Source of the DNA: an uncultured Prochlorococcus sp.
Lineage (GTDB): Bacteria > Cyanobacteriota > Cyanobacteriia > PCC-6307 > Cyanobiaceae
Assembly (NCBI GenBank): GCA_913048245.1
Contig: CAJWWR010000006.1
Coordinates: 1-45,872, forward strand
Direction: 5' to 3'
Length of the DNA: 45,872 bases
Positions 1 to 45,872 of this stretch are shown in pieces. The notes below the pieces were generated by a model that was given only the letters and a program-made list of their open reading frames with translations, did no database searches and was not told the origin of the DNA. The position numbers and the translations under genes are program-made. Positions within the stretch are counted from its first letter, which is position 1. Each line of letters opens with the position of its first letter.

Positions 1-1904
1 ACTTTATCAACTGCCATATCAAAAGGTCCTGTTATCTTTGAACCATTTTCATATTCATTTCCAGTAACACCTTGAGTGTTTTTTTCTACATATTTGTCTC
101 TTGATGGCGAGTTAACAGAAAATTCATTCCAAGAATTACCAACAGACTTTTCTTGATTGGCATATGAGGAATCATGAGGAGGATTACCACAAGTCCCTAA
201 GAATTGATCTCCTCCTACATAGGGAGTTCCTGTTAAATTTTTACAAGCACCTTTCTTTGCTCCAGTCATAACACCACCAATTCCTGGCTGTTGCCCTGTA
301 AGTCTGGCATTTGAATTATTTCCGGAATTAACTGTTGCACGAGCTTTAATATCATCGGCAATTTCAGTATTGCAATTTTCATTAATCTGATCTAACCCTG
401 CATAAGGGGTTCCAGTTAAAACCTTGCATGATCCTGGCTCATCTCCAGTAACAATTTTTGATCTTCCAGTCATAGTTCCACTTATAAAATTAGACTTTGC
501 AGAAAGACTTAAGCCAACCTTCCTGGCTTCAGGTTGTGGTTTTGAACTGCAAAACTTTTCATATTGCTGAGATCCAATATATTCATCGCCAGTTATATTT
601 TTACAACTACCAGGTTCATTACCTGTCATATGATCAGATCTGCCTACTCCAGTTCCTGTAACGTTATTTCCATTAAGTGTGTTGTAGCTTCCTACCTTCT
701 CAAAAGTTTTTCCTTTAGGATTAGGTTCAGAACCTAAATATTGATCCCCCGTCAGCTGATGTCCTGATCCTGATTCATCTCCAGTAACTAATGTAGATCT
801 TCCAGGCAAAGATCCTGAAACTTTTAATCCGTCAGTTGTTAAGCTTTGTTTTACCTTTGAAGGATTTTTCGGCACGTCTCCGCAATATTTCTCTGACTGA
901 TTAGCAGAGACATATTGAGTTCCGGTTAGATTCTTACAAGTCCCAGGCTCATCTCCAGTTACTTTTTCTGATCTACCAACTTCATTTCCGGTTACTGTAT
1001 TACCAGATGTTGTCTGAGTGACCGTGGATCGTAGAGGTTGCTTGTAACTTGGTTTGTCTTGACAGAATTGATCAGTCACCTCAGCTCCCATATATTGACT
1101 ACCAGTTACTGTTCTACAAGTACTTGCTTCATTACCTGTAGTTTTAGAAGATCTATTAGCCTGAGTACCTGTAACAGTTTGTCCAGAATTAGTTGAACTT
1201 TCACCAACTTTCCAATATGCATCTGCTTTTTGCTTAGAACCATTTTTATTTGGGCCACAAGGTCTACATTTTCCATTCCCTTTTTTAGAGATAGCGCCTG
1301 TTTTACTTCTTAATTCGCGAACTCTTTGAGATATCTCTCGACTAGATAAATCTGGATCTGCTCTTCTAGCCAAAGAGGCTGGGCTTGTATTTTGCTTAAC
1401 AGCTGATTTCCCATGCTTAGATTGAGCCTCTCTTCTTGCAAGAACAATATCCCTACTTGTATTAGTAATTGGCTTTCTCTTTGGTGCGATACGTTTTTTT
1501 GTAGCTGTTTTTATTATTTGCTTTTCTGACTTAGTTTCTTTTACAGCTACAGAAGAGACAATTTCAGGCTTGTTAACAGCTATGGTCGCAGACCTTATAC
1601 GATCAGTAGAGTTTGAAGCAGTCTTACCATGTTTAGACAGAGCTTTTCTTCTCTCTAAAACAAGTTCTCTACTTGTAGAGAGAGAAGATGAATATGCTTT
1701 AGAGTTATTATGTTTTTTCACCGAATTATTTTTAAAGCTAGATTTTGAAGACTGATTTGATGTGGCACTTAGATTAATATTTATATCGCTAAGAGAACGA
1801 ACTCTATCTTGCTGAATACCAGATTTGGAAAGAGATTTCTTACCTCCTTCGCTCATAGAGATTCTACGTTCTAATGCAATTTGTCTGCTTGTTTTTTTTG
1901 TCAT
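1..1904 (-). CDS. csoS2: Carboxysome assembly scaffold CsoS2 (partial, C-terminus beyond window)
   Basis: Open frame on the minus strand from ATG at 1904 to the window edge, about 634 codons. CsoS2 is the intrinsically disordered scaffold that bridges RuBisCO and the alpha-carboxysome shell. The first ~200 residues hold basic N-repeats with the pattern S-R-x-(I/L)-x-L-x-R-R (SRQIALERR, SRELVLERR, SRDIVLARR, then SREISQRVR), the known RuBisCO-binding type. From about residue 240 six M-repeats follow, with VTG/LTG triplets and Cys pairs (for example EPGTCKNLTGTQY). The third M-repeat (near 700-830) lacks both cysteines. The C-terminal region begins near position 190. The gene follows rbcS by 80 bases in the order csoS1-rbcL-rbcS-csoS2. 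Identification is very secure; only the 3' end is missing. Confidence 0.97.
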   Translation of the reverse strand, partial: MTKKTSRQIALERRISMSEGGKKSLSKSGIQQDRVRSLSDININLSATSNQSSKSSFKNNSVKKHNNSKAYSSSLSTSRELVLERRKALSKHGKTASNSTDRIRSATIAVNKPEIVSSVAVKETKSEKQIIKTATKKRIAPKRKPITNTSRDIVLARREAQSKHGKSAVKQNTSPASLARRADPDLSSREISQRVRELRSKTGAISKKGNGKCRPCGPNKNGSKQKADAYWKVGESSTNSGQTVTGTQANRSSKTTGNEASTCRTVTGSQYMGAEVTDQFCQDKPSYKQPLRSTVTQTTSGNTVTGNEVGRSEKVTGDEPGTCKNLTGTQYVSANQSEKYCGDVPKNPSKVKQSLTTDGLKVSGSLPGRSTLVTGDESGSGHQLTGDQYLGSEPNPKGKTFEKVGSYNTLNGNNVTGTGVGRSDHMTGNEPGSCKNITGDEYIGSQQYEKFCSSKPQPEARKVGLSLSAKSNFISGTMTGRSKIVTGDEPGSCKVLTGTPYAGLDQINENCNTEIADDIKARATVNSGNNSNARLTGQQPGIGGVMTGAKKGACKNLTGTPYVGGDQFLGTCGNPPHDSSYANQEKSVGNSWNEFSVNSPSRDKYVEKNTQGVTGNEYENGSKITGPFDMAVDK

Positions 1905-1984
1905 AGTCTTCAAATAAAAATTCTGAAAAGGCTTTCTCCAATAATTAAAAATTCTTATTGGAGAAAGATATTAAGGTACGTTAT

Positions 1985-2326
1985 TTAACGCCCTTGAAAA
2001 ACGACAAACGCTGTTCCTTGACTTTGGGTATAAGCGTCATAACCAATAATTCTTACATGGTGATCAGGGTATGCACGATGACATGCCTCTAATTCACTAA
2101 CTATTAAATTAAGGTCTTTTTCACCAAAGAAAGGTAGCTTCCAATATGACCAGTAAGTTTGCATTGATCCACTTGGATGAACATGCTCAATAACAGGACT
2201 CCATCCTTGAGCGATGATGTATGCAATTTGATCGTATATTTCGTCCTGGGTCATCGGCGGTAAGAAGCCGAATGTTTCCAGGGTTGCTACCGTTGCGTAG
2301 TCGCCGACTGTGCTCTGGAAAGGCAT
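1985..2326 (-). CDS. rbcS: RuBisCO small subunit, form IA
   Basis: A 113-residue protein, the usual length for alpha-cyanobacterial small subunits. It begins MPFQSTVGDYATVATLETFG and contains the conserved stretch around SYWKLPFFGE and the HVRIIGYDAYTQ segment near the C-terminus. It is one of eight small subunits of the L8S8 CO2-fixing enzyme packed inside carboxysomes. It lies 87 bases downstream of rbcL and 80 bases upstream of csoS2, consistent with co-transcription of the cso operon. Confidence 0.98.
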   Translation of the reverse strand: MPFQSTVGDYATVATLETFGFLPPMTQDEIYDQIAYIIAQGWSPVIEHVHPSGSMQTYWSYWKLPFFGEKDLNLIVSELEACHRAYPDHHVRIIGYDAYTQSQGTAFVVFQGR

Positions 2327-2413
2327 AATAAAAAATTTTGTAAAAGTTTTGATTGAATTTAGAGTTTCATATTATTAGGGGAATTAGATATATTCCCCCA
2401 AGAATATTAGAAG

Positions 2414-3829
2414 CTAGTTTTGTACGTCGAGCTTATCAACAGTATCAAACTCAAACTTGATTTCTTTCCAAGTTTCTAAAGCAATAGCCAATTCAGGACT
2501 ATGCTTAGCGGCTTCCATAAGAATGTCTCTGCTCTCTTTCTCAATTTCCCTACCTGCATTACGTGCTTTCACACAAGCTTCTAAGGCAACTCTATTAGCG
2601 GCAGCACCAGCAGCTGAACCCCATGGATGACCATGTGTTCCTCCACCGAACTGCAGACAAGAATCGTCACCAAATATTGCAAGGAGAGCTGGCATATGCC
2701 AAACATGGATACCACCTGATGCAACAGCAAATACTCCAGGCATTGAACCCCAATCTTGATCAAAGAAATTACCTCTTGATCTATCTTCAGGAACAAATGA
2801 TTCTCTTAAATTGTCAATATATCCAAGAGTAGTCTGGCGATCTCCTTCAAGTTTTCCAACAACTGTTCCAGTATGTAACTGGTCACCACCAGAAAGACGA
2901 AGGCACTTCGCTAGAACACGGAAATGAATACCATGCTTAGGATGTCTGTCAATAACAGCATGCATAGCTCTATGAATATGGAGAAGCATACCGTTTTCGC
3001 GACACCAGTTAGCTAGACCAGTATTTGCAGTAAAACCGCCAGTAATGTAGTCATGCATAATGATTGGCATGTCAAGTTCTTTAGCAAACTCAGCACGCTT
3101 ATACATCTCTTCAGGAGTTGTGGCAGTACAGTTAAGATAATGACCTTTAACTTCACCTGTTTCTTGTTGAGCAAGTTTTACAGCTTCAGCTACAAATTCA
3201 AAACGTTCTCTCCATCTTTGGAAAGGTTGTGAATTGATGTTTTCATCATCTTTTGTTAAATCTAGTCCACCCCTTAAGCATTCATATACAACACGTCCAT
3301 AGTTTTTACCAGATAAACCAAGTTTTGGCTTAATGGTACAACCTAATAGAGGTCTTCCATATTTGTTAAGACGATCTCTCTCAACTTGAATTCCATTTGG
3401 AGGACCACCACATGTCTTAATAAAAGCCATGGGGAAACGTATGTCTTCCAAACGCAAATGTCTTAGAGCTTTAAATCCAAAAACGTTTCCAACTAGTGAT
3501 GTTAATACGTTTGTAATAGAACCTTCTTCAAAAAGGTCTAGAGGATAAGCAATAAAAGCATAGAAAGATTCTGGATCTCCAGGTACATCTTCAATGCGAT
3601 AACAACGACCTTTATAGAACTCAAGGTCTGTTAATAATTCGGACCACACAGTGGACCACGTACCAGTAGAAGATTCAGCGGCAACAGCGGCAGCTACCTC
3701 TTCTTTTGGAACACCTTCTTGACCTGTGCACTTAAAACAAGCTAAAAGGTCTGTATCTAAGGGGACATATTCTGGAGTCCAGTAGGTGTCTCTGTACTCC
3801 TTTACCCCTGCGTCATACTTCTTACTCAT
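2414..3829 (-). CDS. rbcL: RuBisCO large subunit, form IA
   Basis: Catalyses carboxylation of ribulose-1,5-bisphosphate. Seen directly: [17 protein letters not shown] (active-site Lys), [17 protein letters not shown] (carbamylated Lys with the Asp/Glu Mg ligands) and the phosphate-binding [10 protein letters not shown] and [11 protein letters not shown] loops. The frame is open 11 codons further upstream to an ATG at 3862. I prefer the ATG at 3829 ([12 protein letters not shown]) because AAGGAG lies about five bases before it, the 471-residue length fits the family, and the start matches the usual picocyanobacterial N-terminus. It is transcribed after csoS1 and before rbcS. Confidence 0.98.
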
Positions 3830-3833
3830 AAAA

Positions 3834-3839
3834 CTCCTT
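3834..3839 (-). promoter_or_regulatory. Ribosome binding site deciding the rbcL start
   Basis: AAGGAG on the minus strand, followed by TTTT and then the ATG at 3829. Strong Shine-Dalgarno matches are uncommon in this window, so this one favours the internal start over the upstream in-frame ATG at 3862, as expected for a very highly translated gene. Confidence 0.75.
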
Positions 3840-3888
3840 GGTTGTGTAGGTAAATTATTCAAAAGCTAAAAGCTATTGAGTTATATAA

Positions 3889-4200
3889 TTAGTCCTTTTG
3901 TCCAAGGAAATTTCCGTTACCTAGAGCAGGTTCAACTTCTCTATGAGGACGAGCAATAATGTGTGCAGCAACTAGGCCATCACCAACTCTTTCACAAGCG
4001 TCAGCGCCAGCTCTAACTGCAGCGTTTACAGCTCCGGTTTCACCTCTAACTAAAACGGTCACATAACCGCCTCCAACAAATTCACGACCAATAAGGCGAA
4101 CTTCTGCTGCCTTTGTCATTGCGTCTGCTGCTTCGATTGCAGGTACAAGTCCGCGAGTCTCGATCATACCGAGTGCGATACCCATTGTTTCTGTAGCCAT
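3889..4200 (-). CDS. csoS1: Carboxysome shell hexamer protein CsoS1
   Basis: A 103-residue single bacterial-microcompartment (BMC) domain protein that forms hexagonal tiles of the alpha-carboxysome shell. Typical features are ALGMIETRGLVPAIEAADAM at the N-terminus, the KAAEVRLIGREFVGGGYVTV strand region and the VGDGLVAAHIIARPH segment near the C-terminus. It is the first gene of the cso operon, 59 bases before the rbcL stretch begins. Its 5' flank is the only long gene-free region of the window and probably carries the operon promoter. Confidence 0.98.
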   Translation of the reverse strand: MATETMGIALGMIETRGLVPAIEAADAMTKAAEVRLIGREFVGGGYVTVLVRGETGAVNAAVRAGADACERVGDGLVAAHIIARPHREVEPALGNGNFLGQKD

Positions 4201-4218
4201 TGCCTAACTAAGTATAAA

Positions 4219-4231
4219 TGTGGAATGTTCA
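4219..4231 (+). repeat. 13-base direct repeat, copy 1 (csoS1 leader)
   Basis: TGTGGAATGTTCA, identical to 4451-4463 and 232 bases from it in the same intergenic region. This copy starts 19 bases before the csoS1 start codon, so it lies in the leader of that gene. The T-N11-A spacing fits a LysR-type regulator half-site, but that pattern is permissive. Confidence 0.55.
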
Positions 4232-4334
4232 TAAGGAAGAATGGTCTATTGAGTACTTATAAGTCAAGCGTTTTTACCTAAAAGCCATATTAATGTTTTT
4301 ACTATCATATATAAGACAAACTTATGTCCCTTGC

Positions 4335-4340
4335 TATAAT
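4335..4340 (+). promoter_or_regulatory. Possible -10 hexamer of an rdgB-direction promoter
   Basis: A perfect TATAAT. A weak -35 candidate, AAGACA (4 of 6 matches to TTGACA), lies at 4313-4318 with 16-base spacing. It would give a leader of roughly 180 bases for rdgB. In AT-rich DNA this match is not compelling. Confidence 0.3.
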
Positions 4341-4348
4341 TGATATAT

Positions 4349-4360
4349 TGATAATTATCA
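4349..4360. promoter_or_regulatory. 12-bp palindrome, possible operator
   Basis: TGATAATTATCA is a perfect inverted repeat just downstream of the TATAAT at 4335, a position where a bound protein could block transcription. It shares GATAAT/ATTATC elements with Fur-type sites but lacks the usual spacing, so the regulator is unknown. Confidence 0.25.
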
Positions 4361-4450
4361 GATTCGGTCAGTGCATCAAAACATACACTTGTGTTAATAA
4401 AAAATTTACATTAAGTTATTTCCGTACGAGATAGGCCCTGTCTATACAGG

Positions 4451-4463
4451 TGTGGAATGTTCA
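4451..4463 (+). repeat. 13-base direct repeat, copy 2
   Basis: TGTGGAATGTTCA, identical to 4219-4231. It lies just after the CCTGT-CTAT-ACAGG inverted repeat (4437-4450) and 65 bases before the rdgB start. Confidence 0.55.
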
Positions 4464-4528
4464 ACCCTCTTCCTGTCTCCGTATCAAATTTTCAGGTAAG
4501 ATAATATTTCTAAACATATCTATAAAGA

Positions 4529-5113
4529 TTGACTAACCAAATTCTTACAATAGCAAGTGGTAACCCAACTAAAGTTTCTGAGATTTCAGAAATGTTGAAT
4601 GTTTTAAAGCTCGAAGTAAAAAAGCAACCAAATCATTTGAACGTTGAGGAAACTGGATTATCATATTTTGAAAATGCTTTATTGAAAGCTAAGGCTGCTG
4701 CCAAAGAAACTAACACATGGGCACTAGCTGATGATTCCGGACTTGAAGTTGACTTTCTTGATGGAAGACCTGGTATATATTCAGCTCGATATGCAAAAAA
4801 CAAACACGAAAAGATAAAAAAACTTCTTAAGGAGCTTGGAGAAACTCCTTACAGAAGCGCTCGTTTTATAAGCTGCATGGTTTTATGTAATCCTGAAGGG
4901 GAATTAATAAAAGATTCAACTGGTATATGCTGGGGAGAGATTCTTAAAGAAATTGATTATCCAAAAGGAGAATTTGAATCGATCTTCTGGGTAAAAGAAG
5001 CAAACTGTGTATATGGAAAACTTAGTCAGTCACAACTGTCAAAAATTGGTAGCAGAGGTAAGGCCGCTAGAAATTTAGCTCCCTTTCTAAAAAAGGCTAT
5101 GGGAGTTTATTAA
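4529..5113 (+). CDS. rdgB: RdgB/HAM1 family non-canonical purine NTP pyrophosphatase
   Basis: 194 residues. Hydrolyses dITP and XTP to monophosphates, keeping deaminated purines out of DNA. Seen: the N-terminal TIASGNPTKVSEI nucleotide-binding loop, LADDSGLEVDFLDGRPGIYSAR core motif (the DDSGLEV-x-x-L-x-G-x-PG-x-x-SAR signature) and the C-terminal SRGKAARN segment. The start is TTG; no in-frame ATG precedes the conserved TIASGN, so TTG is required. It diverges from the cso operon and converges on csoS1D, leaving four bases between the stop codons. The neighbourhood to carboxysome genes is a known picocyanobacterial arrangement with no obvious functional link. Confidence 0.93.
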   Translation: MTNQILTIASGNPTKVSEISEMLNVLKLEVKKQPNHLNVEETGLSYFENALLKAKAAAKETNTWALADDSGLEVDFLDGRPGIYSARYAKNKHEKIKKLLKELGETPYRSARFISCMVLCNPEGELIKDSTGICWGEILKEIDYPKGEFESIFWVKEANCVYGKLSQSQLSKIGSRGKAARNLAPFLKKAMGVY

Positions 5114-5117
5114 ATTC

Positions 5118-5888
5118 CTAATAATTATTTATTTGCTCAATAGATCGAATAGCAGCGGCAGCAGCTTCTTCCACATCACCCTCTTTACCTGCAAGAGTAA
5201 GACGTCCGAAGGCACCAACAGCCTTAACATCAACAACAGTGATGTTTGAAGCTTTTTCCGCTTCGTTAGCGGCTTTTAAAACATAGCCAGCTGGCTCTGT
5301 TTCTAAAATGAACATACTCATCCCAGCTTGAATCATTGACCCACTTCTATTTTGTCTATTTATCAAAACAGCATGATCCGGGGTAATTGCTCGGATAACT
5401 TCAGTCCAACTTGTAGATGGTTTTGTTCTTTTACTGATCTCGCTTCCTATTGCATCAAGAACAACATCTCCTGAATGCAATACAGTGCTTTGATCCTTGT
5501 GATAGAGAGCTAAAGAACCAAAGGCTCTTTCAACTATCATTTGGCCAAGCCTTACATTACTAGCTTTCAAAGCGATATCTGTAACTCTATGGACTGCCAT
5601 TCCTGGAGAAACTTCCATCCAAAGACAAGAATCTCCAGGAATTGGCAAGAATCCTCTACTAACAGTTCCCATATAGGCAGCTAGTTGTGGCTGTAGTGAA
5701 TCTAAAAATACATATGTACGAAGCTCTATTTGTTCAACTTGACTAGCCTGTCTAGAAACCAATGACTTTTCTGAGTCCGTTGTAATAAAGCAACTAGCAC
5801 CTGAGGCCTGAGATTGGATCTCAGAACCAGTTATAAGGGGATTTCTATTTTTTCTTTCCCCTCTATTTAGACTAGAAGTTGGTTCCAT
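5118..5888 (-). CDS. csoS1D: Tandem-BMC carboxysome shell protein CsoS1D
   Basis: 256 residues, two BMC-type halves after a basic, Ser-rich N-terminus of about 50 residues. Half one runs from about residue 55 ([19 protein letters not shown]), half two from about 155 ([19 protein letters not shown]) to a terminal ENE-type helix ending [16 protein letters not shown]. CsoS1D forms pseudohexameric trimers that stack and have a gated large pore, thought to pass RuBP or 3-PGA. The assignment rests on the double domain, length and its place near the cso operon. It is separated from the operon by rdgB, so it has its own promoter. Confidence 0.93.
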
Positions 5889-5986
5889 TCGTCCGACTAT
5901 AACGGATAACGAATCAATTTTTGTATTAATATTACTTGCAAGCTTGTAATGAACCGATAACTTCTAATTAAATAGTATGTAAATCT

Positions 5987-6355
5987 ATGACTTCTGAGAA
6001 AAAAAAATCATCACATGAATCACAAGAAGGTTCTGAACTAAGTGCTGATCAAACATTAGGACTTGTAAGCCTAAGTTTAATGCAAAAGCTATCGCAAAGA
6101 GATCCTGCATTTAATTGGTTAACAGAAGCTAACACAGAAAGTGTGAATCTAAAGAAACTCAGGGATAGACTGGAATTAACGGACTTAGCTTTGAAGACAG
6201 GTGCGCCTCTAAGCACCTCAGAAGTCTCTTCTTTAATGGGAGCAAAGCCTGGTAAATCCAAAATAGAAAGAGGAGGAATTATAGCGAGTAAAATTGCTAG
6301 AAATGTGTGGAAACTATCGAAATCAGGTAGTGATAATTCTTACTGGAGAAATTAA
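5987..6355 (+). CDS. Conserved hypothetical protein divergent from csoS1D
   Basis: 122 residues of unknown function, 98 bases from the csoS1D start in divergent orientation. The first ~25 residues are Ser/Lys/Glu-rich and probably disordered. The middle is predicted helical (LSLMQKLSQRDPAFNWLTEA). The last part has GAPLSTSEVSSLMGAKPG and a basic tail. The segment LELTDLALKTGAPLSTSEVSSLMG could be a small helix-turn-helix-like fold, but I cannot name a family. No signal peptide or membrane segment. The coding strand has good codon continuity, and the opposite 70-residue frame looks like a shadow. Confidence 0.8.
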   Translation: MTSEKKKSSHESQEGSELSADQTLGLVSLSLMQKLSQRDPAFNWLTEANTESVNLKKLRDRLELTDLALKTGAPLSTSEVSSLMGAKPGKSKIERGGIIASKIARNVWKLSKSGSDNSYWRN

Positions 6356-6441
6356 AAACCGTCCAAAAAATAGACTTTAGAAATTATCATTTGAGTTTTT
6401 AAACATTCATATAAGTTTTTGAAATATGTTCAATTAGTTAA

Positions 6442-7773
<1,332 letters not shown>

Positions 7774-7777
7774 AATC

Positions 7778-9349
7778 ATGGAATTAACTCTTTGGACATA
7801 TGAAGGTCCACCTCACGTAGGTGCAATGAGAATTGCATCATCAATGAAAGACATACATTATGTACTTCATGCCCCGCAAGGAGATACATATGCAGATCTC
7901 CTGTTTACAATGATTGAAAGAAGAGGTAAGAGACCTCCTGTAACCTATACAACCTTTCAAGCAAGAGACTTAGGCGGTGATACTGCAGAATTGGTTAAAA
8001 GAAACATTAAAGAGGCAGTTGAGCGATTTAAACCAAAAACTCTTTTAGTCGGAGAAAGCTGTACTGCCGAATTAATTCAAGATCAGCCAGGAGCACTAGC
8101 TAAAGGAATGGGTTTTGATATTCCGATAGTGAATCTTGAGTTGCCCGCTTATAGTAAAAAAGAAAACTGGGGAGCATCTGAAACGTTTTACCAATTAATA
8201 AGAACAATTTCAAAAGAAAAGGTAAATAAAATAAATAAGATAAATCCTAAGAGATGGCAGACCTCAGGTAGAAGACCTAAAGTAAATTTACTAGGTCCTT
8301 CATTATTAGGATTTAGATGTAGAGATGATGTCATAGAAATCCAACGGATTCTTTCAGAACAAGGAATTGACACTAATGTGGTTGCTCCCCTTGGAGCAAG
8401 CCCAGACGACATCTCAAGATTAACTGACGCGGAAATCAATGTTTGTCTTTACCCAGAAATTGCTGAAACATCATGCGAATGGCTTAAACGTAATTTTGGA
8501 ATGGAATACACAACTATTATTCCAATTGGGATAAAAAACACGATAAATTTCATTAATGAAGTTCACTCAAAGTTAGACCTTCCACTAACAAATAAAGAAG
8601 AATTAGAAAACAAATCAAAACTTCCTTGGTATTCAAAATCAGTTGATTCCAATTATTTAACCGGCAAGAGGGTTTTTATATTTGGTGATGGAACTCATGC
8701 CATTTCGGCAGCAAAAATTGCACAAGAGGAATTAGGTTTTGAAGTGGTTGGTCTAGGAACATATAGTAGAGAAATGGCTAGGCAGGTAAGAGCTACTGCA
8801 AAAGATTTAAAGTTAGAAGCAATTATTACTAATAATTATTTAGAAGTTGAAGATGCAATGAAAAAAGCATCCCCCGAATTAGTTTTAGGGACACAAATGG
8901 AACGTCATAGTGCGAAAAGACTCGGTATACCATGCGCAGTGATAAGTACTCCAATGCATGTTCAGGATGTGCCTGCTAGATATAGTCCTCAAATGGGCTG
9001 GGAGGGTGCCAATGTTATTTTTGATGACTGGGTTCATCCTTTAATGATGGGTTTAGAGGAACATCTAATTGATATGTTTAAACATGACTTTGAATTCGTT
9101 GATGGTCATCAAAGTCATTTAGGACATACAACCTCAAAATTTCCAAACCTAAATGATACTGAAAAAGAGGAAGAAATTAAGGATAAAAAGGATATTGTCT
9201 GGACAGATTCTGGTCGAACAGAATTAACTAAAGTTCCCTTTTTTGTTAGAGGTAAAGTTAAATCAAATACTGAGAAATATGCTATTTCAAGAGGGATTCC
9301 TGAAATTAGTGATGAAACCCTCTATGACGCAAAAGCTTTTTTCAGCTAG
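7778..9349 (+). CDS. chlB: Light-independent protochlorophyllide reductase subunit B
   Basis: 523 residues. It carries the fourth cluster ligand, the Asp in [14 protein letters not shown] (near residue 36), and the substrate-site region [16 protein letters not shown]. Further typical segments are [16 protein letters not shown] and [18 protein letters not shown]. With ChlN it binds protochlorophyllide and receives electrons from the ChlL dimer to reduce ring D without light. A Lys/Glu-rich linker near residues 455-475 precedes the C-terminal helical domain. Cotranscription with chlN is implied by the four-base spacing; chlL follows after 191 bases and may have its own promoter. Confidence 0.97.
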
Positions 9350-9474
9350 TTTCTTACAAATTAAATAATATTTAAGCATGAGTATTTTAACTCATAATTT
9401 AATTTATAAACCCAGAATATCTAGTGCATAGCATATCTTTTTCGCTTTATTGTTAATAAATAAAAATTTGTTGA

Positions 9475-10428
<954 letters not shown>

Positions 10429-10429
10429 T

Positions 10430-11434
10430 CTAAGTTAAACCAACTAGTTTCTTTGATAGTTCCCAAGCTTTTTTTGAAGTATCTGGATTAACTATTCTTT
10501 GCGAAAGTCTTTGAGAGAAAGCTTTCCTTCGTGATTTTTGACGATTTCCCCAGCTCCAGTGGACCCCTGTTTGATAAAATCTATCACTTGTGGCTATTAG
10601 TGCGACTCTCTCACCTGCTAATTTCTCAGTAACATATCCGCCTGTGATGAATTTCTGGAACAGTGGAAAGAGTAATCTAAATAGCCATGGAGTGTCTCTA
10701 AAAAGTTTTGTATTAGCTACGCAACCTGGATATAGTGAATTACAGATTAATTCCTCTTGTGGGTATCTTTTAGCAAATTCCTGGACCGTTATCATATTAC
10801 ATAATTTACTATCTTTATAGGCCTTGCCTGGTTTAAATTTCTTACCATTGGCCATACTAATAGGTGCCAAGAATCCTTGCTCAAAACCTCTTAAATCACC
10901 TAGATCTGCTGGCGCAGGTATTGGAATCTTACCTCCTAGTTCACTATAATTTGCTGTTACAGTACCTAGAATCGTAATCCTAGGGGTAAATAATGATAGT
11001 TTTCCTTTTAAATCAACTTTATTGACTGAGGACAAAAGGCTCTCTTTAAGCAAGTGTATTAACAAGAAATGTCCAAAATGATTTACTGCCATTGATCTTT
11101 CAAATCCTTGAGCTGACCTCTCGGGTCTTTTTAGTCGAGGTTTGTAAACAGCAGCATTACATATAACAATTTTTAGAGATTCACCGAACTTGTCCAAAAT
11201 CTCCTTACTGCCATCACGAACATCATCCAAATCTGACAAATCCATCTCAACAAAACTTACATTTTTCATTTCCCCATTGGTCAAAATCTTATTTAATTCT
11301 TGTTCAGCTCTTTTATTGGAACGATTAACAGCAATAACGTTCCAACCATATTTTATTAATGGTTTAACTGTATTCAACCCAACTCCTGAAGTTGTGCCTG
11401 TAATGAGTGCAAATCCATTTTTAATATCTGTCAC
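10430..11434 (-). CDS. por: Light-dependent protochlorophyllide oxidoreductase
   Basis: 334 residues, a short-chain dehydrogenase/reductase that uses NADPH and light to reduce protochlorophyllide to chlorophyllide. The nucleotide-binding motif is TGTTSGVGLNT near residue 13, the NAA motif is VICNAAVYKP, and the catalytic Tyr-x-x-x-Lys is in KAYKDSKLCNMITV. The POR-specific loop follows the catalytic site. It converges with chlL, so the two alternative enzymes for the same step lie tail to tail with one base between them. Confidence 0.96.
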   Translation of the reverse strand: MTDIKNGFALITGTTSGVGLNTVKPLIKYGWNVIAVNRSNKRAEQELNKILTNGEMKNVSFVEMDLSDLDDVRDGSKEILDKFGESLKIVICNAAVYKPRLKRPERSAQGFERSMAVNHFGHFLLIHLLKESLLSSVNKVDLKGKLSLFTPRITILGTVTANYSELGGKIPIPAPADLGDLRGFEQGFLAPISMANGKKFKPGKAYKDSKLCNMITVQEFAKRYPQEELICNSLYPGCVANTKLFRDTPWLFRLLFPLFQKFITGGYVTEKLAGERVALIATSDRFYQTGVHWSWGNRQKSRRKAFSQRLSQRIVNPDTSKKAWELSKKLVGLT

Positions 11435-11487
11435 TTTAAGTTGACCTCAATAAATTTTAATATGAGAAGAATAAATTAGTCTTCACA

Positions 11488-11826
11488 TCAACGCCATATT
11501 ACTCTTAATCTGTCCCTAGAAATTATTTGGTCTTGATCCTTCATAAATCTTTGCTCAGCATTTAATGATAATAAGAGATCAAACTTATTTGATAAATTTC
11601 TGTATTTTTCAGTTTCGTAAATATATGATGCATTTATTTCTTTTAATCTAATGATTCTAACCTTAGAATTGTGTCCAATTTTGATTAGGCTTATGCCAGC
11701 CATTAAGAAAAAGCAGATTTTTAATCCCAAAGAAAAATTATTAATAAATTTCCTTTGTTCCAATGAATTCCTCAAAGAAAAATTATTAATAGTTAAATTC
11801 TTTGTATCTTTAGCAAGGTCTTCCAA
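11488..11826 (-). CDS. Small conserved single-pass membrane protein
   Basis: 112 residues of unknown function. A hydrophobic segment at about residues 31-47 (LGLKICFFLMAGISLIKIG) is followed by a charged helical region and a C-terminal RFMKDQDQIISRDRLRVIWR, which looks like a conserved cyanobacterial tail. It lies between psaM and por on the same strand, so a thylakoid role is possible, but that is only positional. A 78-residue frame on the other strand has no such features and is taken as a shadow. Confidence 0.75.
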   Translation of the reverse strand: MEDLAKDTKNLTINNFSLRNSLEQRKFINNFSLGLKICFFLMAGISLIKIGHNSKVRIIRLKEINASYIYETEKYRNLSNKFDLLLSLNAEQRFMKDQDQIISRDRLRVIWR

Positions 11827-11919
11827 GTTAACGATATTCTCTAATTTAAAAAAGAGAAAAGCAATAATACTCTTTTACTTAATTTAATAACACAAAATAA
11901 TCATTAGCTCAATAAATAT

Positions 11920-12024
11920 TTAAGCTCTACCAAGACTAATTCCTAATCTCAGTGCTAGAACTCCTGCATGTATTACAACTACAAGACAAAGTCCTGCTAA
12001 ATCAATTGTTTGAGTTGGATCCAT
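11920..12024 (-). CDS. psaM: Photosystem I subunit PsaM (XII)
   Basis: A 34-residue, one-helix membrane protein beginning [20 protein letters not shown] and ending [13 protein letters not shown]. PsaM sits at the trimer interface of photosystem I. The frame is open to an upstream ATG at 12108, giving 62 residues, but the extra 28 residues are not PsaM-like. I chose the ATG at 12024 from the family length and the hydrophobic pattern. It is upstream of the single-pass protein and por on the same strand. Confidence 0.85.
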
Positions 12025-12168
12025 AATTTGAAATTTATTTCCTATATTCTCTACCCTAATGAGCAAAAATGAAACACTGTTACAGAATGATGTTACGGAA
12101 ATATGCAATTGATCAAATTGAAGCGTCAGTAAATAATTTAAGATAAATACTGAGTATTGATATAAATC

Positions 12169-12855
12169 TTGGCAAAGCGCACGAAAGGATTACTTATCTC
12201 CACAATAGAATCATCTGGGGAAGTACAGATGAACTTAGATCAATATTTTTTAGATCAAACCATAAATTGTGATGCAATTGCATTCACTCTTAGGTTCTAC
12301 ATTTGGAATGATTTCTGGCTCTCAATTGGCCATCACCAAAAGCAAATACCAGATCATTGGTTAAATCTAGAGCGAGATCGAAGAATTCAAATTATCAGAA
12401 GACCTTCAGGAGGAGGTGCAGTTTTACATTCTGGAGGGATCACTTACGCAATAACATTCAAAAAGCCTTTATATAAAAAAATGAGCTACCAACTAGTAAA
12501 CAATTGGTTAATTACAACTTTCAACAAATTAGGATTAATCCTAAAACAAGGAAGTGTTAAAAAGTCATTAATAAAAGACAATTGCTTTGGGTCAAACTTT
12601 ACAACAGATTTAGTTGACCAAAATGGTCACAAAAGGATTGGAAGTGCTCAGTATTGGAAAAAAGGTTCTTTTCTTCAACATGGTGAAATACTTCTTGATC
12701 CACCTTCAGAGCTCTGGTTTGAGATTTTTGGAGAAAAGGCTCCACCACAAATAATATTATCCGCTAACAAAAATGAAATAATTAAAGAACTAAAAAGTTC
12801 TTTCGTTTCGAGTCATCCTGAATACTTAATAGAGGATTTATTAATTTCTTGTTAA
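12169..12855 (+). CDS. Lipoate/biotin protein ligase A/B family protein
   Basis: 228 residues. The fold signature [19 protein letters not shown] (near residue 80) is the lipoyl/biotinyl-adenylate binding loop, and [20 protein letters not shown] holds the probable catalytic Lys and the HGEIL motif. It would attach lipoate or octanoate to the E2 or GcvH domain, or be a related acyltransferase. The start is TTG at 12169; the first in-frame ATG ([10 protein letters not shown], at 12229) is a possible alternative, but it would remove the first strand. Confidence 0.8.
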
Positions 12856-12867
12856 GACTGTTAAAAC

Positions 12868-12887
12868 GAATTGAATACATTCAATTC
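12868..12887. terminator. Inverted repeat between convergent genes
   Basis: GAATTGAAT-AC-ATTCAATTC is a perfect 9-bp inverted repeat in the 41 bases between the convergent lplA-like and M50-like genes. The position suits a bidirectional terminator, but it is AT-rich, has a tight loop and no clear U-tract. Confidence 0.4.
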
Positions 12888-12896
12888 ATTTGAGGT

Positions 12897-14123
12897 TTAT
12901 GGAATATCACCCTTTGTCTTCATGATTTCTATTATTTTGGGGAATTCTAATCCTAAAGGATAAAAATTTTTATCTTTAATTTTGTTTATTACTTCCATAG
13001 ACAAATTTATTCCTAATTTTTGTAAAACAAAGTAACCAATCTGATTCCTATCAATAAGGCCTATAGGAATAAGTGAGGAATTAACTATTAGAAGAATGCC
13101 ATTACTTGCTTCCTCTAATGCTTCAATTATTTTCCAAAGAGGTTGGTCATAAGCTTGTGTTGGGAATTCAGTAATAGGTCTCTCAAATTTACTTACAGAA
13201 GTATTTTTCCACTTTCTAATAGGAATATCTTTTAAATTAGCATCACTCAAAAAACCTCCCCATCTCCCATCTCTCGTAACAAAGTAAAACTTATTAAGTT
13301 GATCTTCATTTTGTTTTACTAACTCATTAAAATCGTTTAGATTTATATCGGCCTCTACTCTTCTCAATGGTATAAGCTTTAAAGAACCGATATTAGTATA
13401 TTTAAGAATCTTCTCAATCTTTAAAAACTGATTATCTGTTCGTGCAGAATTAACTCCAAGAAGACCTAATATTGCAATTAATATTCCAAAAGTAAAACTA
13501 ATATTAAACGTATAAAAAAGCCCTAGAATTAGAACAATAGAGGATAATATTGTGGTTACCCTATTCAGAAAATATCTTCCCTTCGATTTACTTCCTGATA
13601 AATGCCAAATTATACTTTTACATAAAATACCACCATCCATCACACCTATTGGTAAGAGATTAAATAAACCTAGATAGAGTGTTAAATTACTCAATATTGT
13701 AATAATATTGATAAAAATTGGATCTGATGACTTAGTAAGAGAAATAATATAAGAAAGGGTTAAGAATGAGAAAAAATATAATAAGGGTCTTACTAAAGAA
13801 ATTTTTATATTACCTACTGGGTTATGGCAATCCCTCTCTGATTGTTGAATTGCTCCAAGAAAATAAAAAGTAATCTTTTTAATTCTCATCCCTTGCCTAA
13901 GACATACATATGTATGAATAATTTGAACAAAGATAATTAAAACTAGAAAGAAAAAAACAGTGCTCATTCCAATGAGCCAAGATTCTTTTAAAGAATATAT
14001 TTCACTAGACGTTTGATTTACTTGAGTACTTATACTCCACGAAAATAGAAAAAATATTACAACCCAATTTGAGTGAATTCTAAATGGGATACCCCATAAA
14101 TCTAATACTTTCCAGCTCCTCAA
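12897..14123 (-). CDS. Degenerate site-2-protease-like membrane protein with CBS domains
   Basis: 408 residues resembling cyanobacterial M50 (S2P/SpoIVFB-type) peptidases: N-terminal WKVLDLWGIPFRIHSNW, several membrane segments over residues 18-230, and two CBS-like repeats at about 235-380. In the family, a membrane helix carries HExxH; here the matching place (residues 66-70) reads VQIIH, so the first His and catalytic Glu are gone. The second motif is partly kept as NLLPIGVMDGGIL (Asp163). The protein is therefore probably proteolytically inactive and may act as a regulator. The frame is intact, so it is not a simple pseudogene. It converges with the ligase gene and diverges from trpF. Confidence 0.8.
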   Translation of the reverse strand: MRSWKVLDLWGIPFRIHSNWVVIFFLFSWSISTQVNQTSSEIYSLKESWLIGMSTVFFFLVLIIFVQIIHTYVCLRQGMRIKKITFYFLGAIQQSERDCHNPVGNIKISLVRPLLYFFSFLTLSYIISLTKSSDPIFINIITILSNLTLYLGLFNLLPIGVMDGGILCKSIIWHLSGSKSKGRYFLNRVTTILSSIVLILGLFYTFNISFTFGILIAILGLLGVNSARTDNQFLKIEKILKYTNIGSLKLIPLRRVEADINLNDFNELVKQNEDQLNKFYFVTRDGRWGGFLSDANLKDIPIRKWKNTSVSKFERPITEFPTQAYDQPLWKIIEALEEASNGILLIVNSSLIPIGLIDRNQIGYFVLQKLGINLSMEVINKIKDKNFYPLGLEFPKIIEIMKTKGDIP

Positions 14124-14185
14124 AAAAAACTCCGTTATATTAACTATAAATACATTCTACATATTAAAAAAATACAACCCATAAC

Positions 14186-14848
14186 ATGTTGAATTTTCGT
14201 CCTTTAATAAAGATATGTGGCATCACAAAAGTTGAGCAAGCGATTCAAATAGCTAATTTAGGTGTTGATGCAATTGGCATAATTTCTGTCAAAGAATCCC
14301 CAAGATTTATAAGTTATGAAGAAAAGAATTATATTTTCAAAACAATAGAGGAACTTTATCCAAAAGTAAAAAGAGTTTCAGTATACAAAGATCATCCTCT
14401 AGAAATTTTCAATTCATATCCTAATTACAAATTAAATGAAAATGTGATTCAACTGCATGGTAATGAATCTCCAGATTACTGCAAAGAACTAAAGCACTTA
14501 ATTCCAGAAATAGAGATTTGGAAAGCATTCAGATTAAAAACAGAAAATCAATTAGAAAAGATAAAGGCCTTTGAAAGTTCAGTAGATTCCATATTGTTAG
14601 ACTCCTTTAATCATGAAGCATATGGTGGTACGGGAAAAAGAATAGAAGGTATTGACTTAAGAAAAATTAAAATTAATACTCCTTGGTGGCTAGCCGGAGG
14701 GGTATCTATTGAATGGATAGATTACATAATTAAATATATCAAACCTAATGGTGTTGATATTTCAAGTAGCATTGAAATTGCGCCAGGGGATAAGGATCTA
14801 AAAAAAACGGAGTTACTTATTGAGAAAATCAACAGTTTATCAGTCTAG
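14186..14848 (+). CDS. trpF: Phosphoribosylanthranilate isomerase
   Basis: 220 residues, a TIM-barrel enzyme of tryptophan synthesis that converts N-(5'-phosphoribosyl)anthranilate to CdRP. Seen: IKICGITKVEQA (catalytic Cys), VIQLHGNESPDYC, ILLDSFNHEAYGGTGKR (catalytic Asp and phosphate-binding GGTGK) and WLAGGVSIE. It is a lone trp gene. It converges with folE with a single base between the stop codons. Confidence 0.95.
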   Translation: MLNFRPLIKICGITKVEQAIQIANLGVDAIGIISVKESPRFISYEEKNYIFKTIEELYPKVKRVSVYKDHPLEIFNSYPNYKLNENVIQLHGNESPDYCKELKHLIPEIEIWKAFRLKTENQLEKIKAFESSVDSILLDSFNHEAYGGTGKRIEGIDLRKIKINTPWWLAGGVSIEWIDYIIKYIKPNGVDISSSIEIAPGDKDLKKTELLIEKINSLSV

Positions 14849-14849
14849 T

Positions 14850-15587
14850 TTAGATTAATCCAGATTGTTGTTTAATTAATTCAAAAAATTCTTGTTTTAA
14901 AATTGGATCATGCCTAAAGTCACCTCTAACAACTGAATTTATCATGCTTGTATTTGGTTCTTTCACACCTCTCCATTTCATACAATAATGTTCTGCCTTT
15001 ATAATAATTCCTAGACCCTTAGGTTCACATAATTTTTCAATTTCATCAGCCAAAATCATTACAGCCTCTTCCTGAATATGAGGTCTAGAAAATACCCAGT
15101 CTGCCACCCGAACAAACTTCGAAATACCTATAACTTTATTCCCAGGTTTTATCCCTATCCAACATTCTCCCAAGATTGGAACAAAATGATGAGAACAGGC
15201 TGATCTAACTGAAATTGGACCAAGGGTATAAATTTCATCGAGATTTTTGTCGTTTGGAAAACTAGTTACTTTTGGCTTTTCGTGATATCTACCTTTAAAA
15301 ACTTCATTTATATACATTTTAGCAACTCTTTCAGCTGTCTCTTGTGTATTGTGATCATTCTCGATATCTATGACTAGTGATTTAAGTAAATCTTTCACCC
15401 TTGAGGTGACTTCTTTCTGAAGTATTTCCAACTCCCCTGGATTTATAAAATCAGAAATATTATCGTTAGCATGAAACCTATGTTTTTGTGATTTAATCCT
15501 ATCTCTAATTATTTCGGATATTAATTTACTGGAAATATTTTCATCCATTTGTTTCTTAATATTGTCACTAGGGATGATAGATGCCAT
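14850..15587 (-). CDS. folE: GTP cyclohydrolase I
   Basis: 245 residues. Makes dihydroneopterin triphosphate from GTP, the first step to tetrahydrofolate and cyanopterin. Zinc ligands are in RSACSHHFVPILGECWIG and AEHYCMKWRGVKEP (Cys, His, Cys). The first ~60 residues are a polar, Lys/Asp-rich extension of low conservation, so the true start could be internal. A 150-base gap separates it from the upstream dehydrogenase gene. Confidence 0.95.
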   Translation of the reverse strand: MASIIPSDNIKKQMDENISSKLISEIIRDRIKSQKHRFHANDNISDFINPGELEILQKEVTSRVKDLLKSLVIDIENDHNTQETAERVAKMYINEVFKGRYHEKPKVTSFPNDKNLDEIYTLGPISVRSACSHHFVPILGECWIGIKPGNKVIGISKFVRVADWVFSRPHIQEEAVMILADEIEKLCEPKGLGIIIKAEHYCMKWRGVKEPNTSMINSVVRGDFRHDPILKQEFFELIKQQSGLI

Positions 15588-15739
15588 AAATAAATATTTG
15601 AAATCTTTTAAAAGTATTTCTTACTTTATATTTTAAAGTGAAATTTTACCAACAAATTATATCACATTTGAATGTTCATTCGGGCGCTTTTAAGAATTAA
15701 ATTTGTAAATTACCAATCTCAATATTGAATATTAAAGCT

Positions 15740-16456
15740 TCAAAAAGCTCCCGCTGATGGCATTAATACAAGATCCTCAATTATTTGAGATCTAGGTTGC
15801 TCGGCAATATATAGTATGGTTTTTGAGACTTGGCTAGAAGAGAGCATAGCATCTTTGTTAAAATCAGAATTGATAAATTCGGACTCCCAAAGAGGAGTAT
15901 TTACGGAACCCAGAGTGATTGTGCACGCTCTTATCGAATTTTTCCTTTCTTCTTCTCTCAAGCATCTAGTAAAACTTGCTAAAGCAGCCTTAGAAACGCA
16001 ATATGCACCCCATTGAGGGAAAGAATTATTAGCGGCATGACTACTAACATTAATTATTAAACCACCTTTTTGTCTCATGTAAGGGACGAGAAAACTACAA
16101 ATTTGGAAAACACTAGTTAAGTTTACTTGCATAATTGTCTCCCAGTTAATTAATGGCATCCCAACAAGATCACCGTTGTAAGCAAAACCAGCATTATTAA
16201 TTACCACTGAAGGACAACCAATTTCAGTGATAACTTCCGACAAACAGTCATCTATAGTTTTAGAATCTGAAAGATCACACTTGATAAGGTAAACCTTACT
16301 TTTTGTAGTTGATAATTCGCTCTTTATTGTTTCTAAAAGTTTCAAATCTCTTGCAAGTAGAATTAGATCCCACCCAGCATTTGCGAAATCAAATGCTGTT
16401 GATCTTCCAATCCCTTTTGTAGCGCCTGTAATAAGTACTAATTTCAATTTATTCAA
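15740..16456 (-). CDS. Short-chain dehydrogenase/reductase
   Basis: About 239 residues, classical SDR fold: [20 protein letters not shown] (NAD(P)-binding Gly-rich loop), NNAGFAYNG, and the catalytic Ser-Tyr-Lys in [10 protein letters not shown] and [13 protein letters not shown]. The substrate is unknown. The frame extends to an ATG at 16504, overlapping accA by 56 bases. I prefer the TTG at 16456 (8-base overlap) or the TTG at 16447 just after the accA stop, because the Rossmann strand begins immediately after. Tight coupling to accA and aar suggests a role in acyl or aldehyde metabolism, but only by position. Confidence 0.85.
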
Positions 16457-17456
16457 CCTGCTCAGGCATTTCTTTGTAAATCTCCCCAATATTTGCCGCT
16501 TCAATAAATTTCCCTAAAACCCTAAACTTAGAATATCTTTGTTCGAGTAACTCATTAGTATCTAAGCTCAACAAATGATCAAGGTTTCTTTCAATAGCTT
16601 TCTTTAAAGAGTCTCCAGCTTGGAGAGGCGCCCAATTATTACCTCCTGCCGGTTCAGGAATTACCTCATCAATTATCCCAAGTTTTAAAAGATCTTCACC
16701 AGTTATTTTTAAGGCTGATGCAGCTTCAGATGCCTTAGCGGCATCTCTCCAAAGAATAGATGCACAAGCCTCTGGACTCGCAACTGTATAAACACTATGT
16801 TCAAACATTAAAAGTCTATCTGCGACTCCGATACCTAACGCCCCTCCAGAGCCTCCCTCGCCAATCACTGTTGCAATAATAGGTACTTTTAAGCCAAACA
16901 TTTCTCTAAGGTTTCTAGCTATTGCCTCACCTTGTCCTTGCTCCTCCGCAGACAATCCTGCGTATGCTCCAGGTGTGTCAATAAAAGTCAAAATGGGTAG
17001 ATTGAATCTATTGGCATGTTTCATTAATCTTAACGCCTTCCTATAACCTCCAGGCTTGGCCATGCCAAAATTTCTAATAACATTTTCTTTTGTATCTCTA
17101 CCTTTCTGATGTCCCAGCAAAAGAACAGGTCGGTCGTTAATAGAACCAATTCCTCCGATTAGAGCCATATCATCTGCGCTATTTCTATCCCCATGTAATT
17201 CAATCCAATCATCACAAAACATTTGAACAAAGTCTAAAGTGCTAGGACGTTGTGGATGCCTGGCGACTTGTATTTTCTGAGCTGGGGTAAGAGACTTAAA
17301 GATTTCTTCTCTCCTTCGAGTGGCCAAGGTTTCTAGTTGCAAAAGTTGCTGGCTAACATCCACCTCTGAATCCCTAGCTAATTCTCTAATCTGCTCTATT
17401 TGTTTTTCAAGCTCTACAAGTGGCTTCTCAAAATCTAAAAGGTATTTTCTAGGCAT
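16449..17456 (-). CDS. accA: Acetyl-CoA carboxylase carboxyltransferase alpha subunit
   Basis: 335 residues. With AccD it moves the carboxyl group from carboxybiotin to acetyl-CoA to give malonyl-CoA. Typical segments are [59 protein letters not shown] and [16 protein letters not shown]. It starts six bases after the stop of aar, so fatty-acid initiation is physically coupled to the acyl-ACP reductase gene. Its 3' end overlaps the SDR start. Confidence 0.96.
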
Positions 17457-17462
17457 AATAAA

Positions 17463-18503
17463 TCAAACAGCTAAGGGTTTTTTTTGCTTATCAAGACCAA
17501 TAGCTGAGAATCCATGCTTTTCAGAGGCTTTTCCAATAAATTCCATTTTCTCAAGTGTAATATTATTTCTCCCCCAACTAAAATTGGTATGACATTTTTC
17601 AAATTCTAAAATCATAGCTTCAGCGAAACATGCAAACATTTCTCTTTGAGGATTTTCCATCTCTGCAAGTTCCATCATATTCCACCCAATATCATTATAG
17701 AATCTAACGATTCCTCCCTTTAGTATATGGATATCATTACCTTGAAACTTTTCATCTAGATTCTTTGGATACCCTCCATCAATCATTAAGCAAGGTTTCT
17801 TTAAATTTTGTACATCAATTTCCATAGTTTTAGGCATACTTGCCACCCAAACAACTATATCTGCTAAGGGTAGCGCCTCGTCCAGGTTCTTAATAGAACC
17901 ACCATCTAATTCTTTTTGAAGCGCTATCAAGGGTTCTTGTTGCCTTGCAACCATTAGTAACTCTCCTATTCCTGTTTTATTAGTTAACCACCTACAAACA
18001 GCACTTCCTATATCACCTGTAGCGCCAACAACTGCTACTGTTGCACTTTTAATATCTATGCCAACTTTTGGGGCATTTAATTCCAATTGTCTACATATAA
18101 CCCAAGCGGTATGGGTATTTCCAGTGGTGAATTTCTCCCAATCAAGAGAGGTATTTCTGATTTGCTTATGCTGAAGAAGATTAAAGTTTTCAAAAATAAT
18201 AGAAGTAAATCCCCCCAAAGCCGTAATGTTAATTCCTTTCTTTTGAGCTAATTCCATCGCATTTAAAACCTTTCTTCTGGCAGTTTTAAACCTTGAAAGC
18301 ATTTCAGGGACAAAACAAGAATCAATATATGACCCTTCTATAGTTATTCCTACTGCACTTTTAACAACAACATTTTCAACTAATTGAGGAGGTGCCATGC
18401 ACCATACATCCAAATCACCATCAGCAATGTGGTCAAAACCTAGTAAGGAGGCTTTTTTCTTTGCGTCTTCAAAACTAGTCGAGTGACCTATTAGCCCGAA
18501 CAT
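17463..18503 (-). CDS. aar: Long-chain acyl-ACP reductase (alkane pathway)
   Basis: 346 residues. Reduces fatty acyl-ACP to aldehyde with NADPH, the first step of cyanobacterial alkane synthesis. The start [20 protein letters not shown] is characteristic. The Rossmann loop is [17 protein letters not shown] (near residue 160) and a conserved Cys lies in [15 protein letters not shown], in the position of the catalytic acyl-accepting Cys. It follows ado by 93 bases and precedes accA by six. Confidence 0.95.
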
Positions 18504-18596
18504 TGTGAATTTTGTTAAAGTTTAACTTACAGGTAAAAACAATAGCATAGAGCTATTTAACTATAAAGTAAAAAATGTTATTAAATAATATAAGAC

Positions 18597-19328
18597 TCAG
18601 GAAATAGCTGCCATAGCCATCCTTGCTATTTCTCTATTATCTAAACCTATCTCTACTAGCGTATCTTGATAAGCAATCATAAATTCTTCCATTAATTCTT
18701 CTCTATCCATAGCTAATGCTGAGGCGTCATCTGCAACTTGATCAAGCATTTTTTTAATAAGTGGAAGGTTTTCTTTATTTGCCTTTATTAATTCATCTTT
18801 ACATGAATCTAAATTTGCTTTGAGCCATTCTTGACCATAGTTCAAATGTAAATACTCATCCTTAACAACACCCTGTGTAATTTTCTTAGCAAAAGGATCA
18901 GCAACTCTTATATAAACATGATAAGCAGATATAGCAAAAGCTTCTATAAGTATTGCCTGTATAAGGAGACAAGTAGTTAAATTTCCTTTTTCAAGAGCTA
19001 CTCCAAAATTCCCATGTAACTTAGAAAAGAATTCCTTAGCAAAAACCATATCGGCTTCAACACCTAAGTTTTTACCACAAGCAGTAAATCCTCTTTTATG
19101 TTTTAATTCCATCTTTGCAAGCTTGGTTAATTCTTCTGACTCTTGTGGTATGAGAGTTGCAATCGCAATGTAATTATCATGGGCTTCTTGTTCACCTTCA
19201 ATTACAATTGCATTAATTCGACTATATGCATCTTTATAAGCCTCGGTAGTGAAATCTGGCAAATTGGACGACAATTGATCATTGCTGTCTAAAGAATTTT
19301 GTTTTTTATTTGATTCAAGTGTTTGCAT
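18597..19328 (-). CDS. ado: Aldehyde-deformylating oxygenase
   Basis: 243 residues. A ferritin-like non-haem di-iron enzyme that turns a fatty aldehyde into an alkane plus formate. Di-iron ligands are visible in IEGEQEAHDNY, KMELKHKRGF, LIEAFAISAY and VKDEYLHLNYG. The start MQTLESNKK matches the MED4 protein as I remember it. An ATG ten codons upstream (19358) is in frame but gives residues unlike the family. With aar it forms the heptadecane/pentadecane pathway found in nearly all cyanobacteria. Confidence 0.95.
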   Translation of the reverse strand: MQTLESNKKQNSLDSNDQLSSNLPDFTTEAYKDAYSRINAIVIEGEQEAHDNYIAIATLIPQESEELTKLAKMELKHKRGFTACGKNLGVEADMVFAKEFFSKLHGNFGVALEKGNLTTCLLIQAILIEAFAISAYHVYIRVADPFAKKITQGVVKDEYLHLNYGQEWLKANLDSCKDELIKANKENLPLIKKMLDQVADDASALAMDREELMEEFMIAYQDTLVEIGLDNREIARMAMAAIS

Positions 19329-19453
19329 GTCAAGTAAAGCTTTTAATTCATTATGCAATAGTCTACATAATTATAATGAGTATATATATATATCATGAAA
19401 TAAGTTGAAATTTTGAACCAGTTCGTTAAACGTACAATAATTACGCTAAATAC

Positions 19454-20242
19454 TTAACATGGCCAATCAGATGACATAAGACTCAGTAACATATTATACC
19501 AATGATTTATCAGTAATTTCTTTAAATCATGTCCCAATTCTTCGTTTGCTCCTCTGCTATCACCAATTACACCAGAATTGCTAAGTTCTTTCGTAACCCA
19601 TGCCAGTGGCGCATCTCCTTCAAGACTCCAACCTTTGGGTATTTGTGCATTAATATTCTCACAAGGCCTTTCATCTCCAACAAGTTCAGGTTTCATTTTT
19701 AGCATCAAACTAGTCTCAGCTAAGGAAGCATGTAATCCATTCTCTAATTCACTTTCAGGAATTAGATCTGATAACCCATCCACACCACTCCATAAAAAAC
19801 ATGGAAATATAGACAGATCGGGAGCAATATTTTTTAATTCTCTAGAAGCTGTATTTAATAACGATATTTGTCCGCCGTGACCATTTAATAAAATCAATCT
19901 ATCAAATCCTATTTCTGAGAGCTGGCTACCAACTTCCACGATTAAATTAGTCAGTAAACTTGATGAGAGTGTTATTGTCCCATCAAAACCTATGTGTTCA
20001 GGGGAAAAACCAAAATATTGAGTTGGAAATTTTTTCAAGGGAATTTCCTCAGGAATTAGTTTTAAAACCTCATTCACAATTTCATCGACAAAAATACTAT
20101 CTGTAGCGAGGGGTAATTGAGGGCCGTGCTGTTCAACTGCCCCAAAAGGCCATATGATTGTAGAACCCTTTTTGGAAGCTATGTTTTTAACTTCTGGCCA
20201 CGATAAGTTTTCATAATCATTAGGTATCGATTTTGAGTTCAT
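19454..20242 (-). CDS. Creatininase-family metal-dependent amidohydrolase
   Basis: 262 residues. The family's metal-binding signature appears as IWPFGAVEQHGPQLPLATD (Glu, His and Asp ligands), followed by LLNGHGGQISLLNTASREL (His ligand) and an acidic ligand in HASLAETSLML. Members cleave cyclic amides or formamides in creatinine, riboflavin/F420 or mycofactocin pathways; the substrate here is unknown. It is upstream of ado on the same strand, with a 125-base gap that includes a (TA)n run, so it is probably a separate transcript. Confidence 0.85.
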   Translation of the reverse strand: MNSKSIPNDYENLSWPEVKNIASKKGSTIIWPFGAVEQHGPQLPLATDSIFVDEIVNEVLKLIPEEIPLKKFPTQYFGFSPEHIGFDGTITLSSSLLTNLIVEVGSQLSEIGFDRLILLNGHGGQISLLNTASRELKNIAPDLSIFPCFLWSGVDGLSDLIPESELENGLHASLAETSLMLKMKPELVGDERPCENINAQIPKGWSLEGDAPLAWVTKELSNSGVIGDSRGANEELGHDLKKLLINHWYNMLLSLMSSDWPC

Positions 20243-20304
20243 TATTTAGATTTGTAGAAAAAAACCTTTAGAATGTTTAAATGTAGTTAACTATTATTTT
20301 ACCT

Positions 20305-21522
20305 ATGAAGGGAGAAAGTGATAAAGATGGCCAAATGCAACCATCAAATAGCAAAGCTAGTGAGTCAAGAAAACCACTACAAGTTCTTAAATTAAACAAA
20401 AAAGAAAATCAAACATTTCCTAGCAAAAAAAATTTAAACGAAATAGATATTGATAAAACTCAAAAAGATAGTAATAATATTTCACAAGAAAATGGCCCAG
20501 AATCTTTTGCTGAAGGGATAATCATGGATAAGCCAATAATGAATCATACAGACAGCTTTGAAAACATATTTGATAGTAAGGAAATAGATTCAAGTAAAAA
20601 AATAAATAACAATAAGCCTATCTCGATAGAAAGAAAAGTTGATGAATTTGATTTTGATGAAAACGAATTTCTCGCCGCTTTAAATGAAAATGAGCCAATT
20701 GGTTTAACTGGTGAAATTATAAAAGGTAAAATAATTGCTATAGAAAGTGATGGCGTTTATATAGATATTGGAGGGAAAGCCCCTGGATTTATGCCAAAAA
20801 AAGAGTCTGCTCTAGGAGTAATTATGAATTTCAAAGAGAAATTTCCAATAGGGCTAGAGATGGAGGTTCTAGTAGTTAAAGAACAAAATGCTGATGGAAT
20901 GGTTACTGTGAGTGCTAGAGCATTAATTTTAAGGAAGAGTTGGGAAAATGTTTCTCAAATTGCAAAAGATGGTGAACTTATTGAAGTATTAATTAATGGC
21001 TTTAATAGAGGAGGTTTAACATGTGATGTTGACGGTCTTAGGGGATTCATACCGAGATCTCAATTAGAAGATGGTTCTGATTATCAATCACTTGTAAGCA
21101 AAAATATAAAAGTCGCTTTTCTAGAAGTTAATCCAGAAACTAGAAAACTAGTTTTATCTCAAAAAAAAGCTTCCTTAATTTCCAAATTCTCAGAACTAAA
21201 GTTAGGTCAATTAATTGAGGGTGAAGTGCTTGCAGTTAAACCATATGGTTTTTTCGTCGATCTAGGGGGTGCAAGTGGTCTTCTTCATCAGTCCTCAATC
21301 ACCAAAGGTACTTTGAGAAATTTAAGAGAGGTTTTTGTTGAGGGGGAACGAATCAAGGCTTTAATTAATGAAATTGATTTAGAAAAAGGAAGAATAGGAT
21401 TAGATACATCTTTATTGGAAAATTCCCCAGGAGAATTACTTGTTGATAAAGAAAAAGTACTTCTAGAAGCTGAAGAAAGAGCTCAAAGAACTAAATCACT
21501 ATTCAATAAAAAAGAACCTTAA
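20305..21522 (+). CDS. S1-domain RNA-binding protein, ribosomal protein S1-like
   Basis: 405 residues. The first ~125 residues are polar, Lys/Asn/Asp-rich and probably disordered. Three S1 domains follow: about 132-205 (GKIIAIESDGVYIDIGGKAPGF), 218-285 (VLINGFNRGGLTCDVDGLRG) and 291-360 (GEVLAVKPYGFFVDLGGASG). It resembles the second S1-type protein of cyanobacteria (rps1b/nbp1), which may bind mRNA leaders rather than be a constant ribosomal component. It precedes the Tab2-like gene by two bases, so the two are one operon. Confidence 0.88.
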   Translation: MKGESDKDGQMQPSNSKASESRKPLQVLKLNKKENQTFPSKKNLNEIDIDKTQKDSNNISQENGPESFAEGIIMDKPIMNHTDSFENIFDSKEIDSSKKINNNKPISIERKVDEFDFDENEFLAALNENEPIGLTGEIIKGKIIAIESDGVYIDIGGKAPGFMPKKESALGVIMNFKEKFPIGLEMEVLVVKEQNADGMVTVSARALILRKSWENVSQIAKDGELIEVLINGFNRGGLTCDVDGLRGFIPRSQLEDGSDYQSLVSKNIKVAFLEVNPETRKLVLSQKKASLISKFSELKLGQLIEGEVLAVKPYGFFVDLGGASGLLHQSSITKGTLRNLREVFVEGERIKALINEIDLEKGRIGLDTSLLENSPGELLVDKEKVLLEAEERAQRTKSLFNKKEP

Positions 21523-21524
21523 AT

Positions 21525-22430
21525 ATGTCAATTACATCTACCAATGATTCTGCAAGCAAATTAACTAATACTGATTGGGAATTAGATTTCTATTCAAGAC
21601 CAATTCTTGAAAAAAATGGAAAAAAAAGGTGGGACCTAATTATCTCATCAACTTCAAATTTCAATCACGAAGAAAATTTCTACTGGAACAAAACTTGTCC
21701 TCCAAATGAGGTCAATTCAATTTGGCTAACTAAATCACTAAGCGAAGCGATAGAAAATGCCTCAATAATGGGATATGGGAGACCAGAAAGAGTTAGATTC
21801 TGGAGGTCCTCCATGAAATCAATAATAAAAAAATCTTTGGAAAATCTGGGAATTGAACCTCTAATAAGTCGAAGAACTTACTCTCTTTTTGAAAGAATTG
21901 AATATTTTGAAAAAGAAGTATATCCAAATGAGGAAGGATATATAAGAGGGGTGCTAGCGCCGTCTTTCTCATCTCAAATTGCTAATGAACCTAAACCTCT
22001 TCCTGAAGCAGTAAGAGGGGATTCATTAGCAATCTCTGAATTGTCAATTAGAGAATTAAAAAAGGCAAATACATGGCCTATTGAATTTGGGGATATTTTT
22101 CCAATAAGAGAAAATATAAACGATGATTATTTTGTTCCGGGTTTGAGGCTTTTCAGTGAAAACAGAGCAATTGCTCTTGCTGCATGGTTTAGTAGCCTTG
22201 AACCAGTTAAATTAGAAATCAACAAAGGCAGACTCATACTGGAAGCACTTGAAAATGACAACTGGTTAGTTTCAGACTTTCCAAATAAAGATGCGGAAGC
22301 GTTAAAACAAAAATTTTCTGAATCTAGGAAGTTAGCCAATGGCTACCAATTTATTTCCATCCAAACCGACCCTTATATTGAAGAATTTGCGGGGTTCTGG
22401 TTACTCAAAGACATTGATCTTATAAATTAA
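21525..22430 (+). CDS. Tab2/Atab2-like RNA-binding protein
   Basis: 301 residues of the Tab2 family (DUF1092), with the characteristic start WELDFYSRPILEKNGKKRWD and VRFWRSSMKSIIKKSLENLG. In Chlamydomonas Tab2 and Arabidopsis Atab2, members bind the leader of psaB and promote translation and assembly of photosystem I. Placement directly after an S1-type RNA-binding protein (two-base gap) supports a translational role in photosystem assembly. The laccase-domain gene starts four bases later. Confidence 0.85.
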   Translation: MSITSTNDSASKLTNTDWELDFYSRPILEKNGKKRWDLIISSTSNFNHEENFYWNKTCPPNEVNSIWLTKSLSEAIENASIMGYGRPERVRFWRSSMKSIIKKSLENLGIEPLISRRTYSLFERIEYFEKEVYPNEEGYIRGVLAPSFSSQIANEPKPLPEAVRGDSLAISELSIRELKKANTWPIEFGDIFPIRENINDDYFVPGLRLFSENRAIALAAWFSSLEPVKLEINKGRLILEALENDNWLVSDFPNKDAEALKQKFSESRKLANGYQFISIQTDPYIEEFAGFWLLKDIDLIN

Positions 22431-22434
22431 ATTA

Positions 22435-23215
22435 ATGGATTATATTCAAATACCTTTTCAAAAACACTTTATTACCATAGAGGATTTAAAAATAAATTAC
22501 TACACATCACCTCTTTTAAATAAATTTAAATTTATCCATGCATATTTCACTAAAAATAGCCATGAATTTGATCTTGAATTATTATCAAATGGACTTCAAT
22601 TAAAAAAAAAACTATAAATTAAATCAGGTTCATAGTAATAAATTGGTCCTAGGATCAAGTCTCGATAAAAAACAAACAATTAATGGAGATGGAATAGTTA
22701 GTGATCTAAAAAACCAGAATTTATGGGTCTATACTGCAGATTGCCTTCCAATTTTATTTGCTGATAAACAAACCAGAAATGTAGCTGCAATACATTGCGG
22801 GAGATTAGGTTTAGAGAAACAAATAATTAAGAATACTATAAATTTATTTGAACAGAGAGGTTCATTAAGAACAGAATTACTAGTCTCGATAGGTCCTTCA
22901 ATCTCAAAATTAAATTATGCACTAGATATCAAAACTATAAATAAATTCAAGAAAAGCTCCGCAGATGACGAAAGAAAAGAAACATTAATAATTGAATCAA
23001 GCAAAAGAAATCATGATAATAACAACAACCTAATAGATAAAACCTTATTCCTCTTAGATATAAAAGGATATGCATTAAAACAACTTTGCAATGAGGGGAT
23101 CCCTAGTGAGAATATTGAAATCTCTGAAAAATGCACGTATGACTTACCAAATGAATTTCACTCATGGAGAAGGACAAAAACAAAAAAACGGCAATGGAGT
23201 TTCATTTGTTCATAA
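22435..23215 (+). pseudogene. Laccase-domain (YfiH/PgeF family) gene, frameshifted at a 10-A run
   Basis: Two adjacent frames make one protein of this family. Frame one (22435-22617, 60 residues) ends LQLKKKL-stop. Frame two resumes across 22607 onward as NYKLNQVHSNKLVLGSSLD, containing the family's NQVHS motif (His metal ligand), and continues to YTADCLPILFAD and IHCGRLGLEKQI (Cys and His ligands). Position 22602-22611 is a run of ten A; nine would restore a single ~259-codon frame. The second half has no ATG before the NQVHS motif. It is either a sequencing error, a genuine inactivating indel, or a site of transcriptional slippage. Members are zinc purine-nucleoside phosphorylases/adenosine deaminases, or correct peptidoglycan misincorporation. 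Confidence 0.85.
22602..22611 (+). repeat. Homopolymer A10, frameshift site
   Basis: Ten consecutive A between TT and CTATAAATT. Deleting one base joins the N-terminal 55 codons to the laccase-domain body. Runs of this length are prone both to replication indels and to RNA polymerase slippage. Confidence 0.9.
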
Positions 23216-23218
23216 AAT

Positions 23219-23569
23219 TTAATTGCGATTGCATGTGTTTTCGGCTAGATCATTAGCTAAAAGTATCTGCGTCATTTCATTTTTGTTATCTACTCTAAAG
23301 ATTTGTGCAGACAAAAAAGTGTCATCTGAAGCAAAAGGCTTTATCTTAATTTTTGTTCCTTTAGGAAAATCCTTTTTAAGCATTTCTAAAGCTGTTTTTT
23401 CTTGTAGACTTTTAACCTTAATGCAAGGTAAAGAAACTATTAGTTTTCTATTTTGATCTCCAATTATTATGTTTTGAGTAGTATTAATTTGTAAGATTTC
23501 TGCAGAGAAAACATTTAAAGGGAAGAAAAACAAAATAATCAAGACTAGAGAAAATAAAATCTTTTTCAA
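23219..23569 (-). CDS. Secreted small SNase-fold-like protein
   Basis: 116 residues. The first 22 residues (MKKILFSLVLIILFFFPLNVF, cut after SA) form a signal peptide. The mature part begins EILQINTTQNIIIGDQNRKL and continues VSLPCIKVKS, the start of a small barrel like staphylococcal nuclease (OB-type) domains, with KGTKIKIKPF later. Catalytic residues of true SNase are not obvious, so it may only bind. It lies after ilvB on the same strand with a 65-base gap. The function is unknown. Confidence 0.7.
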   Translation of the reverse strand: MKKILFSLVLIILFFFPLNVFSAEILQINTTQNIIIGDQNRKLIVSLPCIKVKSLQEKTALEMLKKDFPKGTKIKIKPFASDDTFLSAQIFRVDNKNEMTQILLANDLAENTCNRN

Positions 23570-23634
23570 GTCAAATTTTGGAAAATAATGATTTACTTAT
23601 ATCACATAGATATATGAGTATGTATGAATCTACT

Positions 23635-25401
23635 TCAAGAGATGTTTTTATTAATGTAACCAACCATTTGAGCATTACTCTTCCCAGGAGGAACCATTGG
23701 ATAACAATTTTCACCTCTTCTCACACGAACATTAATAAGAGCAGGTCCTTTAAATTTCAACGCTTTTTGGAAGTTATCATTGAATTCATTCCGATTCGAA
23801 ATTAAAAACCCTTTTATACCAAAAGCCTCTGAAAGTCTTATGAAATCTGGTTCTCCATTGCTCATATCAGACGCAGAATACCTCTCATTATAAAAACTCT
23901 CTTGCCATTGCCTTACCATTCCTTGCCAACGATTATTGACAATGACTATTTTGAGATTTAATCCATATTGTGAGACAGTCCCTAATTCTTGGATATTCAT
24001 AAGAATACTTGCATCCCCAGCTACACAAATTACCTCATCAGAGGGATTTGAGGCCTCAACGCCAATAGCAGCAGGAAGTCCAAAACCCATTGTTCCAAGT
24101 CCTGCGCTACTAACCCATTTTCTTGGTCCATTTCTTAAATATTGAGCTGCCCACATCTGGTGCTGTCCCACATCTGTAGTAATAAATGCATTAGGTGAAA
24201 ATTCTCTTATTTTTAAAAGAACTTCCTGGGGATATATTTCACCTTCTTCAGGAGGGATAAATAAAGGATGTACACTTTTCCAGAAATTAATTTTTTCTAT
24301 CCATTTCTTCGTATTGATTTGATTATTTTCTTCAGAAAATTTAGAATTTATCTTTTTCAATGCTGATAATACATCTGAAACGATTGCAACATTGGCTCGT
24401 CTATTTTTGTTGACCTCCGCAGGATCAATATCTATATGAATAACTTTTGCATTTGGGGCGAAAGTATCTAATTTCCCTGTAACTCGATCATCAAATCTTG
24501 CTCCAACTGCTATCAATAAATCACACTCGGTAACGGCAAAATTTGCATATGCCGTGCCATGCATACCTAGCATTCCTAAAGATAAGTTATTTCTTTCATC
24601 AAAAATACCTTTACCCATTAAAGTAGTGGTAACTGGTATTTGATAATTTTTAGATAATATTTTTAGCTGATCATGAGCATTAGATGCTACTGCTCCTCCG
24701 CCTACATAGAGCAATGGTTGCTTGGATTGATGAATCAAATCAATTGCCCTATCAATATCATTATCGTCTAATTCTTTATTAACTTTAAATCCTTTTGGTA
24801 CGATCTCACCAGGCAAAACACGCCTGTAATTAAAAAATTCTTGTCCAACGTCTTTGGGAATATCAATTAGTACAGGACCAGGTCGGCCAGATGAAGCAAT
24901 AAAAAAAGCCTCAGAAACAACTTTCGCAATATCAGCAGGATCTCTTATGACCCAAGAATGTTTAACTATTGGCAACGTGATACCGAAAATATCAGTTTCT
25001 TGAAATGCATCTGTTCCTATAGCTGGACGGGGTACCTGGCCAGTAACCACGACTAAAGGAACAGAATCCATTTGAGCAGTAGCTATTCCTGTAACTAAAT
25101 TGGTTGCTCCTGGACCAGAAGTGCCAAAACAAACGCCTACTTTACCTGATGCTCTAGCATAACCATCCGCAGCATGAGAGCCCCCTTGTTCATGCCTAAC
25201 CATATAGTGTTTTAACCAGCCATCTTTCTCAGCTTTATGTACAGCATCATATATTGGGAGAATTGCTCCTCCTGGATATCCAAAAATAACTTTTACTCCA
25301 TGTACTTTAAGAGAGTCCATAAGTGCTTCAGCACCTGTAATCCATTTTGGAGATTCAGGGCATGAATCTTCCGCATGTACAGTTGAAGAGGTTAAAGTCA
25401 C
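23635..25401 (-). CDS. ilvB: Acetolactate synthase large subunit
   Basis: 588 residues. Thiamine-diphosphate enzyme of valine, leucine and isoleucine synthesis. Seen: [15 protein letters not shown] (catalytic Glu region nearby in [18 protein letters not shown]), [15 protein letters not shown], the central FAD-binding domain and the C-terminal TPP motif [20 protein letters not shown] ending IVNN. The regulatory small subunit gene (ilvH) is not in this window. It is divergent from nothing and follows hemH on the same strand by 107 bases. Confidence 0.96.
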
Positions 25402-25508
25402 AAAAGTACCAAATACATAATATAAATAGTAGACTCAATTGTGAAATTTGGCCTTATATATAAACCTAATGTCAGAAATTTAATTGCTTTTAGTATGAAG
25501 AAATTTTT

Positions 25509-26684
25509 TTATAATATCCCCAATTTATGCAATGGACCTGCACCTAGAATTATTTCAATAAAAAGAATTAGAAAAACAATCATCGCCACTCTTCCATTCC
25601 ACACTTCAGAGCTATTATTCCATCCCCATTGCCACTTCTCCTGAGGGTATAATTTAATTTTTGATGGAAGCTTAGAGGCTTGATCTAAGTCAATGCTAGG
25701 TGATTCGAGAGTAGACATTACTAAATCACTTAATCCATCAATAAAAGTAGGGTTCATATTTAATGCTTTAACTCTTCTGAAATTCTCAACTCCTGCTTTC
25801 TCAGCAATTTCTTTATACTCAATATCAATTTCTTGTAATGTTTCTATATGTTCTCCAACGAAGCTTATTGGAACTACAACCAAATCATTAGTTTTTTTAT
25901 TCCCCAGTTCTTCTAATACATCTTCCGTATATGGTTTAAGCCATTCTTCAGGACCAACTCTACTCTGATAAGAAAGTGTATAGGGATTACAAAAACCTAA
26001 ATTCTTCTCAAGTTCATCAATAATCAATAGTGAACAATCTTCGATTTGAGACTTGTAAGGGTCACCGGCTTCCTCTACGTAACTTTTTGGAACACCATGT
26101 GCTGTAAAACAAACGTGTGCATCTTTTGGCGAGGCGCATAACAGTATTTGTTCAGAAATTAGCTCAACCATTGCTTTTATATACCCAGAGTGACTAAACC
26201 AACTACGAATACACCTCATAGGAATCTTCTTGAATTCAGTATCTTTATCTCGTAACTTCTTAAGCTCCCTAAAACTTGATCCACTAGTACTTATTGAGAA
26301 ATGAGGATATAAAGGCAAAACAACAACTTGATCAATTCCATCGGCTTTAATATCTGCAATTGCAGACTCAGTGAAAGGATGCCAATACCTCATCGCAATA
26401 TAAGTTGTAGCGTTTAGTCCATTGTGACGTAATTTGCTCTGTAATTCTCTTGCTTGCTGTTCTGTTATTCTTCTAATTGGAGAACCTCCGCCGATAGAAA
26501 GATATGCTTCCTGAGATTTTGTACTTCTTAATGTGCTAATAAGCCATGCCAAGGGCTTTTGGAAAGCAGGTATAGGCAATCTTATAATTTCAGGATCAGA
26601 AAAAAGGTTATATAGAAAAGGTCCTACATCTTTAATACGTTCAGGGCCTCCTAGGTTTAATAACAGGACACCAATTTTTTCCAT
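25509..26684 (-). CDS. hemH: Ferrochelatase with C-terminal chlorophyll-binding-like helix
   Basis: 391 residues. Inserts Fe(2+) into protoporphyrin IX, the last step of haem synthesis. Seen: [40 protein letters not shown] and [15 protein letters not shown] (catalytic His). The last ~40 residues carry a linker with WQWGWNN and a membrane helix with [19 protein letters not shown], the high-light-inducible/CAB motif (E-x-x-N-x-R) known from plant type II and cyanobacterial ferrochelatases. That tail anchors the enzyme in the thylakoid and may tie haem output to chlorophyll supply. Confidence 0.96.
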
Positions 26685-26749
26685 TTATGTTTTATGGAGA
26701 TTGAAAAAAGACATTTAAAACGTCATTATAAAAACAATTATATAAGTAA

Positions 26750-27919
26750 ATGAACATAATTCATGAAATTAATACCATAAATCAGAAGTTTGCAAATCAA
26801 GGTTGCAAACTAAAAATAGAAAAGCGTGGAGAAAAACTAAATATAAGAGGATCTTTGCCTTCCAAAGAGAATGAGAATATTAAAAAAGTACAACGGATAT
26901 CATTAGGTTTAACTGCAGATAAATTGGGCTTAGAAGAAGCTCAAAAGAAATTACAACTTATCAACTTGCAGATTGAATTAAATCAATTTAATTGGAAGAA
27001 TTGGATATCAACTAATAAATCAGAAGAGAAAAAAATCGATACAGACCTCATAACAAAATTAAATCAATTTGAGGAATTTTTTTTTAATGAACAAAAAAAT
27101 GACTTTCTTTCAAGTACCAGAAGAACGACTTGGAATAATTCATACAAGCCATACATTAAAAGATTAATTTCTATTCATAAAGATAGTCAGAACGATGATT
27201 TAAATGAAATCTTCATTAATACACTTAGAACATATTCAGAAGGAAGTAGAAGCAGAAAGCAATGTGGAACCTCATTGAGTGTATTTGCAAATTTTCTCGA
27301 TTATCCACTTCCTAAAGATTGGAAGTCCTTATCAAGAGGGTATGGATTAAAAAAAGCCAGTTTCAGAGAATTACCAAGCGATGATTTAATAGAAAAACTT
27401 TGGGCAAAGATCCCAAACCAATCTTGGAAATATGTCTTTGGCCTTATGGCAACTTATGGATTAAGGAATCATGAAGTATTTTTTTCCGATTTATCCTCTC
27501 TTAACACTAATAAAGATAAAATCATAAGGGTTTTGCCAACTACCAAAACTGGTGAACATCAAGTGTGGCCTTTCCATCCCAAATGGGTGGAATATTTTAA
27601 TCTTGGCAATTTAGGTAGTGATTCCACACTTCTGCCAAAGATAAACAAAGATCTTAAGTATACAACCTTGCAAAATGTGGGAAAAACAATAACGGATCAA
27701 TTCAAAAGATATAACTTAAACATAAAGCCATATGATCTAAGACATGCATGGGCCGTAAGAACAATTTTATATGATCTTCCAGACTCTGTCGCAGCAAGAA
27801 TGATGGGCCACTCTGTTAGCGTTCATACGCAAACTTATCATCATTGGATTACCAAAAGAGATCAACAAAAAGCTGTAAATAATGCTTTATTAAAATTTAA
27901 AAAGATGGATTCTCCATAG
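26750..27919 (+). CDS. Phage-type tyrosine recombinase (integrase)
   Basis: 389 residues. An arm-type DNA-binding region (about 19-72), a helical core-binding region (about 105-185) and a catalytic domain from about 205. Catalytic residues visible: Arg239 (YGLRNHE), Lys266 (PTTKTGEH), Arg331 in PYDLRHAWAVR (the His of the usual HxxR is Tyr328), His354 (MMGHS) and the Tyr363 nucleophile (TQTYHHW). The gene sits between hemH and cobO with short gaps (65 and 33 bases) and no phage genes, tRNA or attachment repeats were seen. It looks either domesticated or a lone remnant. It is not XerC/D by domain layout. Confidence 0.88.
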   Translation: MNIIHEINTINQKFANQGCKLKIEKRGEKLNIRGSLPSKENENIKKVQRISLGLTADKLGLEEAQKKLQLINLQIELNQFNWKNWISTNKSEEKKIDTDLITKLNQFEEFFFNEQKNDFLSSTRRTTWNNSYKPYIKRLISIHKDSQNDDLNEIFINTLRTYSEGSRSRKQCGTSLSVFANFLDYPLPKDWKSLSRGYGLKKASFRELPSDDLIEKLWAKIPNQSWKYVFGLMATYGLRNHEVFFSDLSSLNTNKDKIIRVLPTTKTGEHQVWPFHPKWVEYFNLGNLGSDSTLLPKINKDLKYTTLQNVGKTITDQFKRYNLNIKPYDLRHAWAVRTILYDLPDSVAARMMGHSVSVHTQTYHHWITKRDQQKAVNNALLKFKKMDSP

Positions 27920-27952
27920 GGTTATAGAATTAATCCTAATTTAAATTTAAAA

Positions 27953-28663
27953 ATGAAAAAAGAAAATATTGATAAGAATCCCTCCTCCTCCGTACCTAAT
28001 ATTAATAATCTTGATGAAAAAGCTAACAATATTGGTATTGGAGGTAAATACTCCCCCGAAAAAAACGAGCAATTATATAAAGAGCGAATGCAAGAGAGAA
28101 AAAATATCCAAAAAGAAAGGCTAAAAATAAGGAAGTCAAAGAAGGGTTTAATAGTAGTTTTCACAGGGAAAGGCAAAGGGAAAACTACAGCAGCATTAGG
28201 TATGGCCTTAAGAACGATTGGACATGGCTACAAAGTGGCAATAATTCAATTTATAAAAGGTGGTTGGAAAACTGGAGAGGAAAAGGCATTAAAGACTTTT
28301 TCTAAAGATATCGCTTGGCATTCATTAGGGGAAGGTTTCACATGGGAAACTCAAAATCGGATAAGAGATGAAGAATTAGTAAAGAATGCATGGGAAATAT
28401 CCAAAAAATATATTAATGACGAATCTTATAAACTAGTTATCTTAGATGAGATAAACATTGCGATCAAACTAGGATACCTGAATGCAAAAGAAATAGTAGA
28501 ATTTTTTGATGATTTAGGAAATAGAGACAATCATATCGTCTTAACAGGTAGAAGTGCTCCAGAATTAATTCAAAGTAAAGCCGATTTGGTCACAAATATG
28601 GATTTAGTAAAGCATCCCTTCAAAGATCAAGGGATAAAAGCTCAAAAGTGTATTGAATTTTAG
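27953..28663 (+). CDS. cobO: Cob(I)yrinic acid a,c-diamide adenosyltransferase
   Basis: 236 residues. Adenosylates the corrin cobalt in cobalamin synthesis (or pseudocobalamin in picocyanobacteria). A polar N-terminal extension of about 60 residues precedes the P-loop in FTGKGKGKTTAALGMALR. Further motifs are IQFIKGGWKTGEEKAL, ILDEINIAIKLGYL and LTGRSAPELI. It stands 33 bases after the integrase. Another corrin gene, cobK, is in this window at 44882-45697, so the pathway is scattered. Confidence 0.94.
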   Translation: MKKENIDKNPSSSVPNINNLDEKANNIGIGGKYSPEKNEQLYKERMQERKNIQKERLKIRKSKKGLIVVFTGKGKGKTTAALGMALRTIGHGYKVAIIQFIKGGWKTGEEKALKTFSKDIAWHSLGEGFTWETQNRIRDEELVKNAWEISKKYINDESYKLVILDEINIAIKLGYLNAKEIVEFFDDLGNRDNHIVLTGRSAPELIQSKADLVTNMDLVKHPFKDQGIKAQKCIEF

Positions 28664-28785
28664 TTTTAATATTATTGCAACCGATAAAGAAATTTCTACA
28701 GAATTGTTTAAAGTCAAAAGCAATATTAATTTAAATTAGGCAATCTGCATATTACTTGCTACTGTCTTAAAGGTACGGTTATAGA

Positions 28786-29490
28786 ATGACTTACAAAAGA
28801 ATCTTATTAAAACTTAGTGGCGAAGCTCTAATGGGTCAAAAACCTTACGGAATTGATCCAGCAATAGTCCAGTCGATAGCTGAAGATGTTTCAAAAGTTG
28901 TCTCAAATAAAGTTGAGTTGGCAATCGTAGTTGGAGGTGGAAATATCTTTAGAGGCCTAAAAGGTTCTGCTGATGGTATGGATAGAGCCACTGCGGATTA
29001 TGTTGGCATGTTAGCAACTGTTATGAACGCTATTTCACTGCAAGATGGACTTGAGAGGGCTGGTGTAGAGACGCGAGTACAAACAGCGATTGAAATGCAA
29101 GAGATTGCTGAGCCTTACATCAGACGAAGAGCTATTAGGCATTTAGAAAAAGGAAGAGTTGTTGTTTTTGGTGGTGGATGTGGAAACCCTTTCTTCACTA
29201 CTGACACCACAGCCGCCCTGAGAGCCGCAGAAATAAATGCCGAGGCAGTAATGAAAGCGACAAAAGTTGATGGGGTATATGACAAGGATCCCAACCAATA
29301 TGATGAGGCAAAAAAATATAATCGGCTTAGCTACCAACAGGTTCTAAGCGAAGAAATCGCAGTTATGGATAGTACAGCGATAGCTCTTTGCAAAGATAAC
29401 AATATTCCAATTTTAGTCTTCGATATTTTTAAAAAAGGAAACATTTCAAGGGCAGCGGCCGGGGAGTCAATAGGATCACTAATAAGCTAA
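28786..29490 (+). CDS. pyrH: Uridylate kinase
   Basis: 234 residues of the amino acid kinase fold. Phosphorylates UMP to UDP. Typical segments are [43 protein letters not shown] and [16 protein letters not shown]. It is followed by frr after a 17-base gap, the widespread bacterial pyrH-frr pair. Confidence 0.97.
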
Positions 29491-29507
29491 ACATTACTAA
29501 CGGAACT

Positions 29508-30056
29508 ATGAACGAACAAGACATTAAGTCTAATATGAACAAAAGTATTGAGGCTACTCAAAGAAACTTCAATACTATTCGTACTGGGAGGGCAAATGCA
29601 TCTCTATTAGATCGAATAAACGTTGATTATTATGGTACAGAAACACCAATAAAATCTCTTGCCACAATATCAACCATAGATTCGCAGACTATCTCAATAC
29701 AACCTTTTGATATTTCATGTTTACAAGCAATCGAAAAAGCAATTTCTATGAGCGATATAGGAATTACTCCTAATAATGATGGAAAAATTATCCGCATAAA
29801 CGTCCCTCCCTTAACAGAAGAACGACGAAAAGACTTTTGTAAACTAGCATCTAAATACGCAGAGGAGGGAAAAGTTGCGTTGAGAAATATAAGAAGAGAT
29901 GCTATAGATAAAGTAAAAAAGGATGAAAAAGAAGGCTTGATGTCGCTTGACGAATCAAGAGACAAGCAACAGATAATACAGAAAATTACTGATCAATTTA
30001 TAGCTAGAATTGAAAGTAAACTATCAGAAAAAGAGAAAGAAATCCTAAAAGTTTGA
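29508..30056 (+). CDS. frr: Ribosome recycling factor
   Basis: 182 residues. Splits post-termination ribosomes with EF-G. Typical segments are [20 protein letters not shown] (helix 1 and hinge) and [20 protein letters not shown], plus [17 protein letters not shown]. It ends in TGA, overlapping the TTG start of the next gene by four bases. Confidence 0.97.
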
Positions 30057-31186
30057 AATTCTTTGACATAGTAATAATTGGTGGAGGATTGTCCGGATCA
30101 TCAACTGCTCTTAATTTATCAAAAAAAGGTTATTCAGTTTTAATCATAGAAAAGGAGGCAAAACGAGATTTTGTATGTTGTGCAGGCGGCATGGCAGCAT
30201 CAACTGCAAATTTAATTTCTACTGATATCAATTCAGTTATTGAATCTCAAGTTGAAAGTGTTCATTTTACCTGGAAATCAACTGATAAAGTAATTGCTGA
30301 CATTCCTGGCAAGTCGCCATTTTGGATAGTTAGAAGAGAAGAACTTGATAATTTACTACTACAAGAAGCCTCAAAATACGGTGCATCTATTATTAGGCCC
30401 TCGGAAGTTCAATCCGTAACAAAAATTGGTGAGAAATGGCACTGTAAATTGTCGAATGAAACTTTTATCAAAACAAAGTTTTTAGTTATTGCTGATGGCT
30501 CAGAATCTAAGTGGTGTTCATACTTAAACCTTGGTCCTAAAAAACCAAAATATGCAAGAACCTCAGCTATAAGATTAGAAGGATTAGGTAATATATCAAA
30601 AAATTCTGTTAGGTTTGATTTTGGATCTATCAAATATGGATTTGCGTGGGCTTTTCCGTTAAAAAACTCATTAAATATTGGACTTGGGACTTTTATTGGT
30701 AATAATGAATTTTATAACTACGAACTTATAGAAGAAATTTTAAAAGGTTTTGGATTTAGAAACATAAATATTAAGGCAAAACAAAAAAAACTCAGAATCT
30801 GGAATGGTATCCATAATCTAAACGCTGATGGTGTTCTGGTTGTTGGAGATGCTGCTTCTCTTTGTGATCCTTTTTTAGCGGAGGGGATCAGACCAGCTTT
30901 GATAAGTAGTTTCTACGCATCAAACATTATAGATGAATGTCTCATATCTAATACATATAACCTAGATGAGTATTCAAGAGTAATGAAGATAAATTGGGGT
31001 TTATCTATGGCATGGGGGAAAAGGATTGCAGAAGTTTTTTACAGATTTCCTAAAACAGGATATAACATAGGAATAAAAAGAAAAACAGCTCCAAAAAGGA
31101 TTGCCCAAATCTTATCCGGTGAAATGAATTACTCAGATATTGCAAATAGAGTTATAAAAAGACTTATTTTTAGAAATCATAAATAA
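30053..31186 (+). CDS. Geranylgeranyl-reductase-family FAD oxidoreductase
   Basis: 377 residues. The N-terminal dinucleotide motif [19 protein letters not shown] followed by an acidic end of strand (LIIEKE), the mid-chain FAIRLEG-like region SAIRLEGLG, and the C-terminal [19 protein letters not shown] (FAD ribityl site) define the family. It is shorter than ChlP, so it probably reduces some other isoprenoid or quinone substrate. The start is TTG at 30053, overlapping the frr stop (TTGA), and no ATG precedes the FAD motif, so coupled translation is likely. Confidence 0.88.
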
Positions 31187-31200
31187 GATATATTCCGACT

Positions 31201-32199
31201 TCATAAGGCAATCAAATTCTCGCTATTAATTTCAGACAATCTATTCAATAGTAATAACTCTAATTCTTCTATTGCTTTACTAAATCCAGTTATCCCCTCA
31301 CTTAGTTTTTCACTAGCCATATTATCCTCCAACATATTTACTCTAAAATCTCTCTCATCAAATTTGTAGTCTGGAGAATTACTAATTAAATTATCCTGAT
31401 CCAATTTTCTTGGTAATTCAGCGTATTCACTGTCAAGCTCTTCAAGAAATTTGGGGGCAATAGTCAGTAAATCACATCCAGCCAATTCCTTTATCTCATT
31501 GATGTTTCTGAAACTTGCTCCCATTACTTCAGTTGTATATCCTTTTTCTTTAAAATAATTGAAAATCTTTGTTACTGAGATTACACCTGGATCTTCATGA
31601 GGAATAAAATGCTGTTTACCAGTTTTTGATTTATGCCAATCTAAAATACGACCCACAAAAGGAGAGATTAAAGTTACACTTGCATCTGCACATGCAACAG
31701 CCTGACAGAAATTAAATAACAGAGTTAAATTACACCTAATCCCCTCTTTTTCTAGAATCTCAGCCGCTTTGATTCCTTCCCAAGTCGAAGCTATTTTTAT
31801 CAGTATTCTCTGCTTGTTAATTCCGTAGTTCTCATAGAGATTTATTAATTTCTTAGCTTTATTTACTGTTGCTTCAATATCAAAACTTAATCTTGCATCA
31901 ACCTCTGTTGAGACTCTTCCTGAGATAATACCAAGAATTTCTCTTCCAAAAAGAACTGAAACTTGGTCAATAGCCTCTCTAACTATTAGGTCTTTTGAAG
32001 ACCCTATAGGTATTATTTTAATTGCATTTTCTAACGCCTGATCTATGAATTGAATATAAGCTGGATTTTTTGCTGCAGCTAATATAAGAGAGGGATTGGT
32101 AGTAGCATCTCTTGGTAGGAATTTCTTTATAGCATCTAAATCGCCAGTGTCAGCAACAACAACAGTCATTGAGGACAATTGTTCTAAAATAGATTTCAT
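31201..32199 (-). CDS. tal: Transaldolase
   Basis: 332 residues. Transfers dihydroxyacetone between sugar phosphates in the pentose phosphate pathway. Seen: [30 protein letters not shown], the Schiff-base Lys in [18 protein letters not shown], and [18 protein letters not shown] polar C-terminal tail follows. It converges with the flavoprotein gene, 14 bases apart. Confidence 0.96.
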
Positions 32200-32288
32200 T
32201 TTTGATTTATTAATATATTTTTAAACTAGCTCTTAATTCAATTTAATTCATCCAATAATTAGCTTTTTAACTAAAAAAATGCCTATTT

Positions 32289-34043
32289 TCAGTGTTTTTT
32301 AACAATGATTTTAGTTTCTACCTCAGAAGGCTCGATCCCTTCAAGGACAATGAGGCTTTCAAGGATTTCTTTCGCTACTGGTACAGCCACTGTTGATCCA
32401 TATGCATGAGGTTTATTAGGTTCATCAATTACAACAAGCACAAGATATTGTGGGTCATCTATTGGTATTGTGGCGACGAAACTAACCGTCTTATTATTAG
32501 TATATTCACCGTTAATTGCCTTTTGAGATGTCCCTGTCTTACCACCAATTCTATAACCATCTATAATTGCACCAATTCCAGTACCCTCATTAACTACACT
32601 CTCCATCCATTCGAGTACTGTCTCAGATACGCTAGATGAGAAAAATCTTTCTTTCTCAAAATTCTTAATTTCATCCTGAAAATTGAAGGTAACATGAGGA
32701 ATGACTTCATACCCTCCGTTGGCTAATGCAGCATGCAATTGGGCTAATTTGAGAGGAGAAATGGAAAATCCTTGTCCAAAAGAGGCGACTGCCTGTTCAA
32801 TTGGTTGATTAAGGAATACTTCTTTAGGCTTCAAATATCCAGGTGTAGACTCGAACAAGTCAGTCTTTATTGTCTCATCTATTCCGAGTTTTTTAAGCCA
32901 TTCCCAATAAGTAGATGAGGCCATTCCATTCATAATTTTAACCATACCAACATTGCTTGAAAACTGAAGTACTTCTGGATAATTAATAAGGCCATTTCCT
33001 TGTTCATCCCAATTAGCGATAGTCCATCCACCTATATTAATTTTTCCTATATCTTCTACTAATCCATCTTTGTGAATTATTTTTTCTTCCAGAGCCAATG
33101 CTAGATTAATTGGCTTAAAAGTTGAGCCTGGCTCAAATAAATCTAAGGCATACCATCCCTTATAGCTACTTTGATCATATTCCCAAAATTTATTAGGATC
33201 ATATGATGGTACAGATACTAAAGATAATATTTCACCGTTATTTACATTCATCACTATCGCAAATCCTTTTTTTGCATCCCATTCTTTAACTTGCTCTGAT
33301 AATACCTCGAATGCTATTTTTTGAAGCCTAGAATCTAAAGTTAGGACTATATTTTGATCATCATTAATAAAATCATTAGGGGACGAAACATCCGGGAGTG
33401 GGGTGCCATCCCCACCCTCGTTGAATAACAAACTTTCTCTAACGACTCTGATCTCATTATCCAAATGCAGTTCCAGTCCGGAAGATCCAATATTCTCATC
33501 ATTAACGAACCCAACAATATTTGAAAATATATTTGCTTGAGGATAAATTCTTTGTGAATACTCCTCCAAATCTAGGCCACTAATATAGAGCTCTCTTATT
33601 TCTTCTGCCTCCTTCTCTGTTAAAGCATCAAACAATTTAACTCCTGTAGTATTATCGATGAATCTGGACAATATAACTTCTTCTTTTATATCTAGAATTC
33701 CTGCCAATTTAGTGGCTATTTCTTCAATGCTTCGTCTCTTATCAAAGGGATCACCAGGGAAATTAAAATATTGAGGGTGTGCCCATAATTTATAGAGTGT
33801 TTTGTCATAAGCAATTAATTTATTATTCCTATCAACAATTGATCTTCTTTCTTTTAATTCATTCGTTCTTTGAATTTGAATTGCTCTAGCCTGGGCTTGC
33901 AGTACTGCGGAATTGATGACCTGCAAATTTAGTATTCTCCCTAGGAGTCCCAAAATTAAAACTAAAGAAAAAATATAAACTGCCTTTAACTTCCTTTGAT
34001 CAAGTGGTCTTAAATTGACTAGCCTTTTATTTAACTTTCGCAA
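32289..34043 (-). CDS. ftsI: FtsI-type class B penicillin-binding protein
   Basis: 584 residues. Septal peptidoglycan transpeptidase. A short basic cytoplasmic N-terminus is followed by one membrane helix (about 20-40), the dimerisation domain, and a transpeptidase domain with Ser307-x-x-Lys310 (EPGSTFKPINL), Ser362-Ser-Asn364 (FSSNVGMVKI) and Lys502-Thr-Gly (GGKTGTSQKA). The ATG is four bases after the stop of the upstream single-pass gene, so both are one operon. Elongation-specific PbpA is a possible alternative, but the layout matches FtsI better. Confidence 0.9.
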   Translation of the reverse strand: MRKLNKRLVNLRPLDQRKLKAVYIFSLVLILGLLGRILNLQVINSAVLQAQARAIQIQRTNELKERRSIVDRNNKLIAYDKTLYKLWAHPQYFNFPGDPFDKRRSIEEIATKLAGILDIKEEVILSRFIDNTTGVKLFDALTEKEAEEIRELYISGLDLEEYSQRIYPQANIFSNIVGFVNDENIGSSGLELHLDNEIRVVRESLLFNEGGDGTPLPDVSSPNDFINDDQNIVLTLDSRLQKIAFEVLSEQVKEWDAKKGFAIVMNVNNGEILSLVSVPSYDPNKFWEYDQSSYKGWYALDLFEPGSTFKPINLALALEEKIIHKDGLVEDIGKINIGGWTIANWDEQGNGLINYPEVLQFSSNVGMVKIMNGMASSTYWEWLKKLGIDETIKTDLFESTPGYLKPKEVFLNQPIEQAVASFGQGFSISPLKLAQLHAALANGGYEVIPHVTFNFQDEIKNFEKERFFSSSVSETVLEWMESVVNEGTGIGAIIDGYRIGGKTGTSQKAINGEYTNNKTVSFVATIPIDDPQYLVLVVIDEPNKPHAYGSTVAVPVAKEILESLIVLEGIEPSEVETKIIVKKH

Positions 34044-34047
34044 TTTT

Positions 34048-34494
34048 TTAATAACCTCTCTGATAAAAACCCTCTTTTAAACCTTCATGAAATTGTTTCA
34101 TTAGATTTGAAAGAAAACTGCTTCCACTTCTCATAGGAGGATGGGAGAGATAAATTAAATCTTTAGTGTTAGCATTTCGGATATAATCTAGTGATCCTAT
34201 CTCATCTAGAAAGTATTCCTCAGCCTTGGAATGATAATCAAGAAGATTATCATTTACATTTCGTATAAGGGTAATAGCAGAATAATAATTAGTCCATTTT
34301 CTTTGGCTATCAAATGACAAGAAAGAAAAAATTATTATAAAAGTGATTATAGATATATTTAAATAATTCAGAAATTGATGGGCAAGTTTATTTTCAGAAA
34401 CTGAAGATATTTTTTCTGATTGATCATCGTAATTATTATGAGGTAATTTTTTTTCTTCTATTAAATAATCATTCTCATAGCTATATGAATTCAT
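34048..34494 (-). CDS. Single-pass membrane protein directly upstream of ftsI
   Basis: 148 residues, no recognised domain. The N-terminal ~44 residues are polar and likely cytoplasmic, one hydrophobic helix spans about 45-60 (LNISIITFIIIFSFLS), and the external part contains a heptad-rich stretch around residues 68-100 (TLIRNVNDNLLDYHSKAEEY). This is the topology of the divisome protein FtsL, which in many bacteria is encoded immediately upstream of ftsI. FtsL is poorly defined in cyanobacteria, so this is a positional and topological guess only. Confidence 0.7.
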   Translation of the reverse strand: MNSYSYENDYLIEEKKLPHNNYDDQSEKISSVSENKLAHQFLNYLNISIITFIIIFSFLSFDSQRKWTNYYSAITLIRNVNDNLLDYHSKAEEYFLDEIGSLDYIRNANTKDLIYLSHPPMRSGSSFLSNLMKQFHEGLKEGFYQRGY

Positions 34495-34578
34495 TTTTCA
34501 CTTAATTCAATAAAACCATCTATATATGCCAAGAAAACACCTTTTAAATTTAATTGCAAGAAAAAAAGTTTTTATAAC

Positions 34579-35925
34579 TTAGGTTCTTAATAAAAATAAA
34601 TTAAGAAAAGTAAGCCCATTCCATAAAGAATGCATAATTATTGATGATGTTAATCGTCCAGAAATCAACCTGGTAGTTGCAAGACCAATGCCTAGGATAA
34701 ATAAAGCGGGGAGCTCTCCTATGCTTAGATGTGCGATAGCAAAGACTAAAGATGAAGTAAGAACTCCCACAATAATTCCAAAGTCTCTTGATAAAATCGG
34801 CAATAAAACCCCTCTGAATACAATCTCTTCAAAAAATGGCGCCAAAATTGTTGTAGTTATAAACAAAAGAATAAATGCAAAATAATTATTATTGTTTAAC
34901 ACTATCTCAAGCAGAGGATTGCTTCCTCCTTCATTCTGTACTAGTGAGTCCATTAAAAGAGAAGTTAACAATACAAATGGGATTATCATTAGAAAGCCTT
35001 TGAATCCATCCGCAAATGATCCGGTCAAGGGTTTGTAATTAAATTGAAGATAATCTTCTTTAAAAGTGAATGTTTTATATTGAGATTTTATTTGGTAAAA
35101 AATTATAATTAGCGGAGGCAAAGCCATAAAAAGGTATCCAGCAAATATCCTGAGAGATTGTGCGATCTCAAAGGATAAATCTTTGGTTAGTAGATCTACC
35201 AGTGTCATTGAAAAGACAGGAGAGATGACCTCCCCAAGGACAACGAATCCTCCGGAAATTAGTAGTACCATATCTATTGCATTGAGTTCTAAAGCATCGA
35301 ATGGCTTCCAATTAATAGTTCTTGATTTTATGGCCTTAAATATATATTTCAAGACTAAAGTCGTTCCCATGATTATCGTTATCAGAGGAATCAATTTAAT
35401 AGTGATTATTCTCATGAACATATTTCTAGAGAATTGATTTGTAATCACATCAGAATCATCGAAATTAAATTTATTAGCTATTAAATGATAAATATATTTA
35501 TCATTCTGGAAATTATGAAAAAATTCCTTTGACAACTTAAGTGAACTTTCCAATTTTTGTTTTTTAATAGTTTCTAACAAGTCCATATATTTATCATCAT
35601 TTAATTCTATATTTTCAAAATAATTATTTTCATCCTTTATGAGGGCCATAATAACCTTATTTCTATCATTTGCCTCAGCAAGAGATGATTCTTCTAGAAA
35701 TTCTTGCATATCTAAGTCTGTATTATCCTGACTAAAAAATTGAGTTAAATTATCAGGTACTACTTTTTGTGCTAAGTAGGATATTTCTTTTTCCCTTTGT
35801 ACTAAATCATATGTGACTGAAGGGCGATCAAGACTCTCTTTGAGGCCTTGTTGCCAAACAAAGAAAGTGATAATTAGAGAAAGAATGGCTAATGCCAACT
35901 TAGACTTAGAAATATTTTTGTTCAT
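34579..35925 (-). CDS. CPBP-family intramembrane metalloprotease
   Basis: 448 residues. An N-terminal signal-anchor (about 10-26), a soluble helical region to ~165 and then about seven membrane segments. The CPBP (CAAX/ABI) catalytic residues are all present: Glu366-Glu367-xxx-Arg371 (FFEEIVFRGVLL), His399 (FAIAHLS) and His432/Asn436 (IMHSLWNG). In cyanobacteria the family has roles from bacteriocin immunity to membrane-protein processing; the target here is unknown. It lies downstream of nothing obvious and shares its strand with the division genes, 84 bases away. Confidence 0.88.
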   Translation of the reverse strand: MNKNISKSKLALAILSLIITFFVWQQGLKESLDRPSVTYDLVQREKEISYLAQKVVPDNLTQFFSQDNTDLDMQEFLEESSLAEANDRNKVIMALIKDENNYFENIELNDDKYMDLLETIKKQKLESSLKLSKEFFHNFQNDKYIYHLIANKFNFDDSDVITNQFSRNMFMRIITIKLIPLITIIMGTTLVLKYIFKAIKSRTINWKPFDALELNAIDMVLLISGGFVVLGEVISPVFSMTLVDLLTKDLSFEIAQSLRIFAGYLFMALPPLIIIFYQIKSQYKTFTFKEDYLQFNYKPLTGSFADGFKGFLMIIPFVLLTSLLMDSLVQNEGGSNPLLEIVLNNNNYFAFILLFITTTILAPFFEEIVFRGVLLPILSRDFGIIVGVLTSSLVFAIAHLSIGELPALFILGIGLATTRLISGRLTSSIIMHSLWNGLTFLNLFLLRT

Positions 35926-36031
35926 ATTTTCAATAATAATTTATAAAATCTGTTTTTATATAGTTTTTGGAATTTTATATAGCTATTTCTAAACATCGCA
36001 TGAGATGATTTAAAAAGCTATAAACAAATTA

Positions 36032-37363
36032 ATGGTTATTCGTTTAGTTTTAGTACGTCATGGTTTAAGCAGTTATAACAAAATTGGTTTAATTCAAGGA
36101 AGAACAAATGATTCTTATTTAACAGAAGAAGGTTATCAGCAAGCTCTTTTAGCAGGCAATGCTCTAAAGAAAGTAAAGTTTGACAAAATATTTTCTTCTC
36201 CACTTAAAAGAGCTTCAGAAACTGCCGTTACTATAGAAAATTGTTTTGAACAACAGACAGATATAAAGCTTGATGAAAACTTACTGGAAGTTAATTTAGA
36301 AAACTGGTCTGGATATAGTTTTGATGAGATAAAGCAACAATTTCCAGATCAATACAAAACCTGGAAGGCCAATCCAGAAGATTTATCATTAGAAGATAAA
36401 AACAATCATTTATATTATCCAATTAAAGAACTTTTCAATCAAGCAGATAGATTTATAGAAAATATAATCAATCAAAATACAGATAGTGAAAATAAAAACA
36501 TCTTAGTAGTTGCCCACAATGCAATTTTAAGATGTTTAATACTCACTCTAATAAATAAACCTCAAAAAGGATTTAGAAAAATAAAATTAGATAATGCGTC
36601 AATATCGATCCTCAATTTGTCACTATCTAAAAAAGGGGAAAGAAAAATTCAAGTTGAGTGCCTTAATCAAACGGCACATTTAAACAAAAATTTTCCAGAT
36701 CAAATTGGAGATTCAAGAATATTCTTAGTAAGACACGGAGAGACCAATTGGAATAAGGAAGGGAGATTTCAAGGGCAAATTGACATCCCACTTAACGATA
36801 ATGGAAGAAAACAGGCCCAAAAAGCATCAGTATTTCTTGAGAATGTTAACTTCACAAAGGCATACGCAAGTGACATGAGTAGACCTTTCGAAACAGCAAA
36901 AATTATTCTTGGAAATGCTCACAGTATAGAGATCAATAAGATTGATAAATTAAGAGAAATTAGTCACGGACTATGGGAAGGAAAATTAGAAACAGAGATA
37001 AAGGAGAAATGGTCTGAATTATTAGACTCTTGGCACCAGATTCCATCAGAAGTACAAATGCCTGAGGGAGAAACTATTAATCAAGTCTCAGAAAGATCAA
37101 TAACTGCATGGAATAATATTTGCGAATCTCAAGATAAAGATGATATCACCCTATTAGTTGCTCATGATGCAGTAAACAAAACTTTACTGTGCAATATTCT
37201 AGGGCTTAGTTGTGCAGATATATGGATGATAAAGCAGGGTAATGGAGGGATTTCCGTCATCGATATTTTTAGAGACAGTTCTAAAAATAGCGTTATTAGT
37301 GCACTTAATATCACCACACACCTTGGTAGCATTTTTGATTCAACTGCATCTGGGGCATTGTAA
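36032..37363 (+). CDS. Two-domain histidine phosphatase (phosphoglycerate mutase-like)
   Basis: 443 residues formed of two tandem histidine-phosphatase domains. Domain one starts with LVRHGLSSYNKIGLIQGRTN and has VVAHNAILRCL; domain two starts with LVRHGETNWNKEGRFQGQID and has LVAHDAVNKTLLC. Both keep the RHG His and the second His. The double layout is found across cyanobacteria and plants. Activity could be phosphoglycerate mutase, phosphoserine phosphatase or 2-carboxy-D-arabinitol 1-phosphate phosphatase, the last relevant to RuBisCO inhibitor removal. Which applies cannot be told from sequence alone. Confidence 0.9.
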   Translation: MVIRLVLVRHGLSSYNKIGLIQGRTNDSYLTEEGYQQALLAGNALKKVKFDKIFSSPLKRASETAVTIENCFEQQTDIKLDENLLEVNLENWSGYSFDEIKQQFPDQYKTWKANPEDLSLEDKNNHLYYPIKELFNQADRFIENIINQNTDSENKNILVVAHNAILRCLILTLINKPQKGFRKIKLDNASISILNLSLSKKGERKIQVECLNQTAHLNKNFPDQIGDSRIFLVRHGETNWNKEGRFQGQIDIPLNDNGRKQAQKASVFLENVNFTKAYASDMSRPFETAKIILGNAHSIEINKIDKLREISHGLWEGKLETEIKEKWSELLDSWHQIPSEVQMPEGETINQVSERSITAWNNICESQDKDDITLLVAHDAVNKTLLCNILGLSCADIWMIKQGNGGISVIDIFRDSSKNSVISALNITTHLGSIFDSTASGAL

Positions 37364-37415
37364 TTAAACTAATATGGATTTTTGCAATGATTTAATTCGA
37401 TATATAAACAATTGA

Positions 37416-38090
37416 TCATTTGAAATAGCTTGGAATAGAAAAGAAACCAAAACCTTCAAAAGGCCAAAATCTAAAATAAGCCTTGCCAATAATTTCGTCT
37501 TTATGTAAAAAATAGCCTCCAGGCCAGAACCTGCCATCCCAACTATTTGATCTATTATCTCCAAGTACTAAGAAATGATCCTGAGGTACTATTAGAGCAT
37601 CAAATTGTCCACAATTTACAAACAAATCCTCCTTACAAAAGCTTGTAACATATGGCTCATTTAGTTTCGTATTATTGATAAATACCTCACCCAAGTTATT
37701 TACACTTACTAATTCGCCAGGTAAAGCTACGATCCTTTTTATATAAGCATCACAAGCTTTATCACTAAGACCTGGAATAATAGACATTGGAGGAAATCCC
37801 ATCAAAAAACAACTAAATTTAGAAGGTAATTCTTCATTTCTATACGAGATTAATTGCTCGTCAAAAGAATAAGGGGAATTAAAAACGACTATTTCCCCTC
37901 TTTGCAGATCTCTTTGTTTTAAACTAAATTTTTCTATTATTAACCTGTCGTCAATTTGTAGTTCAGGCAACATGGAACCAGAGGGGATGTATCTCGGTTC
38001 AGCAATAAATGTTCTGCATGATGAAATAAACAAAGCAACTATTATTAGAGGGGTCCATTCTTTTATGATTTCACTAACTGATGTTTTCAT
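37416..38090 (-). CDS. lepB: Signal peptidase I
   Basis: 224 residues with one N-terminal membrane helix (about 13-25). The catalytic Ser39 is in YIPSGSMLPEL and the general-base Lys is in YIKRIVALPGE (about 117), followed by the GDNRSNSWDGR box. Removes signal peptides from exported and lumenal proteins. A 40-residue loop with two Cys separates the Ser and Lys boxes, longer than in minimal members. The gene converges with the phosphatase gene. Confidence 0.95.
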   Translation of the reverse strand: MKTSVSEIIKEWTPLIIVALFISSCRTFIAEPRYIPSGSMLPELQIDDRLIIEKFSLKQRDLQRGEIVVFNSPYSFDEQLISYRNEELPSKFSCFLMGFPPMSIIPGLSDKACDAYIKRIVALPGELVSVNNLGEVFINNTKLNEPYVTSFCKEDLFVNCGQFDALIVPQDHFLVLGDNRSNSWDGRFWPGGYFLHKDEIIGKAYFRFWPFEGFGFFSIPSYFK

Positions 38091-38109
38091 GGAAAAATTA
38101 ATTAAATAT

Positions 38110-38472
38110 TTAGTTATTTATATTTAATTTATATTCATCTTCATTAAATCCAAGGAGGATTTTACTTTTGTCTAAAATTAAAAAAGGTCTTTTTATTAAT
38201 TTGCCATCATTTATAAGAAGCTCAACCAATTCTTCATCTGGTATAGAATTTAGCGCATTCAAGTTTAATTCTCTGTAACTCTTTCCTCTTGTATTGAAAA
38301 TCTTTTTTTTATTTTGGTCTAGATCTTTTAATGCAATCTTTATTAAATCTTTGGAGGGGGGATTTTCTACGATATCAATAATTTCGAATTCAAAGCCGCC
38401 TTCATTAAGCCAATTGATAGCTTTTCTGCATGTAGAGCATTTGGGGTAAATATAAATTATTATTTTTTTCAA
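38110..38472 (-). CDS. ArsC/Spx-family thioredoxin-fold protein
   Basis: 120 residues. The N-terminal IYIYPKCSTCRKAINWLNEG carries the CxxC of this family, followed by IIDIVENPPSKDLIKIALKD and ELVELLINDGKLIKRPFLIL, the conserved RP segment. It could be a glutaredoxin-linked arsenate reductase or an Spx/MgsR-like redox regulator. The fit to YffB/Spx-type members is as good as to ArsC. It starts one base before the ppa stop, so both are co-transcribed. Confidence 0.85.
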   Translation of the reverse strand: MKKIIIYIYPKCSTCRKAINWLNEGGFEFEIIDIVENPPSKDLIKIALKDLDQNKKKIFNTRGKSYRELNLNALNSIPDEELVELLINDGKLIKRPFLILDKSKILLGFNEDEYKLNINN

Positions 38473-38473
38473 A

Positions 38474-39022
38474 TTAAGTCGTAGTTTTTGTTTTTTTAAG
38501 TACTTTAAAACTTTTTTTTCTTTTTGGAGTGCATTTCTTTATTAGTTCATCAACAACATCATAGTCACGCCAACCATCAATTTGGACAGTCCTGCCCTCA
38601 AGACCTTTACTTGTTCTAAAAAACTCGGCCACATCTTCAAGTTGATTAGGTGCAATTTGATTTATGCTAAAAATACTTTTCTGACGCGGATTGGCTAAGG
38701 GAACACATAATAACTTCCCATCATATGCACCGCAATCATACATATCTAAAACTCCTATAGGCCTAGCTTTAATTAAGCATCCAGCAAAAGTCGGCTCATC
38801 CATAATTATCATCGCATCCAGAGGAGCTCCGTCCTCGGCATGTGTATTAGGAATAAATCCATAATCAAATGGATATCTAACAGATGAATGCAGAACTCTG
38901 TCCAAAGCCATTATTCCTGCTTCAGCATGGTATTCATACTTATTTCTACTGCCTGCAGGGATCTCAACAACTAAATTAACTATCCCTTTCATTGGTGATG
39001 GCGTGATTGATGTTAAATCCAT
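38474..39022 (-). CDS. ppa: Inorganic pyrophosphatase (family I)
   Basis: 182 residues. Hydrolyses PPi to drive biosynthesis. Metal- and substrate-binding segments are NKYEYHAEAGIMALDR, VRYPFDYGFIPNTHAEDGAPLDAMI and DMYDCGAYDGKLLCVPLANPR. It starts one base after the stop of a small membrane protein gene. Confidence 0.96.
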   Translation of the reverse strand: MDLTSITPSPMKGIVNLVVEIPAGSRNKYEYHAEAGIMALDRVLHSSVRYPFDYGFIPNTHAEDGAPLDAMIIMDEPTFAGCLIKARPIGVLDMYDCGAYDGKLLCVPLANPRQKSIFSINQIAPNQLEDVAEFFRTSKGLEGRTVQIDGWRDYDVVDELIKKCTPKRKKSFKVLKKTKTTT

Positions 39023-39023
39023 C

Positions 39024-39266
39024 TTATTTAGATAGTGCTGTACTATTTATTGTATTATCTCGTGGGGATGGTCTATCAAGATATATTCCAGATATTGGTA
39101 TCAAAAAAGTCATAATTGCCAGAATAATTCCCAAAACATTAATTGAAGACTCTTTTATACTTAAAGGATCTTCATCATCTCTCTCAAGACTTACTGTTTT
39201 AGCGGCAATAGAAGATTCGTTTCTAGAATTTGTTTTCAATGAATTTTCTGGATTCTTATCCATCAA
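39024..39266 (-). CDS. Small single-pass membrane protein upstream of ppa
   Basis: 80 residues, unknown. A polar N-terminus of about 40 residues is followed by one hydrophobic helix (about 43-62, VLGIILAIMTFLIPISGIYL) and a short Pro/Asp-rich tail. It ends one base before the ppa start. The opposite-strand frame at 39007-39330 lacks comparable features and is taken as a shadow. Confidence 0.65.
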   Translation of the reverse strand: MMDKNPENSLKTNSRNESSIAAKTVSLERDDEDPLSIKESSINVLGIILAIMTFLIPISGIYLDRPSPRDNTINSTALSK

Positions 39267-39359
39267 AGTGGTTTTTATAAAAATAAATTTTCAACCTAAC
39301 CTTTTAACTCTACAATCAAGGGGAAAATAAATCAAAAAATTTCAAGAATTGGCAAGAAA

Positions 39360-39710
39360 TTATTTTTTTTCAAGCAATATTCTAATATTTCTTAACTCTT
39401 CCAATATCTGCATTAATACATTTTGCGTGGCCGATGAGGGAGAGTTAAGAACCTCTACCGTCACTTCTTTGATCCTAAGAATATCCTTAGCAAATCTAGC
39501 AATTTCATTAGGATGAAAACGTAAAGGATCTTTCTGATCACTTCTAAATTCAGGGTTTAGTTTTCTAGGATTAAAACTAGGATTAAGATTTCTTAAGTCT
39601 GTATTTGTATATCTATAAACCGAAGCTCTTGATCTATTTAGAAATCTCTGTACCTCATCAATCCCTAGCAATTCTTCTGAATTTGAAATATTTGCTTCAG
39701 TATTTTCCAT
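39360..39710 (-). CDS. Small helix-turn-helix protein
   Basis: 116 residues. The segment ELLGIDEVQRFLNRSRASVY near residues 13-32 is an excisionase/MerR-like winged-helix start (a helper that reads a first strand then a recognition helix), followed by a basic Asn/Pro/Arg-rich region and a RFHPNEIARFAKDILRI piece resembling the end of such a wing. The C-terminal ~35 residues are helical. It is probably a DNA-binding regulator. The gene stands alone, with a 42-bp perfect palindrome 33 bases before its start codon. Confidence 0.75.
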   Translation of the reverse strand: MENTEANISNSEELLGIDEVQRFLNRSRASVYRYTNTDLRNLNPSFNPRKLNPEFRSDQKDPLRFHPNEIARFAKDILRIKEVTVEVLNSPSSATQNVLMQILEELRNIRILLEKK

Positions 39711-39743
39711 AATCTTATTAGAAGTTTGTCGTTGATAGTGATG

Positions 39744-39785
39744 AATTTTTTTAAAATTAAAAAATTTTTTAATTTTAAAAAAATT
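39744..39785. repeat. 42-bp perfect A/T palindrome
   Basis: Positions 39744-39764 are the exact reverse complement of 39765-39785, with no loop. The sequence is entirely A and T, built from blocks T7-A4-T2-A6 then T6-A2-T4-A7. It lies between the divergent HTH gene (start 39710) and proS (start 39890). It could be an operator, a cruciform-forming element or a hairpin in the leader of the HTH gene. Confidence 0.9.
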
Positions 39786-39889
39786 AGCAAATAGTTGGGT
39801 ACAAAACTACCTGCCTTTAGGGACTCAAGACACTAAAATATTTTATTACCTTAGATTGATAAAATTAATATACTTTCATATTAATTATA

Positions 39890-41677
39890 ATGCGTGTCAC
39901 TTCATACCCTATTGCTACACTTCGTGACACCCCAGCAGAAGCTGAGATAATTTCTCATCAATTATTACTAAGGGGGGGTTATATTCGAAGAATCAGTTCA
40001 GGCATATATGCTTATATGCCTATTATGCTAAAAATAATAGAAAAAATCTCTTCAGTTATTGAAAAAGAATTAAATTCAATTGGTTGCAATAAGTTACTTT
40101 TACCTATGCTACATCCTGCAGAACTTTGGGAAAGATCTGGGCGATGGGAAGGTTATACTGCTGGAGAAGGAATTATGTTTAATCTAATCGATAGACAAAA
40201 TAGAAGTTTTGGCCTTGCCCCAACCCACGAGGAAGTAATAACAGCCATTGCATCTGAAATAGTAAATTCATATAAGCAACTCCCAGTTTGTTATTATCAA
40301 ATACAGACCAAATTTAGAGACGAAATAAGGCCCAGATTCGGACTCATGAGAAGTCGAGAATTTATAATGAAAGATGCATATTCGTTTCACTCAAGCGAGT
40401 CTGATTTAAAAAATTTTTACAATAAAATTGAACAAGGATATGAAAATATCTTCAGAAATTGTGGAATAGAAACCGTAGGTGTTGATGCCGATAGCGGAGC
40501 TATTGGTGGTTCCGCATCAAAAGAGTTTATGGTAACTGCTGAATCAGGGGAGGATTCGATTTTATACACAGAGAGTGGCTCCTATGCCGCAAATATAGAA
40601 AAAGCAATTTCAATACCATCCAAGGAAAAACCTTTAGAAATTGAAAATAAGAATTTATTATTTACACCAGGACAAACTTCCGTATCTGAAATTTGTAAAG
40701 AAAATAAATTTGATTTAACTCAAATTGTTAAAGTAATTCTATTTTTAGGTATATTTGATGATAACTCAGAGACTCCAATCCTAGTCTGTCTTAGGGGAGA
40801 TCAGACAGTTAATGAAGTTAAATTATTTAACCTAATTAATGCTAAACATCAAGCAAATCTAATAAATTTGAAAGTAATAGAAAAAACAAAGGACATTAAT
40901 AAAAACCTAATTGATTTACCCTTTGGTTTTGTAGGACCAGATATAGAAGACTCGACAATTAATAGTAACTCTAAGTGGCAAAAAAAATGGGTAAGGGTTG
41001 TTGATCATTCAGCATATAGTCTTAAATTATTTGTTACTGGAGCAAATAAATTAAATTACCACAAGATTACCTCTTTTAATTCTCTGGACAATAAATTTAT
41101 TGAAGCAGACGTTCGTAATTCCAAAGCAGGTGACTACATAACAAATGAAATGAAAGAGATTCTTATTGAAAAAAGAGGTATTGAAATTGGCCATATATTT
41201 CAACTTGGTCAAAAATATAGTCAAAAACTAAATGCGCAATTTTCTAACCACAATGGCAAATTGGAAAATATTTGGATGGGGTGTTATGGAATAGGAGTTA
41301 CTCGTTTAGCACAGGCATCAATTGAACAAAATCATGACAATGATGGAATATGCTGGCCAATTCAAATAGCCCCATTCGAAGTTATATTAATCCCGGCTAA
41401 CATAAAAGATTCTTATCAAAGAGATCTAGCAGAAGAAATATATCTTGAATTTAAGAAAAGCAACATAGATATATTATTTGATGATAGAGACGAAAGAGCT
41501 GGTATGAAATTCAAAGATGCTGATCTAATAGGAATCCCTTTTAGAATTGTTGTTGGAAGAGATGCGGTTAATAACCAAGTAGAATTAATTTGCAGAAAAA
41601 ATAAAGCAAAAATTAATGTTGATAGAGAAAATATTCTAGAAAAGTTTCTTTATGAATCGAAATTAATGTACAATTGA
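39890..41677 (+). CDS. proS: Prolyl-tRNA synthetase
   Basis: 595 residues. Class II synthetase. Motif 1 is around LPMLHPAELWERSGR, motif 2 is KFRDEIRPRFGLMRSREFIMKD, motif 3 contains CYGIGVTRLAQASIEQ. The insertion between motifs 2 and 3 (about residues 220-395) is the YbaK-like editing domain that removes mischarged Ala. The stop TGA overlaps a TTG of the next frame, but the next gene more likely starts at 41710. Confidence 0.97.
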   Translation: MRVTSYPIATLRDTPAEAEIISHQLLLRGGYIRRISSGIYAYMPIMLKIIEKISSVIEKELNSIGCNKLLLPMLHPAELWERSGRWEGYTAGEGIMFNLIDRQNRSFGLAPTHEEVITAIASEIVNSYKQLPVCYYQIQTKFRDEIRPRFGLMRSREFIMKDAYSFHSSESDLKNFYNKIEQGYENIFRNCGIETVGVDADSGAIGGSASKEFMVTAESGEDSILYTESGSYAANIEKAISIPSKEKPLEIENKNLLFTPGQTSVSEICKENKFDLTQIVKVILFLGIFDDNSETPILVCLRGDQTVNEVKLFNLINAKHQANLINLKVIEKTKDINKNLIDLPFGFVGPDIEDSTINSNSKWQKKWVRVVDHSAYSLKLFVTGANKLNYHKITSFNSLDNKFIEADVRNSKAGDYITNEMKEILIEKRGIEIGHIFQLGQKYSQKLNAQFSNHNGKLENIWMGCYGIGVTRLAQASIEQNHDNDGICWPIQIAPFEVILIPANIKDSYQRDLAEEIYLEFKKSNIDILFDDRDERAGMKFKDADLIGIPFRIVVGRDAVNNQVELICRKNKAKINVDRENILEKFLYESKLMYN

Positions 41678-41709
41678 AAAAATATTCATCTTCTTTTGGA
41701 GTGAAATTT

Positions 41710-42147
41710 ATGTCGAATAAAGAAATTTTTCAACTAATCTTTAAAAGATTTCTCAAAGGATTAACTATTACATTAGCTTTTATTCTTTCTATTAATTTAT
41801 ATACTTTGCCTAGCTTTGCGGCAAAAACCTCTATGACAGGAGACTATACGAAAGATACAATTTCAGTAGTCAAAACATTACAGAACGCTGTTTCAACTCC
41901 AAAAGATGCTTCTGATAGTGATGAGATAAGAGATGAGTCTCTAACTCTAATTACTGATTACATATCAAGATATAGGAATAGGGGTATGGTAAATAAAACT
42001 CAATCATTTACAACGATGCAAACAGCTCTAAATGCCATGGCAGGGCATTACAAAAACTTTGCAACCCGACCTCTCCCAGAGAAGCTAAAAGAGAGGCTTA
42101 ATAAAGAATTAGCTCTAGCAGAGAAGATGGTATTGAGAGAAAGTTAA
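41710..42147 (+). CDS. psb27: Photosystem II assembly factor Psb27
   Basis: 145 residues. Binds the lumenal face of CP43 during PSII assembly and repair. A hydrophobic signal segment (about 15-32) ends LPSFAAKTS. The mature part is the four-helix Psb27 domain with MTGDYTKDTISVVKTLQNAV, ESLTLITDYISRYRNRGMV and ALNAMAGHYKNF. Cyanobacterial Psb27 is generally a lipoprotein, but no Cys occurs here, so cleavage by signal peptidase I after FAA-like residues is expected. I chose ATG at 41710, preceded by GGAG at 41698-41701, over an upstream TTG at 41674. Confidence 0.9.
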   Translation: MSNKEIFQLIFKRFLKGLTITLAFILSINLYTLPSFAAKTSMTGDYTKDTISVVKTLQNAVSTPKDASDSDEIRDESLTLITDYISRYRNRGMVNKTQSFTTMQTALNAMAGHYKNFATRPLPEKLKERLNKELALAEKMVLRES

Positions 42148-42226
42148 TACAAATCATTTACTTTTTTCAATGTAAGCATTATTTTTGCATATATTGAATA
42201 TTCATAATATAAAAATGTTTTTTTAG

Positions 42227-43540
<1,314 letters not shown>

Positions 43541-43554
43541 ATATATTTTCTTTA

Positions 43555-44574
43555 ATGATAAATAACTTCAGTAACTCTTTTTTAAATAAAGATATTGACC
43601 TAATAGGCTTTGGCAATGCAATAGTTGATCTTATAGTTAAAGTAGAAGATAGTTTCTTGGAAGAAAAGAACCTTAAAAAAGGTTCAATGACTTTAGTAGA
43701 CCTTGACAATTCAGATTCGCTTTTACAGAACTGTAAGATAACTCAAAAAGTATCAGGCGGCTCATCTGCCAATACCGTTGTTTCTCTTGCAAACTTAGGA
43801 AATAAAGTTCAGTTTATAGGAAGGGTTCAAGACGATTATTTTGGAAATTTTTTTTCCAATGATATAAAAGAAAGTGGAACCATTTTTAATATTAATCAAA
43901 TAAAGAGTAATAAATCTAGTGCTCATTCAATCATATTCATTACTCCAGATGCACAAAGAACTATGTGCACATACTTAGGGGCATCAATTGAGTTTGATGA
44001 AAAAGATATTGATTCAGATGCCATAAAAAAAAGCAAGTTTCTATATCTAGAGGGGTATCTTTGGGATAATGAATCAGCAAAAAAAGCATTTGTGCAGGCC
44101 GCAAAAATAGCAAAATTAGCAAAAACAAAAATAATTCTGTCACTCTCAGATTCATTTTGTGTTGATCGGCATAGAGAAAGTTTTTTAGAACTAATTGAAG
44201 AATATGTTGATATATTATTTTGTAATGAAGAAGAATTGAAATCCCTATTTAATAAAAAAAACATAAGTCAATGTCAGAGTGAAATAAATACCCTTTGCCC
44301 CTTAAACATAATTACCCTTGGCCACAAGGGTTCACTCATTTCAACAAAATGTGAAACCATAGAAATTAAGCCTCATAATCATGGAGAAGTAATCGACACG
44401 ACTGGAGCAGGCGATATCTATGCGGGGGGATTTATACATGGTTTGCTAAAGAACTATCCTTTGAAAGAATGTGGTATGTTAGCTTCAATTTGTGCAGGAT
44501 TTATAATTACAAAGTTAGGGTCAAGGACTAAAGAAGACTTAGATATTTTAATTAAAAAGACATTAAACAATTGA
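43555..44574 (+). CDS. PfkB-family carbohydrate kinase
   Basis: 339 residues. The ribokinase fold is shown by GFGNAIVDLIVKVEDSFL at the N-terminus, KVSGGSSANTVVSLANLG, GRVQDDYFGNFF, and the C-terminal DTTGAGDIYAGGFIHGL (anion hole and catalytic Asp). Closest types are adenosine kinase or a sugar kinase; the substrate is not determinable here. The 3' end overlaps that of cutA by 12 bases, tail to tail. Confidence 0.9.
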   Translation: MINNFSNSFLNKDIDLIGFGNAIVDLIVKVEDSFLEEKNLKKGSMTLVDLDNSDSLLQNCKITQKVSGGSSANTVVSLANLGNKVQFIGRVQDDYFGNFFSNDIKESGTIFNINQIKSNKSSAHSIIFITPDAQRTMCTYLGASIEFDEKDIDSDAIKKSKFLYLEGYLWDNESAKKAFVQAAKIAKLAKTKIILSLSDSFCVDRHRESFLELIEEYVDILFCNEEELKSLFNKKNISQCQSEINTLCPLNIITLGHKGSLISTKCETIEIKPHNHGEVIDTTGAGDIYAGGFIHGLLKNYPLKECGMLASICAGFIITKLGSRTKEDLDILIKKTLNN

Positions 44575-44877
44575 TTTTGTTATCCAATCATGGTAACTTC
44601 CCTCAGATTCAAAAGCTTTGTAAATTAGTTGAGGGAGTTCATTAGTGAGCTCTTTCTTAAGAATATCCAAGATAAATTCCAGTTTTTGGGGCTTACTTTT
44701 AATTATAATTTCAGTCTCCTTGGTATGCTCCAATTTACCCTTCCAACTATAAATAGAATTAATTTCCTTGAATGAAACACAAGCGGCAAGTTTTTTTTTA
44801 ATGAGAAATTTACCTATTTTTAAAGCAACCTCATTGTTTTCTTCAGTCGTTATTACAACTAAAACTTTTCTTTGCAT
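44563..44877 (-). CDS. cutA: CutA1 divalent-ion tolerance protein
   Basis: 104 residues, about the usual size. A trimeric ferredoxin-like fold protein linked to copper tolerance. Seen: VVITTEENNEVALKIGKFLI, KLAACVSFKEINSIYSWKGK and the ETEIIIKSKPQKL segment, the family's conserved core. It follows cobK by four bases, so the two are co-transcribed. Confidence 0.94.
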   Translation of the reverse strand: MQRKVLVVITTEENNEVALKIGKFLIKKKLAACVSFKEINSIYSWKGKLEHTKETEIIIKSKPQKLEFILDILKKELTNELPQLIYKAFESEGSYHDWITKSIV

Positions 44878-44881
44878 CCTT

Positions 44882-45697
44882 TTAGTTAAATTTCTTTAAT
44901 TTTAAAGAATTAATTAGTTCATCACAATTTGTGCAATTTAATACACTTTCATTTATCTTTGGTCTTTTATATAAAAATAATTTTATTTTAGTTGAGAGAC
45001 TAATTTGCTCCCATAACCTTTGAGGATAACCACCTGAATCCCTACAAAGGATATAGTCAATTCCCCAATATTGACAGATATCAAACTCTATACTCTTCTC
45101 AATATTCTTCTCTTTAATCTTGGTTGGATTCAGAATAGCTAAATTAGTATTTTTAATACATGATGCAAATGCTCTAGAGATGCTTTCAGGTGTAGAGAGT
45201 ATTCTGGCAAATACATTAGCACCTAAATCCATATAAAACTTGGCTGTACCATCTAAATATCTTGAACCTATTGCTAGTAAAAGATTTTTATTCTGAAGAT
45301 CAACGCCAGTTATACCATGCAAATTTGACACTATTTGAAATCTTTTATCTACCTTCTTAAAAAGATTCCTCTCATATCTGATTAAAGTCATAGAAAATTT
45401 ATTTGATGCATTAATCAATTTTTTAGAAATTTCCTCTGCGAATGGATGTGAAGCGTCAATTATTATTTCAATTCGATTTTTTTCTATAAAACTTCTAATT
45501 TCATCTTCATTAGATAGAGTTCCTGTAAAGATGTGTAACTTACTATTTTCCTCATAAGCCTGACTTGCTCGATAACTCACAACACTTACAAATACTACAT
45601 AATTAAGGTCTAAAAGCTTTTTGACTAATACAGGTCCATCATAAGTCCCTGAAAGGATCCAAACATTTTCGTGGCATTTATTATAATTCTGCATCAA
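44882..45697 (-). CDS. cobK: Precorrin-6A/6X reductase
   Basis: 271 residues. Reduces precorrin-6A in cobalamin synthesis. Typical are VWILSGTYDGPVLVKKLLDL (NADPH-binding start), VVSYRASQAY, and the signature IIIDASHPFAEEISKKLINA, and LLAIGSRYLDG. It is 26 bases from the divergent ssb start, so the two share a very short promoter region. It precedes cutA. Confidence 0.92.
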   Translation of the reverse strand: MMQNYNKCHENVWILSGTYDGPVLVKKLLDLNYVVFVSVVSYRASQAYEENSKLHIFTGTLSNEDEIRSFIEKNRIEIIIDASHPFAEEISKKLINASNKFSMTLIRYERNLFKKVDKRFQIVSNLHGITGVDLQNKNLLLAIGSRYLDGTAKFYMDLGANVFARILSTPESISRAFASCIKNTNLAILNPTKIKEKNIEKSIEFDICQYWGIDYILCRDSGGYPQRLWEQISLSTKIKLFLYKRPKINESVLNCTNCDELINSLKLKKFN

Positions 45698-45723
45698 TAT
45701 ATCCTTAAATCAATAGAAAAAAA

Positions 45724-45872
45724 ATGAATCATTGTCTTATTCAATCTGTAGTTAAAAGTAATCCTCAAATGCGCTATACAAAAGAGAACCAAACTCCAAT
45801 CGCTGAAATGATCGTATCTTTTAAAGGATTGAGATCTGATGACCCTGAAAGTGATCTTAAAGTCTTGGGTTG
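45724..45872 (+). CDS. ssb: Single-stranded DNA-binding protein (partial, 3' end beyond window)
   Basis: The first 49 codons are visible. The protein begins MNHCLIQSVVKSNPQMRYTK and continues ENQTPIAEMIVSFKGLRSDD, the first strands of the OB fold of cyanobacterial SSB-like proteins (compare TPxAEMxVxFxGLRxDDP). The frame is open to the window edge. The ATG is 26 bases from the divergent cobK start. Confidence 0.8.
   Translation, partial: MNHCLIQSVVKSNPQMRYTKENQTPIAEMIVSFKGLRSDDPESDLKVLG

Follow-up and report, generated by a model that had tools for sequence, protein, structure and literature searches.

The locus lies in a window of 45,872 nucleotides (the whole stretch of DNA analysed) and holds pgeF/yfiH, a conserved cytoplasmic enzyme gene of the yfiH/ylmD family, which is read here as two parts in different frames that meet at a run of ten A's (Table 1). 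This window corresponds to contig C6. The draft genome to which it belongs has a size of 1.10 Mb in 66 contigs and a completeness of 77.8%, complete genomes of the genus, most likely Prochlorococcus, being about 1.7 Mb (266 genus genomes, one per species). Its G+C content is 34%, and its genes include those for the ribulose-bisphosphate carboxylase large subunit, Psb27 and acyl-ACP reductase. In a conserved arrangement, pgeF is adjoined by a Tab2-like gene and ilvB, and the gene order of the nearest relative, G150, matches that of the window (S1-domain protein, Tab2-like, pgeF, convergent orf116, ilvB and hemH). The DNA identity with G150 is only 75%, so no genome of the same species was present in the comparison. 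The convergent 116-aa protein shares 64% identity with its G150 counterpart and has no Pfam or NCBIfam match.

Table 1. Features at the pgeF locus, in window coordinates.
Feature	Position	Strand	Evidence
Tab2/Atab2-like RNA-binding protein, upstream neighbour, intact	21525..22430	+	PF20429 and PF06485; order kept in G150
5' part of pgeF	22435..22617	+	Translation; BLASTP match to the N-terminus of intact same-genus genes, 39-60% identity
A10 run, +1 frame switch	22602..22611	+	Read straight from the sequence; run absent here in 39 same-genus relatives
3' part of pgeF with the catalytic residues, 201 codons and stop	22610..23215	+	Translation; PF02578, E 3.8e-40; TIGR00726
Longest downstream-frame ORF with a standard start (TTG, 190 aa), without Q64 and H66	22643..23215	+	137.4 bits, under the TIGR00726 cut-off of 141.15
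116-aa protein, convergent downstream neighbour, intact	23219..23569	-	Conserved in G150

As written, frame 0 runs from ATG 22435 for 60 codons to the stop TAA at 22615-22617, and its product ends in GLQLKKKL. The downstream part is read in the +1 frame relative to frame 0, which is open over 22604-23212 and was translated without a stop for 201 codons from AAC 22610. Over 200 codons of this part, the remaining two frames contain 22 and 26 stops, which indicates that the open frame did not arise by chance; at this base composition, the chance probability of a 201-codon open frame is about 2e-7. The switch is bounded by the downstream-frame stop at 22601-22603 and the frame-0 stop, and the A run occupies most of this interval, so pgeF is not a single continuous reading frame in this genome but is broken at the run. 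The original prediction had placed the switch exactly at A10 and had described the downstream frame as free of other stops, and both points were confirmed from the sequence and from the translation of the two parts. It had also assigned the first 55 codons and the rest of the protein to different frames; the frames do differ, but the portions with counterparts in relatives comprise 56 codons upstream and 201 codons downstream. A run of nine or twelve A's brings the two parts into one frame, for a protein of 259 or 260 aa, and eleven A's yield a dead product of 62 residues.

The identity of the gene was assessed with the protein joined across the run. It scored 149.8 bits against TIGR00726 (peptidoglycan editing factor PgeF), for which the curated cut-off is 141.15, and 135.5 bits against PF02578 (cut-off 22.9), and its closest solved relatives were YfiH chains of the E. 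coli type. In E. coli YfiH, His124, Asp89 and Cys107 form the catalytic triad, with His71 and Gln69 as substrate-site residues (PMC8844914). In the alignment to the YfiH chains, Q64, H66, D85, C103 and H120 of the joined protein correspond to Q69, H71, D89, C107 and H124 of the E. coli enzyme, giving a predicted catalytic Asp-Cys-His triad plus the substrate-site Gln and His, and all five residues are located in the downstream frame. In the earlier description as a laccase-domain gene, the name "laccase" is historical, and the joined protein passes the curated PgeF cut-off. The residues that had been read as metal-ligand motifs are kept downstream, but they represent an Asp/Cys/His catalytic site with Gln and His (PMC8844914) and not a proven copper site. 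The 60-residue N-terminal piece alone had no family match among the Pfam and NCBIfam profiles. The locus is thus a broken (or misread) copy of pgeF, and PgeF activity from it (hydrolysis of UDP-MurNAc-L-Ser or cleavage of purine nucleosides) is only putative.

The HAGWRG motif of E. coli YfiH appears genus-wide as HCGR[KLMI]G in the 39 aligned pgeF genes (HCGRLG in the window, 22790-22813), which swaps out the W-R pair beside the catalytic His. HCGRLG was considered as a sign of decay and rejected, because the change from HAGWRG is genus-wide. The gene evolves fast in the genus, with pN/pS of about 0.4-0.6 between distant species, and its PgeF may have a different activity or substrate.

The gene was present in 216 of the 266 genus genomes; among the 87 with a completeness of at least 90%, 84 carried it. 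Each of the 39 same-genus pgeF genes in the alignment is one ORF that covers both halves. A stop inside the domain was seen only in this genome in a search of 60 relatives, and the same was true among the matches listed in a genus-wide search. Counting the A's at this site in related genomes, a check that had been proposed with the original prediction, gave a longest run of 3-8 in the 39 relatives, with the genes intact. Runs of A9 or A10 occur elsewhere in pgeF in many of these relatives and are in frame every time. When the A10 tract was searched together with its flanks in the 266 genus genomes, it was found only in its own genome, and no A10 allele was found in viral contigs. Removal of one A, which had been suggested to join the protein, does restore the frame, but A12 restores it equally, and most relatives have one codon more at the junction than the nine-A version, so that A12, and not A9, equals their length. 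On these lengths, the simplest history would be an ancestral segment of twelve-A length that subsequently lost two bases; an alternative history would be the loss of a codon followed by the gain of one A.

Selection on the gene was assessed against the sister G150, and pN/pS came to 0.39 for the upstream part and likewise to 0.39 for the downstream part. This value lies within the genus norm and is lower than the median of 0.55 for the remaining genus pairs of comparable synonymous divergence. In a relative-rate test with seven outgroups, 14-20 changes were unique to the window and 18-25 to the sister, with no excess on the window branch. No second disabling mutation, either a further stop or an indel, was found in the window pgeF. 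Neutral evolution would be expected to produce 0.49 new stops per 1% divergence, so any unconstrained period of the gene would span less than about 6% divergence (95%), a limit that considers point mutations only, with simple mutation weights. A long-standing pseudogene in decay would fit the Tyr at residue 60, at the junction, where Cys is invariant in 39 of 39 relatives. However, there is no further stop or indel and no rate acceleration, the catalytic residues are kept, and the near-invariant columns departed from number 6 of 72 in the window and 8 of 72 in the intact sister, and we regard old decay as extremely improbable. The argument made earlier from the intact downstream codons, that they speak against long-standing decay, was supported by constraint, relative rates and relatives together.

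Homopolymers elsewhere in the genome were surveyed at a subset of sites, in the stretches around listed A9+ runs, and 85 A/T tracts of at least nine were scored. Within ORFs of 100 codons or more, 57 of them were A-sense and 9 T-sense; the other 19 fell in neither class. Among the 85 inspected, the pgeF A10 is the only tract that breaks a gene. One other tract, a T9 (L084, G000:C2:48813), had the geometry of a frameshift and was considered as a second case, but was rejected, as a gene starts just after the tract according to the reading frames, not to homology. Four further A10 runs among the scored tracts lie within ORFs and are all in frame, which argues against an assembly that errs at homopolymers in general. 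The break thus stands alone, and a single miscount is compatible with it. The longest homopolymer among the sites fetched was an A16 run outside long ORFs (L081, G000:C2:20061-20076). In 29 larger window genes (31 kb), sense-strand A runs of at least nine numbered 0 against 3.8 expected from codon shuffling, and A8 runs in the same genes were as expected (11 against 9.6). This suggests a mild avoidance of slippage-prone runs in the window genes, although 57 A-sense tracts lie in ORFs of the genome.

Several routes by which a full-length protein might still be made were considered. Reinitiation in the downstream frame was rejected, as there is no ATG, GTG or TTG before H66, and a restart at TTG 22643 would not give the full active site because Q64 and H66 are missing. 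Ribosomal -1 frameshifting on the A run was also rejected, since it enters the third frame, that of the A11 product, and meets an immediate stop. Slippage during transcription has precedent: A or T runs of at least nine slip in bacteria, long poly(A) runs of insect endosymbionts are reported to yield 12-50% corrected transcripts (PMC5009743), and Blochmannia genes with a frameshift do not evolve at an unusually raised rate (PMC3017870). Together with the equal purifying constraint on both halves, these reports favour a real, older indel that would be tolerated because RNA-polymerase slippage puts a usefully large fraction of the transcripts back in frame, as in Buchnera and Blochmannia, and an intact, constrained protein would be predicted equally by such a slippage-rescued indel. 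Nevertheless, rescue of the window frame requires a -1 or +2 change in the transcript, whereas about 80% of transcription insertions, the frequency of which grows with run length, are of a single nucleotide, leading to A11, and transcription deletions are rarely tied to runs (PMC5574713). Deletion slippage by E. coli RNA polymerase was undetectable on the poly(A) runs tested (PMC6260861). Since the commonest slippage on bacterial A runs (+1) produces A11 and its dead product, slippage could give only leaky rescue, which is possible, and efficient or programmed rescue is unlikely. The allele occurs in no relative, so an old age of the indel is only putative, and we consider an older, tolerated indel improbable.

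The original prediction had gone further, raising RNA-polymerase slippage that makes two products from one gene, a 60-residue peptide and a full protein. The sole support for such a programmed gene is that the switch falls exactly at a slippery run. Programmed slippage would call for a conserved slippery run, and the run is not conserved (3-8 A's in the 39 relatives; the tract in 0 other of the 266 genomes), which argues against programming. Furthermore, the short product has no family match, and the N-terminal part has the same pN/pS as the rest, with no sign of a separate role. With the commonest slippage product, A11, out of frame (PMC5574713) and no deletion slippage on poly(A) detected for E. 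coli RNA polymerase (PMC6260861), this part of the prediction found no support; nothing in the results points to a programmed gene with two products, and we give the idea hardly any credence.

Considering all the above results, we propose that an accidental length change of the A tract put the two pgeF parts out of frame, originating either from recent DNA-polymerase slippage in the cell lineage or from amplification, sequencing or assembly outside the cell. Ordinary translation of the gene as written would produce only the 60-residue N-terminal piece, which lacks the catalytic residues. With a real indel, RNA-polymerase slippage may leak some full-length protein, though solely from transcripts that have lost one A or gained two. 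An accidental length change confined to this one genome, whether real and young or introduced by assembly or amplification, is very probably the explanation. From the observed frame switch, the intact relatives, the absence of decay and the uniqueness of the break among the tracts examined, we infer recency or artefact; because all close relatives examined are intact, the most likely cause is a mutation of very recent date or a slip in sequencing, and not a regulatory device. A sequencing error and a very recent indel had been among the readings favoured from the start, and the relatives and rates agree with these two. By judgement and not by computation, a real young indel stands at close to an even chance, and an assembly or amplification error at somewhat below even. 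The share given to a slippage-tolerated indel overlaps with that given to a real indel, since a real indel may leak.

If the break is purely an artefact, the assembly miscounts a tract that is in frame in the genome itself, at nine or twelve A's. This would account for one homopolymer length being the only defect in the gene, for relatives that are all intact and, with an in-frame A12, for exactly the length of the relatives, and the source is a 66-contig, 78%-complete draft. On the other side, the 84 other A/T tracts of at least nine that were examined, including the four in-frame A10 runs in ORFs, include no broken gene, so miscounting is not general and the artefact half of the explanation is weakened; a miscount has a substantial probability, somewhat below even. 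One A run in a draft genome is no ground to record a conserved enzyme gene as lost or as two genes. A real core-enzyme frameshift in a free-living picocyanobacterium, persisting because slippage at A10 supplies enough full-length PgeF, is rather unlikely; if a real, maintained A10 with corrected transcripts did exist, the poly(A) frameshifts of insect endosymbionts would have an equivalent in a free-living organism.

The homopolymer break in pgeF is a known kind of event. Compared with the PgeF/YfiH/YlmD family (PF02578 Cu-oxidase_4, TIGR00726; E. coli YfiH 1z9t, 7f3v), the joined protein is alike in passing the cut-off and in the five aligned residues, and the window gene differs in its frame, broken at A10, and in HCGRLG for HAGWRG. 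With the poly(A) frameshifts of Buchnera and Blochmannia (PMC5009743; PMC3017870), it shares an AT-rich reduced genome and a single indel in a homopolymer of at least nine, in a gene otherwise intact and constrained. In contrast to these endosymbionts, the window comes from a free-living cyanobacterial genus, its allele occurs in one genome and is known from DNA alone, and slippage does not favour the change required (-1 or +2). The dnaX gene of Thermus thermophilus, in which slippage on nine Ts is productive (PMC5009743), likewise contains a run of slippage-prone length inside the gene, whereas the run in the window is not conserved and its short product has no known function.
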